Assembly: GCA_032355985.1 (NCBI GenBank)
Contig: JAUKVZ010000004.1
Span: 233,512 to 297,511, forward strand
Reading direction: 5' to 3'
From: Sarcodiotheca gaudichaudii
Lineage: Eukaryota; Rhodophyta; Florideophyceae; Gigartinales; Solieriaceae
Length of the DNA: 64,000 nucleotides
Under the pieces are notes generated by a model that saw only the letters and a list, made by a program, of their open reading frames with translations, did not search any database and was not told the DNA's origin. Shown here piece by piece: positions 1-64,000 of the stretch (its first letter is position 1; each line of letters begins with the position of its first letter). The position numbers were made by a program, and so were the translations under genes.

Positions 1-1815
1 TTCGATGCGGATGGAGATATCGATATCGCGTTCCCCGAGACGGGCGTGCTCCTGGCGAACAGGCGCATCGAATCCGGCGCCTTTTCATTCGAGCCCATCG
101 ATGCGATGGAGCTGACGAGCGCCCTCCGCGATCGATACATCGAAGCGGATATCAACGGCGACGGACTGCCTGATCTCCTCGGTATCCGGCATGGGGCGCC
201 CGGCGCCGGAGACCTCATCGTCTATCGCAACCTCGGCGGACTCGCGTTTGAGCTGACCGAGTTCGAGATCGATCTTGGTGATGAGCCGACCCTGTACGCC
301 GCAGACTTGAATGGAGACGGCGCGGATGACGCCCTGTTGAACTCGACCCAGGACGACATTGTCAGTCTCTTCACATTCAGTGTTGATGATGAGGTGACGT
401 TGCATCCGCTGGGCGTGTTCAACGACACGAACCTCTACGAACGAGGCATCGCTGATATCGATGGCGATGGCGACACAGACTTGATCACCGTTGCAGGCGA
501 CGATCTTGTCAGCCTGCTCCGCAACAGCGGCGGCATGATGCCGACGTTTTCCGAAGAAGCTCTGCTCGGCGAAGACGAGTTGTTCTGCAGCGCCGCGGAT
601 GTCAACGACGACGGCCTGCTCGATCTGCTCGTGCTCCTCATCGGCCCGGATATGGTCAGGCCGTTGTACTGGCGCGCGAATGATCCCGTCGGGCCGGCGT
701 TCGTCGAAACGATCCCCGTGGCCGAGCCGATCTGGACGAGGCTGAACGCTCGCGCCGTGGATGTGGACGCAGATGGCGACCTCGACGTCGTCTTCGCGCG
801 CACGGATGTTGACTCCCACAATCGAATCGTCGCAGTCGCCGAGCACACCAGCGCGCCGAACAGACCGTACACCGGCGTCTTCACGGATGTGCTCTACGAC
901 GCCGACTTCGTGGATGTCAATGATGTCAACGGCGATGGTTATCCCGACCTGATCGCGGAAGGCTACAAGGGATTCGAGTGGCATGAGAATCTGCCGCAGG
1001 ATGGACCCGCGTTTCGAAGCAGGTTCATCCCGGCAGTGCTCCTGGCGACGAGATGGGATCCGGACTGCCCGACTGGCTGCGGCCTCGAGCCGCACGGAAG
1101 CGCGCTTGCAGACTTCGATCTTGATGGACAGCTTGATGTCCTCCTGCTGCGAGGCGCAACGCGCCCGCCCCTGGAGTTCTACCTCGGCGGACATCAGCAA
1201 CAAGCCGTGGTCGAAGATGGCGCCGTGCTCATGGCGCATTCGCATCTCAATCTCGAATACGCGCGCCAGGATCAGGTCAACCTCAGCGCAGGCGAAATCC
1301 GCATGGAAGCGTCAGACCCCGGCGCTCGCGGCGCTCAGGAAGAGCCACTCGAACTCGAAGCGATGTCATCCGATCTCGGTCCGACCGAAGCAGGATTCGA
1401 TCGCGCGCTCCTCGGCAGTTACCCGATCGGAACACTGCGCATCGGACCGGCGCCGACAGTCGTGCGCCTCATCGATCGTCATGACAACGACGGACGCAGC
1501 GCCAAGACGACCGAGGCCGTATACGTCGACAAACTCGTCATCCACGCCGGAAGCACACTCCAGACCAACGGAATCTCGGTCTACTACCGCGAACTCACGC
1601 TGCTCGGAAACGTTGACCATCCCCTCCTCCTGCGGCCAGTCCGCAGCGGCTGCCCCTGGGATCTGACCGGCGACGGCTTCGTCGATGCGCCCGACCTCGC
1701 AGAACTCGTCTCCTGGTGGGGCTCATCAGCCACGCCGCTGGATTTCAGTGGCGACGGCGAAGTAAACGCAATCGACCTCGCAGAACTGATCTCCCACTGG
1801 GGAGCATGCGAATGA
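1..1815 (+). CDS. FG-GAP/VCBS-repeat secreted protein with C-terminal dockerin-like module (5' partial)
   Basis: The frame is open from base 1, so the gene begins outside the window; a GTG at 46 is only an internal codon. The 604 visible residues hold repeated calcium-loop motifs such as DINGDGLPD, DLNGDGADD and DIDGDGDTD, typical of FG-GAP/VCBS beta-propeller blades of exported proteins. The last ~55 residues form a dockerin-like module, starting CPWDLTGDGFVD and ending HWGACE. The visible part aligns by eye with the C-terminal half of the next gene, so the two are tandem paralogues. Its stop overlaps the next start as ATGA. No catalytic motif is visible; a role in surface adhesion or matrix is inference. 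Confidence 0.85.
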   Translation, partial: FDADGDIDIAFPETGVLLANRRIESGAFSFEPIDAMELTSALRDRYIEADINGDGLPDLLGIRHGAPGAGDLIVYRNLGGLAFELTEFEIDLGDEPTLYAADLNGDGADDALLNSTQDDIVSLFTFSVDDEVTLHPLGVFNDTNLYERGIADIDGDGDTDLITVAGDDLVSLLRNSGGMMPTFSEEALLGEDELFCSAADVNDDGLLDLLVLLIGPDMVRPLYWRANDPVGPAFVETIPVAEPIWTRLNARAVDVDADGDLDVVFARTDVDSHNRIVAVAEHTSAPNRPYTGVFTDVLYDADFVDVNDVNGDGYPDLIAEGYKGFEWHENLPQDGPAFRSRFIPAVLLATRWDPDCPTGCGLEPHGSALADFDLDGQLDVLLLRGATRPPLEFYLGGHQQQAVVEDGAVLMAHSHLNLEYARQDQVNLSAGEIRMEASDPGARGAQEEPLELEAMSSDLGPTEAGFDRALLGSYPIGTLRIGPAPTVVRLIDRHDNDGRSAKTTEAVYVDKLVIHAGSTLQTNGISVYYRELTLLGNVDHPLLLRPVRSGCPWDLTGDGFVDAPDLAELVSWWGSSATPLDFSGDGEVNAIDLAELISHWGACE

Positions 1816-4800
1816 ACAACATGAACACCAACACGCGCGCTAACGCATTCACCGCCGCGGCAACCGCCCTGACCGTCTGCTCGAGCCTGGCGACGGCGCA
1901 GGACTATCGCGTTCATTTGATCGATCCGCATGTCTCGGGAGAAGAACTGTCATCTGTCACCGCGGCGGATCTCAATGGTGATGGCCGCATCGACACGATC
2001 GCGGCATCTGCAAGCGGCGGAACCATCGGCTGGAGCGCGCAGTTGCCGCCGGCCGGGGATGACACGCCGGTGTTCGCCGAATACGTGGAGCTTGTCACCG
2101 GCGCAACAGGCATCGGAGCGCTGATCGCATCGGATATAGACGCCGATGGCGATGTCGATCTGCTGTACACGTCGCCGACACTCGGTCGAGCCGCGTGGCT
2201 TGAGAACGATGGCGCCGCTGCGCCCGGCTTCACCGAACACGTGCTTGTTGATGGACTCGCCGGCGCATCGGATGTCGAAGTCGGCGACGCGGATGACGAT
2301 GGTGATCTCGATGTCTTCGTCGCCGCGCAAGTCGCAAACACCGTTCTGTGGCTGGAGAGCGATGGCGGAGCCGATCCAGCATTCACGCAGCATGTGATAG
2401 ATGCGAGCGCGACTGGCGCAGTGAATCTCGATCTGGCTGACATGGATGGCGATGGCGATCTGGATGTCGTCACCGCCCTTGGCGCGGCCAACATGATTGT
2501 GCAGTACACGAACAGTGGCGCTGCGTTTCCATCATTTGCGCGCGAGACGCTGGTGGAGGAAACGATCCTTGTAAGAGACGTCAAGGCGCTTGATGCCGAT
2601 GACGATGGCGATATCGACATCATCTCGCACATCAACTTCGTGCCGGATTCGTTTGATGTCGCGATCGTTTTTCTGCATGAGAATACGGACGGCGCATTCT
2701 CCAAGCCGCCGAATGCGCCGGAGGGGCCGTACGGAACGGACCTCAGGGTTCTCTTCGACAGCGATGGCGTCTTCGGACTGCGCGCATTCATTGGAGATAC
2801 GGACGGCGATCATCTGCCCGATGTCTATGCGCTCGAGAGCTTGGTGCTGGGCCGAAAAGACGTCCTGATCGACGTGGAGATTCAAACCGGCTTCAGAAAT
2901 GAGCGGGCGATCGTCGCCGGCGGCGATGTCGATGGCGACGGCGACCTCGACCTGATTCAGGTCGACCACGAGTTGAACCCGTTCGGCTCCGGTACGCACA
3001 TCTGGTGGATCGAATCGCGCGTCGTGCAGAATGCATCAACAGGAAAGGCATTCCCAAGCATCGCCGCGGCAATGGAGAAGGCGTCTCCGGGCGACTCAAT
3101 CGTCTCATCGCCCCTGGCCGTGCGCAACCATACGGGTGAGTTCAAGCTCGAACCCGGAATGACGATTCGAGCGGCAAGGATGCAATTCGGCTCTGATGTC
3201 GACCTCTCAATTGCAGATCAAACAAGACTCGATTCGAAAGATGATTTCGTCGATCCGGAAGAGCCGCGGCCCGTTGATACGGATGTGTTTGCGGAAATCA
3301 ACGTGATCGCAGGCGCATCCAGCGCGCTCAACGGTTCGCGCATCGACCTCAATGGCTCTCTTGTGCTCGAGCCCGGAAGCAAGTTCGCGCTCGAAGCAAA
3401 GACACGCATCCGAACCGGCTCGCCCTTCCGAACACAAAAGATCCATCACGGCTCGGAATTCAGCAGCGTCGGTGTCGCGGCCGACTTCGATGTGGATGGA
3501 GATATGGACATGTACCTGCCTTACGGCGGCGTAACCATGATCAACCGGACAATCGAAACCGGTTCATTCCAGATGGAGCCGAAAGTCACGGAGCAATCCG
3601 ACCTCATCGAGTTCGTCGTGTCAGATGTCGACGGCGACGGCATACCCGACATTGTCGGGCTCCGCGAAGGCGACATCGTCGCGCTGCGCAACCTCGGCGC
3701 ATTCGAGTTTGAGGAGTTCGCCTTCGAAACAACCCTCGGTGAAGATCCGGAGCTGTTCGTTGCAGACCTCAATGGAGACGAGCGCCTCGATCTCGTCGCC
3801 TTTTCATATATGGACAACGTGGTGAACGCATTCATCTTCACCGGCGCCGACACACCCGAACTGACGCTCGTCGGACAGTTCATGAATACGGAACTGTATG
3901 AGAGAGGCATCGTCGATCTCGATGCAGATGGCGGCGCCGACCTGATTGTCTTCACGGATGACACGGTGGATCTGCTGCGCAATAGCGGCGGCGCGACACC
4001 GAGTTTCACGCGCGAGGATCTCGCCGGGCCGGATGTGTTCTTCGGAGACGCCGCGGATGTCAATCATGACGGCGCTATCGACCTGCTGGTCAGCTCCGCC
4101 GGCGCCGGCAGTGGAACACCCGTCTACTGGCTTCTCAATGATCCGGGCGGCGAGCCGTGGACAAAGCAGATTCCAGTGGCCACGCCGCAACTCGCAGGCG
4201 CCATTCGGGCGGCCGACTATGACGGCGATGGCGACATCGATGTCATCATCCAGCAGGAAGTTCCCGGCTTCAACCTGCGCGATATCGCAGTGGCCGAACA
4301 CAACGGATCTGCGAACTCCCCGTACTCCGGCGCCGAAGTGGCATATGAAGGCGGCTACCTCTCAACGATCGAAAACGTCTCCGGTGATGATGCGCTGGAC
4401 ATCGTTTTCAGCGACAGCGACGGCATTCGCTGGCTGGAAAACGTCACGCGCGACAAACCGCTCTTTCACGAGCGGGCGCTGCTGATCTCGCATCGCGCCC
4501 AGGAGTTTTCCGGCAGTCGAACATCCTTTCCGCTGGCCACGGTAGGCACGACCACATTCGCGGATTTCGATCTCGATGGCTTCCCGGATGTCCTGCTCGT
4601 GCCGCGCGTGCGACGAGCGCCGCTGGAGATCTACTTCGGCGGCCACACGCCGCGCATGAACATCGCCGAAGGCGCCACGCTCATTGCGCGAAGCGACCTT
4701 GAACTCGAAGTCATCCGACACGAGCAGGTCGACCTGAGCGCCGGCGAGATTCGCATGGAAGCGCCGATGGACGCTGCAGAAGGCGGCAATCCCGAGATTG

Positions 4801-5279
4801 TTGACGGCGTGCTTCAACTCGAAGTGTTGTCATCGAATCTCGGTCCGTCATCCATAGGATTCGATCGCACCGCGCTCGGCAGCTATCCGATCGGAACACT
4901 TCGCATCGGGCCGAATCCGACGTGTGCGCGGCTGATTGACTCATTCGAAAACGACGGACGCACGCTTGATGTGCCCGAGGCGTTGTACGTGGATCAACTC
5001 ATCGTGCATGCGGGGTCGAAGCTGGAGACGAACGGAATTGCGGTGTATTACCGCGAGGCCGTGCTTGCGGGTGAAGTGGATCACATCGCCGATCTTCGGC
5101 GCGTGCGCGATGAGTGTCCATGGGATCTTTCGGGCGATGGATTCGTCGACGCGCTCGATCTCGCTTCACTGCTCTCATGGTGGGGCTCGGAAGGCACACC
5201 GCTGGACTTTGGCGGCGACGGCGAAGTGAATGCCGTCGACATCGCCGAACTGCTCTCCCGCTGGGGCGCATGTGAGTGA
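1812..5279 (+). CDS. large FG-GAP/VCBS-repeat secreted protein with C-terminal dockerin-like module
   Basis: A protein of 1155 residues. The start at 1812 is chosen because GGGGAG lies about 7 bases upstream and the product then begins with a signal peptide (Ala-rich core, likely cleavage after SSLATA near residue 29). In-frame ATGs at 1806 and 1821 are alternatives. Two blocks of VCBS blades (about residues 35-390 and 560-930, motifs such as DINADGDVD-like DxDxDGxxD loops) flank a beta-rich segment. The C-terminus is a dockerin-like module from CPWDLSGDGFVD to RWGACE. The ATGA overlap with the preceding paralogue suggests translational coupling. The function is unknown; the protein is probably extracellular and calcium-binding. 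Confidence 0.88.
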   Translation: MNNMNTNTRANAFTAAATALTVCSSLATAQDYRVHLIDPHVSGEELSSVTAADLNGDGRIDTIAASASGGTIGWSAQLPPAGDDTPVFAEYVELVTGATGIGALIASDIDADGDVDLLYTSPTLGRAAWLENDGAAAPGFTEHVLVDGLAGASDVEVGDADDDGDLDVFVAAQVANTVLWLESDGGADPAFTQHVIDASATGAVNLDLADMDGDGDLDVVTALGAANMIVQYTNSGAAFPSFARETLVEETILVRDVKALDADDDGDIDIISHINFVPDSFDVAIVFLHENTDGAFSKPPNAPEGPYGTDLRVLFDSDGVFGLRAFIGDTDGDHLPDVYALESLVLGRKDVLIDVEIQTGFRNERAIVAGGDVDGDGDLDLIQVDHELNPFGSGTHIWWIESRVVQNASTGKAFPSIAAAMEKASPGDSIVSSPLAVRNHTGEFKLEPGMTIRAARMQFGSDVDLSIADQTRLDSKDDFVDPEEPRPVDTDVFAEINVIAGASSALNGSRIDLNGSLVLEPGSKFALEAKTRIRTGSPFRTQKIHHGSEFSSVGVAADFDVDGDMDMYLPYGGVTMINRTIETGSFQMEPKVTEQSDLIEFVVSDVDGDGIPDIVGLREGDIVALRNLGAFEFEEFAFETTLGEDPELFVADLNGDERLDLVAFSYMDNVVNAFIFTGADTPELTLVGQFMNTELYERGIVDLDADGGADLIVFTDDTVDLLRNSGGATPSFTREDLAGPDVFFGDAADVNHDGAIDLLVSSAGAGSGTPVYWLLNDPGGEPWTKQIPVATPQLAGAIRAADYDGDGDIDVIIQQEVPGFNLRDIAVAEHNGSANSPYSGAEVAYEGGYLSTIENVSGDDALDIVFSDSDGIRWLENVTRDKPLFHERALLISHRAQEFSGSRTSFPLATVGTTTFADFDLDGFPDVLLVPRVRRAPLEIYFGGHTPRMNIAEGATLIARSDLELEVIRHEQVDLSAGEIRMEAPMDAAEGGNPEIVDGVLQLEVLSSNLGPSSIGFDRTALGSYPIGTLRIGPNPTCARLIDSFENDGRTLDVPEALYVDQLIVHAGSKLETNGIAVYYREAVLAGEVDHIADLRRVRDECPWDLSGDGFVDALDLASLLSWWGSEGTPLDFGGDGEVNAVDIAELLSRWGACE

Positions 5280-5306
5280 TTGCAGATCTGAAGCGCGCGG
5301 CATGCG

Positions 5307-6026
5307 TCACGCAGGAATCGGCGCCGGATCCGGTTGCGCCTGCGCCTCTTCGTTCACCGCCTTGATGGCGACTCTTGAGATCGTAATCAGCGCAAGCAGG
5401 CTGATGATGAGGCCCGCGATCTTGAGGATGTCTTCCAGAAGAATGTCGCCTTTGGGTCTGGATGCGACTTCCACGACGTGGGCGCCTTCAACACCGAGAT
5501 ACAGCTGCACAAGAAACGCCGGAACATTGGAAGCCATCGCGGCAAGCGCCGTTGTGAATCTGACCGCCATCGCGCCGACGATGTAACTGACCAACGCCGG
5601 ACTCATGGGCGTCAGCCGTATCAGCAGCTGCAGGCGCAGCTGATGCTGATGAATCGCGCTTTCGATGCGCCGCAGCCGCGGCTTGTGCTCGATGTAGTTG
5701 CGCAGATGCGACTGAAACACGCGCCGCGCAAGAACGTACTGAAACGCCATCGCCAGCGGCGCCGCGATAAGAAGAATCGCCAGCCCTTCAGCAAACCCGA
5801 AGATCGCGCCCGCCGCAATCGCCATCAGCGAATCCGGCGCAAAGGCCGATGTGAGAAACACAAATGCCACGATGAACGCAATCGCGCCCCAGATCCCCTG
5901 CGCATCAACCCACGCTCGGATCTCCACGATGTGCTGGTGAAGCTCCTGATGAGTCATCCACGCGGCGGCGATGATGAGTACAACAAAAAGCGCAATCGGT
6001 GCGGCGATGGATGCGCGGATCTTCAT
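5307..6026 (-). CDS. TVP38/TMEM64 (DedA-like) family membrane protein
   Basis: This integral membrane protein of 239 residues has an N-terminal helix (about 8-26), a hydrophobic segment near 45-65, re-entrant-like segments around APDSLMAIAAGAIFGF (about 63-78), and the family-typical RLTPMSP segment near 137-143, followed by SYIVGAM and a last helix near 205-222. This layout matches the VTT/SNARE-associated domain of the TVP38/TMEM64 group; relatives are thought to act in lipid or polyisoprenoid handling, but the substrate is not known here. The tail is rich in Ala, Pro and Gln. It converges with the VCBS gene, whose stop is 28 bases away, and is transcribed on its own strand. Confidence 0.85.
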   Translation of the reverse strand: MKIRASIAAPIALFVVLIIAAAWMTHQELHQHIVEIRAWVDAQGIWGAIAFIVAFVFLTSAFAPDSLMAIAAGAIFGFAEGLAILLIAAPLAMAFQYVLARRVFQSHLRNYIEHKPRLRRIESAIHQHQLRLQLLIRLTPMSPALVSYIVGAMAVRFTTALAAMASNVPAFLVQLYLGVEGAHVVEVASRPKGDILLEDILKIAGLIISLLALITISRVAIKAVNEEAQAQPDPAPIPA

Positions 6027-6126
6027 CCGAGTTGGGCCCGGTGCGTGGTCACGATGTGGATTCTAACCGCGTTCGGATGGAGAGCGCGCAGGCGCTATTG
6101 GGACGCGAAATGTCCGTGGATGCTCG

Positions 6127-7332
6127 CTACGGGCAGGGCCCCCAGGCGCCGAGGAGTTGGGCGAGGTCGGATGAGTTGGTCGTATTGTTGTTGTCGAAGT
6201 CGGCGGGGTCGATGGGGGATGCATTCGGGCCCCAGGCGCCGATGAGCTGTGCGAGATCTGCGCTGCCGACGGCGCCGTCGTTGTTGACATCCTGCAGGCA
6301 GGGCGGGGGAAGTGTTGCGCTGAAAGCCTGGCGATCGCCGCTCGGGTTGAAGCCGTGGCCGGCGATGGTCCTCGCATCGTCGGATATGGCCTGCGCTGAG
6401 AGCAACTGCCAGCCGCTGAGGTCGATACCAAATTCGTCCTCCAGAATGGACTGCAGGCTGCGCATGCCGGTGTTCTGCTGCCAGACCATCGCGCCGAGTG
6501 TGTCGGCATATCCGACAATGCGCTCTGCGTGTTCTGAGACATCCTGCGCGTTGGAGTCAGTGATGGTAGATTCGAATGATTCGAGATTGACGAGCTTGTC
6601 TGTGTCGTTCCAAAGGAACGCATCCTGTCCGGTATCGCCGATGGCTTCGCCGACAATGGTTGATCCATCGGCGGAGATCGCGAGGCCGAGCGCGTAGTGG
6701 AGGCCTCCGGGAACATCGCCGAGGCCCTGCATGCCGCCGGCGCTCGTCCATCTGATCGCTTCGACATCCGGCAGCGCAACGAGTGACTGGCCTGCGAGGA
6801 CGGATGCATCTTCATTGGCCGCGAAGAAGAACGCATCGTCAAAGGGCGTTCCGAGTGAGCCGAAAGTCTGCCATTCGTCGGCTTCAGTCCACGTGGCGGC
6901 GACGTTGCCTGTCGGCGACGCGCAGTAGCCGACGATGGTGAGCGCATCATTCGAAACGCCCAGCGCAATGCAATCACCGAGTGGCTGCATGCCTGTTGAT
7001 TCGGTCCATCGATAGGCGCCATCTGCGCTTCCGATGATGACTTCGCCATCGAAAGAGACGCCGCGCGCCATGCCGTTGGCGTCGGGATCACCCATGTGCC
7101 CGAGCGATTGTGTTCCGATGTCTGCGCGCCATCGGTACGCGCGGAAGGGAGTGGCGGGCTCATCGGACATGCGGCTCCAACCGACGATCGTTCGGCCATC
7201 GCCGGAGATTCCGAACGCCGACGTGTTGCCTGAGCCGCCGGGAAGATGGGGGATGGGCGTGAATGTGGCGGATTGCGCGCAGGCTGAGTGTGCGCATGCC
7301 GCGGCTATGAAAATGGGCAGGAGAGTGCGCAT
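6127..7332 (-). CDS. HAF-repeat secreted protein with C-terminal dockerin-like module
   Basis: The start at MRTLLPIF (7332) is preferred over an upstream in-frame start at 7425 because it opens directly into a signal peptide (AAACAHSACAQS) and has AGGGG upstream. The mature part has at least five repeats of the form GISxDGxTIVGxS, for example AFGISGDGRTIVGWS, ALGVSNDALTIVGYC, GLAISADGSTIVGEA and AISDDARTIAGHG. These define the HAF family of extracellular repeats, a beta-propeller-like fold. The last ~57 residues form a dockerin-like module, beginning CLQDVNNDGAVG and ending AWGPCP. The product has 401 residues. Function unknown; export and calcium binding are inferred. Confidence 0.85.
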   Translation of the reverse strand: MRTLLPIFIAAACAHSACAQSATFTPIPHLPGGSGNTSAFGISGDGRTIVGWSRMSDEPATPFRAYRWRADIGTQSLGHMGDPDANGMARGVSFDGEVIIGSADGAYRWTESTGMQPLGDCIALGVSNDALTIVGYCASPTGNVAATWTEADEWQTFGSLGTPFDDAFFFAANEDASVLAGQSLVALPDVEAIRWTSAGGMQGLGDVPGGLHYALGLAISADGSTIVGEAIGDTGQDAFLWNDTDKLVNLESFESTITDSNAQDVSEHAERIVGYADTLGAMVWQQNTGMRSLQSILEDEFGIDLSGWQLLSAQAISDDARTIAGHGFNPSGDRQAFSATLPPPCLQDVNNDGAVGSADLAQLIGAWGPNASPIDPADFDNNNTTNSSDLAQLLGAWGPCP

Positions 7333-7443
7333 GTGGGGCCCCTGTGAGGGGATGTCGTGCGCGGAGGAATGTATTGCGGTGAAATCGGAAAGAAGGCGGA
7401 TGCAGGCGATTGCGTATACCACCACGCACGGGTGGCGCAGAGA

Positions 7444-8697
7444 TCAGTCATTCGCCACGAGCTTGTCGGACTGTTCGACGAACTTGTCGCCGTCCCAGTT
7501 GGTGTCCTGCGTGACCATGCCTTCTTTGGCCGCCTTCTCCGCGGCTTTGATCGCGGCTTGTCGTCTGACCAACTCGGCGTGCGTCGTGAAGTATTGCAGC
7601 GAATGGCCTCGGAAGTCTTCGATTGAAGTGAAGCCGTGACGATCCATGAAGGCAGAGAGTTGTTCGCAGAGTGTCGATGCAAGTTTGTAGCCGTGGATCA
7701 TGACGCCGGTGCACACCTGCACGGTCTGGGCGCCCATGAGAATGAACTCCGCGGCATGATCGCCCGTTTCAACGCCGCCGATGGCTGAGATTGTGGCGTT
7801 CGGATACCTGCCCTTGGCGGTCTGCTCGCTGAATCGGCTGATCGGCGCCGCCTGGCCGTTAAGCGCAGCCTTGTTGCGCCGATCCGGCGCGGGAAGCGCA
7901 TCAAGCTCGACGGGAATCGGCCCGCCGGAGTTGCCGCCATACATCATGGTGGCGCATTCCATCACCATGCGCAGCGCGATCGGGCGGACGGCCTTGCAAG
8001 AGTAGCCGCCGGGAACGGTGAAGCCTTCAACAGTCGGCTCGGGGCGCAGCGTGTCAAGATCGACACTCATGACACTGAGGATGGTGTTGATCGCGCTGAT
8101 GCCCTCGCAGCCGGCGCGAAGTGCGGCTTCGGCGGGATCGCAGATATGCGTGATGTTGGGCGTCATCTTCGCCCACACGGGAATGGTCGCGACTTCGTTG
8201 ACCCACGTGCAGACTTCACCGAGCAGGTCCGGATCCTGCCCCATGGCGGCGCCCATGCGCCTTTCGGGCAGGCCGTGCGGGCATGAGAAGTTCAGCTCGA
8301 ACGCATCGACACCCGTCTCTTCGCAGCGCCCAACGATCTCCTGCCATGCATCCTTGTTGTACTCCTCCATGATGGAGGCGATGAGGATGCCGTCGGGATG
8401 CTTGTCCTTGACCTGCTTGAACTCGTCGATCCAGGTATCGAAGGGTCGATCGGAAATGAGTTCGATGTTCTCCCATCCGAGCACTTCGCGCGATTCATCG
8501 GCGCGCATGCGCGCGTACCGCGGCGCCACGTTGATGACCTTGGACGCATCGAGCGAGATGGTCTTGGCGATGACGGCGCCCCAGCCTTCATCGAAGGCCT
8601 TGTTGATGACATTCGCATTGGTGCCGGGAGGTCCCGATCCGATGACGAATGGATTGGGGAACTTGATGCCGTTGACGGTGACGCTGAGGTCGGCCAT
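7444..8697 (-). CDS. preA: PreA-like dihydropyrimidine/dihydroorotate dehydrogenase family flavoprotein
   Basis: A protein of 417 residues. The start MADLSVTV (8697) follows AAAGGA at good spacing, in preference to an upstream start at 8751. An FMN-binding TIM barrel of the dihydroorotate/dihydropyrimidine dehydrogenase family is indicated by FPNPFVIGSGPPGTN near the N-terminus, ELNFSCPHG in the substrate loop, AKMTPNITH, AINT, and the phosphate-binding IGGVETGDHAAEF. It most resembles PreA, the pyrimidine-reducing subunit. The C-terminal half-module with two 4Fe-4S clusters found in full PreA is missing: the tail ends in charged, Cys-free sequence. The loop reads MGAAMGQDP where human DPD has its catalytic cysteine (GLACGQDP), so the substrate is uncertain. 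No preT neighbour is visible. Confidence 0.8.
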   Translation of the reverse strand: MADLSVTVNGIKFPNPFVIGSGPPGTNANVINKAFDEGWGAVIAKTISLDASKVINVAPRYARMRADESREVLGWENIELISDRPFDTWIDEFKQVKDKHPDGILIASIMEEYNKDAWQEIVGRCEETGVDAFELNFSCPHGLPERRMGAAMGQDPDLLGEVCTWVNEVATIPVWAKMTPNITHICDPAEAALRAGCEGISAINTILSVMSVDLDTLRPEPTVEGFTVPGGYSCKAVRPIALRMVMECATMMYGGNSGGPIPVELDALPAPDRRNKAALNGQAAPISRFSEQTAKGRYPNATISAIGGVETGDHAAEFILMGAQTVQVCTGVMIHGYKLASTLCEQLSAFMDRHGFTSIEDFRGHSLQYFTTHAELVRRQAAIKAAEKAAKEGMVTQDTNWDGDKFVEQSDKLVAND

Positions 8698-8813
8698 TGG
8701 ATGGTCCTTTCTCGCTCGAACTGTTGCGCCGGAATTGGCTGCGGCGCACAACGCAGGATAGCGGGAAAGGGTGTTTCGTGGCTAGAAACGGTGCTATTTG
8801 GTGGATGTGGGGG

Positions 8814-9590
8814 TCAGGACTCCGCTGTCACGCTCTGCGGCCCGGATCTCTTCAAAGATCCGCCGCCGGCGGACTCCCGCCCGCACTCCGGACACTTCTC
8901 CGCGTCCAAACCCGCGAGCGAGTATCCGCACTTGATGCATTGCCCATGCCGTGAGCGCCACACGCTTCGAACCGTCGGCACGAACTTGAGTGCGATCAGA
9001 CAGGCGACGCTGTAGAACAAGACGTTCAGAAGCAGCCCCGGCCAGATCGGAATGAGTGGAATCGCCATCCCGTACGATCCGGTGGGGGAAGCGATGAACG
9101 TGCCACCGTTCGGATTCGTTGTGAGCCGCTTGTAAAGTGCGCCACCCTTCACACGGACATCGCTCTGAGGCCCGGTTCTCCCCGAGTTAGCCGCGGCATT
9201 GAGATTGGGGTTGTCGTTCGCATATACCGTTTCGACGGTGCATCGAAACGCGCGAATGGGCCATCCATGCGCGACGTGATATCGCCAAGTCCCAGCGCTG
9301 GCGGCCTCCGCGTCGTCCCCTGGCGCCGGCGCCCAGTAGGGCGCGAAGTCAGGTTGATATTCCGCGCGGGAGACGATCGCGACATTATACACGGGACTCA
9401 CAAACGACACGCGTGTGACACTCATCGTCTTGTGCCGAAAGCAGATCAGCGCCGGCTCATCATCATTGATGCGCGCGAACGGCGTGCGGGCATCCGAATA
9501 AGGAATCATGAACAGTGCGCTCGCCAATGTCACGACGATCGTTGCGATGACGGCGAAACAGATGCAGATGAGAATCGTCCGACGAGTCAT
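8814..9590 (-). CDS. membrane protein with C-terminal CxxC zinc ribbon
   Basis: A protein of 258 residues with an N-terminal membrane helix (about 5-30), an exported middle part, a second hydrophobic stretch near 178-202 and a short C-terminal zinc ribbon of the form CIKCGYSLAGLDAEKCPECG. That ribbon is common at the end of membrane proteins in this phylum. GGGAG lies about 5 bases before the start. The last residues (ESAGGGSLKRSG region) are encoded by a copy of a short dispersed repeat (see the repeat at 8851), so the tail is probably recently acquired and not conserved. Function unknown. Confidence 0.75.
   Translation of the reverse strand: MTRRTILICICFAVIATIVVTLASALFMIPYSDARTPFARINDDEPALICFRHKTMSVTRVSFVSPVYNVAIVSRAEYQPDFAPYWAPAPGDDAEAASAGTWRYHVAHGWPIRAFRCTVETVYANDNPNLNAAANSGRTGPQSDVRVKGGALYKRLTTNPNGGTFIASPTGSYGMAIPLIPIWPGLLLNVLFYSVACLIALKFVPTVRSVWRSRHGQCIKCGYSLAGLDAEKCPECGRESAGGGSLKRSGPQSVTAES
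8851..8880 (+). repeat. short dispersed repeat R2, copy a (inside a coding region)
   Basis: It has the pattern AAGATCCGCC...GGCGGACTCCCGC, an imperfect palindrome of about 30 bases shared with sites near 9648, 12959 and 15256. This copy encodes part of the C-terminal tail of the zinc-ribbon membrane protein on the other strand. Confidence 0.55.
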
Positions 9591-9647
9591 TGGCGCTCCC
9601 GAGGAGTGAGGTCTCGCAACTTACACTAGCGCGGCCGCACGAGCTGG

Positions 9648-9676
9648 TCGAAAATCCGCCCGCAGCGGACTCCCGC
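9648..9676 (+). repeat. short dispersed repeat R2, copy b
   Basis: It reads TCGAAAATCCGCC...GCGGACTCCCGC. It matches copy a over most of its length, including the shared CGGACTCCCGC end. It lies between the zinc-ribbon gene and the first R1 repeat. Confidence 0.55.
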
Positions 9677-9743
9677 GACATCCTTCAACAAGAAGCCGTG
9701 CACAACATGCGCAACGCTCCTCGAAAAACGCCTGCGTCCTGCC

Positions 9744-9795
9744 CCCTCTCCCTTAGCAGGCGCAGCCGAGTGGGAGAGGGCCGGGGTGAGGGCTC
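9744..9795 (+). repeat. palindromic dispersed repeat R1, copy a
   Basis: The core is CCCTCTCCC, a variable arm, then GGGAGAGGG followed by CCGGGGTGAGGGCTC. A looser pyrimidine-rich tail (TCCTAC..CATCTCCA) continues for about 40 bases. The CCCTCTCCC/GGGAGAGGG arms can form a hairpin. Six copies lie between 9.7 and 15.5 kb. Confidence 0.85.
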
Positions 9796-9873
9796 ATTCT
9801 CCTACCCCATCTCCATCGCTCGCACATCAGAGACTTACAACAAGCACAACGCATACCGATCAACGTCTGCGAC

Positions 9874-10277
9874 TCAATCCTCATCGCCCAGCTCGCGCAA
9901 CCCTTCAATCCAGTTCTTCAGCCGCTCAAGACACAAGTCGACATCCCGAGACACATCCGAAGCACTGATGCGCATCACATGCAGTCCAACTTCTGCCATA
10001 CACCGTCTATACAAAACCAATGCGACACCCCCCCTGGCCATCCCCTGTATTTCTCAAGCGCAACTTCAGAACTCTCATGGGCGCCAATCACCTCTCCCCA
10101 TGAACTGCAATGCTGCGGATACGTGCGCCAGTCGCCGATTCCCGCAGATTTCCTTGCATCCAAATCCAACATCTGGCTAACTTCGTATAGAGCAGACAGC
10201 GGCTTACAGCCTTTGAAGACATCACATCTCAAGATGCATCGCGACGGCATGCATGGTTGTGGCGCCTGTCGATTCAC
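9874..10277 (-). pseudogene. small gene of unknown function, apparently broken by a one-base frameshift in a seven-G run
   Basis: On the minus strand a frame opened by GTG at 10277 runs through TYPQHCSSWGEVIGAHESS and VALEKYRGWPGG, then meets seven G bases (plus-strand C run at about 10027-10033) and soon stops at 9975. A different frame takes over at the same G run and reads smoothly through LYRRCMAEVGLHVMRIS and ERLKNWIEGLRELGDED to a stop at 9874. Reading eight G bases instead of seven would join the two. Both halves look protein-like, with Trp, Cys and charged residues and no low complexity. Options are a sequencing error, a decayed gene or a programmed -1 slip. The second half could also be made alone from ATG at 9999 (41 residues). 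The family is not recognised; local base composition is less GC-rich than in neighbours. Confidence 0.5.
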
Positions 10278-10374
10278 ATATGCCGATATGTGATTCAGAG
10301 ACTGCTGGAAGTTGAACTCATATCGCCGTTCAATCGAGCGGCTGAAACCACATCTTCAAACGGAGAAACAACGA

Positions 10375-10998
10375 ATGTTTAGCCGACACATGACCACCAT
10401 CCTCGTTATCTCATGCGCCATGTCATGCGCAACCGATGCAATCGCACAGCAGACCACGATCACATTCCAGCCCGGCACACTTCCCGGCGGCGGAAGGAAC
10501 GAAACGGAGTGGCACGAACAGGGTTTCACCTTCCTTGGAAACCCAAGTTTCACAAGTCAGTCGAATGAGGCCGCCGTGGACTCCGGTGCGCGACCGGTCA
10601 ATGGAACTGACCATATCGCAATTCTGCTGGACGACGTTGGCGCCACATTCTTCCATGATGACGGCGCGCAATTCAATCTCCTGCAAATCGACCTCGCGGA
10701 GTATTCAACTGTCACGGTCGATGGCCAGTATCAGCCCGAATTCATCGTCATTGATGGCCTGCTCCACGACGGCGGCATCGTCACGACGTCATTTCAACTG
10801 GACCTGTATCTGGATGGACTCGGCGGGCAGGAAGACTTCCAGACATTCTCATTTGGACCCGAGTTCTCCAACCTCGTCGAGGTGCGCTTCCAGTCCGATC
10901 TCTTTTCGATGGACAACCTCGTCGTCCAAATCCCCGCCCCCGCGCCAGCCACCGTCCTGATGTGCGCAAGCCTTGTCGGACTTCGCCGACGCCGATAG
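10375..10998 (+). CDS. secreted PEP-CTERM-type protein
   Basis: A protein of 207 residues. The start at 10375 (MFSRHMTT) has GGAGA about 9 bases upstream and opens into a signal peptide ending near SCATDAIAQ; an earlier in-frame ATG at 10312 is less likely. The body is beta-rich, with no catalytic motif recognised (starting TITFQPGTLPGGG). The C-terminus has the exosortase sorting layout: a Pro-rich stretch (PAPAPATVL), a short hydrophobic segment (MCASLVGL) and a final RRRR. By family knowledge such proteins are cleaved and anchored by an exosortase; none is visible in this window. Confidence 0.8.
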   Translation: MFSRHMTTILVISCAMSCATDAIAQQTTITFQPGTLPGGGRNETEWHEQGFTFLGNPSFTSQSNEAAVDSGARPVNGTDHIAILLDDVGATFFHDDGAQFNLLQIDLAEYSTVTVDGQYQPEFIVIDGLLHDGGIVTTSFQLDLYLDGLGGQEDFQTFSFGPEFSNLVEVRFQSDLFSMDNLVVQIPAPAPATVLMCASLVGLRRRR

Positions 10999-11052
10999 CG
11001 CCGCCCCGCCGATGACGTCGCTCACAGATCAACTCTCCGGGAAAAGCTTGCA

Positions 11053-11090
11053 CCCTCTCCCACATGTGGGAGAGGGTAGGGTGAGGGCTC
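11053..11090 (+). repeat. palindromic dispersed repeat R1, copy b (short form)
   Basis: CCCTCTCCCACATGTGGGAG is followed by AGGGTAGGGTGAGGGCTC. The hairpin arms are closer together than in the long copies. The pyrimidine-rich tail (AATCTACTTCTTCTCCA) follows. Confidence 0.8.
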
Positions 11091-11161
11091 CCCAATCTAC
11101 TTCTTCTCCAACTCTCAAAGACCAGGCGCGCCATCCCAGCGCAAACCGAGCCTGCGCTCAT

Positions 11162-11569
11162 TCAATCTCTGACGACGACATCCGCGCCGCTGACACGATC
11201 ATCTTCATCGAGCTTCACATTGATCCACACCATCTCCGACATCCATGAGTCCGGCCGAAGTCCGAGAGAGAACTGAAGATCCCACCCGTCGTAATCTTCC
11301 GCGCACGGCTCGCCAAACCGCTCAATCAATGCCGCGCGCGTCTCCCCAACCAGCGCCCCGCCGCGCGCATCCTCAATCGCCGCATCAACAAACGCGCGCT
11401 GCGCCCGCTCCTCATGCGTCATGTCCGCACCGGAAAGCGTCCGCCACACCAGCACACTCGGAACCCCAAGCATCAGCAGATAAGCAAAACACCACGCGCA
11501 GACAATCAGAACTGTCCGCCGTTTACTGCGTTGCGCCGATGCACGCGATCGCTGATCGTCTCTGCTCAT
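11162..11569 (-). CDS. single-pass membrane protein of unknown function, BamE-like C-terminal part
   Basis: A protein of 135 residues with a basic N-terminus, one membrane helix (about 18-45, TVLIVCAWCFAYLLMLGVPS) and an extracytoplasmic part. The stretch GETRAALIERFGEP... followed by a beta-rich end (MVWINVKLDEDDRV) resembles the SmpA/BamE fold, where a helix-turn precedes a small sheet; this is a weak resemblance. The ribosome-binding sequence (GGGAGG, 3-8 bases before the ATG) lies at the edge of a copy of dispersed repeat R1 that begins 7 bases upstream, so the repeat has supplied or sits at the 5' end of the transcript. Confidence 0.6.
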   Translation of the reverse strand: MSRDDQRSRASAQRSKRRTVLIVCAWCFAYLLMLGVPSVLVWRTLSGADMTHEERAQRAFVDAAIEDARGGALVGETRAALIERFGEPCAEDYDGWDLQFSLGLRPDSWMSEMVWINVKLDEDDRVSGADVVVRD

Positions 11570-11575
11570 CCGCCT

Positions 11576-11626
11576 CCCTCTCCCGCGCAGGCGAAGCCGA
11601 GTGGGAGAGGGCCGGGGTGAGGGCTC
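11576..11626 (+). repeat. palindromic dispersed repeat R1, copy c
   Basis: A long-form copy with CCCTCTCCC, GCGCAGGCGAAGCCGAGT, GGGAGAGGG and CCGGGGTGAGGGCTC. Its first arm, read on the minus strand, borders the ribosome-binding site of the membrane-protein gene ending at 11569. Confidence 0.87.
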
Positions 11627-11712
11627 AATGTTCTACCCCCCCTCCAATGCTCGACAACCAGACGCGCAAGACCAACTCATGCCGCGCAGTCCAACGCCTG
11701 CGTCCCAGATCT

Positions 11713-12180
11713 TCACTCCGGCACAACCCCAATATCCTCATCCCACAACTCCGGCCGAGCAGCAATAAACGCTTCCATCAATTCAATGCATCGCCGATCT
11801 CCAACAACACGCAGCGAAACCCCATGCTGCCTCATCAAATCCTCCGCCCCCATGAACGTTGTGTTCTCACCAATCACAACCCGCGGCACCTTGTGCAGAA
11901 TCGCAGTCCCGCTGCACATGATGCAAGGACTCAAAGTCGAAGCCAGCGTCAACGTATGCCAGTCACGCCGCCGACCCGCATGACGCATACAAACCGTCTC
12001 AGCATGCGCCGTCGAATCGCCCGACTGCTCGCGCTCGTTGTGACCAACTGCGACAATCCCGTGCTCTAAAGACCCAATCGCAGAGCCGATCGGTATCCCG
12101 CCCTCTGACAGCGACTTCTTCGCCTGCTCAAACGCGGCATCCAACAGCTCCAACTCAAACCGATCCTGTTTCTCATCCAT
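11713..12180 (-). CDS. cytosine deaminase-like nucleoside/base deaminase
   Basis: A protein of 155 residues. The start at 12180 is chosen because GGCGGAGA ends 9 bases upstream; ATGs at 12189 and 12267 are in frame. It has the zinc-dependent deaminase signature: HAET (zinc His and catalytic Glu) and SPCIMCSG (two zinc Cys). The downstream part, with VVIGENTTFMGAEDLM, GVSLRVVGDRRC, EAFIAARPELW and EDIG, follows the layout of yeast cytosine deaminase, and the length matches the ~158 residues of that enzyme. The likely reaction is cytosine to uracil with ammonia release, in the cytosol. A PreA-like enzyme lies about 3 kb away, which would fit pyrimidine salvage or breakdown, but the two are not in one operon. 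Confidence 0.85.
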   Translation of the reverse strand: MDEKQDRFELELLDAAFEQAKKSLSEGGIPIGSAIGSLEHGIVAVGHNEREQSGDSTAHAETVCMRHAGRRRDWHTLTLASTLSPCIMCSGTAILHKVPRVVIGENTTFMGAEDLMRQHGVSLRVVGDRRCIELMEAFIAARPELWDEDIGVVPE

Positions 12181-12348
12181 ACGCGCCATTCTCCGCCCAT
12201 CACTGGAATCCAACAACCACAACATGCGCCTTCCATAGGCAAAAGCGCGCACCTTCCCGCTCAACATCGCGCCGGCGCGCCATGAATCGCGAACCTACCC
12301 AAACAAACTATTGACGCTTTTCCATGCCGCCCTAACCTCGATTCCACT

Positions 12349-12945
12349 ATGAAACCAAACACCGACATTCCGATCCCCGCCACCAACCTCGATCCCGACA
12401 TCCTGCGCCAGCTCCTCGATCCAGCCACCACCGCCGCCGACATCGCCGAGATGACAGGCTTCGACCCCAACCGCCTGCAAAAGCTCGCCGAATCCGAAGA
12501 CCTTCACCAATGCATCGACGCCCTGGCGGAGATCGAACGCGCCCGCTACGACCTCGCCGCCAGCGCCGCCCGCTCCATCGCCCTCCAGCTCCTCCTGCGC
12601 ATCGCCATCGAAAACGTCAGCGACTCCCCCGAAACCGCCCGCAAAGCCGCCGACTCCATCCTCACCGCCAAAACCCCCGAGCGCAAACCGGACAAGAACC
12701 CCAAACCCGATCCCACACCCCCAAAGCGCCCGGACACCGACCAGCAGAACCAACTCCGCCAATGGGCCCTCCGCCAACTCCACACCGCGCACAGCGAACA
12801 CGAAATCAACGCTGATCTCGAATCCGTTTCAATCAACTCCACCAGCAAACACGACTGCGCCTCACCCAAGGACAACCATCAACAACGCATTCGTCCCCCT
12901 CCCTCTCCCGCGCAGGCGAAGCCGAGTGGGAGAGGGCCGGGGTGA
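12349..12945 (+). CDS. hypothetical helical protein; C-terminus supplied by a dispersed repeat
   Basis: A protein of 198 residues. Residues 1-110 look helical and include a possible helix-turn-helix (DIAEMTGFDPNRLQKLAESE), then a charged Pro/Lys-rich linker (KTPERKPDKNPKPDP) and a Gln-rich helix. The last ~16 residues and the stop are read from copy d of repeat R1 (PPSPAQAKPSGRGPG), so the original C-terminus has probably been replaced. No good Shine-Dalgarno sequence precedes the ATG. A competing minus-strand ORF (12295-12801) is Gly/Val-rich and looks like a shadow. No family recognised; a DNA-binding role is only a guess. Confidence 0.5.
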   Translation: MKPNTDIPIPATNLDPDILRQLLDPATTAADIAEMTGFDPNRLQKLAESEDLHQCIDALAEIERARYDLAASAARSIALQLLLRIAIENVSDSPETARKAADSILTAKTPERKPDKNPKPDPTPPKRPDTDQQNQLRQWALRQLHTAHSEHEINADLESVSINSTSKHDCASPKDNHQQRIRPPPSPAQAKPSGRGPG

Positions 12946-12951
12946 GGGCTC
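12901..12951 (+). repeat. palindromic dispersed repeat R1, copy d
   Basis: A long-form copy almost identical to copy c over 50 bases. Its GGGTGAGGG provides the stop codon of the helical protein starting at 12349. Its tail is interrupted by an R2 copy at 12959. Confidence 0.88.
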
Positions 12952-12958
12952 GACCGCA

Positions 12959-12983
12959 TCGAAGACCCGCCCGTGCCGGGCCC
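12959..12983 (+). repeat. short dispersed repeat R2, copy c, nested in the R1 tail
   Basis: TCGAAGACCCGCCCGTGCCG matches the arm of the copy at 15256. It separates the R1 core from its usual tail (CTCAAGAACCA), which suggests insertion of one element into the other. Confidence 0.5.
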
Positions 12984-13055
12984 CTCCTCCATTCCTCAAG
13001 AACCAACCCGCGCTCAATGAACACCCAACCCATTCACCAACGCCTGCGTCCGCCG

Positions 13056-13092
13056 CCTCTCCCGCTTGCGGGAGAGGGAAGGGTGAGGGCTC
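13056..13092 (+). repeat. palindromic dispersed repeat R1, copy e (short form)
   Basis: CCTCTCCCGCTTGCGGGAGA is followed by GGGAAGGGTGAGGGCTC, then the tail CTACCTCTACTTCCTTCTCC. Apart from this repeat, its neighbours and the terminator at 13155, nothing coding was seen in 12952-13317. Confidence 0.8.
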
Positions 13093-13154
13093 CTACCTCT
13101 ACTTCCTTCTCCACCGCTCAAGAACCACCCCACTCTCAACAAACACAACAAGCA

Positions 13155-13196
13155 AACAAAAACGCCGCCGCGGCGCGGGGGCGCGGCGGCGGCGTT
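13155..13196 (-). terminator. intrinsic terminator, minus strand
   Basis: A very stable GC stem (AACGCCGCCG... pairing with ...CGGCGGCGTT) is followed on the minus strand by TTTTTGTTTG. It lies about 120 bases beyond the stop of the minus-strand PEP-CTERM gene and probably ends its transcript. Confidence 0.75.
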
Positions 13197-13317
13197 GCGT
13201 TGTGAAGACGGTTGTTCTTGTGTTCGAAGTTGTGTGTGTAGGTGGGGTAGGTGTTGACAGTGTGTATTGGAGTTTTGCGCGGGCGCGTGTTGGGCGCTTG
13301 CGCGGTGGTTGTGTGTG

Positions 13318-14304
13318 TCAGTTCACGCGGCGGCGGCGGGCGGTGAATGCCGCGCCGGCGCAGAGGATGGTGAGGGCGCCGGGGGTTGGGATTGTTGTTT
13401 TGAAGAGGATGTCCGTGAGTTTCGTGGGCACGGTGTTGGCGAGGTTGAGGAAGGCGCCGCTCTGATCGAAGCGGTAGATTTCGCCGGAGTTGAAGGCCAT
13501 GTAGATGTCGAGTGTGGTGGGGTCGTAGGTGAAGCCGTGGGGGCCGCCGCCGGCGAGGGAGGTGGTGTCGATGTAGTGGGACCAGGTTCCTGCGCCGAGG
13601 TCGTATCGCCAGAGTCCTTCGACGCCGGCGCCTTCGTAGAGGGCGGTTGCGTAGAGGGCGCCGTCGGGTCCGATGGCGATTTCCTGGGGTGCGAAGGAGA
13701 CGGGGATGGTCGGGTTGGTGGAGGCGCCTGTGGCGAAGCTGTAGCGCTGGATGCCGAAGCTTGTGTCGGAGGTGGACCAGCTTGCGACGAACATTTCGTC
13801 GCCCTTGAAGGTGTAGAGGTTGCGGCCGTCGCCGGCGCTATTGATGTTTCGGACGAAGGCGCCGGTGTTGGAGTCGTATTCCTCGATGCCGGTTGGTCCG
13901 CCGACGACGATGTTGCCGTTGGGAGCTTTTGCCGGTCCGAGTCGTTGTCCGGAGGGATCGATGGTTCCGATGTTGGCGCCGGATGCGGAGTCGATGATGT
14001 GCAGGCCGCCGAAGCCGCCGATGAAGAAGTTCTGATTGATGCCTGCGACGGCGCCGAGGTAGGGAGCGTTGTTGGCGAGTTCGGTCGTGTTTGAGAAGAC
14101 CTGTGAGTAGCTGCCGCCGAGCGCGCCGGTGTAGCCGCCGGGGACGTGGGCCCAGGGTGATGTGCGGTTGAATTGATAGAGCTCACTGTGCGCATCGCTC
14201 ATGACGTACATGTCATCGGGATCTCCGATGACTCCAGCCGCGGCGGCGGGGGCGAGCGCGATGGTGAGGGCGAGTGGGCAGAGGGACAGATGGGCGATAC
14301 GCAT
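13318..14304 (-). CDS. secreted beta-propeller-like protein with PEP-CTERM-type sorting end
   Basis: A protein of 328 residues. The start MRIAHLSL (14304) has AGGGGA 7 bases upstream and opens into a signal peptide (LTIALAPAAAAG); an upstream extension to 14517 runs through non-coding-like sequence. The body has propeller-style blades of the form YxFDxxTG/APDGxLY (APNGNIVVGGPTGIEEYD, IGPDGALYATALYEG), similar to SMP-30/NHL-like folds. The C-terminus TPGALTILCAGAAFTARRRR is a Pro-hydrophobic-Arg sorting tail of the PEP-CTERM kind. Function unknown; surface-anchored by inference. Confidence 0.78.
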   Translation of the reverse strand: MRIAHLSLCPLALTIALAPAAAAGVIGDPDDMYVMSDAHSELYQFNRTSPWAHVPGGYTGALGGSYSQVFSNTTELANNAPYLGAVAGINQNFFIGGFGGLHIIDSASGANIGTIDPSGQRLGPAKAPNGNIVVGGPTGIEEYDSNTGAFVRNINSAGDGRNLYTFKGDEMFVASWSTSDTSFGIQRYSFATGASTNPTIPVSFAPQEIAIGPDGALYATALYEGAGVEGLWRYDLGAGTWSHYIDTTSLAGGGPHGFTYDPTTLDIYMAFNSGEIYRFDQSGAFLNLANTVPTKLTDILFKTTIPTPGALTILCAGAAFTARRRRVN

Positions 14305-14468
14305 TATGAAATCCCCTATCCCGCATGTGATTGAATGACTGCGCAGCGATGACCTCTGGCCTGAGGTGATGCATGCGCATACGACAGGCGTCGGGCGTAC
14401 AGCTTTATGCAGTCGTTCAAGAGATGCGGGAACGACGTGTTGATTCGGCGGAGGACGTTCTCCAGCCG

Positions 14469-14492
14469 ATTCTTCCCACTGGTGGGGAGAAT
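14469..14492. promoter_or_regulatory. 24-base inverted repeat upstream of the PEP-CTERM gene
   Basis: ATTCTTCCCACT/GGTGGGGAGAAT is a near-perfect dyad with no T run after it on either strand. It sits about 165 bases ahead of the minus-strand start at 14304 and could be an operator or a transcript hairpin. Apart from this dyad and the repeat at 14553, nothing was seen in 14305-14611. Confidence 0.35.
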
Positions 14493-14552
14493 ACCTGAAG
14501 CGGTGGACGGATAGCAAGGGAAAGTTTTGGGGGACATGTCCGCGCTTCGCGA

Positions 14553-14623
14553 GATCAGGAGAACAGGAGAACAGGGGAGCAGGTGATCAGGAGGGGAGGA
14601 GGCGCGGGTGATCAGGAGGGGCG
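14553..14623 (+). repeat. degenerate GATCAGGAG/AACAGG short repeats overlapping the VanZ-like gene end
   Basis: The segment repeats GATCAGGAG and GAACAGGAG units five or more times with small changes. It includes the stop codon of the VanZ-like gene. A related segment (GATCAGTGGAGCAGGTGAAC) occurs just upstream of that gene at 15290, so the gene is bracketed by similar sequence. Confidence 0.55.
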
Positions 14624-15175
14624 GCGTTTGAGTTTTGTGCGCGCGAATGTGAGGGCGGCGTTTGCCGTGACGGCCATGGTGGCGGCAAGTGTGTTGAAGA
14701 GGATGTCCTGCCAGGAGAAGACTCGGGAGGGAATGGCGCGTTGGATTGTTTCGTCGAGGGCGCCGAGTGTTGTTGTGAGGATAATGGCCAGCAGCGCGGG
14801 GTTTGGAAGGATGCGCTTGCCTTGTGCGGCGCGTTCTTTGAGTGCTTCGTGGATGAAGAGCGCGACGACGCCGTATTCGATGAGGTGGGAGCGCTCGATG
14901 GGGCTTGTCAGGCGCACAACGACGAGGATGTAGACGGCCGCGATGCCGAGCGCGACGGCGATTTCGGCGGGGCCGGGTCGTGAGCGCAGTCCCTGCGTGA
15001 GGATCGCGGCGAGCACGAGCAGGCATGCGATGACAAAGAGGATCGCTTCGAGACCTGATTCGATGATCTGATTGGCCAGCGCGCGCGCAAAGGCGAGCCC
15101 CGCGAGGATGGCGATCATCACGATGAGCGTGCAGATCCAGAGACGACGTTCTTTGGGGGAGGTGAAGAGGGGCAT
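14612..15175 (-). CDS. VanZ-like family membrane protein
   Basis: A protein of 187 residues with about four or five membrane helices. VanZ-like signature elements are visible: ERSHLIEYGVVALFIHEAL (His-Glu-Tyr segment, residues near 95-112) and LGALDETIQRAIPSRVFSWQ followed by DILFNTLAA, which matches the family pattern GxxDExxQxFxPxRxxxxxDxxxN. Proteins of this family include the teicoplanin-resistance factor VanZ, but most have unknown function and no resistance genes are nearby. The stop codon lies within a short-repeat tract, and related repeats lie upstream. Confidence 0.82.
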   Translation of the reverse strand: MPLFTSPKERRLWICTLIVMIAILAGLAFARALANQIIESGLEAILFVIACLLVLAAILTQGLRSRPGPAEIAVALGIAAVYILVVVRLTSPIERSHLIEYGVVALFIHEALKERAAQGKRILPNPALLAIILTTTLGALDETIQRAIPSRVFSWQDILFNTLAATMAVTANAALTFARTKLKRRPS

Positions 15176-15255
15176 GATTTGCCCTTCGGGTTTCTGGGTG
15201 CGCAGGTGTTGGCGCCAGGCTTGTTGCGTGCGCTGCTGGTGTTTGAGGATTGTAG

Positions 15256-15283
15256 GAGGAGTCCGCCACGGGCGGGTCTTCGA
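15256..15283 (-). repeat. short dispersed repeat R2, copy d
   Basis: On the minus strand it reads TCGAAGACCCGCCCGTGGCG followed by GACTCCTC, the complete arm pair. It lies between the VanZ-like gene and copy f of R1. Confidence 0.55.
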
Positions 15284-15289
15284 CTATCG

Positions 15290-15317
15290 GATCAGTGGAG
15301 CAGGTGAACAGGAGATC
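15290..15317 (+). repeat. short repeat related to the tract at 14553
   Basis: GATCAGTGGAGCAGGTGAAC followed by AGGAGATC. It shares GGAGCAGGTGA(A/T)CAGGAG units with the tract at 14553, on the other side of the VanZ-like gene. Confidence 0.45.
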
Positions 15318-15397
15318 AAACGCAGGCGTGTGCGAGGGTGGACTGGGTTTTGAGTGCGCATCTGGTGTGCGAGGATGAGAGGAAGACGTAGGAGATC

Positions 15398-15448
15398 GAG
15401 CCCTCACCCCGGCCCTCTCCCACTCGGCTTCGCCTGCGCGGGAGAGGG
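15398..15448 (-). repeat. palindromic dispersed repeat R1, copy f (inverted)
   Basis: A long-form copy in the opposite orientation to the other five, ending 20 bases from the stop codon of the heptosyltransferase-like gene. It could serve as that gene's transcript 3' hairpin. Confidence 0.87.
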
Positions 15449-15467
15449 AGGCGGACGCGGGTGTTTG

Positions 15468-16592
15468 TTATGCGCGGAGGAGTGTGTCTGCGGCTTCGAT
15501 CACTCTTTCGAGTGTGATGTTGTCGACAGCGCAGCGCTCCGGGTGGTCGTTGGCGACTTCTTCTTCGGGGAGGGTTGGGTCGGCGTCGAGTTCTATTTCT
15601 TTGTCGAAGGGGATGGTTGTCCAGCGGCGGTCGGTGGGGCCGAAGAGGGTGATGACTGGTGTGCCGACGGCGGCGGCGATGTGGCGGGGGCCGGTGTCGT
15701 TGGTGATGAGGATCTTGCTGCGCTGGGCGATGGGTTTGAGCGCGCGGAGGGGCATTTGAAAATCCTGGAGGGAGATGATGCGCTCGGGGTTTGCCGCGGC
15801 TGTTGCGTTTGATTCGGCGAGGGCGCGGGCTTGCTGTTTGATGTTGTCGGCGAGTTCGAGTTCGGATGGGCCGGCGTTGATGAGGATGTTGAGGTTGTGT
15901 TGTGTCTGGAGGTGGTGTGCGAATTGTGCGAAGCGGTCGGCGGGCCAGCGTTTGGCGGGGTTGTTGCCGCCGGGGTTGAGGATGGCGGTGTTTGGATTGG
16001 CGGGGTCGAGTTCGGCGCGCTTGAGGATGTCGTCGGCGATTGTGTTTTCTTCGTCGGTGACGGCGAGTTCGAGTGGACCGAGTTGCAAAGAGGGATCGTC
16101 GAGGATGAGTTTGGCGAGGTCGAGGTAGTAGTTACAGGCGGGGATGGGGGCGAAGTCGGTGGGGTTGGTTGTTGAGGAGTTGTAGGGCGGTGTGTTTTTG
16201 CGGAGTGGCGGTTTGATGCGATGGGTGAGGAGGAAGCCGCGGCCATCGCGGTCGTAGCCGTAGCGCCGGGGGATGAATGCGAGGCGTGCGGCGAGGGCTG
16301 ATGAGAATGAGTTTGTGAGGAGAAGGGCGGCGTCGTAGCGGATGGGGCGGATTTTGGCGGCGGCTTTCTTGGGGCCCATCATGCCGGCGCGCTGTTCGAT
16401 GTGGATCTCATCGAAGAAGGTTGTTCCTTTAAGGATGTCGGCGACGCCGGGTCGCAGGAGGACGCCGAGGAGCGCGCCGGGCAGCGCTTCGCGCAGGATG
16501 CGGAATGTGGGTGTTGCCATGACGACATCGCCGAGCCAGGTGGGGGCGATGATGAGGAGTCGGGATGGAAGCTCTTCGGCGCGGCTCACCAT
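15468..16592 (-). CDS. waaF: glycosyltransferase family 9, heptosyltransferase II-like
   Basis: A protein of 374 residues. It opens with LLIIAPTWLGDVVMATP, the ADP-heptose:LPS heptosyltransferase N-terminus, and carries the nucleotide-sugar half with LNPGGNNPAKRWPADRFAQF and TNDTGPRHIAAAVGTPVI followed by LFGPTD. GT9 enzymes add heptose to the lipopolysaccharide inner core at the cytoplasmic face. Its start overlaps the end of the acidic-tailed gene by 7 bases, so the two are probably translated together. A GmhB-like heptose phosphatase lies upstream in the same direction, which supports a heptose-containing glycan. Length is normal for the family. Confidence 0.88.
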   Translation of the reverse strand: MVSRAEELPSRLLIIAPTWLGDVVMATPTFRILREALPGALLGVLLRPGVADILKGTTFFDEIHIEQRAGMMGPKKAAAKIRPIRYDAALLLTNSFSSALAARLAFIPRRYGYDRDGRGFLLTHRIKPPLRKNTPPYNSSTTNPTDFAPIPACNYYLDLAKLILDDPSLQLGPLELAVTDEENTIADDILKRAELDPANPNTAILNPGGNNPAKRWPADRFAQFAHHLQTQHNLNILINAGPSELELADNIKQQARALAESNATAAANPERIISLQDFQMPLRALKPIAQRSKILITNDTGPRHIAAAVGTPVITLFGPTDRRWTTIPFDKEIELDADPTLPEEEVANDHPERCAVDNITLERVIEAADTLLRA

Positions 16593-17011
16593 TCCTGTGT
16601 GTCCTCGTCTTCGTCATCTTCGAAGTCTTCGAGATCTTCATCGTCGAAGTCATCTTCGAGATCGTCTTCGTCGTCGTCATCTTCTTCGAGGTCGACGAAG
16701 ATGTCGTAGGCGAAGTCATCTTCATCATCGACGGGCGGGCGCTCTCCCCAGAGGGGGCCGGTCTTGTATTTGCCTGCGTGCCACTTTGTGGTGATGCGGC
16801 GAAGTTCGGCGGCGAAGCCGATGGCGGCGAGGCGGGGGGCTTCGAGCGTGACGGTGATGGAGTTGTCGGTTGTGGCGAGCTCGAGAAGTTTGACGCCGCT
16901 GCGCTCGGCGATGGCGTTTGCGGTCGCGACGACGGTGTTGCGCACGCGTTCATCGGCGAGGGGGTGTGCGCCTTCGAGGGCTCGGAGCGTGATGGTGGAG
17001 GGGGTGGTCAC
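16586..17011 (-). CDS. hypothetical protein with very acidic C-terminal tail
   Basis: A protein of 141 residues. Residues 1-95 are a compact domain (ITVTLEAPRLAAIGFAAELR, ITTKWHAGKYKTGPLWG), not recognised. Residues ~96-141 are dominated by Asp and Glu (DLEEDDDDEDDLEDD). Such tails often bind basic partners or tune solubility. The gene lies between the GT2-GtrA-GT39 gene (42-base gap) and the heptosyltransferase gene (7-base overlap), so it belongs to the same minus-strand operon, and a role in glycan assembly is possible but unproven. Confidence 0.65.
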   Translation of the reverse strand: MTTPSTITLRALEGAHPLADERVRNTVVATANAIAERSGVKLLELATTDNSITVTLEAPRLAAIGFAAELRRITTKWHAGKYKTGPLWGERPPVDDEDDFAYDIFVDLEEDDDDEDDLEDDFDDEDLEDFEDDEDEDTQEW

Positions 17012-17053
17012 GCGTGACAGTATGGCGGATGGAGGCGCGGTGTGTTTGCGTGC

Positions 17054-19813
17054 TTAGTTGTGGCGTGTGTCGCCTTCGTGCACGGCGCCTGCGATGACGG
17101 CGGCGGGCTGCTGATCCTCGGGAAGGAAGGTTGAGAAGGTGGTTGTGTTGGCCTGCGCCTGGGGGTCGTATCCGAAGGCGACGCGGTAGTAATAGGTTCC
17201 GACGTTTCGCTCCTGCTTATAGAGCTGGCGTTCGTGGAGCGGGCCGTAGGACTGGACCCATCCCTGGAGTCTCTGATCTCTGAGATCATTGGGATCGAGC
17301 GCGACGAGGATGAGGAGTCTGTCCTGCTGGTTGCGCGTGGGATGCCACGTTTCGAACATGATGCCTTCTGCGCCGAAGAGATGCTGGCTGGTTGTGTCGG
17401 TGACGGCTTCGGAACCTGCGCGGCGATAGAAGGCGAGCTCTGCGGCGACGAAGTATCGATCCATGCCGACGACGAGGGGTTCGATGTGGTAGATGTGCTC
17501 GAGATCTTCTTCGATCATTTCGACTTCGGCGCCGAACTCCTGCCATGCGACGGGAAGGAGCATATTGTCGGAGTAACCGACGCCGGGAAGACCGAGCGAG
17601 AGGTAGTGGAGGAATGCGCCGAAGCCGATCATGAGCGTGACGATGGTGGGCTTCCAGAGTCGCTGTCCGAAGCGTTCGACCTTTGACAGCGCGACATCTG
17701 CAGGCGGGATGATGTCGTTGGCCAGGACGGGCAGGAGCGCGAGCCAGAGGGGGCCGGTCCAGTTGAGTTTGGGCTGATGGGTCAGGCTGAAGAGCACGAA
17801 GACTGACAGGGGCACGAGCGCGAAGATGGCGCTGAAGAGTCGCTGTCGCGTGAGCAGCGTTTCGACGGGTGTGCTTCGGATTGTCCAGAGTCTTCGGATG
17901 GCGACGCTGCGCAGGGCGCCGAGCGCTGCGAGCGGCGTCATGAGGACGATGATGGAGCCGACGAGCAGGTGAAGTGAGAACTCGGGGCTCTTTGAGATTC
18001 TTCGCGTTGACTGGAATGCGAAGGATGCCCAGTTGTTTTCATAGTTCCAGATGATGACTGGTGAGAAGATGACGAGGGCGGTGAATGCGGCGAGCCAGGG
18101 CTCCGGCCGCAGCAGCCACTTTCGGCTTCGCGGATCGATGATGATGTAGAGCAGGATGGCCGGCCCGAGCAGGGCGATGGTGTACTTGGAGAGCATGCCG
18201 AGTCCGATGCAGACTCCGACGCCCCACCATGCGATTCTTTTTTCTGCGACGAGCGCGCGTTCGAGGAAGAAGAGCGCGCCGGCCCATGCGGCGGTGAGGG
18301 GCGCATCGGGCGTGGCGACGAATCCCCAGACGATGAAGAAGGGGAGGATGGCCATGAGCATGGCGGCGAGGAATCCGGCTGACTTGCCGAACATGTTGCG
18401 CGCCAGGCCGAAGATGGCGGCGAGGGAGATGAACCAGCAGAGGAGGGTTCCGAGTCGGACGCCGATTTCGGTGTCGCCGAAAAGTTCGGCGCCGGTCCAT
18501 ATGAGCCATGCGACCATCGGAGGATGATCGAGGTATCCCATGGCGGGATGTTGCGCGTATGTCCAGTAGTAAGCTTCTTCGGGCGCGAGATCGACGGCGC
18601 CGGCGTAGGCGATGCGCAAGGCGACTGAGAATGCGATGACTGCGAGCGCCGCGAGTCGCCATCGAACGCTGACATCGGCCTTGCGTCCTGCGGGGAAGAC
18701 ATAGAAGGCGTTGCCCAGGTAGTTGACGAAGGCGGCGACGCCGATTGCCGCGATGACTGCGAGGTTCGGATTCCAGTGTGCGGTGGTGACGAGGGCGCCG
18801 ATGACGCCGCCTCGGAGGACCAGGGCGATGAGCGCGACGGCGATGAACTTCAGCCAGGTTGTGAGCGAGGCGTCGGTTTGTTCGCTGTCGCGGAAGGTCC
18901 AGTTTTTGTTGAGGTAGAAGTTGGATGCGGCGGCGAGGACGAAGCTGGAGATGTGCGCGAATGCGATCGAGGCGCCATTGATGCGGAGCAGGTTGAAGAT
19001 GGTGAGATCGAGGAGCAGGCCGATGAGTCCAACGACTGCGAATCTTGCGGCGCTTGTTGTGCTGAGGGCGCCGCCAACGAGTTCGGTGGTTCGTTTGAGG
19101 AATGCGTTGGCCTGACCGGAGGACATTTTGGAGTCGCCTTCGCAGCGATCGACGAATCGGATGGGCACTTCACAGGTTTTGAGTGTGTCGCCGGAGACGA
19201 GCAGCGCTTCGAGTCCGATCTTGAAGCCGCACGCGTTTTCGTCGACGCGCAGGAGTTTGTCCTTTGCGATGGCGAAGAATCCGGACATTGGATCTTTGAC
19301 GTTGACGAGCGGCCATGTGAGCAGGCTTGCGGCTCTGGACATGAGACGTCGGCTGCGGGGCCATCCGGGTGTTGCGCCGCCGCGGACGTAGCGGCTGCCG
19401 ATGGCCATGTCGTAGCCTTCGCTTGCGATTTTGTTTGCGAGGATGGGGGCGACATCGGGCGGGTGGCTGAGGTCGGCATCCATGACGACGATGATGTCGG
19501 TGGCGGCGCATCGCGCTGCGGCGAGCACATCGCCGGCGAGTCCTTTGCCGCTTTCGGCTTCGATGAGTCTGACGGGGGCTTTTGTTCGCCAGCGTCTTGC
19601 GCGGTTGCGCGTGTCGTCGGTGGAGCCGCCATCGGCGATGAGTATTTCGCAGTCGAGGTTCGACTCGCGGAACGCATCAAGCGTTTGCGCGATGATGAGA
19701 TCGACATTGGGCTCTTCGTTGAGCGTGGGGATGATGATGGAGACGCGGGGCGCATCTTCATCATGCTTGTGCCACGGAGCGGGATCGGTAGCCGCCGATT
19801 GATGATTGCGCAT
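17054..19813 (-). CDS. three-domain glycosyltransferase: GT2 (DPM1-like) - GtrA - GT39 (ArnT/PMT-like)
   Basis: A protein of 919 residues. The start at 19813 has GGAG 5 bases upstream; the open frame runs back to a TTG at 19900. Residues ~24-250 are a GT2 domain of the polyprenyl-phosphate mannosyltransferase type (VSIIIPTLNEE, DGGSTDDT, MDADLSHPP at ~111-119). Residues ~256-376 are a GtrA-like four-helix domain (FAVVGLIGLLLDLTIFNLL, NFYLNKNWTF). From ~388 on is a GT39 multi-spanning domain with acidic APEEAYYW and GYLDHPPMVAWL, the loop found in ArnT and protein mannosyltransferases. The simplest reading is one protein that charges a lipid carrier with a sugar, helps flip it and transfers it outside the cell. 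Acceptor unknown. Confidence 0.87.
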   Translation of the reverse strand: MRNHQSAATDPAPWHKHDEDAPRVSIIIPTLNEEPNVDLIIAQTLDAFRESNLDCEILIADGGSTDDTRNRARRWRTKAPVRLIEAESGKGLAGDVLAAARCAATDIIVVMDADLSHPPDVAPILANKIASEGYDMAIGSRYVRGGATPGWPRSRRLMSRAASLLTWPLVNVKDPMSGFFAIAKDKLLRVDENACGFKIGLEALLVSGDTLKTCEVPIRFVDRCEGDSKMSSGQANAFLKRTTELVGGALSTTSAARFAVVGLIGLLLDLTIFNLLRINGASIAFAHISSFVLAAASNFYLNKNWTFRDSEQTDASLTTWLKFIAVALIALVLRGGVIGALVTTAHWNPNLAVIAAIGVAAFVNYLGNAFYVFPAGRKADVSVRWRLAALAVIAFSVALRIAYAGAVDLAPEEAYYWTYAQHPAMGYLDHPPMVAWLIWTGAELFGDTEIGVRLGTLLCWFISLAAIFGLARNMFGKSAGFLAAMLMAILPFFIVWGFVATPDAPLTAAWAGALFFLERALVAEKRIAWWGVGVCIGLGMLSKYTIALLGPAILLYIIIDPRSRKWLLRPEPWLAAFTALVIFSPVIIWNYENNWASFAFQSTRRISKSPEFSLHLLVGSIIVLMTPLAALGALRSVAIRRLWTIRSTPVETLLTRQRLFSAIFALVPLSVFVLFSLTHQPKLNWTGPLWLALLPVLANDIIPPADVALSKVERFGQRLWKPTIVTLMIGFGAFLHYLSLGLPGVGYSDNMLLPVAWQEFGAEVEMIEEDLEHIYHIEPLVVGMDRYFVAAELAFYRRAGSEAVTDTTSQHLFGAEGIMFETWHPTRNQQDRLLILVALDPNDLRDQRLQGWVQSYGPLHERQLYKQERNVGTYYYRVAFGYDPQAQANTTTFSTFLPEDQQPAAVIAGAVHEGDTRHN

Positions 19814-19958
19814 TGTTTCTCCACGCATGATCGCGGGCCGTGCGCAATCAGCGCCTGGCGTGCGATAGCTTAAAATAGGCGTGGCGCACGGGGCGGACAA
19901 TCAATTGTGGGATGTGCGGCTGCAATGCGAGGATGGGCCGATTCACCCGGCGTGACGG

Positions 19959-20522
19959 TTACTTGAGAATGAGTCTCACGGCGTCGGCGAGTGATTTTGC
20001 GATGTGATCGACTGCCGGATGATCGGCGAGGCCGGAGATATCGTCATCTTCAGTTGAAAGTAGGACGGTTGTGCAGCCTGCGGTCTTGCCGGCTTGTGCG
20101 TCTCGGATTGCGTCTCCGATAAACCATGAGGAATCGAGGTCGAGATCGTGGTCGAGCTGCGCTCTGTGAATCATTCCGGGCTGCGGTTTGCGCCAGGGGT
20201 GTTCGCGGGTGTATTCGGGGACAACCCCGTTTGGGTGGTAAGGGCAGAAGTAGAACGCGTCGATGAGACTTTCGAGCTGGGCGTTTGTTTCATCGTTGAC
20301 GGCTCTGACTGCGGCTGTGTCGTATTTGCCGCGGGCGACGCCGCCCTGGTTTGTGATGACGATGAGTTTGAACCCGGCGTTTTTGAATGCTTTGCAGGAT
20401 TCGAGCGCATGAGGCATGAGCTTGACGAGCTTGGGATCGCCGAGGTCGCCGTCGGGAACGACGGACTTGTTGGCGATGAGGGTGTCATCGCGATCGAAGA
20501 AGATGGCGGGCTCGTGCCGCAT
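19959..20522 (-). CDS. gmhB: D,D-heptose 1,7-bisphosphate phosphatase-like HAD enzyme
   Basis: A protein of 187 residues, the usual GmhB length. HAD motif I is FFDRDDTL (nucleophile and general-acid Asp), motif II VITNQGG, motif III lysine in WRKPQPGM, and motif IV IGDAIRDAQAG. The GmhB zinc loop normally has CxH and then CxC; here CPYH is present but the second pair is replaced by EHPW, so a structural zinc site is incomplete. The expected role is removal of the C7 phosphate in ADP-heptose synthesis, feeding the heptosyltransferase downstream; a histidinol-phosphatase-like role is the alternative. Divergent from the kinase gene at 20656. Confidence 0.83.
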   Translation of the reverse strand: MRHEPAIFFDRDDTLIANKSVVPDGDLGDPKLVKLMPHALESCKAFKNAGFKLIVITNQGGVARGKYDTAAVRAVNDETNAQLESLIDAFYFCPYHPNGVVPEYTREHPWRKPQPGMIHRAQLDHDLDLDSSWFIGDAIRDAQAGKTAGCTTVLLSTEDDDISGLADHPAVDHIAKSLADAVRLILK

Positions 20523-20655
20523 GCTGACAGATTACGGCATGGGGGCTTCGAGGGCGTACTGAGCGGGTTGGAGCAGGGATTTTGGACGGGGTGGTATTCT
20601 TTTTGATTGATGGTCGCGTGCCGCGGGCGGATGGGCGCACCGGGAGATGTACCTG

Positions 20656-23436
20656 ATGAACGAGGATCGGGCGAAAGAGATCTTCATGGATGCGCTGGAG
20701 GAGGAGCCTTCGGTTCGCGATTCGTTCCTTGCCGGGGCTTGCGGCGGCGACATTGAGCTTCGGGAGGCGGTGGATGCGCTGCTGGAGTCGCACTATGCGG
20801 CGACGGGGTTCATGGCATCGCCGACGCATATGGGCGCTGAGGTTGTGGCGTCTGCGGAGGAGGCTTCGGAGGTTGGGACGCTGGAGGATGAGCGTGAGGG
20901 CTCGGTGATCGGGGCGTACACGCTTTCGCGCATTCTGGGCGAGGGCGGCTTCGGGACTGTGTTTCTTGCCTCGCAGTCGGCGCCGGTGCGGCGTCATGTG
21001 GCGCTGAAGATTCTCAAGCCGGGGATGGATTCCAATGAGGTGATCGGGCGCTTTGAGGCGGAGCGTCAGGCGCTTGCGCTGATGGACCATCCGAACATCG
21101 CGAAGGTTTTTGATGCGGGGAAGACGCAGAAGGGTCGTCCCTACTTCGTGATGGAGCTTGTGGATGGTCTGCCGATCACGAAGTATTGCGACTCACACAA
21201 GCTGGATACGACATCGCGATTGAAGCTCTTCTGTGAGGTGTGTTATGCGATTCAGCATGCGCATCAGAAGGGGATCATTCATCGGGACATCAAGCCGAAC
21301 AACGTGCTGGTGAGCCAGTCGGGGGATCGGCCTTCGCCGAAGGTGATTGATTTCGGGATTGCGAAGGCGACGGAGGCGCGGCTGACTGATCGAACGATCG
21401 TGACGCAGCAGCAGCACTTGGTGGGCACGCCTCAGTACATGGCGCCGGAGCAGCTTGATCTCTTTTCCAATGACATTGACACGCGGGCGGATATCTATTC
21501 GCTGGGCGTGTTGTTGTATGAACTGCTGACGGGCGAGACGCCGGTGAAGTCGGATTCTTTGCGCGGTTTGAGCTTCATCGAAGCGCAGGAGTTGATTCAG
21601 GAGAAGGATCCTCCTCGGCCGAGCGCTCGGATCGGGCAGCTTGAAGATGGGCCGGTGATTGCGGCGCAGCGAGGCGGTGTGACGCGCTCGAAGCTTGCGA
21701 AGCGATTGCGGGGAGACATTGACTGGATCGTGATGCGCGCGTTGGAGAAGGATCGTCGTCGGCGATATGAATCGGCGGCGGCGCTTGCGCGTGACATCGG
21801 GCGTCATTTGATTGGCGATCCGTGTCTTGCAGGTCCTCCGACGACGAGCTATCGCTTCAAGAAGTTTGCGCGGAGGCACAAGGGTCTCTTGACGGCGGGC
21901 GCGGCGGTTGCGGCGGCGCTGGTGCTTGGGCTTGGGCTTGCGTGGAGTGAGTACGGCCGGGCGAATGCGGCGCGTGATGCGGCGGTGGCGGCTGAGGCGG
22001 AGGCGATCAAGCAGCGCGATCGGGCGGATGATGAGCGGCGCGCTGCGCAGTCATCGCTTGCGCAGGCGCAGCAGGTGACGGAGTTTTTGACGAACATGCT
22101 TCGTGCGGCGAGTCCGTATGAGCTTGGTCGTGATGTGATGGTGCGCGACACTTTGGATGCGGCCGCTGCGCAGGTTGGTCAGTTCCAGGATCGGCCGCTG
22201 GTTGAGGCGCAGTTGCGCCAGACTCTGGGGACGACGTATCGGGAGCTTGCGTACAACGAGCAGGCGGCGCCCCAGCTTGGTCGGGCGTATGAGCTTTACA
22301 AGGCGTATCTGGGCGAGAACGCTGAGCAGACGATTGAGATCATTCGTCAGATTGGTGTGAATCAGCAGGCGATGCACCAGATCGAGGAGGCGGAGGCGAC
22401 GCTGCGGCGCGGCTTGAGTCTGTCGCCGCCGGAGGTGTTGCGTCTGCGGCTTCTCGAGGATCTGGGTTACAACCTTCGTCTGCAGGGCAAGTCAGCTGAG
22501 GCGGAGCCGATTTACATTGAGGTGTTGAACAAGCGGCGCGAGCTGCTTGGCGATGATGATCTTGATGTTGCGGCGGTGATGATCAATCTCGGCACGCTGT
22601 ATAACGGCGAGGGGTTGAACAACTTCGAGCGCGCTGAGCAGCTCTTGATTCGCGGGCTGGAGATCACGCGATCGAAGCTTGGCGATGAGCATCCGAACAC
22701 GGTCGGGGCGCTGCACAATCTTGCGGCCTTGTATGACGACATGGGTCGGTATGAGGAAGCGCTTCCGCTGATGGAGCGGGATCTGGAGCTTTCGCAGAAG
22801 GTGTACGGGCCGCACCATGATTCGGCGCTGAAGGCGATCAACAATCTTGCGGTCTTGTATTCGCGGATGGGTCGGCTTGAGGATGCGGAGCGGATGCACA
22901 CGCGGAATCTGGAGACTTGCCGCGCGGCGTTTGGCGAGGAGCATCCGGACACGCTTCGGGCGATGCATAACTTTGCTGATCTGCTGAGTCGGATGGGCAA
23001 GGCTGAAGAGGCGCTTCCGATGCGGCTCTTTCTGGTTGACGCGATGGAGAAGCAGTACGGTCGCGAGACGCACTACGTCTTCATGATGGTGAGCGCGTTA
23101 TCTGATGTGTACAACGATCTCGGTCGGTATGGCGATGCGCAGCCGGTGGCGCTGGAGTCACTGGAGTTGGGTCGGGCGGTGATGCCTGAGGGTCACTGGC
23201 GGCTTGGCGTGGCGCATGTGCGCATGGGCGAGTGTCTGCTTGGTCTTGAGCAGCTTGACGCCGCGGCATCGGAGTTTGCGCTTGCGGAGCAGAATCTCTC
23301 GGCGTTCGGCGCGGCGTATAAGCGTTTCCGCGTGCGTGCGGCTGAGGGGATGCTGGAGATCGCGCAGCTTCGCGAGGATGCGACTGCCGCCGAGCAGTGG
23401 TCGACGAAGATCGCGGAGATTGATTCTGCGCAGTAA
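20656..23436 (+). CDS. Hanks-type serine/threonine protein kinase with TPR sensor part
   Basis: A protein of 926 residues. The start at 20656 (MNEDRAKE) is preferred to 20647 because GGGAG then sits 9 bases upstream. An N-terminal ~80-residue region precedes the kinase domain (~86-390): glycine loop GEGGFGTV, ALKIL with the ATP-binding Lys near 118, HRDIKPNN, DFG and GTPQYMAPEQ. One membrane helix (near 410-430) follows, then a coiled segment (AEAEAIKQRDRADDERRAAQ) and many TPR motifs of the kinesin-light-chain type (HPNTVGALHNLAALYDDMGR and similar). This is a membrane-bound signalling protein with the TPR part outside, or a scaffold. No sigma factor gene adjoins it. Confidence 0.9.
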   Translation: MNEDRAKEIFMDALEEEPSVRDSFLAGACGGDIELREAVDALLESHYAATGFMASPTHMGAEVVASAEEASEVGTLEDEREGSVIGAYTLSRILGEGGFGTVFLASQSAPVRRHVALKILKPGMDSNEVIGRFEAERQALALMDHPNIAKVFDAGKTQKGRPYFVMELVDGLPITKYCDSHKLDTTSRLKLFCEVCYAIQHAHQKGIIHRDIKPNNVLVSQSGDRPSPKVIDFGIAKATEARLTDRTIVTQQQHLVGTPQYMAPEQLDLFSNDIDTRADIYSLGVLLYELLTGETPVKSDSLRGLSFIEAQELIQEKDPPRPSARIGQLEDGPVIAAQRGGVTRSKLAKRLRGDIDWIVMRALEKDRRRRYESAAALARDIGRHLIGDPCLAGPPTTSYRFKKFARRHKGLLTAGAAVAAALVLGLGLAWSEYGRANAARDAAVAAEAEAIKQRDRADDERRAAQSSLAQAQQVTEFLTNMLRAASPYELGRDVMVRDTLDAAAAQVGQFQDRPLVEAQLRQTLGTTYRELAYNEQAAPQLGRAYELYKAYLGENAEQTIEIIRQIGVNQQAMHQIEEAEATLRRGLSLSPPEVLRLRLLEDLGYNLRLQGKSAEAEPIYIEVLNKRRELLGDDDLDVAAVMINLGTLYNGEGLNNFERAEQLLIRGLEITRSKLGDEHPNTVGALHNLAALYDDMGRYEEALPLMERDLELSQKVYGPHHDSALKAINNLAVLYSRMGRLEDAERMHTRNLETCRAAFGEEHPDTLRAMHNFADLLSRMGKAEEALPMRLFLVDAMEKQYGRETHYVFMMVSALSDVYNDLGRYGDAQPVALESLELGRAVMPEGHWRLGVAHVRMGECLLGLEQLDAAASEFALAEQNLSAFGAAYKRFRVRAAEGMLEIAQLREDATAAEQWSTKIAEIDSAQ

Positions 23437-23445
23437 GGCGGCGCG

Positions 23446-25230
23446 TCAGTCGAGCTGGTCGATATCGAAGTTGTCGTATGGATCAGCGGTGGCCGGATCA
23501 TCGGTGAAGTCGCCGGTCTGATTTTGATTGAAGAAGTTGTACGTGAAGTTCAGCTCGGCTCCGCCATTGGTGTTGCTTTGTGCGGAGTTGCGCACGAAGG
23601 TGATGAAGGTTCCGTCGACAAAGAATCCGACGTTGTTCTGCACGGCGTGGCATGAATCGATGCGTGTTCGATTGGCGACGCTTCGGATGCCTGCGATGGG
23701 GAAGTTGAATCCTCTTTGGCTGACGGGGGGCGGGGCGACATCGCCATTGCCTGCTGCGAGGAGTCTCTTGAAATGGACGCCGTCGTCTCCATCGAATCCT
23801 GAAAGATCGTTGTTGCAGGCGATTGAGTCGGTGACGACGGAGTTGGGCAGGACGAACATGCCGATGCCGACGTTTGCTATGGCGGCGCATTCGGAGACGA
23901 GTGAGCGTTCGTTGACGACGAAGCCGGCGCCGGCGCGACCTTCGCCGGTGTAGGGCGTTCCGCTGCCGCCTCGCATTTCAGGAAACAGGAAGCCATTGGA
24001 TTCTGCGACTGACTGGGTGACGACGGCGCCGGCGCCTGTGTTGACGCCGCAGAAGACGTTTTCACCTGATGCGACGCGGGTGACGGTTGATCCTGCGTCG
24101 GCGTTGATGCCGGAGACGAGCGCGAAGGTTCGGAAGAGGAGGAGCAGGTCCACGCCTCTGTTGACGGGCGACGTAACGATGAGTGCGGTGTCGCCATTGC
24201 CGGTTGCGGCGCAGCTGTCGAGCGATGATGACAGGAGCGCGATGATGCCGCCTCCGATATTGGCGGTTACGGCGCAGTCGTTGATCGTGTTCGCTTCGCC
24301 GGCGCAGATGCCTGCGTAGAGCGTGATGTCATCGGGCGAGTTGGGGAAGATGACGGGGGGCGGAGGATTCTGGCCGTTTTCGCGCGCAGCGCAGGCGATG
24401 ATGACGCAGTGGTCGGCGGTCTTAATGCCTGAGATGTTGTTTTGTGCGGCGACGGATTGTTCGACTGTGCAGTGGGCTGTTGTTTCGATGCCGTGGACGG
24501 CGTTTGCTGTTGCGACGCATTGGGCGACGCGGCTGTTGTCGCCGACGGCGATGCCGGCGCCGAGGTTTGCGAGTGTGCCTCGCTGATCGGCTTCGAGGAG
24601 GACCGTCGCATCGCCATTGCCACGTGATGTGCAGCCGATGACGAGCCCTTCGGCTTCGACGACGAGGCCGGAGGCGCCATTGAAGGCGGCGATGGAGTTC
24701 AGGATTTCGGTTCCGAATCTGCCGTTGATGCCGGCGCCGAGGTTGCTGCGCGCGTGGCATTCGCGGACGACGGATGCGAAGCCGACGGAGAGGCCATCGC
24801 CCTGGTTGTTGTAGAGCTGCATCTGCTCGATGGCGCATTCGTTGATGGATGTGAGATCGGCGCCGGGGCCGTCGCAATCGCGAATGACGCCGTTGGTCAT
24901 GATGAGGTTGGTGCGCGTGCCGTTTGCGCGGACGCCGTAGTCGGCGACGCCGGCGCCATCGATGGTGAAGCCTTTGAAGTCGATGGCGACATCGCTTGCG
25001 CTGATGGTGATGTAGTCGCCGGCGGCGGCGGCGGTGAGATTGCCGGTGAGCTGGTAGCTGCCGGGCTGGTTGATGGTGTAGGGGAGGGCGTCGATGGGGA
25101 TGCGGGGCTCGACTTCATCGAGCGTTTTCATGGTTGATTGGGGCGCACCGGGGGGCGGGTTGAGATCGCCGGCGTTGGCGGGCGCGATGAGAAGAGCGAG
25201 CGTTGTCAGAAGGATGATGCGCTTGTTCAT
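23446..25230 (-). CDS. secreted right-handed beta-helix protein, paralogue B
   Basis: A protein of 594 residues. The start MNKRIILL (25230) has AAGGAG 7 bases upstream and overlaps the stop of the upstream paralogue as ATGA. After a signal peptide (LLIAPANAG) comes the shared leader DLNPPPGAPQSTMKTLDEVE and then PRIPIDALP. From ~70 on the protein is built of ~22-residue turns rich in Gly, Asn, Ser and Cys (GSGLVVEAEGLVIGCTSRGN type), as in pectate-lyase/NosD-like parallel beta-helices. No catalytic residues can be assigned. The C-terminus is Asp-rich (DPYDNFDIDQLD) and lacks the dockerin module. Confidence 0.82.
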   Translation of the reverse strand: MNKRIILLTTLALLIAPANAGDLNPPPGAPQSTMKTLDEVEPRIPIDALPYTINQPGSYQLTGNLTAAAAGDYITISASDVAIDFKGFTIDGAGVADYGVRANGTRTNLIMTNGVIRDCDGPGADLTSINECAIEQMQLYNNQGDGLSVGFASVVRECHARSNLGAGINGRFGTEILNSIAAFNGASGLVVEAEGLVIGCTSRGNGDATVLLEADQRGTLANLGAGIAVGDNSRVAQCVATANAVHGIETTAHCTVEQSVAAQNNISGIKTADHCVIIACAARENGQNPPPPVIFPNSPDDITLYAGICAGEANTINDCAVTANIGGGIIALLSSSLDSCAATGNGDTALIVTSPVNRGVDLLLLFRTFALVSGINADAGSTVTRVASGENVFCGVNTGAGAVVTQSVAESNGFLFPEMRGGSGTPYTGEGRAGAGFVVNERSLVSECAAIANVGIGMFVLPNSVVTDSIACNNDLSGFDGDDGVHFKRLLAAGNGDVAPPPVSQRGFNFPIAGIRSVANRTRIDSCHAVQNNVGFFVDGTFITFVRNSAQSNTNGGAELNFTYNFFNQNQTGDFTDDPATADPYDNFDIDQLD

Positions 25231-26978
25231 TTGGACGCTCCTTCTGCGGGCGTTGTTGTCTGGAGGGGCGGGAAGTCGATGTCGAGGTTCATCCATACGG
25301 ATTTGAAGCCGGCGCCGTTGAGCCTATCTAGGTGGAAGAGGGCGCCGGGGGCGACGTCGTAGTTGTTGACGCCGCTTGCGGGCGGGTTCTGGGTTGCGCT
25401 GACGCCGTGGATGAAGTTTTCGGATGAGTTGATTGTGAGTCCGTGTGAGTTTGAGGCAAGGTGCGCATCGGCGACGCGTGTTCCCTGCTGGCGCACGTGC
25501 AGGCCTCCGATGGGGTTGGATCCTCGCTGGGCCACGTTGAGTGGCGGGCCGTTTTCGATGCCTGTGAACTCGATGACGTAGTTTTCATCAACGGTCTGCA
25601 TGCCGACCTGGCCGTTCTGCTGCGCGGCGCATTTGAGGGCGAGGTTTGAGGATGTGATTCGGAAGCCCTGGTATCCATTCAGAATGGAGTTGACTCGGGC
25701 GAGGATGTTGTATCGATCGGCGGCGACACCGACACCGAGGAGGCCGCCGCGCGGGGCGAGGGGCGTTTCGCCGTTGGCGAGGGCTTCGGAGTCGAAGAGT
25801 CCGCCGCCTCTGTGGAGGACGAGTCCGGCTTCGGTGTTTCTTGCGGCGGTTGAGGATGCGATGAGTCCGCCGGTTTCTGCGACGAGTCCTGCGCGGTATG
25901 CGTATTCCTCGACGATGGATTGTCCTCGTGCGCCGGCGTTGGCGACGTCGAGGTCGGCGCCGTTTGCGTCTGCGGAGCAGTTGTTGATGACGCTGTGCTC
26001 GAAGGCGTAGACGCCGGGGCCCTTGTTGCCATCGGTCTGGCAGTCGGTGATGACATTTGCGGCGCCGGTGGTGACGCCTCCGTTGTAGAAGCCGGCCTGG
26101 AACTGCTGGTTGTTTGTTGTGACGTTGTCACCGACTGAGCATTTTGCGATGACGCAGCCTTCTGCGGTGAGGATTCCGGCGAACTCGTTTTCGTTTGCCT
26201 GGCAGCCGGAGATGGAGCAGTTGTTTCCCGTTTCGATGCCGGCGCGATCGTTTCGTGTGGCGACACAGTCTGCGATGACGCTGTTGTCGCCTGCGGCGAT
26301 GCCGGCGCCTTCGATGGGGTTGGCGATGTTGGCTTGTGCGCCATTGAGTCTGCTGGTGCAGCGCAGGATGACGCCTTCGGATTCGACGAAGATGCCGACG
26401 AGGCCATTGCCTGTGGTGGTGGAGTCGAAGATGGATGTTCCGGCCTGGCCTCGAAGTCCGGTGGCGCCGTTGCCTCTGGCGTGGCAGCCTTTGATGACGC
26501 CTCCGAAGCCGACGTAGATGCCATTATTGTTGTTGTCTTCCGTGAGGATGTTTTCGACGTGGGCTTCGCGGGCGTCTGGGAGGAAGAGTCCGGAGGCGCC
26601 CCAGTCGCGGACGGTCCCGTTGAGTATGGAGATATTGAATCTGGGTCCGTTTGCGATGGTGATGCCGGTGGAGGCGCCGGGGACGCCGCGCATGGTGTAG
26701 CCGCGGAGGTCGATGGTGACATCGTCTGCGTTAATGATGATGCCGACGGCGCCGTTGACGCCGGCGAGGTCGCCGGTGAAGTAGTAGGAGCCGGGGTTAT
26801 TGATCTGGACGGGAAGGGCGTCGATGGGGATGCGCGGCTCGACTTCGTCGAGGGTCTTCATGGTCGACGCCGGCGCGCCGGGCGGGGGATTGAGATCTCC
26901 CGCGACGGCGGCGGGCGCGAACATGAAGACACACGCGCAGAAGAGATTGATTCGATCAGTCGGTGGGATGAGGCGCAT
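25227..26978 (-). CDS. secreted right-handed beta-helix protein, paralogue A
   Basis: A protein of 583 residues. The start MRLIPPTD (26978) follows GGAGAG at about 10 bases; an earlier ATG at 27047 is possible. The signal peptide ends near AAVAG. The leader GDLNPPPGAPASTMKTLDEV and then EPRIPIDALP is nearly identical to the downstream paralogue. The helix turns then follow (GIYVGFGGVIKGCHARGNGA and others), typical of PbH1 repeats found in surface glycan lyases and adhesins. No catalytic assignment can be made. It lies first in a two-gene operon with paralogue B and has no dockerin module. Confidence 0.82.
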   Translation of the reverse strand: MRLIPPTDRINLFCACVFMFAPAAVAGDLNPPPGAPASTMKTLDEVEPRIPIDALPVQINNPGSYYFTGDLAGVNGAVGIIINADDVTIDLRGYTMRGVPGASTGITIANGPRFNISILNGTVRDWGASGLFLPDAREAHVENILTEDNNNNGIYVGFGGVIKGCHARGNGATGLRGQAGTSIFDSTTTGNGLVGIFVESEGVILRCTSRLNGAQANIANPIEGAGIAAGDNSVIADCVATRNDRAGIETGNNCSISGCQANENEFAGILTAEGCVIAKCSVGDNVTTNNQQFQAGFYNGGVTTGAANVITDCQTDGNKGPGVYAFEHSVINNCSADANGADLDVANAGARGQSIVEEYAYRAGLVAETGGLIASSTAARNTEAGLVLHRGGGLFDSEALANGETPLAPRGGLLGVGVAADRYNILARVNSILNGYQGFRITSSNLALKCAAQQNGQVGMQTVDENYVIEFTGIENGPPLNVAQRGSNPIGGLHVRQQGTRVADAHLASNSHGLTINSSENFIHGVSATQNPPASGVNNYDVAPGALFHLDRLNGAGFKSVWMNLDIDFPPLQTTTPAEGASK

Positions 26979-27149
26979 GGGGTCGCTCTCTCCTTTCCTT
27001 GTGGGGGCGAGTTGCGCGGGTGCGCATCGCCGGTGGTCCACCATCAATTGCGGAATCGATGGGGTGGAATCCGACAGGGAATCGGGGAGAAGGCGCGGGT
27101 TTTTTGCGGGGTTTTTGAGGCCTTGCGGGGGGAAATTGGGGCTGGGGCT

Positions 27150-28451
27150 TTAGAAATCGCGTCGGGGCGGGATGAGCAGGGCGGCGATGAGGAGGCCGGT
27201 GACGAGTGAGGCGGCGACCATGATCATGTTGAAGGCGGTTTCGACGCCGGCGGTGACTTCTTCATGGAGGAGGGCGCTGACGGATCGGAAGCCGAGCGAG
27301 CCGGGCAGGAGGAGGAGGAGGCCGGGGGCGTTCATGATGGCCGCGGGTCGGTTGAGGAGTCGGGCGGTGGCGTTGCCGACGAGTGCGACGAAGAGTGCGC
27401 CGACGCCGGCGCCGAGGACGGGTCCGATAGCCAGCGCGCCGAGGCGGGCGCCGACGAAGCCGATGAGCGCGGCGAGGAGGACCCACTTCCAGTCGCGGGC
27501 GGCGACTTTGAAGAGGACGACGAGTGGGAATGCGATGAGGGCGAGCGCGGGGGCGATGAGCCATTCGGGCGCGGCTTGCGCGAGTGCGCCGGCGGGTTCT
27601 ATTTGGGTAAGGGACATGGCTTCGGCTGCGCGCTGACCGACGGCGACGCCGAAGCCGAGCATGATGAAGATGAGGATGGCGCCCATGAGGCGCGCGGCGC
27701 CGGAGACGAGGTGTCGCGTGGCGAGCTCGTTCATGGCGGTGGTGAGTGTGTAGCCGGGGACGAGGACGATGAGTCCGGCGAGGGTTGCGGTGGGGGCGGA
27801 GGCGCCGAGTGTGTGTGCGGCGAATGCGGCGAGGAATGCGGCGACGGCGCCGGCGAGGAACTCGGCGATTCGGATGGCGCCGCCTTTGGTGGCGGCGGTG
27901 ACGGTGAGGACGCCGACGATGGCGCCGACGAATCCTGCGGCGAGGACGTCGATCCATGCGCCCTGGAAGAGGATGGCGACGGATGCGGCGGTGAGGGTGA
28001 AGGCGAGGACTTCGCTGGTGAAGCGCACGCGATCGGGCATCGCTTCGATGGCCTTGATGGCGTCGACGGCGTCGGCGGGCGCGAGGGCGCCGGCTTTGAT
28101 GTCGGTGAGGATGCGATCGAGGGCGACGAGTTTTTCGAGGTTGTGATCGGACTGACGGATGGGGGTCATCAGGGTGCGCTGATCGTCTTCGGGGCCGACG
28201 GTGATGATGACGCTTGTTGGTGTGGCGAAGAACTCGGCCTCGACGCCGAGGGCTTGTGCGCAGGATGTGAGGGCGCCTTCGACGTGGTTTGCTGAGCCGC
28301 CGCAGGTTCCGAGGGCGCGGGCGAGGCGCGTGAGGAGGCGCGTGACTGCTGCGATATCGGACCGGCCGTTGGCTGGGGCGGGGGAGATGGGTGCGCGCTC
28401 GGGGTTGGCGCGTGCGGCGGGGGATGGGTTGTGTGTTGTGAGAACGCTCAT
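27150..28451 (-). CDS. thrE: ThrE-family threonine/serine exporter
   Basis: A protein of 433 residues. The N-terminal soluble domain (~35-140: GTCGGSANHVEGALTSCAQA, ATPTSVIITVG) and the following ten or so membrane helices (from ~147) match the fused ThrE/ThrE_2 exporter of Corynebacterium, which exports threonine and serine in exchange for protons. The loop LVPGYTLTTAMNELATRHLV and LLLLPGSLGFRSVSALL are visible family features. AAGG lies 8 bases before the ATG. Only ~40 bases separate the start from an intrinsic terminator that follows a small ORF, so expression may depend on read-through. Confidence 0.87.
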   Translation of the reverse strand: MSVLTTHNPSPAARANPERAPISPAPANGRSDIAAVTRLLTRLARALGTCGGSANHVEGALTSCAQALGVEAEFFATPTSVIITVGPEDDQRTLMTPIRQSDHNLEKLVALDRILTDIKAGALAPADAVDAIKAIEAMPDRVRFTSEVLAFTLTAASVAILFQGAWIDVLAAGFVGAIVGVLTVTAATKGGAIRIAEFLAGAVAAFLAAFAAHTLGASAPTATLAGLIVLVPGYTLTTAMNELATRHLVSGAARLMGAILIFIMLGFGVAVGQRAAEAMSLTQIEPAGALAQAAPEWLIAPALALIAFPLVVLFKVAARDWKWVLLAALIGFVGARLGALAIGPVLGAGVGALFVALVGNATARLLNRPAAIMNAPGLLLLLPGSLGFRSVSALLHEEVTAGVETAFNMIMVAASLVTGLLIAALLIPPRRDF

Positions 28452-28490
28452 GGGAACAGCCTTGAAATGAACGTTGTTTGAGGGGGTATG

Positions 28491-28530
28491 AAAAAAGGAC
28501 GCCTGCTTCGGTTGGAAGCGGGCGTCCTTT
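28491..28530 (-). terminator. intrinsic terminator between the 57-codon ORF and thrE
   Basis: On the minus strand the stem GGACGCC-C-GCTTC / GAAGC-A-GGCGTCC is followed by TTTTTT. It begins about 27 bases after the small ORF's stop and ends 40 bases before thrE, so it either isolates the small transcript or attenuates thrE. Confidence 0.88.
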
Positions 28531-28556
28531 GGAGGATCGTTTGTTGCGGCTTTGTG

Positions 28557-28730
28557 TTACCTGGGGTGGCCGCCCGCTCGCATCTGGTTGTTGGGGATCG
28601 CAATGACGCTTCTATGCAAAGGAGGCGTCAGGCAGGCGCAGGCGCACTGCATGGCGGCGGCCGTTTTGATGGCGGCGGGCCAGGCGTCGCTGGAGCGGGT
28701 GAACAGGATGTGGTTGAGCTGGTTGGTCAT
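28557..28730 (-). CDS. small ORF (57 residues) in its own transcription unit upstream of thrE
   Basis: ATG at 28730 opens a reading frame of 57 codons: MTNQLNHILF at the N-terminus, AAAMQCACACLTPP in the middle and MRAGGHPR at the end, with a CxCxC cluster. It is bracketed by a good promoter (-10 TATAGT, -35 TTGGCG, 16-base spacer) about 28 bases upstream of the ATG and an intrinsic terminator 27 bases after the stop. The Shine-Dalgarno sequence is weak (CCGGACAACAACC). It could be a leader peptide controlling thrE, a small protein, or an ORF by chance inside a small RNA. Threonine and serine codons are present but not in a run. No family recognised. Confidence 0.45.
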   Translation of the reverse strand: MTNQLNHILFTRSSDAWPAAIKTAAAMQCACACLTPPLHRSVIAIPNNQMRAGGHPR

Positions 28731-28757
28731 GGTTGTTGTCCGGCTCTGGACGGCAGG

Positions 28758-28785
28758 ACTATAGGCATGATCGGCTTTGCGCCAA
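28758..28785 (-). promoter_or_regulatory. sigma-70-type promoter for the small ORF upstream of thrE
   Basis: Read on the minus strand: TTGGCG (4 of 6 to consensus), 16 bases, TATAGT (5 of 6). A start near 28751 would give a leader of about 20 bases before the ATG at 28730. Confidence 0.55.
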
Positions 28786-28827
28786 GGGTGGAGTGAGCAA
28801 AGGGAATGACAATTGTTTGTGCGCGCG

Positions 28828-28862
28828 AAAAAGGCGCCCGGTGATGATGCGCGGGCGCCTTT
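28828..28862 (-). terminator. intrinsic terminator after the lamin-tail-like gene
   Basis: A perfect 11-pair stem AAAGGCGCCCG/CGGGCGCCTTT with an 11-base loop is followed on the minus strand by TTTTTCG. It lies about 40 bases beyond the stop at 28904 and insulates the small-ORF promoter. Confidence 0.88.
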
Positions 28863-28903
28863 GGGTGGTTGGTGGGATGGGGGGCGGCCTGTTACGAGGC
28901 CGG

Positions 28904-29698
28904 TTACGGGGCTGGGCAGGGGCCCCAGTTTCCGATGAGTTCGGCGAGGTCGCCTGCGCCGACGGCGCCGGATTCGTCGAAGTCTGCGGGGACGCCGCCC
29001 TGGCCCCAGAATCCGATGAGGGCTGCGAGGTCACCGGCGCCGACTGAGCCGTTGCCGTCGAGATCCCATGGGCAGTCGCCGAGGACGGGGTTGGTGACTT
29101 CGTAGTCGGCGGGTCCGTGGAGTCGGCCGTTTGAGAGATCGATGAGATCGATTCGTTCGGAGTCGGCTTGTGTTGTGATGAATGCGCCTTCGGCGGTCCA
29201 GAGTCCTTCGGAGACGGCCTGATCGGTGCGTCGTTCGGCGGTGCCGACCGTTCCGCCATCGGTCCACTGGAGGTGGTCGGCGATGAGTGTGTCATCGTTG
29301 AAGAGCACGATGCCGGAGGTGTTTGGGAAGTAGAGCTGCATGCCGTAGGCGCCGACGGCGTCGAGTGGCAGTGCGAAAGATCCGACGGATGACTGGTTGA
29401 CGTGGAGTGGTGTGGCCGGGGCGTTGTTGTTGAAGTAGATGAAGAGTGACTCGCCGGGTCCGAGGGAGATGCCGTTGAGGCCGCCGACGTTTGAGTAGAT
29501 GAGCTGCTGGTTGTCATCGTGCGTGCAGAATCGCCAGCCCTGGAGGTTTCGGAATGTGGCGGCGAAGTTGTGGACTTCGAGGATCTGGTTGTCGAAGTCG
29601 ACGCTCTTGATCTGGACGTCGCGATTGTCGAGGCCGCCTGCGAAGGCGGATGCGGCGATAGTGAGCGCTGCGAGCGCGATGGTGCAGTGACGAATCAT
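28904..29698 (-). CDS. secreted lamin-tail-like domain protein with dockerin-like module
   Basis: A protein of 264 residues with GGAGG about 11 bases upstream. The signal peptide (ALAALTIAASAFAGG) is followed by a beta-sandwich segment: VQIKSVDFDNQILEVHNFAA, NLQGWRFCTHDDNQQLIYSN, LGPGESLFIYFNN. That order, with a GW after the second strand and a G-E-S-hydrophobic strand, resembles the lamin-tail (LTD) domains of bacterial exported proteins. The last ~55 residues are the dockerin-like module, from CPWDLDGNGSVG to NWGPCPAP, with two extra residues after CP compared with its relatives. A terminator follows. Function unknown. Confidence 0.78.
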   Translation of the reverse strand: MIRHCTIALAALTIAASAFAGGLDNRDVQIKSVDFDNQILEVHNFAATFRNLQGWRFCTHDDNQQLIYSNVGGLNGISLGPGESLFIYFNNNAPATPLHVNQSSVGSFALPLDAVGAYGMQLYFPNTSGIVLFNDDTLIADHLQWTDGGTVGTAERRTDQAVSEGLWTAEGAFITTQADSERIDLIDLSNGRLHGPADYEVTNPVLGDCPWDLDGNGSVGAGDLAALIGFWGQGGVPADFDESGAVGAGDLAELIGNWGPCPAP

Positions 29699-29869
29699 TC
29701 TTTTGGGTCCTCCCTTGGCGCCCGTGTGAGCGGGCGGCGGTTGCCTGACATCGGCGCCGTTCTCTCGGGACGGCGCGGCAGTTGATTATGTTCCGTGCGG
29801 AGCGTTTGCTGGCAGGGAATTGGTGAGAAGGAAGGGTGAATTGGCAATCTGTGAGGGCGTTGGAGGGGG

Positions 29870-32620
29870 TCAGGGGCAGGATCCCCAGGAGCCGACCAGC
29901 GTGGCGAGGTCTGCGGCGCCGATGTTGTTGTCGCCGTTGGTATCGAGATGTTCGTTGGCGCTTGTGGTTGGTCCCCATGAGCCGATGAGTGTGGCGAGGT
30001 CCGCTGCGGTGACGGCGCCGGAGTAGTCGGCGTCGCCGGCGCAGAAGGGGACGACTTCCAGTTCGATCTGGTCGGGGTCGTTGTTGATCTTCCAGCCGAG
30101 GTTGGGGTCGCCGCCGGAAATGTCGGGGAGGATGGCGCCGGCGAAGGGGGATGTGATGGAGTTTGCGGCGACGATGGTGAATGTCTGGCCGAGTGCGGGC
30201 GTGAGCGCGGCGTGGAGGTCGATGGCGAGTGTTGCGTTTGCGAGTTCGGCGGCGCCGGAGATCTGATAACGGGGCGATGAGCCACCGCGAAGAGAGCTTG
30301 GCGCGAAGAGCGTGGCGCGAAGTTCATTGCCGGCGCCGGATGTGATCAGGTCGCCGGAAATGGTCATGAACAACTCGCAATCGAGTGATGATCCATCACT
30401 GAGCAATGTATCGCCTCCGAGCCCTGCGATGCTCGCGGTCGTCAGGGAGGACTGGTCATCGATGGTGATCTGCGGCGCGATGATGTCTGATGCATCGAGC
30501 ATCATGTTGAGGCCGCGGGCGGTGAAGGAGGTGTCGGCGCTCCATGTGCAGAACTGGCCGAGCGTGAGCTGGCTGACGCCGCCGCCGTCGAACAGTGTGG
30601 CGCCGGTGTCGACTGACGCGAATCCGTCCACATCGAACGTGACGCCACTGGAGAGCGGGTGCGCTTCGATGTCGCAGTCTCCATTGATATCGAGTCGTCC
30701 ATCGAAATCGACGTTGTAGCCGGAGGGGTCGTCGCCATCGGATGTTGTATGGCACAGTTCGGCGGCTTCGACGACGCCCTTTGCGATGATTGAAACGAAT
30801 GCGGGGCTGCCGATGGTCAGTTTGTCTGACAGCGAGACATCGGCTTCGATTACGGAGAACGACTCACCGATGGTCAATGCGTTCGCGCTGAATTGTGCGG
30901 CGCCGCTGACGAGGATGTTCGTGACGGCGGCGGTGGGAGCAGTGATCTGGGCCGATCCCCCTCCAGAGAAATTGAAGCTTCCGCCGAACTCGGTGTCGCA
31001 GGCGAAGACTTCGCTGGACAGGGGGTCGGTGGCGCCTGAGATGGTGAGCTGCTTGAACTGAAGGGAGATGTTGAGGCTGCGAGACTCGTCGCGGAGTGAC
31101 ATGCCGCTGACTTCGAGGTCGTCGGTGAGCGCCGTGAAGACGTTGCTTTCTGCTTCGAGCAGGCGCAGTTGTGATGAGGTTGTCGGCGCGCCGGCGGACC
31201 AGTTGGCCGGATCGTTGAGATCGATCGGGTTGCTTGGGCTGCCGGCTTCGCCGATCCAGTCATTGAATGTCGTTCCGGCGGGGGGCGATTCATTGAGGAT
31301 GTCTTCGCAGGGCTCCTCCATTGGCTGCGTGGGCGGGCTGGAGAATGTCTCGAACTGCCATTTGGAAATCTCAAGCATCGCATCGCTCAGAAGGAGCTCA
31401 AACGAGCCATCGAAGACGCTTGCGGGATCGACGAGATCGTCGGCGTCAGGGAGGGACTGGCCGGGCGTCATACCTGTGATGGTGAATTGTCCGAGGAGCG
31501 TTTCGTACTTGCCGCTGGAAGGGTTGGGGACGCCTTCGCCCTGGCGATCGGAGTCGTCGGTGTCGAACCAAGCTCCATTGACGTCGGATGGGCCGAACGA
31601 AAATGCGCCGCTGGGCGCAAGATCGGTGTCATCGATGAGGAGACCGATGGCGGCGTAGGTATCGAACTCGAGTTCGGGGACGACGGGGATGATGGTGGAG
31701 TTGGGCGGGAAGTTGCCGCCGGCGATGTTCTGATAGAAGGTCGCGCCGAGATGGAGCGCGGAGTTGATGGAGAATGTTCCGGCGTCCGTAGCGCCGGCGA
31801 GGACGATCGAGAGTTCGTCGTCATCGAACTCTGCCAAGAGATGGAATGTGCGCGTATCGGCTGGGATGCCTGCGGGGTAGGTTGGGAATATTTCGCGCAG
31901 GATGAGGCGCTCGAGGCCGCCGCCTCCGCCGCCGGGGATCTCAATGATGTCGGGTGTTCCTCCCATCGTTTCGAATTCGGCGCGAAACGCGTCGTTTTCT
32001 GTGTCTCTCATTGTGATGCTGAATGGGCCATCGAAGAGCGAGTCGATGTCGACGAGATCGTTCATCCCCGGAGGGGATGCGCCGGGCGCCATGCCGGTGG
32101 CGGTGAACTGGCCGAGGAATGTCTCGTATTTGCCGGTCGACGGATTCAGTATTCCTTCGCCTTGTCGATCCATGGGCGAGATGTCGACCCAGTCACCAAT
32201 GACCGTGGTCGGCATGATTGACAGACTGAGGGGCGTGATGTCTTCTTCATCGGTGAGTCGTCCGATGCCCACGTACGTGTGATACTCAAGCTCGGGGACG
32301 AAAGGGAACAAGCCGGCAATGGGAGGCAAGAAGGTTCCCGCCGCATTCTGGTAGAAGGATGCGCCGGGATGCGTCGCCGCATTGATCATGAATGGGTGGA
32401 TTGGTCCAGGGCCCGCAGTGATGACGGCGAGTTCATCGTCATCGAACTCGGCGTAGAGGCGGAACGTGCGCGCGTCGGTGGGGATGCCGGCGGGGTAGGT
32501 GGGGAAGATTTCGCGGAGGATGAGGCGCTCGAGGTCGGCGGTGGCGGCTGCGCTTGCGCCGATGAGTGTGATGAGCGCGATGGCGAGTGTGCGGAATGCG
32601 TTGTGCGTTGCGTTCGTCAT
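29870..32620 (-). CDS. large secreted protein, three-member paralogous family (member 1), dockerin-like module
   Basis: A protein of 916 residues. The signal peptide ends near ASAAATA. A ~200-residue module that starts LERLILREIFPTYPAGIP occurs twice (about 30-230 and 238-440), separated by a Gly-rich linker. Each copy contains ATHPGASFYQN-like, PELEYHTYVGIG and GKYETFLGQFT segments. A middle region begins FNDWIGEAGSPSN and NDPANWSAGAPTTSSQLRLL, followed by beta-rich sequence. The dockerin-like module (CAGDADYSGAVTAADLATLI ... SWGSCP) ends the protein. The start lies 14 bases after the stop of the next paralogue and has no clear Shine-Dalgarno sequence, so it is probably coupled. No known enzyme motif. 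Confidence 0.82.
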   Translation of the reverse strand: MTNATHNAFRTLAIALITLIGASAAATADLERLILREIFPTYPAGIPTDARTFRLYAEFDDDELAVITAGPGPIHPFMINAATHPGASFYQNAAGTFLPPIAGLFPFVPELEYHTYVGIGRLTDEEDITPLSLSIMPTTVIGDWVDISPMDRQGEGILNPSTGKYETFLGQFTATGMAPGASPPGMNDLVDIDSLFDGPFSITMRDTENDAFRAEFETMGGTPDIIEIPGGGGGGLERLILREIFPTYPAGIPADTRTFHLLAEFDDDELSIVLAGATDAGTFSINSALHLGATFYQNIAGGNFPPNSTIIPVVPELEFDTYAAIGLLIDDTDLAPSGAFSFGPSDVNGAWFDTDDSDRQGEGVPNPSSGKYETLLGQFTITGMTPGQSLPDADDLVDPASVFDGSFELLLSDAMLEISKWQFETFSSPPTQPMEEPCEDILNESPPAGTTFNDWIGEAGSPSNPIDLNDPANWSAGAPTTSSQLRLLEAESNVFTALTDDLEVSGMSLRDESRSLNISLQFKQLTISGATDPLSSEVFACDTEFGGSFNFSGGGSAQITAPTAAVTNILVSGAAQFSANALTIGESFSVIEADVSLSDKLTIGSPAFVSIIAKGVVEAAELCHTTSDGDDPSGYNVDFDGRLDINGDCDIEAHPLSSGVTFDVDGFASVDTGATLFDGGGVSQLTLGQFCTWSADTSFTARGLNMMLDASDIIAPQITIDDQSSLTTASIAGLGGDTLLSDGSSLDCELFMTISGDLITSGAGNELRATLFAPSSLRGGSSPRYQISGAAELANATLAIDLHAALTPALGQTFTIVAANSITSPFAGAILPDISGGDPNLGWKINNDPDQIELEVVPFCAGDADYSGAVTAADLATLIGSWGPTTSANEHLDTNGDNNIGAADLATLVGSWGSCP

Positions 32621-32634
32621 GGGGTTGTGTGTGT

Positions 32635-35388
32635 CTATGGGCAGGCGCCCCAGGAGCCGACCAATGTGGCGAGGTCTGCGGCGCCGATGTTGTTGTCGCC
32701 GTTGGTGTCGAGGTGTTCGTTGGCGCTGGTGGTTGGTCCCCAGGAGCCGATGAGTGTGGCGAGGTCCGCCGCGGTGACGGCGCCGGAGTAGTCGGCGTCG
32801 CCTGCGCAGAAGGGGGCGACTTTGAGGTGGACTTCATTGGGGAGGTAGGTGATGCGCCAGCCGAGAGATTCGGGGAGGTCTGGGAGGCCGGTGTTTGCGA
32901 ACGCATCGCCGAGCATTGTTCCGGCGCGGAGGATGAAGAACTCGTCATCGAGCGCGGGCGTGAAGCCGGCCTCGAAGCTGGTGAAGAATCCGGTGTTGTT
33001 GAGGTCGATGTAGCCGCCGACATCGAAGAGGGGCGAGGCTGCGCCGCGGGCTCGTGATGCGGGCGGCTTGAGGGTGGGCCTGAGGCCGACGGCGTCCTGG
33101 ATGTTTCCGGTGACGATGTATTCGCCATAGAGCGAGAGGGGCGTTGTGAGGTTGCCGTCGAAGATGGCGTAGGTGTCGGTGTGAGGGGATGCGTTCGTGA
33201 GTTCGATGGAGGGGGAGGCGATGGTGGCGCCGTCTTCCATATCGAGGTCGAGTTCAATCGCCTTGAAAGGGCCGTCTGCGACCCACTCTGTTCCCTTGCC
33301 GGTGAGCGCAACCACGCTGTACTGAGCGCCCTTCAGATCGACGGCGCCCGATTTAATTCGAGCGCCATCTCTCACTCGGATTCCAATTCCATCACTGAAA
33401 GACTGAGCAATCGCTGAGAACTCGCCTTCAACATCAAGCGATGAATCAGCGCCTTGGATGAGAAGTGAAGCAATTCCAGAGTCGCGCGCCGTGAATTGGC
33501 TGAATGAGGAGCCCTCGACCCTTGCTCCATCCAGGATATGAAGGGATGCAATTGTCTTAGCGCCACCCGAGACACCGACGCCGCCGGGAACGACGACTTT
33601 CGTGCCGACATCTGACACGGTGATTCTGGAGAAGAACGGGGAGCCGGAGACAAGCAGGGCGGTCGCGCTGGCGTTTGCGCCTCCGAAGATTGTGATCGCA
33701 CCTTCAATGGAGCGCAAGCTTGCGTTTGGAAGAATGAGCTCGCCATTTGAGATTCCGATGGAGCCGGTCACGAATGTGTCACATTCGAATCCGAGGGTTG
33801 AGATGGGATCATCATCACTGGTGAGTGTCAGTGTGTTTCCACCCATGTCGACGGTGGGGGCGCTGTAGAACGCGCGCGGGGCAAGGCTGTCCACCGTCAC
33901 GTCGGAAGACAATTGGGGGGCGAAGTTGCCCGAGGGGAGGAATCTCAGTGACTGTCCCGGACCGGGCGCTCCCTGGCTCCAGCTTGCGGGGTCGCTTGCG
34001 TCGGCGGCGCCGCCGATGCCGATCCAGTCGTTGAAGACGACGCCTGAAGGAGGCGCTTCGCTGATGCCTCGGGCGCATGATTCAAGCGCTTCGGGGAACG
34101 CGATTCTTGTTGTGAGGGAGAAGAGCGCTCCATCATCGTCGTACATTTCGAGCGCCATTTCGTCGCGACGAAAGACGGTTGATGGATCGACGTAGCCATT
34201 GGCGTCGGGCGGGGATTCTCCCGGGGCCATGCCCGTGATGGTGAGTTGTCCGAGGAACACTTCGTATACGTTCAGATCGGAGTTGAACACGCTCTGGCTG
34301 AGCGCATCTGTGTGATCTGTATCCCACCATGCGCCGCTGAAGTATCGATCGTCAAACTCGAATGTTGATGAGGTCTCAACGTGCGGATCGAGGGTGTCGG
34401 ATCCCATGCCGACGTAGGAGTCGTACTCCAGTCCGGGGTTGGCGATGAAGTCTGCGGGATCTGGCGGGAGGTCGCCTCCGGCGGGATGCTGGTAGTACTC
34501 GGCGCCTGGGTGTGTTGTGGTGTCGATTTCGATGCCTGGGAAACGGTCGGGGCGCGCGTATCCGAGAACGCTCTGGGGGCCAAAGAACTGCGCGAGGAGG
34601 TGGAATGTTCGGGTGTTCGCTGGGATTGATCCGGGGTAATCCGTCTCAATTTCCTTCAGGGCGATTCGTTCGATTTCCGCTGTTCCTCCTCCGCCACCAT
34701 CATCGGGCGGGCTCGAAAAGGTTGGAAAGTCGACGGTGACAAGGTCATGGCTGGGGTCGCTGAGAATCAAGCTGAGCGGACCATCGAAGACACTGGCGGG
34801 ATCGACGAGATCGTTCCCGTCCGGCGGAGATGCGCCGGGCGTCATGCCGCTGATCGTGAACTGGCCGAGGAATGTCTCGTACTTGCCGGACGCGGGGTTC
34901 AAGACACCTTCACCCTGTCGGTCCAGCGGGGCGCCGTCGTTCCATTCGCCCGTGACAGTACTTGTCGTGATCGCGAGCATGAGACCGATCATGTCCGGAT
35001 CGTCTGTGATCAGGCCGATGCCCACGTAGGAATGGAACTCGAGTTCGGGGACGAACTCAAAGAGGGCGGAGACGGGCGGAAGGAAAGTGCCCGCAACGTG
35101 TTGATAGATGGCGGCGCCGGGATGCGCCGTTGAATTGATCGAGAATGAGCCACCCGATTGGTTTCCGGCTACGACCACGGCGAATTGCGGCGTGCTGAAC
35201 TCCGCGAAGAGGTGGAACGTGCGCGCGTCGGCGGGGATGCCGGCGGGGTAGGTGGGGAAGATCTCGCGGAGGATGAGGCGCTCGATGTTGGCGTTTGCCG
35301 TGGCGGCGCAGGCGAGGAGGGTGAGGGCGCTGATGGTCAGGGTGCGCGTGATGATGCGCGTGCGGCTTGGCCGGACGTTGTGGCGCAT
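32635..35388 (-). CDS. large secreted protein, three-member paralogous family (member 2), dockerin-like module
   Basis: A protein of 917 residues. The start at 35388 has GAGGAG about 8 bases upstream. A signal peptide (LTLLACAATANA) is followed by the first ~200-residue module (IERLILREIFPTYPAGIPAD) and a second, more diverged copy (IERIALKEIETDYPGSIPAN). Then come the NDWIGIGGAADASDPASW region and long beta-rich sequence. The C-terminal dockerin-like module is almost the same as in member 1, even at DNA level, while the remainder is much less similar. It is probably the first gene of a two-gene unit with member 1. No catalytic motif seen; a surface structure or adhesion role is a guess. Confidence 0.82.
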   Translation of the reverse strand: MRHNVRPSRTRIITRTLTISALTLLACAATANANIERLILREIFPTYPAGIPADARTFHLFAEFSTPQFAVVVAGNQSGGSFSINSTAHPGAAIYQHVAGTFLPPVSALFEFVPELEFHSYVGIGLITDDPDMIGLMLAITTSTVTGEWNDGAPLDRQGEGVLNPASGKYETFLGQFTISGMTPGASPPDGNDLVDPASVFDGPLSLILSDPSHDLVTVDFPTFSSPPDDGGGGGTAEIERIALKEIETDYPGSIPANTRTFHLLAQFFGPQSVLGYARPDRFPGIEIDTTTHPGAEYYQHPAGGDLPPDPADFIANPGLEYDSYVGMGSDTLDPHVETSSTFEFDDRYFSGAWWDTDHTDALSQSVFNSDLNVYEVFLGQLTITGMAPGESPPDANGYVDPSTVFRRDEMALEMYDDDGALFSLTTRIAFPEALESCARGISEAPPSGVVFNDWIGIGGAADASDPASWSQGAPGPGQSLRFLPSGNFAPQLSSDVTVDSLAPRAFYSAPTVDMGGNTLTLTSDDDPISTLGFECDTFVTGSIGISNGELILPNASLRSIEGAITIFGGANASATALLVSGSPFFSRITVSDVGTKVVVPGGVGVSGGAKTIASLHILDGARVEGSSFSQFTARDSGIASLLIQGADSSLDVEGEFSAIAQSFSDGIGIRVRDGARIKSGAVDLKGAQYSVVALTGKGTEWVADGPFKAIELDLDMEDGATIASPSIELTNASPHTDTYAIFDGNLTTPLSLYGEYIVTGNIQDAVGLRPTLKPPASRARGAASPLFDVGGYIDLNNTGFFTSFEAGFTPALDDEFFILRAGTMLGDAFANTGLPDLPESLGWRITYLPNEVHLKVAPFCAGDADYSGAVTAADLATLIGSWGPTTSANEHLDTNGDNNIGAADLATLVGSWGACP

Positions 35389-35610
35389 GCGATGGCTCCT
35401 CGGGATATCTGCCTGGGATGTCCGCTCGGGCCCACGACGCCCTCGCGGGGGGGCGAGAGTTCCACCTTGTTCATTGTAAATGGGTGTCGAGCGCTCTCTA
35501 TGCGGAATCCGCAGAAAGGGCTGTTTGCGGCTTGTTATGGGCGATCGGTGGCTGTCGGGGGTGGTTCGTGACAGCGATGGGCGCGTGTGAGGGGCGGTTG
35601 CGCCGGTTGG

Positions 35611-38400
35611 TCAGGGGCAGGAGCCCCAGCGGCCGATGAGTTCGGCGAGGTCTGCGGTGTCGACGAAGCCGTCCATCGTGAAATCGAACAATGCGTTGGA
35701 TTCATCGACGGGCCCAAGGCTTCCGAGGAGGGAAGCGAGGTCCCGGGCCTCGAGGGCGCCGTCGTAATCGGCGTCGCCCTGGCAGATGGGGACGACATGC
35801 AGGAGCACTTCATTCGGCTGGTATTCGATGCGCCAACCGAGTTCGGGGTGACCGGCATCGGCGAGATTGGGCGGATTGATGTCTGCGAATTCCCCGTAGA
35901 TTGTTGATGCGGAGAGCAGGATGAATGTGTCGCCGATGGTCGGCTCGTGTGATTCGGCGAGGGTTGGTTCAAGTGTGAATCCTCGCAGATTGATGGCGTC
36001 CTGAATGATGATGCGCGCCGGATTGACGCCGCGTGTATCCGGGGAATCAAGTGGCATGCGAAATGTCGCCATGCCCGTCAGGCTTCCATTGATGTGGAAC
36101 CGGCCACTGAGCGCGCTGTCGATGTAGCCATTTCCGATGTACACGTTTCCATCGAGCACGGCGCTGGGTTCGGCGTGGATCTGCACGCCGCCGAGGAAGA
36201 GCACGGGCGCACGGATGGCGGCGCCGTCTTCGATGTGGATTTGCATCTCGGACGCCGAGAAGTGTTTGTCGGCGATCCACTGAGTGTCTTCTCCGATGAG
36301 TGTGAATCGGCGGGCTTCGGGATCTCTATCTGAATAGAGCGTTGTCCCCAACGATCGGACAGTGGCGCCATCTTCCAGATGCACATTGAAATTGAACTCG
36401 AAGAAACTCTCGGTGAGCAGAATCTCTTCTTCAAACTCGGCGATGGATCCTTCGCCTCTGAGTTCGTACCTGCCGTAGTTGCTAGCGCCCGCAGCATGAA
36501 GGCTGGCGCCATCGAGGACTCTGAGCACGGCGAACGAGCTGTGTGACGTACTGCTTGTTTGAATGAGGTCGCCCGCAAGATTCACATGAGCGCCGGCGCC
36601 TTCAATTTCCAATTGAGCAACGCCGAATTGCGGGTCGAGCGCCAAAGACTCTGCGATGAGCGTGGCGTCTTCGCCGACGTGGATTCCGACGTCGATGCTG
36701 AACTTCGGCGCGGAGGGCACGCGCACCTCTCCGTGATCGAAACCGACCACGCCGTACGCGGATCCGGAGCATCTGGAGTCTCTGTCAACGAAGACTTCGT
36801 CTTTCCCATCGAGGGTCAGGGTGTGCCCCTGAAGATCGACATCGAGCGACGTGAAGTAGCCGAGCACTGACAAGCCGTGGACGGCCATGTCACTCGACAT
36901 GTGAGCGTCAATCAGAACTGAATCAAGAAATCGGAGCTGATGCGAAGCGCCAGGCGCACCGAGGCTCCAGTTGTTGGGATCGGCGAGATCGGCGCCGGAG
37001 GCCGGGCCGATCCAGTCGTTCATTGTCACGCCTTCGATGGGTTGTGAGCCGACGAGGCACGCGCGGATTTCGCCGGGATCAGCCAGGTCTTCGACATTTG
37101 CTTCGTATATTGCGAGTTCCGCATCTCGAAACTCCACCGTCAAGCCGCCTTCGAAGATGTCGGCGGGATCGATGTCGCCTTCCGTGCCGGAGCGCATGGA
37201 TTCTTCCATGAGTCCGATGATGGTGAACTGGCCCAGGAAGGTCTCGTACAGTTCGCTCTCAGGATTGAGCGTTCCTTCGCCCTGCTCGTCGGTGTGGTTT
37301 TGATCCCACCAGGATCCCTGGAGTCTTGTGTCGGTGAACTCGAGGAACGAGTTTGTCACGGCATCCGGATCATCGATCGGGCGTCCGATGCCGACGTATG
37401 TGTCGAACTCGACGAGCGGGAACATCGCAATGGTCGCTGTGTCGGGCGGTGTGTCGGCGCCTTGGTCAGCCTGGAAGAAGTGTGCGCCGGGATGCGCTGT
37501 GAGATCGATGTCGATCGGTCGCAGGCGATACCCGCGCGCGGTTGTCACTCTCGCGTCCGGGTCATCGAATTGCGCAAAGAGGCGGAATGTGCGCGCGCCT
37601 TCGGGCATTCCGGCGGGGTATGGATCGGTGAATTCGCGCAGGATGAATTTTCGGAACGCCGTGTCGAAGGTCGGCTTGGGGCCGATGTCTTCGATGAACT
37701 CTGGCGCAGCGCCGGGTGACTTAAAGATGTAATCACTCTCCGCGCCATCGATGTGTTCGAGACCGAGGATCAACGCGCCGGCGAAGATGTCATCAGGGTT
37801 TAATTCGCCATTGATGTCGGGGGTGAGCGATTCGGGCGCGAGCCCTGTCAGCGTGAACTGTCCTAGGAACGTCTCATACTTTCCGGAGACGGGATTGAGA
37901 GCGCCTTCGCCTTGGCGATCTCCCGGGCCGATATCAAGCCAGCCGCCGAGCAAGCCTGTTGCAGTAAACAAAATCTCGGCGTCGCTCGATGAGAAAACCT
38001 GGGTTTCGTCGATCTGATTTCCAATGCCGACATATGTGTCGAACTCGACATCCGGGAAGAACTGAAAGAGCACTGAGCTGGGAGGGAAGTCTCCGCCGAG
38101 GGGCGACTGCTGAAAGAACATCGCGCCGGGATGCTGAACGTTATTGATGGTGAACGAGGGATTCGGTTCTTCGCCTGAGTGTGCGCGTATGACCGCGAGT
38201 TCATCGGATCCAAACTCGGCGAAGAGGTGAAATCTTCGCGCATCAGCGGGGACGCCGGCGGGGGGCGTCGCGATCACCTCGCGGACGATGAGTCGTTCAA
38301 GCTGTGCGTTTGCGGATGTGCATGGACCGATGGCCGCGGCTGCTATCAGAAGGACGATTGATCTCTGGGCGACAATCGGGGCGGCATGGCTCTGGGGCAT
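35611..38400 (-). CDS. large secreted protein, three-member paralogous family (member 3), dockerin-like module
   Basis: A protein of 929 residues with GGAGG 7 bases upstream. After a signal peptide (IGPCTSANA) the ~200-residue module appears twice: LERLIVREVIATPPAGVPAD and, after a linker, RKFILREFTDPYPAGMPEGA. The central MNDWIGPASGADLADPNNWS segment and a long beta-rich region follow. The dockerin-like module (CQGDADYDGALEARDLASLL ... RWGSCP) is more diverged from members 1 and 2 than those are from each other. About 220 bases separate it from member 2, with no gene in between. Function unknown. Confidence 0.82.
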   Translation of the reverse strand: MPQSHAAPIVAQRSIVLLIAAAAIGPCTSANAQLERLIVREVIATPPAGVPADARRFHLFAEFGSDELAVIRAHSGEEPNPSFTINNVQHPGAMFFQQSPLGGDFPPSSVLFQFFPDVEFDTYVGIGNQIDETQVFSSSDAEILFTATGLLGGWLDIGPGDRQGEGALNPVSGKYETFLGQFTLTGLAPESLTPDINGELNPDDIFAGALILGLEHIDGAESDYIFKSPGAAPEFIEDIGPKPTFDTAFRKFILREFTDPYPAGMPEGARTFRLFAQFDDPDARVTTARGYRLRPIDIDLTAHPGAHFFQADQGADTPPDTATIAMFPLVEFDTYVGIGRPIDDPDAVTNSFLEFTDTRLQGSWWDQNHTDEQGEGTLNPESELYETFLGQFTIIGLMEESMRSGTEGDIDPADIFEGGLTVEFRDAELAIYEANVEDLADPGEIRACLVGSQPIEGVTMNDWIGPASGADLADPNNWSLGAPGASHQLRFLDSVLIDAHMSSDMAVHGLSVLGYFTSLDVDLQGHTLTLDGKDEVFVDRDSRCSGSAYGVVGFDHGEVRVPSAPKFSIDVGIHVGEDATLIAESLALDPQFGVAQLEIEGAGAHVNLAGDLIQTSSTSHSSFAVLRVLDGASLHAAGASNYGRYELRGEGSIAEFEEEILLTESFFEFNFNVHLEDGATVRSLGTTLYSDRDPEARRFTLIGEDTQWIADKHFSASEMQIHIEDGAAIRAPVLFLGGVQIHAEPSAVLDGNVYIGNGYIDSALSGRFHINGSLTGMATFRMPLDSPDTRGVNPARIIIQDAINLRGFTLEPTLAESHEPTIGDTFILLSASTIYGEFADINPPNLADAGHPELGWRIEYQPNEVLLHVVPICQGDADYDGALEARDLASLLGSLGPVDESNALFDFTMDGFVDTADLAELIGRWGSCP

Positions 38401-38574
38401 CGTTCATCCTCCCTGGTGCGCGCACTTAGCGGCGCGGCCGTCCATTTTGGCGGGCTGTTGTCGTCCTTGAGATCGGCAATTTGCCGCCTTCGGGCGTTCT
38501 TTAGGCCAACTGCCCGAACACTCTCAATCTTCGCATGCGCACGTCAGGAGTTCCCTCATGAAGGGAATTGGCGA

Positions 38575-40593
38575 TCAGGGGCATGGTCCCCAGCGGCCGA
38601 TGAGTTCGGCGAGGTCGTCTGCGCCGACTCCGTTGTCGAAGAAGTCTGCGGGCACGCCTGTTTGTCCCCAGAAACCCACGAGTTCGGCGAGGTCTGCTGA
38701 GCCTATGGCGCCGTCGCCGTCGAGATCCCAGGGGCAGGGTTCGGTGGTGCGCACGAGGATGGCGGGTTCGAGTGGGCCGAGTGTGACTTCGGTGAGTGGT
38801 GTGTAGATGGCCTGGCCGTCGCCGCCGACGATTTCGTGGAGGCCGCCGGTCATAGAGAGGGACCAGAGTTCTTCTTCGAGATCGATGGTGATGGGTTGTG
38901 CGCTGTTGTTGAAGAGGACCCAGCCGCGCTGGAACTCGCGTGAAAGAAGCGCGGGGTCGCGCGGGTCTGCGAGATCATTGAAGCTTATGACTTCGATGAT
39001 TGCGTCGCCGAGCTGCACATCCCATTCGGGAAGGTAGACGACATCGTTGAGGAAGTTGTCCGTCTGTGTGTAGAAGAAGACGCCATCTCCTGAGACGAGC
39101 AGATAGAGAGCGAATGTGCGCATGCGGCCGAGAAGGTTGGCGACGTTGACGCCTGAATCGAGCAGGATCATGCGGCCTTTTGCGCGCAGGTCGAAGACGG
39201 CCTGCATGCCCTGGCCGGTGTTGGACTGGAGTTCGGGTGAGGCTCTGTTGTTGCCGATGGCGAAGAACTCGACCTCGCCGATGTCGACGATGTCGGTGAA
39301 GGTGTCGAAGCTGGCGGGATCGACGACGGTGAAGAGGCCGTTGATGGAGACGAGGGCTGTCGGGTGTGCAGCCTTGATTGCCGAGAGGAGTTGGATCATC
39401 TGGTCGCGAATGATTGTGTCGCCGGGCGCATAGTTGAGCGGTTCACCGGTGGCGGCCCAGAAGAGATCCATTGAGTCGAAGGTGAAGTCGAGGCGGATGC
39501 CGTCGTAGCCGATGGCGAGCGCGTCGGTGAGTCGCTGGATGGTCTGGTTCATCCAGATGGGGTTGTTTGGCCAGATGTAGGTGGAGCCGAAGGAGCGCAT
39601 CTGGATGCGGTTGTTGATGTCGCCGCGTTGGTAGGCGCCCTGGCGTGGTTCGGTGACACTCGGGTCCGTGTCGAGAACAATGCGATAGTTGTAGAGGAAG
39701 TCGGCGATGGGGGAGTTGAGCGTGCCGGTGTAGACCTTCGAGCCGTCGAGGAGTGTGGTCAGCGTGTCGAAGTGGAAGCGCTCGTTGAAGCTGTATGTGT
39801 GGCTGTTGTCGAGATCGGCGTCGATGCGCAGGTCGGCGGGATCTTCGGGGCAGTCGCCGTAGCAGCGGACGTGCATGTCGCCGTCGGTGTGGATGTATCC
39901 GGCGGCGAGCGTTGTCGTGGCGGTTGGGTCGATTGTGACGGGCCAGGAGTAATCGACGAGGCTGCCATCGCCGAGGCGGGAGCGCACGCGATAGTGGCGG
40001 TTCGGGTCAACGACGGGATCGGTGATCGTGTAGATCTTCGCGCCGTATTCGTTGATCGGAGCGCCGAGTTGTGTCCACGGGCCGGTGTCGCTGGGCGCGT
40101 GTTCGACGATGTACTCGATGACGCCGGGCGGGACGTAGGTGAAGTTGAGGAGTCGCGCGCGGGAGTCCTGGCGGAACCAGATCTTCGTGACGCCGTCATC
40201 GACGACGGGGACGAGGCAGGCGGGCTCGGCGGAGTGGATGAAGATGGACTCGTGGATGTCGCTGGGGCGGTAGCGATCATCGCCGATGGCGACGGTCATG
40301 GCGTCCCAGTGCGCAAGGGCGGTGACACTGGGATTGATGGCTTTGAGTGAGCCGACGGGTCCGGGGAAGTTGTAGCCGTGGCCATCGAGGCCTGCTGCGA
40401 CGGCGTAGCGCGAGGCCATGGCTTCGAACTCGGTCTGCGTAAACCAGAGGCCGTGGTTGGGTCGCTGGCGCACGACGAGCGAGAAAATCTGCGCGGTCTG
40501 CAGGTTCTTGTCGAAGACGGCGGGATCAGGCGGCGGCGTCGCGATCGCGCCTGCTGATGTGACGACGCTCGCCAGAAGCGTGGTGGTCAGCAT
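38575..40593 (-). CDS. secreted putative glycoside hydrolase-like (beta/alpha)8 protein with dockerin-like module
   Basis: A protein of 672 residues. The start MLTTTLLA (40593) has GGAGAG at 6-7 bases; an upstream ATG exists at 40638. A signal peptide is followed by a domain with a fibronectin-like insert (VIEYIVEHAPSDTGPW, RHYRVRSRLGDG) and then a barrel-like part: YIWPNNPIWMNQTIQRLTDA, GYDGIRLDFTFDSMDLFWAA, and HPTALVSINGLF. An Asp at the end of a strand (GIRLDF) is typical of catalytic residues in GH-like barrels, resembling putative glycosidases of the GHL type. The dockerin-like end runs from CPWDLDGDGAIG to RWGPCP. Substrate unknown. Confidence 0.7.
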   Translation of the reverse strand: MLTTTLLASVVTSAGAIATPPPDPAVFDKNLQTAQIFSLVVRQRPNHGLWFTQTEFEAMASRYAVAAGLDGHGYNFPGPVGSLKAINPSVTALAHWDAMTVAIGDDRYRPSDIHESIFIHSAEPACLVPVVDDGVTKIWFRQDSRARLLNFTYVPPGVIEYIVEHAPSDTGPWTQLGAPINEYGAKIYTITDPVVDPNRHYRVRSRLGDGSLVDYSWPVTIDPTATTTLAAGYIHTDGDMHVRCYGDCPEDPADLRIDADLDNSHTYSFNERFHFDTLTTLLDGSKVYTGTLNSPIADFLYNYRIVLDTDPSVTEPRQGAYQRGDINNRIQMRSFGSTYIWPNNPIWMNQTIQRLTDALAIGYDGIRLDFTFDSMDLFWAATGEPLNYAPGDTIIRDQMIQLLSAIKAAHPTALVSINGLFTVVDPASFDTFTDIVDIGEVEFFAIGNNRASPELQSNTGQGMQAVFDLRAKGRMILLDSGVNVANLLGRMRTFALYLLVSGDGVFFYTQTDNFLNDVVYLPEWDVQLGDAIIEVISFNDLADPRDPALLSREFQRGWVLFNNSAQPITIDLEEELWSLSMTGGLHEIVGGDGQAIYTPLTEVTLGPLEPAILVRTTEPCPWDLDGDGAIGSADLAELVGFWGQTGVPADFFDNGVGADDLAELIGRWGPCP

Positions 40594-40692
40594 GGTTGTC
40601 TCTCCGGTTCCAGTTAAGAGGATACGCGCGCGAGGCACGGAACCGGAAGCGTGTTTTTGGGAATCGCGGCTGAGCGTGTATGGGGGCGGAAA

Positions 40693-41400
40693 CTACGGGC
40701 AGGGTCCCCAGCGGCCGATGAGTTCGGCGAGGTCGTCGGCGCCGACGGCGTTGTCGAAGAAGTCTGCGGGCACGCCTGATTGTCCCCAGAAGCCGACGAG
40801 TTCGGCGAGGTCTGCGCTGCCTACGGCGCCGTCGCCATCGAGATCCCAGGGGCAGGCGGGGGTTGAGAAGTAGATCGTGAGCACGGCGCTTTGCAGTTGG
40901 CCGGTGTCGAAGGCTGCGACGTCGGCGATGGTGAGGTTCCATGCGCCGTTTGGGTTTGTGCCGTCGAATACGCTGAATGCATCCTGCGGCTGGATGGCGC
41001 CGGCGAGGGCGGGCGTTACGCCGGGCGTGCACTGGGGTGTGGGCAGTGCGCTGCCGAGATCGGTGAAGACGGCGTTGATGTCGTCGCCGCCGCAGCCGTA
41101 GGACCATGTGCCGGTGGCGATCTGGTCGATGATCGTTGCGCTGTTGAGTGTCGGCGCATGTTCGAGTGATACAACGAGGTCGCCGATCCAATCGTGTTCG
41201 ATATTGAGCAGCAGTTCGACCTTGTCGATGGTGGCGCCTGCGGGGACGGTGATATTGAAGGCGCCGATGGGCGCGGGGGAGGCGTCGCCATCGGTGATCG
41301 CGATGGGGCCGGTGATGGTGGCGATTTCGCTATCTGCGACGGCAAGCGGCGCGAGCGCGGCGGCTGTGATGAGGGTGATGAGTGTCTTAGCGTGCGGCAT
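40693..41400 (-). CDS. secreted proprotein-convertase P-domain protein with dockerin-like module
   Basis: A protein of 235 residues. Signal peptide, then a P/Homo-B domain: VELLLNIEHDWIGDLVVSLE, FDGTNPNGAWNLTIADVAAF, and DTGQLQSAVLTIYF, in the order and spacing of the convertase P-domain. No protease domain is attached. The dockerin-like module follows (CPWDLDGDGAVGSADLAELV to RWGPCP), nearly identical at DNA level to that of the next gene. The start lies inside the end of the alpha/beta-hydrolase gene (14-base overlap), with GGAGA about 9 bases upstream, so translation is coupled. Confidence 0.85.
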   Translation of the reverse strand: MPHAKTLITLITAAALAPLAVADSEIATITGPIAITDGDASPAPIGAFNITVPAGATIDKVELLLNIEHDWIGDLVVSLEHAPTLNSATIIDQIATGTWSYGCGGDDINAVFTDLGSALPTPQCTPGVTPALAGAIQPQDAFSVFDGTNPNGAWNLTIADVAAFDTGQLQSAVLTIYFSTPACPWDLDGDGAVGSADLAELVGFWGQSGVPADFFDNAVGADDLAELIGRWGPCP

Positions 41401-43330
41401 TGGTGTTCATCTCCGCGTTGCGGGCTGCGTCGGTGTATTGCGCGGGGTTGCTCATGCCTGTGGTGTGGCACCAGCCTGTTGTGTGGCCCATGCTATTGGC
41501 GCCGGGGAGTTGGGCGCGATGCATTTCGACGACGCCATCTTCGGGGTCGGTGAGGAAGAGGCCGCTGAAGAAGTTGCAGGCGCTGCTGTTTGTTGAGGTT
41601 GTCCAGTAGTGGACGGCGCTGCGGGCTGCTGTTGGGATGGTTGAGAGCCAGACGGCGGCGCCATCGGGATCGAGGTCGGCGTTTTCGCCGCAGCCTGTGC
41701 CGAAGATGTCGCCGATGCCTGCGAGTGAACCGGCGAGTGGCGTGCCCTGGTAGGGGGAGCCGACGGACTGGATGAGGCGATTGCCTTCGGCCCAGTCGAG
41801 GCCGGAGTAGTAGAACGTGTAGAGATGCAATGCGGCGAGTCCGCCCTGTGAATGCGCGACGACGCCGAAGGATTTGCCGTTGTTTCCGAGCGCGAGGAGG
41901 AGCAGGGCGAAGGCGTCCTGCGATCTGTTTTGTTCGGGATCATTGAAGACTTCGAGCGCGCCGGTGAAGTCGGCGAGTGGCCAGGGGTTGCCGCCGGCGC
42001 AGTAGCCGTGGGAGAGAAGAAGGTTGTGTGCGCCGGTTGCCCGTGCGCTTGCGAGTGCTGCGTATTGGGCGGGAAGCTCGAACTGCATGCCGCAGGCGGG
42101 GGCGAGGGATGTTGCGGGCGGCGCGGCGGGCATGGTGCGCGCCTGCGCGAGCGCGCCGGGCTCGAGGGTGAGCGCGATGGAGTCTTTCTCTGCAAGGACG
42201 GCCATGGTCTGCGGGCAGATGATGCGGACGTTGCGCAGGGAGAAGCGTTCGGCGGCGCCGGCGCCGGTGATCCAGCGAGGATCGATGGTGAGGGGCAGGT
42301 TTGCGGCGGCTTCATCGAAGATTGGCGCGGTCATGCCGCCGATCCAGGCGATGGGTTGGGGTTCGGCATCTGGTTCGGCAGCTGCCCAGAGTTCGGCGCT
42401 TGCGATGCAGCGATCGGATCGAAAGACGCGATCGAGCGCGATGCGGATGTCGAGGGCGTTGTCGCCATCTGCGCTTGCGTGATCGGCGAGATCGAAGGCT
42501 GGGCTCGCGGCGCGGAAGATGTGATGAGCTGTGCGCAGGTAGGGGCGGCCCTGGGGGTCGACGCCGGAGACATCGATGCGCACCTTGTGCAGACCGGGGT
42601 TGCGGATGATGAATGCGGCTTCGGGTGATTTGGCGCGCGTGAATTGGATCGTGCGGCTGGCGCCGTTGGGTTCATCGAGCGTGAGCGTTGCGCTGGTGAC
42701 GCGGCCGTCGGGTGGAGCCGCACGATAGGCGGCGCGGTTTGCGACGATGAGGTTGTGATGCGTCAGATGCGTGCGCAGCGGGTCGGCGTTGTCATATCTG
42801 ATGATGGCCGAGGCGCGCGGACGCGCTTCGGCGCGCATGTCTGCCGGCATGACGACATCGAGCGTCATGGCCCCGGCGGGAAGATCCTGAAGGAGGTAGA
42901 GATCGCCGATGGTGGCGTAGTCGCCGAGATGGATGGGGCCGCGGGCGGTGGTGAAGTTGGCGTGGCGGACTGTTGTGTCGAGCCGGATGGGGGCGTGGGC
43001 TTCGGGCGTGAGTGTGAGCTGGAAGTCGTCGGCATCGGGGGAGAGGATCATCATCCTTGCCGTGCGCGTTGTTGGGGCGGGGATGTCGGCGGTGGCGCGC
43101 CAGGCGCCGGAAGGATCGCGCACGAAGTTCAGTTCGATGACGGCGGTTTGTGACTGAAGCGCATTGGCTGCGGGATCAGGCGCGCGAAGGCGGCCGGAGA
43201 TGATGTCTTCGGCGGGCGCTGCGCGATGTTTGGGTGTGACGAGAAGCTGTGCGCTTGCGGCGGCGGCGCACATGGCACATGCGGCCAGCGCTGCGAGTGC
43301 GCGCGTACGGATGGATGTTGTTGGCGGCAT
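41387..43330 (-). CDS. secreted alpha/beta-hydrolase (lipase/esterase-like)
   Basis: A protein of 647 residues. The signal peptide (ALAALAACAMCAAAASAQ) is followed by ~370 residues of beta-rich domains (STTVRHANF-like segments) and a C-terminal alpha/beta-hydrolase: LLSHGYCAGGNPWP (oxyanion-hole strand), GVVAHSQGGLAALHLYTFYY (nucleophile Ser in AHSQGG), VGSPYQGTPLAGS, and a late LTDPEDGVVEMHRA where an acid may lie. This layout matches exported hydrolases of unknown substrate that carry a DUF4785-like N-terminal region; the assignment is tentative. It has no dockerin module, unlike its translationally overlapping neighbour. Confidence 0.75.
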   Translation of the reverse strand: MPPTTSIRTRALAALAACAMCAAAASAQLLVTPKHRAAPAEDIISGRLRAPDPAANALQSQTAVIELNFVRDPSGAWRATADIPAPTTRTARMMILSPDADDFQLTLTPEAHAPIRLDTTVRHANFTTARGPIHLGDYATIGDLYLLQDLPAGAMTLDVVMPADMRAEARPRASAIIRYDNADPLRTHLTHHNLIVANRAAYRAAPPDGRVTSATLTLDEPNGASRTIQFTRAKSPEAAFIIRNPGLHKVRIDVSGVDPQGRPYLRTAHHIFRAASPAFDLADHASADGDNALDIRIALDRVFRSDRCIASAELWAAAEPDAEPQPIAWIGGMTAPIFDEAAANLPLTIDPRWITGAGAAERFSLRNVRIICPQTMAVLAEKDSIALTLEPGALAQARTMPAAPPATSLAPACGMQFELPAQYAALASARATGAHNLLLSHGYCAGGNPWPLADFTGALEVFNDPEQNRSQDAFALLLLALGNNGKSFGVVAHSQGGLAALHLYTFYYSGLDWAEGNRLIQSVGSPYQGTPLAGSLAGIGDIFGTGCGENADLDPDGAAVWLSTIPTAARSAVHYWTTSTNSSACNFFSGLFLTDPEDGVVEMHRAQLPGANSMGHTTGWCHTTGMSNPAQYTDAARNAEMNTNAAR

Positions 43331-43416
43331 GGGTGTCCCCCTCCTTGGAACGGGGGCATTGTACGCCGCGGGCGGTGGGAATCGGTTGTGAAAGTGCGAG
43401 GTTTGGGGTGGCGTGG

Positions 43417-45786
43417 TTATGGGCAGGGGCCCCAGTTTCCGATGAGCGCGGCGAGATCGCCGGCGCCGACGACACCGGAGCCATCGAGGTCGGCGTTGGT
43501 CTCGGACTGACCCCAGAGTCCGATGAGTGCGGCGAGGTCTGCTGCGCCGATGATGAAGTCGCCATTCATATCGGCAAGGCAGGCGGAGGTGATCTGGGAG
43601 TAGATGGTGAGTCTGCCGTTTTCGAATGCTGCGATGTCGGCATCGCCGTCGAGATCCAGATCGCCTGCGACTGATGAGATCATGAGAAAACCACCGAACT
43701 GCTCTTCAGCCTGGAGGATGCGGCCGCTCATTTCGTTCTGCAGGTCATCAATGTTCTCGAACCATCCGACGCCGCGCCAGAAGTCATTGTTCGTCAGGTT
43801 TCTTGCGTCATCGAGCACGCCGGCGAAGTCGAGGTCGCCGTCTCCATCGACATCGATCACGTTGTCGCCAAGGGCTGCTCTGTTTGCGATCAGTTTCGTG
43901 AAAGTCGCAGGTGACTGATTATTGCTTCGGTACACGTACGTGTAGCTATTTCCGCCGTTGTATCCGGCGAGGTCCATGCGGCCGTCGCCGGTGAGATCGG
44001 CGATGGCGCGACCCGTGTTCGGGGCTGTGGCTGTGTTATCAACCAGGCGCGTCGTGAATGTCGGCGGCGACTGACCGTCGTTGTCGAGCACGTATACATC
44101 TCCGCCACCGAATGTGACGAGATCGACATCGTTATCGTCATCGAAGTCGCCAGCGTGCATGCCTGCGGCTTCAGCGGTGGAGATTTGCGTCATTGTGAAA
44201 GAGGGCGCGGGGGCGCCGTCATTTTCGAAGAGGAAGACACCGGGTGTGGCGCCGGCGCCGACGACGTCGAGATCGTTGTCGTTGTCGATATCAGTGAGGA
44301 TCAGGGAGCCATGGACAGATTGGGGTGGGAATCCGAGGTCGACACGCACGAAGTTGATGGGGACGCCGCCGTCATTTCGCAGCCAGACGAGCTTGAAGTC
44401 ATCTTCGATGACTGCGAGTAGATCCTCATCGCCATCGCCATCGATGTCGCCAGCGTCTTTTATTTCTCCCTCGGAGTCGGCAAGCGGAGATTCGCGGAGG
44501 GTGTATGCGTTTGGGGCGCCGCCGGTCTTTTCGTAGTAGCGGACGCCGGTGTTGAAGAAGAAGTCGCTCAGCAGCGCTGGGGGATCGCCTGGTGATGGTG
44601 TGAAGAGCAGGTAATCCTGGAATGTGATCGTGGGGTGTTGAAATGTTGATGCGGCGAAGGGGCGCCATGCTTTCGTTTCGAGCCAGACGAGCTCATCAAG
44701 CTGATCCCATGCGGAGATGATGTCCGGGCGGCCGTCTGAGTTGAAGTCAACAACTCGTGTTTCGTCGTAGCGATCGGCGCCTGCAAGGATGAAGTGCTTC
44801 TTGAACTTTGGTTCGGACGCGAGGTCGAACTCATACCAGGCGCGCGCGCGGAACTTCATGTCAAGATCGCCGTCGCCGTCGAAGTCCACCATCTCCAGCT
44901 CAATGGGATCATCGGGGATGGCGCCCAGCGAGGTCCATGACGTCGCGAATGAGCCGGACTGGTTCTCGAAGTAAGCGAGCTGGTGGGTGTCGTTGTCCAG
45001 ATGGACGCGGTGGAAGAGATCGAGATCGCCATCGGCATCCATATCCGCGGCCTGAACGGAGACGCTCGTGTTCTGCCCGCTTGTGGCCGTGGCGCGTTCG
45101 ATGAATGTGAACCCCGGCACGGCGGCGCCGTCGTTCTCGACAATGATGACCTTGAAGTGGTCGCTCATCAGGAAATCGACATCGTTGTCGCCATCGATAT
45201 CCGCGATGTCGGCGACGAAGAGCTCATCGACTTCGGCGGGCGGCATGAGCGTATGCTCGGTGAAAATGGGCGGGGAGGCGCCGTTGCTTTCGAACCAGGC
45301 GGATCCATTCTCCATGAGCGCATCGGGGGCGCCGTCGGCGTTGAGATCTGTGAAGATGCCGATGGGGTATCCGGCGGGCAATGCGTTCAGTGTGAACGAA
45401 GGCGGGTCAGCGCCGTCGTTTTCGAGCCAGTGCGGCGATTCGCCCATGCCGGGCGGGGCGTATTCGACGAGGATGTCGATGTCGCCGTCGAGATCGACAT
45501 CGAGCGGATCGAGAAGATCGATATCGAGCACATCCTCGAAGACTTTCGTGATTGCGGGAGCGGCGGCGCCATCGTTGAGATAGAGGCGCACGGTGTCCTG
45601 CAAGTGCTTCGAGAACACATCTGGATGCCCATCGCCGTTGAAATCGGCGATCACAAATTCGATGAACCTGTTGTCGGATCCTCCGAGTTTTCGCTGGGTG
45701 AAGGCGAGCTTCTCAGCGATGGTCGTCTGGGCCGCCAGCGCGCAAAGCGTGAGCAGGACGATGAACTTCGTCTTTACGTGTGTCAT
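43417..45786 (-). CDS. FG-GAP/VCBS-repeat secreted protein with dockerin-like module
   Basis: A protein of 789 residues. The start MTHVKTKF (45786) has GGGGAGG 7 bases upstream. The signal peptide ends near AAQTTIAE. About a dozen blades follow with DxDxDGDxD loops (DFNGDGHPDVF, DLDGDIDILVEYA, DIDGDGDEDLLAV, DFDDDNDVDLVTF), typical of integrin-like propellers that bind calcium. The end is the dockerin-like module, here with a shorter opening CLADMNGDFIIGAADLAALI and closing NWGPCP. A paralogue lies directly upstream. Function unknown. Confidence 0.86.
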   Translation of the reverse strand: MTHVKTKFIVLLTLCALAAQTTIAEKLAFTQRKLGGSDNRFIEFVIADFNGDGHPDVFSKHLQDTVRLYLNDGAAAPAITKVFEDVLDIDLLDPLDVDLDGDIDILVEYAPPGMGESPHWLENDGADPPSFTLNALPAGYPIGIFTDLNADGAPDALMENGSAWFESNGASPPIFTEHTLMPPAEVDELFVADIADIDGDNDVDFLMSDHFKVIIVENDGAAVPGFTFIERATATSGQNTSVSVQAADMDADGDLDLFHRVHLDNDTHQLAYFENQSGSFATSWTSLGAIPDDPIELEMVDFDGDGDLDMKFRARAWYEFDLASEPKFKKHFILAGADRYDETRVVDFNSDGRPDIISAWDQLDELVWLETKAWRPFAASTFQHPTITFQDYLLFTPSPGDPPALLSDFFFNTGVRYYEKTGGAPNAYTLRESPLADSEGEIKDAGDIDGDGDEDLLAVIEDDFKLVWLRNDGGVPINFVRVDLGFPPQSVHGSLILTDIDNDNDLDVVGAGATPGVFLFENDGAPAPSFTMTQISTAEAAGMHAGDFDDDNDVDLVTFGGGDVYVLDNDGQSPPTFTTRLVDNTATAPNTGRAIADLTGDGRMDLAGYNGGNSYTYVYRSNNQSPATFTKLIANRAALGDNVIDVDGDGDLDFAGVLDDARNLTNNDFWRGVGWFENIDDLQNEMSGRILQAEEQFGGFLMISSVAGDLDLDGDADIAAFENGRLTIYSQITSACLADMNGDFIIGAADLAALIGLWGQSETNADLDGSGVVGAGDLAALIGNWGPCP

Positions 45787-45953
45787 GGGACGCCTCCCCA
45801 ATGTTCGTCGGCGGATGAGCCGGGGGCTCCGCAACGCCGCCCGCGCGTTCTTTTCGCAGTGTACGGCAGGAGGCCGTTGTCACCGTTAAGAATTGATGTC
45901 GAATCGGGTGTCACGGCCGCTCATACGGTGGGGTCCGTCTCATGCGGCGAAAT

Positions 45954-48900
45954 TCAGGGGCAGGGCCCCCAGTAGGAGAGGAGTGTGGCGAGGTCGAGGG
46001 CGTTGACGCCGTCGTTGTTGAAGTCTCCCTGGGCGCTGGTGACGCCCCAGTTACTCAGGAGGATGGCGATGTCGACGGCGCCGACGTCGCCGTTTGCGTC
46101 GAGATCCCAGGGGCAGGCGCTTGCCAGCTGGATGAGATTTGATGGGTTGTCGACGGCGCCATTGAGGGCGAGTGATTCGTAGTAGATGGTGTGGCCGTTG
46201 GTATTGAGTGTGGCGTTGGGGTCGATGGTGAGGTTGCGCGTGTAGATGGCTTCGGGGGCGCTGCCGCGTGATGGGTTGTTGTTGTGCGCATCGACGATGT
46301 TGACTGCGGTCGCGGTGGGGCCGATTCGGATTGTGTCGATGCGGAATTCGACGAGTTCGAGATCGACGTTTGCGCCAAGGTCGGGGGACATGGCTTCGAG
46401 GGATTGGGGGGCGTCTTCGGGGAGGGCTGTCATTTTGAGCGCAGCGCCGGAGAGATCGAAGCGTGCCGGTTGATTGGCTGCGCTGTCGAAATCTGCGCCG
46501 AGTGCGAGTTGTGCGCCGGGGCTGAGGGAGAGTGTCGCTTCGGGGCTGAGGGTGAAGTCGCCCTGGACGAAGAGGCCGGAGTTTGATGTAGAGCCGCGGG
46601 CGGCGGTGTTGATGTCGCCGATGATCGAGCCGTTGTTGGTGAGGGCGCCGAGGATGGTGAGTGTTCCGTTTTGAATCGAGGTGAGTTCGTTGTTGGTGAA
46701 GTCGCCTCGGATGATGGAGTCGGCGAGGAATGTGAACTCGCCATTGTTGGTGGTGTCGGCGTCGATGTCGGCGTCGCCGGTGATGAGGTTGTTGTTGGTG
46801 AAGCCGTTGTCTGCGATGATCGCGCTTCCGCCGCTTGTCAGTTGCCGCCGGTTGATGATGCTGTTTTCGGCGGCGAGTATGGATCCGAACGGAAGGTCGA
46901 GCGCGTCGTAGCTTGTCCGATGCAGGTTAATTCTCTCAAGCGTCTCTGTCGCATTTGCGACGTCGAGATTGCCATCACCGGTGAAGTCTGCAATGGCGAC
47001 GGATCTGATCGCGAATACGAATGCATCGATAGTTCTGGATCGAAACTCGGGCGGACTCTGGCCGTTGTTCTCATGCCAGGTCAGCGGATCGGCTGTGATG
47101 ATGTCGAGATCGCCATCTCCATCGAGATCCGCGGCGCTGACGAATGGTTGTGGCCGATCTTCCAGCGGAATCTCGTGCGTCGTGAAGGACGGCGGCGTCA
47201 GGCCATCGTTTTCGTGCCAGTACAGCGTCTCCGGGAATTGCGCGACTGAGATCGCGTCGATGTCTCCATCGCCATCGACATCGCCGCTGGTGACGGCATG
47301 GGGCTGAAAAATCTCTTCAAGCTCGCTGTAGATCTCATGCGGTGTGAACGAGGGTGGGTCCATGCCATCGTTCTCGTACCAGCGCACGAGATCATCCCCC
47401 TTGGATGCGGAGAGCAGATCCATGTCGCCATCCAGATCGAAATCGATCGCATCGATGGAAACGACGTGGTTGGCGGCTCCAAACAGCGTGTGCGTCGTGA
47501 ATGATGGCGGATCCATGCCATCGCTCTCAAACCAGCGGATGGTGTGATCGATGTACGACGCCGAGACGACGTCCATGAATCCGTCGCCGTTCATGTCGGC
47601 GGCAAGGACGTCAAAGGCGCCTGCGGCGCTTGAGAAGATTGTGTGCGCCGCAAAGCTCGGAGTGGGGGCGCCATCGTTCTCGTACCAATAGATGGAGCTT
47701 TCGGCCTCTGAAGCCGCAAGAACATCGATGTCTCCATCTTCATCCATGTCGGCGGCGAATACGCTTCGGACCATGGCCACGTCATCATCGATGTCGAGCG
47801 ATTCAAACACGGGGTTCGCCGCACCGTCATTGCGGAACCATCGCACATCATTATCGATCGCCGAACCTGAGACGATGTCGTCGTCGCCATCGCCATCCAG
47901 ATCTGCGGCGACGATCGAGTGCACGTCGTAGCGATCGCCCCACACAATCGACTTTGTGAACTCAGGAACGCCGGCGAGGAGCGCCGGTCCGCCGGTGATA
48001 TTCAGAAGCGAGCCGGGCGACATGACAAGGTCGCCGTCGAACTCGGCGCCTGCGCCGGAGTCGATTGTGCAGGTTGCGCCGTTGTCGAGGGTCAGCGTGC
48101 CTCCAACCGCCAGCGCAAGCGTCGAATCGGCGCGCAACAAGGAGTCATCGCCAAGCCATGATTCGCCGGTGAGGCGAATTTCGCCGGGCTCGATTTCGTC
48201 GACGAGACCGCCGATGGGGATCGTCGCTTCGCCGAGCGTGAGCGTGCGCGCCGGGCCGATGTCGGCGACGGAGTTGTCTGCCAGCAATGCGTCGCGTTCG
48301 AGCAGGACGCTCCGAACAATAAGATCGCCGCGCACACGAAAGATGATCTCGGTGGCGCCGGCGCCGGCCAGAAGATCGAGTTCGAAGTTTGAGTTCGTAT
48401 TGGTCTGGCGATATTCGATGACGTCGCCCGATTCGGCATCATTAATTGCATTTTCAAATGAGCCTGGGGCGATGCCCTGGTTGTTGTTCCAGAGCGAGCT
48501 TGGCCGAAAGAGATCGCTGTCGATCCAGCGAATGCTTCCATCCGAAATGTGGGCTGTCAGAATATCCGTGTCCCCGTCTGCATCCATATCTGCGGCCATC
48601 AGATCGACCGGGCCGTCGCCGATGTCATGGTGGGTGAATGTCGGCGGCGATGCGCCGTCACTTTCGTGCCATCGAAGCATGGCGTTGATGCTGGCGGTGC
48701 TGGAGATGGCGTCCTGATCGCCGTCGCCATCGAAATCCACGGCGAATACGGCCGACGGCCATCCACCTCCGGGAATGTCAAACAAGGTGTGCTGGGTGAA
48801 GGCGGGCGGCTGCTGGCCATCGCTCTCAAACCAATAGATTCGACCGGAGCTCGCCGTCATCACGTCGATGGCGCCATCGGCGTTCAGATCCTCGCAAAAC

Positions 48901-49637
48901 ACGTTGCGAGGGGCAATTGCTGACGCGGAGATCACTCGTGTTGTGAATGTCGGCGCCATGGCGCCGTCGTTTTCATGCCAGAACAGGGTGTCCGACGCTG
49001 TGGTGATGATGTCGAGATCGGCATCCGCATCCATGTCGATGACGAACAATCCATTGACATGGTTTGGCGCCAGCCACGGGGTGTGCTTTGTGAATGAAGG
49101 GATGGCCGCGCCGTCGTTCTCATACCAATGCAACGCGGCGCCGAGTCCTGTTGTGGTGACGGCCATGTCACAATCGCCGTCGCCATCGATATCCGCCAGG
49201 AAGACATGAGCGGCGTCCGTGACAGGATCAGCAAGGGTTTGCAGGGTGAACGTCGGATCTGCGGCGCCATCGCTTTTATACCAACTCAGGCCCGCACTGT
49301 TCGATGCGGCTACGGCTATGTCGCAGTCGCCATCTCCATCGATATCCGCGACGAATACATCCGTCGCGGAAAAATGCTGGCCGATTTCATGAGTCACGAA
49401 CGATGGCCGGATGCCGCCGTCGCTTTCATGCCAGTGCACGAGAGAGTCGGCTTGGGATACGGAGACCGCGTCCAGGTCGCCATCATCATCCAGATCGACA
49501 GGGAAGACAGAGCGCGGCAGCTCTGTTTCGGTGAAGATGGGAAAGGACTCGAACGCGATGTGAAGATCATCGCCTTGGGCAAGAGCAGGGCTTGCCACGG
49601 CCATGATTGCAAGCGCGGCGACCAATCGAGATGTCAT
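45954..49637 (-). CDS. very large FG-GAP/VCBS-repeat secreted protein with dockerin-like module
   Basis: A protein of 1227 residues. The start MTSRLVAALA (49637) begins a signal peptide (IMAVASPALAQ); the open frame upstream to 49934 runs antisense through the PEP-CTERM gene tail and is rejected. Two propeller blocks (~25-390 and ~590-930) flank a beta segment with RVRGDLIVRSVLLERDALL-type repeats, the same arrangement as the large gene at 1812. A region of filament-like beta repeats (NNGEFTFLADSIIRGDFTNN) precedes the dockerin-like module (CPWDLDANGDVGAVDIAILL ... YWGPCP). Only a weak GGAAA precedes the start. Function unknown; likely a surface protein. Confidence 0.86.
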   Translation of the reverse strand: MTSRLVAALAIMAVASPALAQGDDLHIAFESFPIFTETELPRSVFPVDLDDDGDLDAVSVSQADSLVHWHESDGGIRPSFVTHEIGQHFSATDVFVADIDGDGDCDIAVAASNSAGLSWYKSDGAADPTFTLQTLADPVTDAAHVFLADIDGDGDCDMAVTTTGLGAALHWYENDGAAIPSFTKHTPWLAPNHVNGLFVIDMDADADLDIITTASDTLFWHENDGAMAPTFTTRVISASAIAPRNVFCEDLNADGAIDVMTASSGRIYWFESDGQQPPAFTQHTLFDIPGGGWPSAVFAVDFDGDGDQDAISSTASINAMLRWHESDGASPPTFTHHDIGDGPVDLMAADMDADGDTDILTAHISDGSIRWIDSDLFRPSSLWNNNQGIAPGSFENAINDAESGDVIEYRQTNTNSNFELDLLAGAGATEIIFRVRGDLIVRSVLLERDALLADNSVADIGPARTLTLGEATIPIGGLVDEIEPGEIRLTGESWLGDDSLLRADSTLALAVGGTLTLDNGATCTIDSGAGAEFDGDLVMSPGSLLNITGGPALLAGVPEFTKSIVWGDRYDVHSIVAADLDGDGDDDIVSGSAIDNDVRWFRNDGAANPVFESLDIDDDVAMVRSVFAADMDEDGDIDVLAASEAESSIYWYENDGAPTPSFAAHTIFSSAAGAFDVLAADMNGDGFMDVVSASYIDHTIRWFESDGMDPPSFTTHTLFGAANHVVSIDAIDFDLDGDMDLLSASKGDDLVRWYENDGMDPPSFTPHEIYSELEEIFQPHAVTSGDVDGDGDIDAISVAQFPETLYWHENDGLTPPSFTTHEIPLEDRPQPFVSAADLDGDGDLDIITADPLTWHENNGQSPPEFRSRTIDAFVFAIRSVAIADFTGDGNLDVANATETLERINLHRTSYDALDLPFGSILAAENSIINRRQLTSGGSAIIADNGFTNNNLITGDADIDADTTNNGEFTFLADSIIRGDFTNNELTSIQNGTLTILGALTNNGSIIGDINTAARGSTSNSGLFVQGDFTLSPEATLSLSPGAQLALGADFDSAANQPARFDLSGAALKMTALPEDAPQSLEAMSPDLGANVDLELVEFRIDTIRIGPTATAVNIVDAHNNNPSRGSAPEAIYTRNLTIDPNATLNTNGHTIYYESLALNGAVDNPSNLIQLASACPWDLDANGDVGAVDIAILLSNWGVTSAQGDFNNDGVNALDLATLLSYWGPCP

Positions 49638-49775
49638 GGTGTATTTCCGAGTCAAACCGGAGTATGTCCCAACATGCCGTGGATGAGCATACGTCTTCGG
49701 CGCCAGTTCACGTGACTGACGAGTTTCCCGCGGCCGGCGACGAATTGCACGCAAAAAGTCGGCGCTGGGAGTGCG

Positions 49776-49810
49776 CAAAGAACAGGCCGCCCCGAGTGGA
49801 GGCGGCCTGT
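49776..49810 (-). terminator. intrinsic terminator after the PEP-CTERM gene
   Basis: A perfect 10-pair stem ACAGGCCGCC/GGCGGCCTGT with a 9-base loop is followed on the minus strand by TCTTTG. It lies about 65 bases downstream of the stop at 49876. Confidence 0.72.
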
Positions 49811-49875
49811 GTGGAGTTGATGCTTGTGTCACGGCGTATGTCACGTCGTGATGGGTTGGTGCGCGGGCGTCTTTC

Positions 49876-50514
49876 TTACGCCTGCATCGCGCGGCGGCGG
49901 CGGGCGCCGATGAGGGCCATGCCGGCGAAGCCAAGGCCGCTGGCGGCCGGGAGCGGGATCGCCTTCATCTCGGCGGCGCCTTCAAGGAGGAGGCCCGTCG
50001 GATTGGGATCGTTCGTGACCTGCTCGTTGTAGACGATGATCTCGATGTCGATCGAGCTGCCGCTGACCCAGAAGTCCTGATCGAAGTTCTGGAACTGCTG
50101 CGGGTTGGACTGCAGGTTGGCGTCGAAGTCGACAAGGACCTGACCGGCGATCGAAAGGAAGATCACCTGGTTATCCGAGGTGTAGTCGCCGTGGAAGCAC
50201 CAGCGGGTGTTGTCCATCACGTCGACTGAGAGCGTGTACTTATAAAAGCCGGGCGAATCGAGGGCGTCGGTTTCGGTGCTGATCCACTCGGCGTTGGGAG
50301 CGGAAGCCCACGCGCCGGGGATATCGCCTGCGGCGACTTCGACGGCCGTGCTTGAAGCGCCGAAGGTCGGCTGTGTCGTCGGGTAGTCCATCGGGATCGA
50401 GCCGTAGGCGACCTGCCAGTCGGCGACACCGGTTGAAAGATCAACTGTTCCTGCGCTGGCGACTGCTGAACTCAGCAGCGCGACGGCGCACGCATACCAC
50501 TGTGCATTTCGCAT
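49876..50514 (-). CDS. secreted PEP-CTERM/VPLP-type protein
   Basis: A protein of 212 residues. GGGGAGG lies about 9 bases upstream. The signal peptide ends near SAVASAG. The mature part is beta-rich (FYKYTLSVDVMDNTRWCFHG, IFLSIAGQVLVDFDANLQ), without a recognised enzyme motif. The C-terminus IPLPAASGLGFAGMALIGAR followed by RRRAMQA is an exosortase-type sorting tail (Pro-hydrophobic-Arg). Its own terminator follows on the minus strand. Function unknown. Confidence 0.8.
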   Translation of the reverse strand: MRNAQWYACAVALLSSAVASAGTVDLSTGVADWQVAYGSIPMDYPTTQPTFGASSTAVEVAAGDIPGAWASAPNAEWISTETDALDSPGFYKYTLSVDVMDNTRWCFHGDYTSDNQVIFLSIAGQVLVDFDANLQSNPQQFQNFDQDFWVSGSSIDIEIIVYNEQVTNDPNPTGLLLEGAAEMKAIPLPAASGLGFAGMALIGARRRRAMQA

Positions 50515-50869
50515 TCTCTGGACCTCCCCAGGTCTGAAATTGTTTGTCGGTTCCTGTCAACGCACCGTGCACGGATGGCGCCGATGCGTACTGACAACCT
50601 GCCGCACGGAATCGGCCCGTCCAGCGGCGAAGCGCGCATTGTTACGGGTATGTGCGCGCGCTTGTGTGGCGTTGTGCGCTTTGGGCTCTTCTCGGTCGCG
50701 CGGGTGAAAAAGTGTGCGCTAGGTCCGAGAGCGCATCGGCGGTTATCGGAGCAGGCGGCTTGCGTGTCCGACGCTGACGTGTCCGATTCGTGAACTTGCG
50801 TGAGAGAAGGGCGGGGGTGACGCAGAGTTCTTGTGGCGACACTGGCCGCGGGCGACTGAGGAGATCGCG

Positions 50870-51110
50870 TGTGGCTGGTGGCCCTGGTGTTTCTCCCGGC
50901 CGGCGTCTTTGGAGGCAGGGAAACGCCGGATCGTCGCGCTGGCCTCGAGCCCATTGCCTCAGAAGGGTCGGCTCGATGATGCGGGCGGCGATCCGGTCTG
51001 CGCGCCGGGACCGGGAGGAGGTCTTCGGCGGCTCAGCTCGACGAGCCGCGGAAGGCTGAAGGAGCCCAGGCGCTCTGGCCCGCCTGCCGAGTGCTCGGCG
51101 GGCGGGCATG
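50870..51110. other. hairpin-rich non-coding stretch upstream of tRNA-Thr and tuf
   Basis: No convincing gene was found in 50515-51408. Within it several stems stand out: CCGGCGT (50900) with ACGCCGG (50923); CCGGATCG (50926) with CGATCCGG (50989), which overlaps the first and is mutually exclusive with it; GCGGCTC (51028) with GAGCCGC (51043); and a 13-14-pair stem at 51078-51107. Downstream, 51120-51310 is extremely G-rich on the plus strand, with runs of 7, 6 and 9 G and repeated GGCTGG. A structured RNA or a regulatory leader is possible; no known RNA family was recognised. Confidence 0.3.
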
Positions 51111-51339
51111 GTCGTGGATGGGGGGGCGGGGGGCGGATCCAGGCTGGCCGCGGCTGGGCCTGGCTGGTTTCGGGGGGGGGCTGTGGTGCGCCCTCTCTAT
51201 AAGGATGGGTGCGTGAAGGGCCGACAATGGGCTGCGGCCGGCGTGGCTGGGCGCGGCTGGTGGTGGCTGATTGGGGCCGGGCCTGCGGCGGCTGGGCGGA
51301 TGGGATTGGAAGTGGCTTGAAATGGGGGTTCCGGGCGAC

Positions 51340-51368
51340 TTGAGGAGGCCTGAGTCGATGGCTACATT
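51340..51368 (+). promoter_or_regulatory. putative sigma-70-type promoter for tRNA-Thr/tuf
   Basis: TTGAGG (4 of 6 to consensus), a 17-base spacer and TACATT (4 of 6), placed about 40 bases before the tRNA. It is the best-placed candidate for the tRNA-tuf-rpmG-tRNA-secE-nusG transcript. Confidence 0.4.
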
Positions 51369-51408
51369 ACGCGGCTCGCCCACGACCTCGGGGTTGGGGG
51401 TCGCCTTG

Positions 51409-51480
51409 GCCACCGTAGCTCAGTGGTAGAGCACACCCTTGGTAAGGGTGAGGTCATGGGTTCAAGTCCCATCGGTGGCT
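51409..51480 (+). tRNA. tRNA-Thr (GGT anticodon)
   Basis: The acceptor stem GCCACCG pairs with CGGTGGC. The D arm contains AGCTCAGTGGTAGAGC, the anticodon stem is CACCC/GGGTG with loop TTGGTAA (anticodon GGT), and the T arm contains GGTTCAAGTCC. CCA is not encoded; the gene ends GGTGGC plus discriminator T. It lies upstream of tuf, an arrangement also seen in other bacteria. The following 51481-51807 holds no gene; a 7-pair hairpin GACCTCG/CGAGGTC lies at 51752-51773 in the tuf leader. Confidence 0.96.
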
Positions 51481-51807
51481 TTGACGCCGCCGCCTCGTGG
51501 TTTTCCGCGTGGGGTTGGCATTGGTATCCTTGCGTCAGTCGCCGGCGCGCAAGGAGTTGGTCGGCGGGCTTCTGAGTCTGCCTGCCGATGGGTGGGTTGG
51601 CCGGTTCCGTCGGGTGTCGCATTGTTGCGGCGTTCTTCGGCGCTGCGTTCGTATGTTCGATCGCAGTTGTAATCAGGATTGAGTGTCTGGTCGGAGCGTT
51701 TGGGGACGAAGGTCGTCTTCGTCGCGCGTTTCGTTCAGGCTTTTGGCGCACGACCTCGACCGAGAACGAGGTCCTATCGACAGCTTCATGGTGGAGGTTC
51801 TGCCGAC

Positions 51808-52806
51808 ATGGCTAAGGGTGTATTTGAGAGAACCAAGCCGCACCTCAACGTTGGAACGATCGGCCACATCGATCACGGCAAGAGCACGCTGACGGCCGCA
51901 ATGTCGGCGCGTTCCGCCGCGAAGTACGGTGGTGAGGCCAAGAGTTATGCCGACGTGACGAAGGGCGGCACGGTTCGCGATTCGAGCAAGACTGTGACCA
52001 TCGCGGCGTCGCACACTGAGTATGAGACGGACAACCGTCACTACGCTCACGTCGACTGCCCCGGTCACGCCGACTTCGTGAAGAACATGATCACGGGCGC
52101 TGCGCAGATGGATGCGGCGATCCTTGTGGTTTCGGCGGCTGACGGCCCGATGCCTCAGACGCGTGAGCACGTGCTGCTCGCTCGTCAGGTGAACGTGCCT
52201 CACATCGTCGTGTTCCTGAACAAGGTCGACCTTGTTGACGATCCGGAGCTTCTGGAGCTCGTTGAGCTTGAAGTTCGCGAGTTGCTCAACAAGTACGACT
52301 TCCCGGGCGATGATCTTCCGATCATCAAGGGTCAGTCCAAGGCCGCGATGGAGAATCCGTCCGATGACGCCGCCAACGGCCCCATCGACGAGCTCTTCAA
52401 CGCGCTGGACACCTACGTTCCCGAGCCGGATCGCGAGGAGGACAAGCCCTTCCTCGTGTCCGTCGAGGACGTGTTCTCGATCAAGGGACGCGGCACGGTC
52501 GCGACCGGTCGTATCGAGCGTGGTGTCGTCAAGGTTGGTGATGCGGCTGAGATCGTCGGCCTCAACACCGCGCCGAGCAAGACGACTGTCACGGGTGTCG
52601 AGATGTTCAACAAGACGCTTGAGCAGGGTCAGGCCGGCGACAACGTCGGTGTGCTGCTTCGCGGCGTTGAGAAGGATGACATCGAGCGCGGGCAGGTCAT
52701 CTGCAAGCCGGGTTCGATCAATCCGCACACCAAGTTCAACGCTGAGGTGTACGTCCTCACGAAGGAAGAGGGTGGTCGCACCACGCCGTTCTTCAACGGC
52801 TACCGT

Positions 52807-52842
<36 letters not shown>

Positions 52843-53010
52843 TCGGTCAAGCTTCTCGGCGGCACGGAGATGTGCATGCCGGGCGACAACGTTGAGATGG
52901 AAGTCGATCTTGGCGACAAGCCGATCGCGATGGAAGAAGGCCTTCGCTTCGCCATTCGTGAGGGCGGCCGCACGGTTGGCTCCGGCGTTGTGACGAAGAT
53001 CCTCGAATAG
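51808..53010 (+). CDS. tuf: translation elongation factor Tu with a divergent switch I
   Basis: A protein of 400 residues, full length. The start at 51808 gives [20 protein letters not shown], with GGAGG 10 bases upstream; a longer open frame exists but lacks support. EF-Tu carries aminoacyl-tRNA to the ribosome as a GTPase. Retained are the P-loop GHIDHGKST (19-27), DCPGHAD (83-89, catalytic His 87), NKVD (138-141) and domains 2 and 3 ([34 protein letters not shown]). Unusual are Ser at the magnesium-ligand position after the P-loop Lys, and switch I, residues ~44-66, which reads [20 protein letters not shown] and then TIA instead of the EEKxRGITI block. The G5 element is GQSK in place of GSALK. 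It heads a cluster with rpmG, secE and nusG, so it is the housekeeping-position tuf. Confidence 0.97.
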
Positions 53011-53131
53011 GATCGCTCCCGCTTTGTGCGGGATTGCAATTGATATCCACCGCGGAGTCGGCGAAAGCCGGCTCGGCGGCTTTTACGAAGAGGTTTGGGC
53101 CATCCGGCCAACGCAGAAGAGGACGTGAGTC

Positions 53132-53314
53132 ATGGCCAAGAAAAAGGGTGACGCCCGCGAGTACGTGTGGCTGCAGTGCACCGAGTCGAAGGATTTGAAT
53201 TACCGCACGCAGGTGAACGTCAAGGGCGGCCTTCCTGAGAAGATGAAGGACGGCCTGATGAAGTATTCGCCTCGTCTGCGGAAGCACACGCTGCATAAGA
53301 TCAAGAGAAAGTGA
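53132..53314 (+). CDS. rpmG: 50S ribosomal protein L33, cysteine-poor form
   Basis: A protein of 60 residues, starting MAKKKGDAREYVWLQCTESK and ending RLRKHTLHKIKRK, the L33 ending. GAGG sits about 9 bases before the ATG. L33 binds 23S rRNA near the E site. Zinc-binding forms carry two CxxC pairs; here only the first Cys of the first pair survives (CTES), and the second pair is replaced by SPRL, so no zinc ribbon can form. The position between tuf and tRNA-Trp/secE is the standard one. It is slightly longer than typical L33 (about 50-55 residues). Confidence 0.92.
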   Translation: MAKKKGDAREYVWLQCTESKDLNYRTQVNVKGGLPEKMKDGLMKYSPRLRKHTLHKIKRK

Positions 53315-53362
53315 CGCATTCTCCATGCGACGCCGGGAGCGGCGCAGTGGATTGCGGATCGA

Positions 53363-53436
53363 ACGCCGGTAGCTCAATTTGGTAGAGCAGCGGATTCCAA
53401 ATCCGCAGGTTGAGTGTTCGAGTCACTCCCGGCGTG
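53363..53436 (+). tRNA. tRNA-Trp (CCA anticodon)
   Basis: The acceptor stem ACGCCGG pairs with CCGGCGT. The D arm contains AGCTCAATTTGGTAGAGC, the anticodon stem is GCGGA/TCCGC with loop TTCCAAA (anticodon CCA), and the T arm contains GTTCGAGTC. It lies between rpmG and secE, as in many bacteria. CCA is not encoded. Confidence 0.96.
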
Positions 53437-53490
53437 TTCAAGAGCCTTTGAAATCTCCAAGCGGCGGCCCGGTCGCCGAGCGAGTCTGAC

Positions 53491-53898
53491 ATGTCATTCG
53501 GAATTTATAAGCAGGGTCAGGGCTACTGGACGCGCGTGATGTCGGCTGCCGGCGCGGGCGTGCTTGGTCTGGCCGGAGCGAACTGGGCGTTTCAGCAGCT
53601 CAGTCAGGTCGATGTGTCGTTCCAGCGCGAGTACCTGCAGGCGGGCGCCGCGGCGCTTGTGACGATCGTGGTGGCGCTGGCCATCTATTACTACATCGGC
53701 GTCAAGCGCAGGACCGTGGATTTTCTGGTCGCCACCGAAGGCGAGATGCAGAAGGTCAACTGGTCGAGCAAGCGCGAAGTGATCGGCTCGACGTGGGTGG
53801 TCATCGCGGTGAGCGTGATCATCTCGGTTGTGCTCGGCGTCACTGATCTGATCTTCTCCTGGTTCTTCATTCTGATCCGGGTGCTTGAGGTCGGTTGA
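53491..53898 (+). CDS. secE: preprotein translocase subunit SecE, N-terminally extended
   Basis: A protein of 135 residues. The conserved SecE core is in the C-terminal half: FLVATEGEMQKVNWSSKREV (amphipathic cytoplasmic helix with the W/P-S-R/K-E pattern), then the main membrane helix (~98-122). Two further hydrophobic segments (about 16-38 and 48-68) lie upstream, giving a three-helix form rather than the single-helix minimal form. SecE clamps SecY in the Sec translocon, which must export the many signal-peptide proteins encoded in this window. Directly upstream of nusG. Confidence 0.93.
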   Translation: MSFGIYKQGQGYWTRVMSAAGAGVLGLAGANWAFQQLSQVDVSFQREYLQAGAAALVTIVVALAIYYYIGVKRRTVDFLVATEGEMQKVNWSSKREVIGSTWVVIAVSVIISVVLGVTDLIFSWFFILIRVLEVG

Positions 53899-54011
53899 GC
53901 CTGCTGCGCTGCGGCGCGCACGTGTACGTTTCTTCATCCGAATCCAGCTGCGCCCAGGCGCGCGGCCTTCTTCAGCGCAACACCCAGCCATCGGCAAGGT
54001 GCAATTAAGCC

Positions 54012-54695
54012 ATGACCAACGACACAGCCTCCACACCCGACAGCAGCCAGAGCAAGCCGCCCGCAGGCGCGCCGCTTGATGGACGTCTCAACGAGCGCAC
54101 CGACATGATCGGCGGCGACGATGAGCCGATCACACAGGAAGGCATGAACTGGTTCGTCCTTCGCGTCGCCTCCAACAAGGAGTCGCACGTGCGCGAGACG
54201 CTTCTGCGCAAGGTGCAGATCGAAGGCATGACGCATCTCGTCGGACGCATTCTCGTTCCGACGGAGAAGACCAAGACGATCAAGGGCGGCAAGCAGCGCA
54301 TCACCGAGACGAAGCTCTATCCGGGCTACGTCTTCGTTGAGATGCAGCTGGAGGACGATGGCCGCATCCCGCAGGATGTGTTCTTCCTGATCAAGGAGAC
54401 GACGGGCGTTGGCGATTTCGTCGGCGCGGCGGGTCGTCCCACGGCGATGGCGCCGCATGAGATCGAGAAGATGCTGCTTGATAGCCGCAAGCCCGAGGAA
54501 CTGCCGACGGTTCGGATGGTCTTCGAAAAGGGCGATCAGGTCATCATCCGCGAGGGTCCGTTCGAGAACTACGAGGGCACGGTGGACGAGCTGCAGCCTG
54601 ACAAGGGCGTGGTTCGCGTTCTGGTGACGATCTTCGGCCGCCAGGCGCCCATCGATCTCGAAGAGTGGCAGATCTCCAAGCCCGACGAGGCCTGA
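54012..54695 (+). CDS. nusG: transcription termination/antitermination factor NusG
   Basis: A protein of 227 residues with a ~45-residue polar N-terminal extension. The NGN domain starts NWFVLRVASNKESHVRETLL and contains YPGYVFVEMQLED; the C-terminal KOW domain contains FEKGDQVIIREGPFENYEGT and VLVTIFGRQAPIDLEEWQI. NusG binds RNA polymerase and couples it to Rho or the ribosome. AAGGTG lies about 12 bases before the ATG. The usual downstream ribosomal genes rplK-rplA-rplJ-rplL do not follow; a glycosyltransferase does. Confidence 0.95.
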   Translation: MTNDTASTPDSSQSKPPAGAPLDGRLNERTDMIGGDDEPITQEGMNWFVLRVASNKESHVRETLLRKVQIEGMTHLVGRILVPTEKTKTIKGGKQRITETKLYPGYVFVEMQLEDDGRIPQDVFFLIKETTGVGDFVGAAGRPTAMAPHEIEKMLLDSRKPEELPTVRMVFEKGDQVIIREGPFENYEGTVDELQPDKGVVRVLVTIFGRQAPIDLEEWQISKPDEA

Positions 54696-54753
54696 TCGGA
54701 ATCGGCGAAACCGAAGGTGTGTCTCACGCGAATCCTCAGCAGGAGGCCGCGGC

Positions 54754-55503
54754 ATGATCTCCTTCATCGTTCCGGCACATAACGAAGACCTGTGGATCGG
54801 CGCCTGCGCCGATTCGATTCAGCGCGCAGCGCGTGATGTGGGCGTCGAGCACGAGACGATCGTCGTGGCGGATGCCTGCACGGATCGCACGGCTTCCATC
54901 GCGCAGGAGAAGGGGGCGCGCGTCGTTGAGGTGGATGTGCGCCAGATCTCGAAGGTGCGCAACGCCGGCGCGAAGGCCGCGACGTTTGATCGATTCATCT
55001 TCGTCGATGGCGACACGGTGATTTCAGCGGATGTGCTGCGCTCGGTGATCAGGGCGTTTGATGGCGGCGCGATCGGCGGCGGGGCGGGTGTGCGTTTTGA
55101 TGGGCCGATTCCCATGTATGCGCGCGTGCTGTTGAAGCTGCTGGTGTGGAGTTTTCGCACGTTTCGGATTGCCGCGGGTTGTTTCGTTTTTTGCACGCGC
55201 CGGGGCTTTGACGCCGTGGGCGGGTTTGACGAGACGATTTACGCGAGCGAAGAGGCGATCTTCAGCGCCGCCTTAAAAAAGCATGGAAGGTTCGTCGTGG
55301 TGAGGGAGTGCGTGCTGACCAGCGGGCGCAAGCTGCGGACGCACAAGGCGCGGGAGCTTTTCGGCGTGATCTTTCGGGAGATGCCGGTGCGGCCATCACG
55401 TCGATTCACGCGGCCGGAGCGGCTGGATGTGTGGTACGGCGATCGGCGGCATGACCCACATGATGCGCAGCGGGACGGCCCCGGCGTATCATCCGCTTCA
55501 TGA
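54754..55503 (+). CDS. glycosyltransferase family 2 protein
   Basis: A protein of 249 residues with AGGAGG 8 bases before the ATG. A GT-A fold is indicated by MISFIVPAHNEDLWIGAC, VVADACTDRT (nucleotide-sugar Asp), FIFVDGDTVIS (DxD metal motif) and GGFDETIYASEEAIFS (the ED acceptor-side motif). It has one central hydrophobic patch but no clear membrane anchor. The donor and acceptor cannot be told. Its end overlaps the start of rdgB as ATGA, so the two genes are likely coupled although unrelated in function. Confidence 0.85.
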   Translation: MISFIVPAHNEDLWIGACADSIQRAARDVGVEHETIVVADACTDRTASIAQEKGARVVEVDVRQISKVRNAGAKAATFDRFIFVDGDTVISADVLRSVIRAFDGGAIGGGAGVRFDGPIPMYARVLLKLLVWSFRTFRIAAGCFVFCTRRGFDAVGGFDETIYASEEAIFSAALKKHGRFVVVRECVLTSGRKLRTHKARELFGVIFREMPVRPSRRFTRPERLDVWYGDRRHDPHDAQRDGPGVSSAS

Positions 55504-56132
55504 CTACCGAACTGCTCGTCGCCACCGGCAATCCGCACAAGATCGAAGAGATCGAGGCGATTCTCGCGCCGCTGGGCGTGCGCGTGATCGGCCTGGCTGA
55601 TATCGAAGGGGGCGCCGATCTGCCGGAGCCTGTTGAGGATGGCGAGACGTTTGAAGCCAACGCGCGCAAGAAGGCGATTGGCTATGCGCAGATGACGGGG
55701 CGCATCTGTCTTGCGGATGATTCGGGACTGGAGGTTGATGCGCTGAATGGCGCGCCGGGTGTGTATTCGGCGCGGTATGCCGAAGAGGGCGTCGATCTGC
55801 CGCGGGCTGAGCGGGATCAGCTGAATAACGCGAAGCTGCTGCGCGAGTTGGCGAATATTCCTGATGAGCAGCGTTCGGCGCGGTTTGTGTGTGTGATGAG
55901 TCTTGCTTCGCCGGATGGTGAGGAGCTTGCGGCCAGCCGCGGGCATTTTGAGGGGCGCATCGGCCACGCGGCGCGTGGGGAGCATGGGTTCGGGTATGAC
56001 CCGCTGCTGGTGCTGGATGATGGGCGCACGAGTGCGGAGTTGCCGCCGGCGGAGAAGAATGCGCGAAGCCATCGAGGCGAGGCGACGCGGCTGATGGCGG
56101 AGAAGCTGACGGCCGCGATAAGCGGGATGTAG
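55500..56132 (+). CDS. rdgB: XTP/dITP pyrophosphatase (RdgB/Ham1)
   Basis: A protein of 210 residues. Family motifs are LLVATGNPHKIEEIEAIL (the S/T-x-N-x-x-K substrate loop), GRICLADDSGLEVDALNGAPG followed by VYSARYA, HGFGYDPLLVLDDGRTSAEL, and EKNARSHRGEA. The enzyme removes non-canonical purine nucleotides (ITP, dITP, XTP) as monophosphates to protect DNA and RNA. The start overlaps the glycosyltransferase stop by 4 bases. Length is normal. Confidence 0.95.
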   Translation: MTTELLVATGNPHKIEEIEAILAPLGVRVIGLADIEGGADLPEPVEDGETFEANARKKAIGYAQMTGRICLADDSGLEVDALNGAPGVYSARYAEEGVDLPRAERDQLNNAKLLRELANIPDEQRSARFVCVMSLASPDGEELAASRGHFEGRIGHAARGEHGFGYDPLLVLDDGRTSAELPPAEKNARSHRGEATRLMAEKLTAAISGM

Positions 56133-56170
56133 GCGCCGCCTCTGCTACACTTTCGGCCCTCTCTCACCCC

Positions 56171-58840
56171 ATGGCTGGCTCACCTCAACAGATCGGTCAG
56201 TACACCATCGAACGCGAGATTGGTCGCGGCGGGATGGGCGTTGTCTATCTGGCGCATGATCCGCGCCTGGGCCGGCAGGTCGCGATCAAGGCGCTGCCGG
56301 AAGAGGTGGCGCAGGATCCCGAGCGGCTGGCGCGCTTCGAGCGCGAGGCGCGGGCGCTGGCGCAGCTGCAGCATCCGAACCTTGCCGGGATCTACGGCAT
56401 CGAGGAGGCCGATGGCGGGCGCTATCTCGTGCTCGAGTATGTCGAGGGTGAGACGCTCTCTGAGATCATCGATCGCGGGCCGCTGCCACTGGATGATGCG
56501 CTGGACTGGTGCAGCCAGATCGCGGCGGGCGTGGCGTCGGCGCATGATGGCGGCGTCATTCATCGCGATCTGAAGCCGGACAACATCAAGATCACGCCGG
56601 ACGGCAAGGCGAAGGTGCTGGACTTTGGTCTGGCCAAGGCGAGCGAGACGAGCTCTTCGACATCACATTCGGGCAGCATGAGCCCGACGCTGACGACGCC
56701 GCGTGGCGATGGTCAGAGTCAGACGATTCCCGGCGCGATCATGGGCACGGCGCCTTACATGAGTCCGGAGCAGGCGCGCGGGCGCAGGCTTGATCGGCGC
56801 AGCGATGTGTGGAGCTTCGGCTGCATGCTGTATGAGTGCCTGACGGGCGCGCGGCTGTTTGCCGGTGAATCCGCGACGGATTCGATGGGCGCGATTCTGC
56901 ACAAGGAAATCAGCTTCGAACTGCTGCCGCAGACGACGCCGGCGCGCGTGCGCGAGCTGCTGGCGCGGATGCTGGAGCGCGACAAGGACAGGCGCCTCCG
57001 CGATCTCGGCGATGCGATGCTCGAACTGGAAGCGGCAAGGCGTGATCCGGGCGAGGCGATCGGCGCGAGCGAAAAGAAGAAGAGCGGCGGCGTCGGATGG
57101 GCGGCTGTCCTGATGCTTGTGCTGCTTGCAGGCGCGATCGGCGCGGGGGCGATGTGGTTCAGTCGCGGCGATGAATCGGCTTCGAAGCTTCCGTCGTTCA
57201 CGATCACGCAGCTCACTGATGGCGCGGAGACCGAATCATGGCCTTCGCTGACGCCGGATGGGCAGACGATCGTGTATGCCGCCCGGAGTCAGGGTGGAGT
57301 GGGACACATCTATCGGCGACGTGTCGGCGGGTTCAACGCGACGGATCTCACGCCGGACGCCACGGAAGACTGCTTTATGCCGTCGCTTTCACCGGATGGG
57401 CAGCGAATCGCGTTTTGTTCGGAGCGCGATGGGGGCGGGCTGTTTGTCATGGGCGCGACTGGTGAATCGCCGCGACGTCTGACGGATCAGGGATTCGATC
57501 CGGATTGGTCGCCGGATCAGACGAAACTTGTCTTTGCGACGGAAGGCATCATCACGCCCTCGGCGCGACTTTCGATTAGTGAGCTCTGGACCGTCGATGT
57601 GCAGAGCGGTGAGATGAAGCGCATTTATGAAGGTGATGCGGTGCAGCCGCGATGGTCACCCTCTGGCGCGCGCATCGCATACTGGCGCGTTCAAAGATCC
57701 GGCCAGCGCGACATCTACACGATCAATGCCGATGGAAGCGATCCAGTGGCGCTGATGCAGGATGCGCCGACGGATTGGAATCCGACGTGGTCACCCGATG
57801 GCAAGTGGATCTACTTCTGCAGCGATCGCGGCGGCCGTATGGCCATCTGGCGCATCGGCGTCGACGAAGCGAGCGGGCGGGCGACGACGGCGCCTGAGAA
57901 GATCACGACAAGCACGCGCGCAGCAGCGGGGTATCTGGCGTTCTCCGAAGATGGCAGGCGTCTTGTGTTCAACTCGACCACGACGAATGTCGAACTGATT
58001 CGTCTGGATCTGGATCCTGAGACGTTTCTTCCGACGGGTCCGCCGACGGAACTGACGCCATTCGCTTCCAACGCGATCCAGCCTTCGATTTCGCCGGATG
58101 GCAGGTTCATTTCGTACAGCAGCAATGGCGAGCCGCAGGAAGACCTGTTCATCATCTCCAGCGACGGATCGACGCGCCGTCGCGTGACAAATGATGCGCC
58201 GAAGGATCGCGGGTCCAAGTGGATCCCGGGCGAAGACCGTCTTTTGTTTTACTCTGATCGCGAAGGCAAATATCGCCTCTGGAGTGTGCGGACTGATGGA
58301 GGCGATCTGAAACTCGTCGCTGAGGAGGATCAGTCGCTCAATATGCCAAGGCCCTCCCGCGATGGCCGGTATCTCGCCGCCAGTTCCAGCACGCGCGAAT
58401 CGTTCGTTTTTCGCCGCAATGAAGAGGGCGCATTTGACCGGGTGACTGATGTGCCGCAGCCGCCGGGCACGAGCCAGTTCTTTCCGCTGGACTGGGCGCC
58501 TTCGGGAGCGAAGTTGCTGGTCGCCTCGATCCAGGATGACACCGGACTATTCATGGTCTGGATGTTTGATGTCGAGTCAGGCGCTTACGAAATTGTCGAA
58601 GAGGACTACGGCGATTCGTCGTTTGCGCAGTTCGTCGGGTCCGACCGAATGTTGATGATCTCAACATCCTCGAGCATCGTCTTGTGGAATCGAGACACCG
58701 GTGAGCGCCAAGTGATCTACGAGTTCCCGCAATCGGACTCCGGCGCTGCGGAATTCGACGTCGCGCCGGATGGCACGTGGATGTGCATCAATGTGATCAA
58801 CAGAGAATCGGACTTGTGGATGATTGAGTTTGAGGAGTAG
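56171..58840 (+). CDS. serine/threonine protein kinase with PD40/TolB-like propeller, copy 1
   Basis: A protein of 889 residues. The kinase domain (~10-290) has glycine loop GRGGMGVVY, VAIK (Lys 40), HRDLKPDN (catalytic Asp 133), DFG (151-153) and GTAPYMSPEQARGR. One membrane helix is at ~309-330. The extracytoplasmic part carries TolB-like PD40 repeats (LTPDGQTIVYAA, LSPDGQRIAFCSERDGG, WSPDGKWIYFCSDRGG, ISPDGRFISYSS). It is probably a receptor-like kinase sensing an external ligand. No clear Shine-Dalgarno sequence precedes the ATG. The next gene is a close tandem copy. Confidence 0.93.
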   Translation: MAGSPQQIGQYTIEREIGRGGMGVVYLAHDPRLGRQVAIKALPEEVAQDPERLARFEREARALAQLQHPNLAGIYGIEEADGGRYLVLEYVEGETLSEIIDRGPLPLDDALDWCSQIAAGVASAHDGGVIHRDLKPDNIKITPDGKAKVLDFGLAKASETSSSTSHSGSMSPTLTTPRGDGQSQTIPGAIMGTAPYMSPEQARGRRLDRRSDVWSFGCMLYECLTGARLFAGESATDSMGAILHKEISFELLPQTTPARVRELLARMLERDKDRRLRDLGDAMLELEAARRDPGEAIGASEKKKSGGVGWAAVLMLVLLAGAIGAGAMWFSRGDESASKLPSFTITQLTDGAETESWPSLTPDGQTIVYAARSQGGVGHIYRRRVGGFNATDLTPDATEDCFMPSLSPDGQRIAFCSERDGGGLFVMGATGESPRRLTDQGFDPDWSPDQTKLVFATEGIITPSARLSISELWTVDVQSGEMKRIYEGDAVQPRWSPSGARIAYWRVQRSGQRDIYTINADGSDPVALMQDAPTDWNPTWSPDGKWIYFCSDRGGRMAIWRIGVDEASGRATTAPEKITTSTRAAAGYLAFSEDGRRLVFNSTTTNVELIRLDLDPETFLPTGPPTELTPFASNAIQPSISPDGRFISYSSNGEPQEDLFIISSDGSTRRRVTNDAPKDRGSKWIPGEDRLLFYSDREGKYRLWSVRTDGGDLKLVAEEDQSLNMPRPSRDGRYLAASSSTRESFVFRRNEEGAFDRVTDVPQPPGTSQFFPLDWAPSGAKLLVASIQDDTGLFMVWMFDVESGAYEIVEEDYGDSSFAQFVGSDRMLMISTSSSIVLWNRDTGERQVIYEFPQSDSGAAEFDVAPDGTWMCINVINRESDLWMIEFEE

Positions 58841-58875
58841 GGCGACGCCTGTACGAGCGGCTTTCAGGGTTCTTC

Positions 58876-61530
58876 ATGAGCAATGCGCCTGATCAGATTG
58901 GCCAGTACAGCATTGAGCGCGAGCTTGGCCGCGGCGGCATGGGCGTCGTCTATCTGGCGCATGATTCACGTCTTGGGCGCGATGTCGCCATCAAAGCGCT
59001 GCCTGATGAAGTCTCGCAGGACGCCGAGCGCTTGGCGCGATTTGAACGCGAAGCGCGAGCGCTGGCGCAGTTGGATCATCCAAATCTTGCCGGCATCCAC
59101 GGGATCGAAGAGCACGATGGCCGGCGCTATCTTGTGCTTGAGTATGTCGAGGGTGAGACGCTTTCGGAGATCCTCGAACGCGGGCCGCTGCCGCTCGATG
59201 AAGCGCTGGACTGGTGCAGCCAGGTCGCGGCGGGCGTTGCCTCGGCGCATGACTGCGGCGTCGTGCATCGCGATCTGAAGCCGGACAACATCAAGATCAC
59301 GCGCGAGGGCAAGGCGAAGGTGCTGGACTTCGGGCTGGCGAAGGCGAGCGATCCGCAGTCGAGTTCAAACTTCAGCGGCAGCATGAGCCCGACGCTCACG
59401 ACGCCGCTCGCCGGGCTGGGCAGCGAGACGATCCCCGGCGCGATCATGGGCACGGCGCCCTACATGAGCCCGGAGCAGGCGCGCGGGCGTCACGTGGATC
59501 GGCGCACGGATGTGTGGAGTTTCGGCTGCATTCTGTACGAGTGCCTGACGGGCGCGCGGCTGTTTGCCGGTGAATCGGCGACGGATTCGATGGGCGCGAT
59601 TCTGCACAAGGAGATCAGCTTCGATCGGCTTCCGGATACGACGCCCCCGCGCGTTCGGGAACTGCTGGCGCGTATGCTGGAGCGCAATAGGGATCAGCGC
59701 CAGCGCGATCTTGGCGATGCGATGCTTGAGCTTGAGGCTGCCCGGCGCGATCCAGGTGAGACGATCGGCGCCGCCCGCGGATCGAAAGGGCGCAGACTCG
59801 GTTGGGCGCTCGTGCTGGCGCTTATGCTTCTTGCTGGCGCGGTTTGGGTCAACCGCGGTGCGGAGTCAGGGGCGGCGCTGCCTGCATACACCGTCATGCA
59901 GCTCACCGATGGCGCCGAGAATGAATCGTGGCCGACTCTGACGCCGGATGGCCAGACGCTTGTGTACGCAGCGTGGCGCCCGGGCGGCGTGGCGCACATC
60001 TTTCGCCGGCGCGTCAGCGGCTTCAACGCTACCGATCTCACGCCGAACGCCACCGGGGACTGCTATATGCCGGCGCTTTCGCCGGACGGGCAGCGAATCG
60101 CATTCCGCTCCGAACGTGATGGCGGCGGCCTGTTCGTGATGGGCGCCACCGGCGAATCGCCCCGGCGGCTGACGGATCTTGGATACGACGCGAGCTGGTC
60201 GCCCGATCAGACAAAGCTCGTCTTTGCGACCGAAGGCATTACAAATCCCGCTACGCGAATGTCAATCAGCGAACTGTGGACGGTGGATGTGCAAAGCGGC
60301 CAGACGAAGCGCATTCATGAGGGCGACGCGGTGCAGCCACGATGGTCGCCCTCGGGCGCGCGCATCGCATTCTGGCGTGTCCAGCACTCCGGTCAGCGCG
60401 ATATCTACACGATCCGGGCCGATGGAACGGATCCGGTGGCGCTGATGAATGATGCGCCGACGGACTGGAATCCGATATGGTCGCCCGATGGCAAGTGGAT
60501 CTACTTCAGCAGCGATCGCGGCGGGCGCATGTCGATCTGGCGGATCGGCATTGATGAAGAGACCGGGCTGCCGACCACTGAGCCTGCGCAGATCACAACG
60601 GGCACGCGCGCCCGCATAGGCAGCCTGGCGATCTCAGGCGACGGCAAGCGCCTGGCGTTCACTTCCACCGATGTTGAATTTGAGCTGCTGCGGCTGGATC
60701 TTGATCCAGAGACGAATCTTTCGACTGGGCCGCCGACATTGCTGACGCCCTTCGCATCGAATGCAATTCAGCCTTCGATCTCGCCGGATGGCAGGTTTAT
60801 TGCATACAGCAACGTCGGCGAGCCGCAGGAGGATCTCTTCATCATTTCCAGCGACGGTTCTACGCGCCGGCGCGTCACGAATGATGCGCCAAAGGATCGC
60901 GGGGTTGAGTGGGCCCCCGACAATGAGCGGCTCATGTTCTATTCCGATCGCGATGGCAAGTATCGCTACTGGAGTGTGCGGCTCGATGGCGGCGATCTCA
61001 TGCTCGTTGCCGAGGCGGACTCGGCGATCAACACGCCCGAGATCTCACCCGATGGCGAGTATATCGCCGGCAATTCGAACACTCTTGCCTGGTTCATCTT
61101 CCGTCGAAATGACCAGGGCGAGTACATCCGGATGGATGATGTGCCGCAGCCGCCGGGCGCGATCCAGTCTTCTCCGCTGGACTGGGCGCCGATCGGAACA
61201 AAGGCGCTTATTGTCTCGCCTCGCGACGAAGTCGGTTCACATGTGATCTGGGTGCTCGATGTCGAGTCCGGCGCTTACGAGATTGTCGAGGAGGATTACT
61301 CCGGGCTATTATACGCGCAGTTCTTCAACTCCGACCGGCTGCTGATCATTCTGACGCCATCGAACATCATCGTGCGGGACCTGGACACGGGCGAGCGCCA
61401 TGTGATCTACGAGTTTCCGCCCTCCGAGTTCCGTGCTACGAATTTTGATCTCGCGCCGGATGGATCGTGGATCTGCCTGAACGCGAATAGGACGGAATCA
61501 GATCTGTGGATGCTTGAGTTTGAAGAGTAG
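58876..61530 (+). CDS. serine/threonine protein kinase with PD40/TolB-like propeller, copy 2
   Basis: A protein of 884 residues, highly similar to copy 1 throughout. Kinase residues are conserved (VAIK Lys 40, HRDLKPDN, DFGLAKA, GTAPYMSPEQARG), followed by a membrane helix near 308-327 and PD40 repeats (LTPDGQTLVYAAWRPGG, LSPDGQRIAFRSERDGG, WSPDGKWIYFSSDRGG). AGGG lies 7 bases before the ATG, and only 35 bases separate it from copy 1, so they probably form one transcript. Similarity appears lower in the last ~200 residues, the presumed sensing part. Confidence 0.93.
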   Translation: MSNAPDQIGQYSIERELGRGGMGVVYLAHDSRLGRDVAIKALPDEVSQDAERLARFEREARALAQLDHPNLAGIHGIEEHDGRRYLVLEYVEGETLSEILERGPLPLDEALDWCSQVAAGVASAHDCGVVHRDLKPDNIKITREGKAKVLDFGLAKASDPQSSSNFSGSMSPTLTTPLAGLGSETIPGAIMGTAPYMSPEQARGRHVDRRTDVWSFGCILYECLTGARLFAGESATDSMGAILHKEISFDRLPDTTPPRVRELLARMLERNRDQRQRDLGDAMLELEAARRDPGETIGAARGSKGRRLGWALVLALMLLAGAVWVNRGAESGAALPAYTVMQLTDGAENESWPTLTPDGQTLVYAAWRPGGVAHIFRRRVSGFNATDLTPNATGDCYMPALSPDGQRIAFRSERDGGGLFVMGATGESPRRLTDLGYDASWSPDQTKLVFATEGITNPATRMSISELWTVDVQSGQTKRIHEGDAVQPRWSPSGARIAFWRVQHSGQRDIYTIRADGTDPVALMNDAPTDWNPIWSPDGKWIYFSSDRGGRMSIWRIGIDEETGLPTTEPAQITTGTRARIGSLAISGDGKRLAFTSTDVEFELLRLDLDPETNLSTGPPTLLTPFASNAIQPSISPDGRFIAYSNVGEPQEDLFIISSDGSTRRRVTNDAPKDRGVEWAPDNERLMFYSDRDGKYRYWSVRLDGGDLMLVAEADSAINTPEISPDGEYIAGNSNTLAWFIFRRNDQGEYIRMDDVPQPPGAIQSSPLDWAPIGTKALIVSPRDEVGSHVIWVLDVESGAYEIVEEDYSGLLYAQFFNSDRLLIILTPSNIIVRDLDTGERHVIYEFPPSEFRATNFDLAPDGSWICLNANRTESDLWMLEFEE

Positions 61531-61539
61531 GGCGGGCGC

Positions 61540-62190
61540 TTAGAAAGGCGCGGCACTTTCGATCTCAACCTGATTGCCGCTGTCAGGATCGGAAATCACC
61601 AGCTTTGTCGCGTGCAGCAGCATGCGCGGCTCTTCCGCCGCCGAGCCGTACAGCGAATCTCCGACGATCGGCGCGCCCAGCCCGCCGGCGTCCTGTGGCG
61701 TTGCGCTATGTACGCGCAGCTGGTGTGAGCGCCCGGTCACCGGCGTAAAGAGCACGCGCGTTCTTCGGGGCAGTCGTTCAAGCACGCGCCAGTGTGTCTG
61801 CGACGGCTTGCCCTGCTGGTGGTCGATGATCTGGCGCGGGCGGTTGTCGACATCCAGCCGCATCGGAAGATCGACGACGCCTTCGTCGCCTTCGATCTCG
61901 CCTTCCAGCACGGCGACGTATTGCTTCTCCACCTCGCGCCGCTCGAACTGGCCTGACAGCGCGCGATGGGCGTCGGCATCGAGCGCGAAGATCATCACGC
62001 CGCTGGTCTCCATATCGAGGCGATGGACGGTCAGCGGGCCCGACGCTTCGGGAAACATCATCTGCACGCGCGCGGCGCAGCAGTCCTTTTTGTCAGGACC
62101 CCTGCCGGGCACGGAGAGCATCCCCGCCGGTTTGTCGATCGCGACGAAGCGGGGCGACTGGTGCAGGATGGGCAGCGCTTCAGGCGGCAT
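61540..62190 (-). CDS. RluA-family pseudouridine synthase
   Basis: A protein of 216 residues. It has VAIDKPAGMLSVPGRG, the catalytic motif HRLDMETSGVMIFAL (Asp in HRLD), VEKQYVAVLEGEI and TPVTGRSHQLRVHSA, followed by GDSLYG, all in RluA order. It isomerises uridine to pseudouridine in rRNA or tRNA. No S4 RNA-binding domain is present at the N-terminus, as in RluA itself, so RluA-type specificity is plausible but not proven. It converges with the second kinase gene, with stops 9 bases apart. Confidence 0.88.
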   Translation of the reverse strand: MPPEALPILHQSPRFVAIDKPAGMLSVPGRGPDKKDCCAARVQMMFPEASGPLTVHRLDMETSGVMIFALDADAHRALSGQFERREVEKQYVAVLEGEIEGDEGVVDLPMRLDVDNRPRQIIDHQQGKPSQTHWRVLERLPRRTRVLFTPVTGRSHQLRVHSATPQDAGGLGAPIVGDSLYGSAAEEPRMLLHATKLVISDPDSGNQVEIESAAPF

Positions 62191-62235
62191 GGTGTGCAGG
62201 CTCGGCGCTAAAGGTGATCACGTCAAACGGCGCAT

Positions 62236-62268
62236 GAAAAAGCCGCGCGCCAAAGGAGACGCACGGCT
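62236..62268 (-). terminator. intrinsic terminator of the rplM-rpsI operon
   Basis: On the minus strand AGCCGTGC pairs with GCGCGGCT (one mismatch) and is followed by TTTTTC. It lies about 30 bases after the rpsI stop. Confidence 0.75.
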
Positions 62269-62297
62269 GAAGATTGGCTTGGTTGTCTGAAGCTGGT

Positions 62298-62810
62298 TTA
62301 GCGCTTCGAGAACTGGAACTTGCGGCGAGCGCCGGCCTGGCCGTACTTCTTACGCTCGACCTCGCGGGCGTCACGCGTCAGGAAACCTTCGCTGCGAAGG
62401 GTCGCTTCGAGCGAAGGGTCATACTTCTTCAGGGCGCGAGCCACGCCGAGAACCACCGCGCCGGCCTGGCCCATGTAGCCGCCGCCGGAGATGCGCATCA
62501 CGATGTCCATCTTGCCGAAGGTGCCGGTCGCCTTGAGGGGGGCGATGACATCCGCCTGATCACGCTCTTCGGTGAAGTACTCGTTGATCGGCTTGAACTT
62601 CTTCTGCGACACCTGGACCTCGAAGCGTCCATTGCCCGGCTTGATGCGCACGCGAGCGACGGCCGTCTTGCGTCGACCGGTGCCGCGCCACCACCCCTGC
62701 GGATCCGGCGCTTCGGGCGCCGCGGCAGGACCGGTGGCAAGCGCCGAGCCGGGATCAGGAATCGCGGGCGTCGGCATGGAGGGGGCGGGGTTCTGGGTCT
62801 GGTCTTCCAT
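62298..62810 (-). CDS. rpsI: 30S ribosomal protein S9, N-terminally extended
   Basis: A protein of 170 residues. The S9 core (~43-170) has GTGRRKTAVARVRIKPGNGR, INEYF, GGGYMGQAGAVVLGVARAL and the conserved end RKKYGQAGARRKFQFSKR, whose last Lys-Arg reach the P-site tRNA. The first ~40 residues are a Pro/Ala-rich extension absent from most S9 proteins (about 130 residues). It is second in the operon after rplM, with a 62-base gap, and a terminator follows. Confidence 0.95.
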   Translation of the reverse strand: MEDQTQNPAPSMPTPAIPDPGSALATGPAAAPEAPDPQGWWRGTGRRKTAVARVRIKPGNGRFEVQVSQKKFKPINEYFTEERDQADVIAPLKATGTFGKMDIVMRISGGGYMGQAGAVVLGVARALKKYDPSLEATLRSEGFLTRDAREVERKKYGQAGARRKFQFSKR

Positions 62811-62872
62811 ATGTCTTCTTCCGATTCAGTTTCGGAGTGGTTTGCTCAGTCAGTCTCTGTGCTGTTCGTTGA

Positions 62873-63304
62873 TCACACTTCCATCGGGACGGGCTGCTGC
62901 GCCGAATGCGGATGCTCGGCGCCGCGATACACCTTCAGCTTCTTGAGCATGACGCGGCCGAGGCGATTCTTGGGCAGCATGCGCCGCACCGCGTCCTCGA
63001 CGACGGACTCAGGCTTGCGCTCGAGCAGGCTGGCGTAGGTCTCTGCCTTCAGGCCGCCCGGGTATCCCGAGTAGCGCGTCTTGATGCGCTTCTCTGCGCG
63101 ACCGCCGGCCATCACCACCTTCTCGGCGTTGGTGATGACGACGAAGTCGCCCGTATCGACATGCGGCGTGTACTCCGGGCGATGCTTGCCCATGAGCACA
63201 GTCGCGACTTCCGTAGCCAGGCGACCGAGTCGCTTGCCGTCGGCGTCCACAAGACGCCAGGCGCGATCGACTTCGCCGTTCTTTGCGTAATAGGTCTGAC
63301 GCAT
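62873..63304 (-). CDS. rplM: 50S ribosomal protein L13
   Basis: A protein of 143 residues with the start [20 protein letters not shown] at 63304, GGGAG about 10 bases upstream; an upstream start at 63361 is rejected because the length then exceeds the family norm (~142). Features are [43 protein letters not shown] and the end [20 protein letters not shown]. It is an early assembly protein of the large subunit, followed by rpsI as usual. The upstream 63305-63732 holds no convincing gene; a small stem TCCGC/GCGGA around an A5/T5 loop lies near 63488. Confidence 0.95.
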
Positions 63305-63732
63305 GGTCTGACACTCCCGAGATCGGGCCGGTTTCCCGGATGAACACTCTGTTGATCGCAACGACAGGCCGCTGCGAAGGAATCACACGAACATCCGCGC
63401 CCGATCGTTCCATATTCGGAACCTCAGGCTCGGAGCCCACCGAGGACTGGATCCATCCAGCCGCCGGCAGCCGGGGCCCGCTCTCATCCGCCAAAAAGCG
63501 GACTACACACGAGCGCCGTAGAGAACAAGATTTCGCCTGCCAGGGCCCACAATCCCACCGGGGCCGCGGCGAAGCGGACTGCAGAGAGTACCGACCGGGC
63601 GAGAGGAGTCAAATTGAGGGGCCGGCGGCATCGTCGTCATCGAAAGCGATGGGCCTGGTGACGTGGCGTTTCCTGCACACAGGGCCCCCGCCCCGGGGGG
63701 CGTGAGACGCCTCGAAAGCCGATGATAGAGCC

Positions 63733-64000
63733 ATGGACCAGCCACCCGAGCGACCTGAGTTTCCGCCTGGGCCGGAGGAGTATGCCTCCGGACCCGGCGC
63801 ACCGCGGCCGGAGCGGCCTGCGCCCATCGTGCCTCCGGCCCCGCCCACGGGTGTCGGCGAGGATGAGCGGGCGGCCCTGAGCACGCCTCGCGGACGCGAT
63901 CCGCGAGCGCCGGGCGGGCCCGTCGCCATCACGATCACGTGGATCCTGCTGATCGCGGCCGTCTCGTTCGTCTACTGCCTGCAGTCGGGGGGCAGGGCGC
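63733..64000 (+). CDS. membrane protein with Pro-rich N-terminus (3' partial)
   Basis: ATG at 63733 opens a frame that is still open at the window end (89 codons seen). The first ~65 residues are Pro/Gly/Glu-rich (MDQPPERPEFPPGPEEYASG) and are followed by a hydrophobic helix (VAITITWILLIAAVSFVYCL), so the protein enters the membrane from ~residue 67. A soluble Pro-rich head before several helices is common in CPBP-type membrane proteases, but too little is visible to assign a family. No strong Shine-Dalgarno sequence is seen. Confidence 0.5.
   Translation, partial: MDQPPERPEFPPGPEEYASGPGAPRPERPAPIVPPAPPTGVGEDERAALSTPRGRDPRAPGGPVAITITWILLIAAVSFVYCLQSGGRA

Follow-up and report, generated by a model that had tools for sequence, protein, structure and literature searches.

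An alternative switch I loop is the normal EF-Tu form of whole bacterial lineages, and its mosaic distribution suggests that the loop has been exchanged as a unit

The EF-Tu of planctomycetes reportedly carries a unique 11-residue motif, as described by Jenkins and Fuerst in 2001 (J Mol Evol 52:405). That planctomycete EF-Tu paper is cited in the accessible part of PMC3444138. Models of GTP hydrolysis by translational GTPases give switch I and Asp21 a central role, and Asp21 and His84 are termed universally conserved and crucial in the part of PMC5311926 available to us. The accessible part of PMC4342817 describes both actEF-Tu2 and Streptomyces EF-Tu3, which like the protein considered here are EF-Tu variants distinct from the standard form, and a group of translational GTPases, eIF2-gamma among them, that have no monovalent-ion site. 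The protein encoded in the window (the whole 64,000-nucleotide stretch of DNA that was analysed) differs from canonical bacterial EF-Tu, as represented by TIGR00485 and by Thermus 1EXM and 1EFT, in that switch I is replaced and is two residues longer, residue 25 is Ser, and the G5 motif reads QSK (Table 1).

The reading frame of the window tuf, read end to end, is intact and contains no frame break. Its product scores 650.6 bits against TIGR00485, the NCBIfam EF-Tu equivalog, for which the cut-off is 522.4; it has the three-domain EF-Tu fold, and G1 GHxDHGK, G3 DCPGH with His84, G4 NKxD and the Mg-binding Thr are all present. Residue numbers are given in what we take to be E. coli EF-Tu numbering, assigned by motif. 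The protein lacks the switch I sequence IDxAPEExxRGITI that marks the canonical-loop subgroup, a subgroup to which an EF-Tu need not belong, and has Gln where that subgroup has the G5 residue Ser173. Its loop counts 16 residues against 14 in the canonical form (I49 to I62), and the features that distinguish alternative-loop EF-Tu are found together: a loop of the form RxxxKx-aliphatic-T, no RGIT, and no canonical copy judged to be native. Unlike actEF-Tu2 and EF-Tu3, the gene does not accompany a second, canonical tuf that we judge to be the organism's own. The initial annotation had described an EF-Tu with a rewritten switch I about two residues longer than usual, a Thr-to-Ser change in the P-loop, QSK at G5, and a coherent full-length gene in a tuf-rpmG-secE-nusG cluster, and each of these points held. 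The nearest neighbour of the window EF-Tu in the loop-masked tree was a Phycisphaerales protein. We take the window tuf to encode the housekeeping EF-Tu of a Phycisphaerales-like planctomycete, by all signs the only one that the organism has. A sigma-70 promoter scan returned 0 sites. Elsewhere in the window, positions 45954-49934 encode a large repeat protein that by eye is FG-GAP/VCBS-like with a dockerin-like C-terminus, and two similar proteins encoded in tandem downstream of the cluster (56171-58840 and 58876-61530) have, also by eye, the look of a Ser/Thr kinase with WD40/TolB-type repeats.

Table 1. Features of the tuf locus, in window coordinates
Feature	Position	Strand	Remark
tRNA-Thr	51408..51481	+	upstream of tuf
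tuf, EF-Tu, 400 aa	51808..53010	+	rewritten switch I (GGTVRD type); ATG at 51808, stop ends 53010
P-loop GHIDHGKST of tuf	51862..51888	+	Asp21 kept, Thr25 to Ser
Rewritten switch I of tuf, 16 residues	51955..52002	+	replaces canonical IDxAPEExxRGITI
G5 motif GQSK of tuf	52330..52341	+	canonical GSAL
rpmG (ribosomal protein L33), 60 aa	53132..53314	+	by eye from sequence and position
tRNA-Trp	53363..53436	+	between rpmG and secE
secE	53491..53898	+	
nusG	54012..54695	+	

The view of the loop as an oddity of this one gene did not survive the homologue and phylum samples, in which it proved to be the normal EF-Tu form of whole lineages. A rewritten loop was present in all 120 nearest homologues listed (119 recognised by script and one, P0108, by eye), and among these the residue after the G5 Gly was Gln in 93 and Ser in 16. 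At 80 genome loci, most of them in bins, the loop was rewritten in 23 and canonical in 57; because these loci were the best matches to a rewritten query, the 23/80 share cannot be extended to bacteria in general. The 23 rewritten loci carry either the window-type loop (GG) or a longer sister form, VAKASESQGRRDxTKILTI (RRD). Planctomycetota are represented among them by Phycisphaerales, Pirellulales, Isosphaeraceae, Gemmataceae, Sedimentisphaerales and others, and the rest belong to Opitutae/Puniceicoccales, another Verrucomicrobiota bin, Elusimicrobiales, one Myxococcaceae bin, Bipolaricaulota/Acetothermia, Nitrospira and one unplaced bacterium. Searches of the 23 genomes with a rewritten loop turned up no canonical tuf, and all 25 of their EF-Tu matches were rewritten. 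When homologues of the Nitrospira protein were listed, 119 of 120 had the RRD form, Candidatus Nitrospira allomarina and Nitrospira sp. MA-1 among them, and the loop of the other (P0231) was not readable.

In the sample from Planctomycetota, the phylum of genome G007, EF-Tu was found in 183 of the 199 genomes examined and could be read in 132, of which 75 were canonical and 57 rewritten; the rewritten share is probably underestimated because the 51 unread genomes score lower. The Verrucomicrobiota sample (n=29) contained 15 canonical, 10 RRD and 4 GG forms. Among 29 Nitrospirota genomes, 15 had EF-Tu (12 canonical, 2 RRD and 1 without an N-terminus), and among 27 Elusimicrobiota genomes, 22 had EF-Tu (12 RRD, 9 GG and 1 without an N-terminus), so that in the latter phylum 21 of the 21 read were rewritten. 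Canonical and rewritten copies were never mixed in the 28 two-copy genomes in which both N-termini were read, a count that leaves aside G186, whose second match lacks the N-terminus. Some large Planctomycetota genomes encode an additional, divergent EF-Tu that is about 394 aa long and has a GG loop (L257, L258 and L259, in G071, G203 and G144). In G088 and G102 the second EF-Tu (L262 and L263) is more divergent, has an EEQxRGITI loop and scores below the cut-off of the equivalog.

We compared the distribution of the loop with trees built from the remainder of the protein. The first tree comprised 214 EF-Tu proteins from which the segment from the P-loop to switch I had been removed, with repeats of one sequence, proteins shorter than 370 aa and loci that carried no group label left out; for a 132-row IQ-TREE set, five divergent paralogues were dropped and near-copies were thinned. 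The 214-row masked tree agreed in part with the phyla. At least 16 changes between the canonical and the rewritten loop were needed on it, and again 16 on the 132-row tree. Starred branches of the 132-row tree force at least 5 of these 16 changes; support was weak, with 63 of 129 inner branches below 80.

The mosaic pattern is cleanest in one Planctomycetota order, represented by nine genomes, eight of them with EF-Tu, of which six had the GG loop, one (G147) the RRD loop and one (G191) the canonical loop. Outside the loop, the EF-Tu proteins of G191 and G147 have 81% identity; inside it they agree at 2 of 19 positions. The two share the tuf-rpmG-secE-nusG order (judged by eye) and a CxCxxxxCxxC insert after G5. 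Natural pairs of this kind, alike outside the loop, would allow the function of the block to be tested directly, with no need for designed variants. The insert in these two proteins (L127 and L345) is possibly a metal site. A Verrucomicrobiota and an Elusimicrobiota protein are identical at 19 of 19 loop positions and 73% identical outside, and RRD loops compared between phyla agree at 15 to 19 of 19 positions (10 to 13 where Bipolaricaulota is involved) in proteins whose remainder is 70-78% identical. Across several bacterial phyla, these comparisons suggest that replacement of the loop as a whole has occurred more than once during evolution.

The same data can be read in terms of a single origin, in which a second kind of EF-Tu arose once, in ancient times, and owes its distribution to the transfer of whole genes or to the differential loss of an old duplicate, with no exchange of loops. 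When all rewritten forms were constrained to one clade, the AU test on the 132 rows, run with a quick tree, failed to reject this arrangement (p 0.195), and the Opitutae GG forms grouped with Elusimicrobiota at 95% SH-aLRT, so that some transfers, such as this one, may have been of whole genes. However, one clade was rejected in three smaller, careful AU tests, one with 33 rows chosen after the first tree was known (p 1.2e-6) and two with random draws of 44 rows (p 6.4e-4 and 3.2e-4), and G191, G147 and Nitrospira keep the EF-Tu of their own lineage outside the loop. Because the AU tests disagree, several origins of the rewritten loop are likely but not settled, and we regard a single origin as unlikely. 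The best explanation, which we consider probable, is that the window gene encodes a housekeeping EF-Tu with an alternative switch I that does the same opening and closing job, and that this loop was repeatedly exchanged between lineages. Recurrent exchange of a core loop within tuf would matter for phylogenies based on EF-Tu.

We next consider which residues change with the loop, in a comparison of 106 canonical with 108 rewritten sequences. Every canonical sequence has Asp50 and Pro53 and no rewritten one does, and the G5 residue Ser173 is present in 106/106 canonical versus 66/108 rewritten sequences. Lys-x-aliphatic-Thr is found in every rewritten sequence (108/108), as are Thr61 and His84; the aliphatic gate residue is V in 65, L in 32, I in 9 and M in 2, and the position of Gly59 is occupied by I in 64, T in 40 and V in 4, and by Gly in none. 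On the 132-row tree, Leu175 is replaced in 27 of 65 rewritten versus 5 of 67 canonical rows, and Ser25 occurs in 6 of 65 rewritten versus 0 of 67 canonical rows, with five changes. Asp21 is retained at 130 of 130 canonical loci, whereas the rewritten loci have D in 94 and S in 11 (repeats of one genome included), a loss that amounts to one change on the tree. Both readable copies of G213 and both of G200 have Ser in place of Asp21, and in the GHISHGK clade of Planctomycetota the Asp is missing from every EF-Tu copy whose P-loop could be read. Thus, among the sequences read, Ser173 of G5 and the catalytic Asp21 vary only in rewritten forms. The GHISHGK P-loop, without the catalytic Asp21, was read at L216, L222, L232, L234, L236, L238, L261 and L264, in a clade of large Planctomycetota genomes. 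None of the site associations with loop type was significant in the tree pair tests, since five usable pairs were too few; position 139, which appeared to be associated with loop type in the plain comparison, lost the association in these tests and was rejected. The annotation had also raised the possibility of an altered sensitivity to elfamycins. L120, Q124, G316 and Q329, which we take to be elfamycin contact positions, are unchanged in 108/108 rewritten sequences (these are the four mapped positions, three others lying outside the mapping), and nothing here predicts resistance.

Two alternative loops that are related to each other, GGxxRDxxKxxTI and a longer form, AKASESQGRRDxxKxxTI, take the place of IDxAPEExxRGITI in the EF-Tu of many bacteria. 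The alternative loop lacks Asp50, Pro53, the two Glu and Gly59. The functional elements are retained: the Thr that binds Mg, preceded by an aliphatic gate residue, a Lys where the canonical form has Arg58, and, in switch II, His84. Such a loop most likely still opens and closes over GTP, with a putative beta-hairpin tendency instead of the EExxRG helix and with a presumably weaker reliance on the Gly59/Asp21 ion site, the loss of which we infer. An AF2 model, made without a canonical control, has strands at residues 54-57 and 60-62 of the loop at a pLDDT of about 66-69, and as a whole resembles the closed GTP state; a first model from a shallower alignment (36 rows) had no strands, and its residues 49-67 had a pLDDT below 50. 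A change of switch I from helix to beta-hairpin in the GDP form is described in the accessible part of PMC6249014. The route of exchange was probably homologous recombination or gene conversion between tuf genes, and the sequence flanking the loop is strongly conserved. One could envisage, more tentatively, that EF-Tu exists in two interchangeable designs, one using the Gly59/Asp21 ion and the other an ion-independent hairpin loop that allows Asp21 to be lost, the loop being a short recombining cassette in a mostly vertical essential gene; we put this forward as a possibility that may well prove wrong.

The residues also bear on the idea that antagonists attack EF-Tu at this site and that the alternative loop, as a target immune to them, was favoured by selection. 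Precedents are available, at least in the parts of the two papers that are accessible: Lit cuts EF-Tu at Gly59-Ile60 (PMC3014915), and a type VI effector modifies the EF-Tu P-loop (PMC12288458). The complete absence of Gly from the Gly59 position of the rewritten rows would be expected on this account, and repeated exchange of a preformed block fits the replacement of a target. Both known attack systems are enterobacterial, however, and the G5 changes would be left unexplained, and we consider selection of this kind quite improbable. Separate, convergent origins of one loop in different phyla would accommodate the scatter of loop type over the tree, but they are scarcely credible given that up to 19 of 19 loop residues are identical between phyla at 73% identity elsewhere, and convergence on AKASESQGRRD is itself very unlikely.

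A search for a second, canonical tuf had been proposed as a check on the window gene, and the whole assembly (61 contigs) indeed contains two further full EF-Tu genes of the canonical form. Each is found within the gene order rpsL-rpsG-tuf-rpsJ, close to a plant-type ferredoxin (genes named by eye), the GC content around them is 35.4% and 32.6% versus 61.7% in the window, and one of them (contig C12) is interrupted by an internal stop codon. Because of their low GC and their cyanobacterial or plastid gene order, we take these genes to lie on cyanobacterial or algal-plastid contaminant contigs in the bin, and a second canonical tuf as the working copy was rejected on the basis of GC (33-35% versus 62%), gene order and the ferredoxin. 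The description of the window gene as the housekeeping tuf stands as regards its intactness and its place in the cluster, with the caveat that the assembly holds two canonical genes, which this evidence marks as foreign. The annotation had named a second canonical tuf as grounds for refutation, and these two genes answer to that in name only. Contigs C12 and C13 of the G000 bin (L001 and L002) are of low GC with cyanobacterial or algal-plastid gene order, and C10 and C12 carry short EF-Ts genes; the bin possibly contains two different photosynthetic contaminants. That the window gene is a specialised or decaying paralogue beside a working canonical copy, as the two canonical genes in the same assembly might lead one to think, is hardly tenable in view of the composition and gene order of those stretches and of the canonical copy found in 0 of 23 genomes with a rewritten loop.

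The annotation had further proposed that EF-Ts and the sarcin-ricin loop be examined for co-variation with the form of the loop. EF-Ts was present in 21 of the 22 genomes tested, so that loss of the exchange factor was rejected as an explanation; the one genome that gave no EF-Ts was the Nitrospira bin G021, possibly an incomplete one. A sarcin-ricin 16-mer with an E. coli-like flank, a poor choice of pattern, was found in 2 of 28 genomes, and the 14-mer AGTACGAGAGGACC in 10 of 28, with the reversed control pattern in 2 of 28. The 14-mer was missing from G203, G092 and G175, which have rewritten loops and in which the tuf contig is roughly the whole genome, and also from the canonical G177 and G150, and two Elusimicrobiota genomes that carry the RRD loop did contain it. 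The 14-mer thus does not track loop type, and co-variation was rejected. The exact 14-mer is absent from eight Planctomycetota in which the tuf contig is roughly the whole genome (G203, G071, G092, G128, G175, G047, G177 and G150); the sarcin-ricin loop region may be altered in these eight, whatever their type of EF-Tu loop.

The 11-residue planctomycete EF-Tu motif of 2001, which served there as a mark of the phylum, is probably the same loop, and if it is, the presence of the loop in planctomycetes is old news. In contrast to that motif, the loop described here is also found in other phyla, is absent from many Planctomycetota, and is accompanied by changes in G5 and the P-loop. A literature search that covered few subscription papers returned nothing on the loop in other phyla, on exchange within tuf, or on a link to G5 and Asp21, and what looks new is that the masked EF-Tu tree does not unite the rewritten forms (three of four AU tests). 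Whole lineages, Nitrospira included, have an EF-Tu without EExxRGITI and no canonical copy that we found, and one Planctomycetota clade is also without Asp21. Unlike actEF-Tu2 and EF-Tu3, which according to the accessible part of PMC4342817 are second, condition-specific copies, the window tuf is the sole EF-Tu as far as found. The translational GTPases without a monovalent-ion site, such as eIF2-gamma, belong to other subfamilies, EF-Tu not being among those named in the same part of that paper, but they have undergone the same loss of the switch I Gly that is seen in the rewritten EF-Tu forms, one clade of which has lost the P-loop Asp as well.
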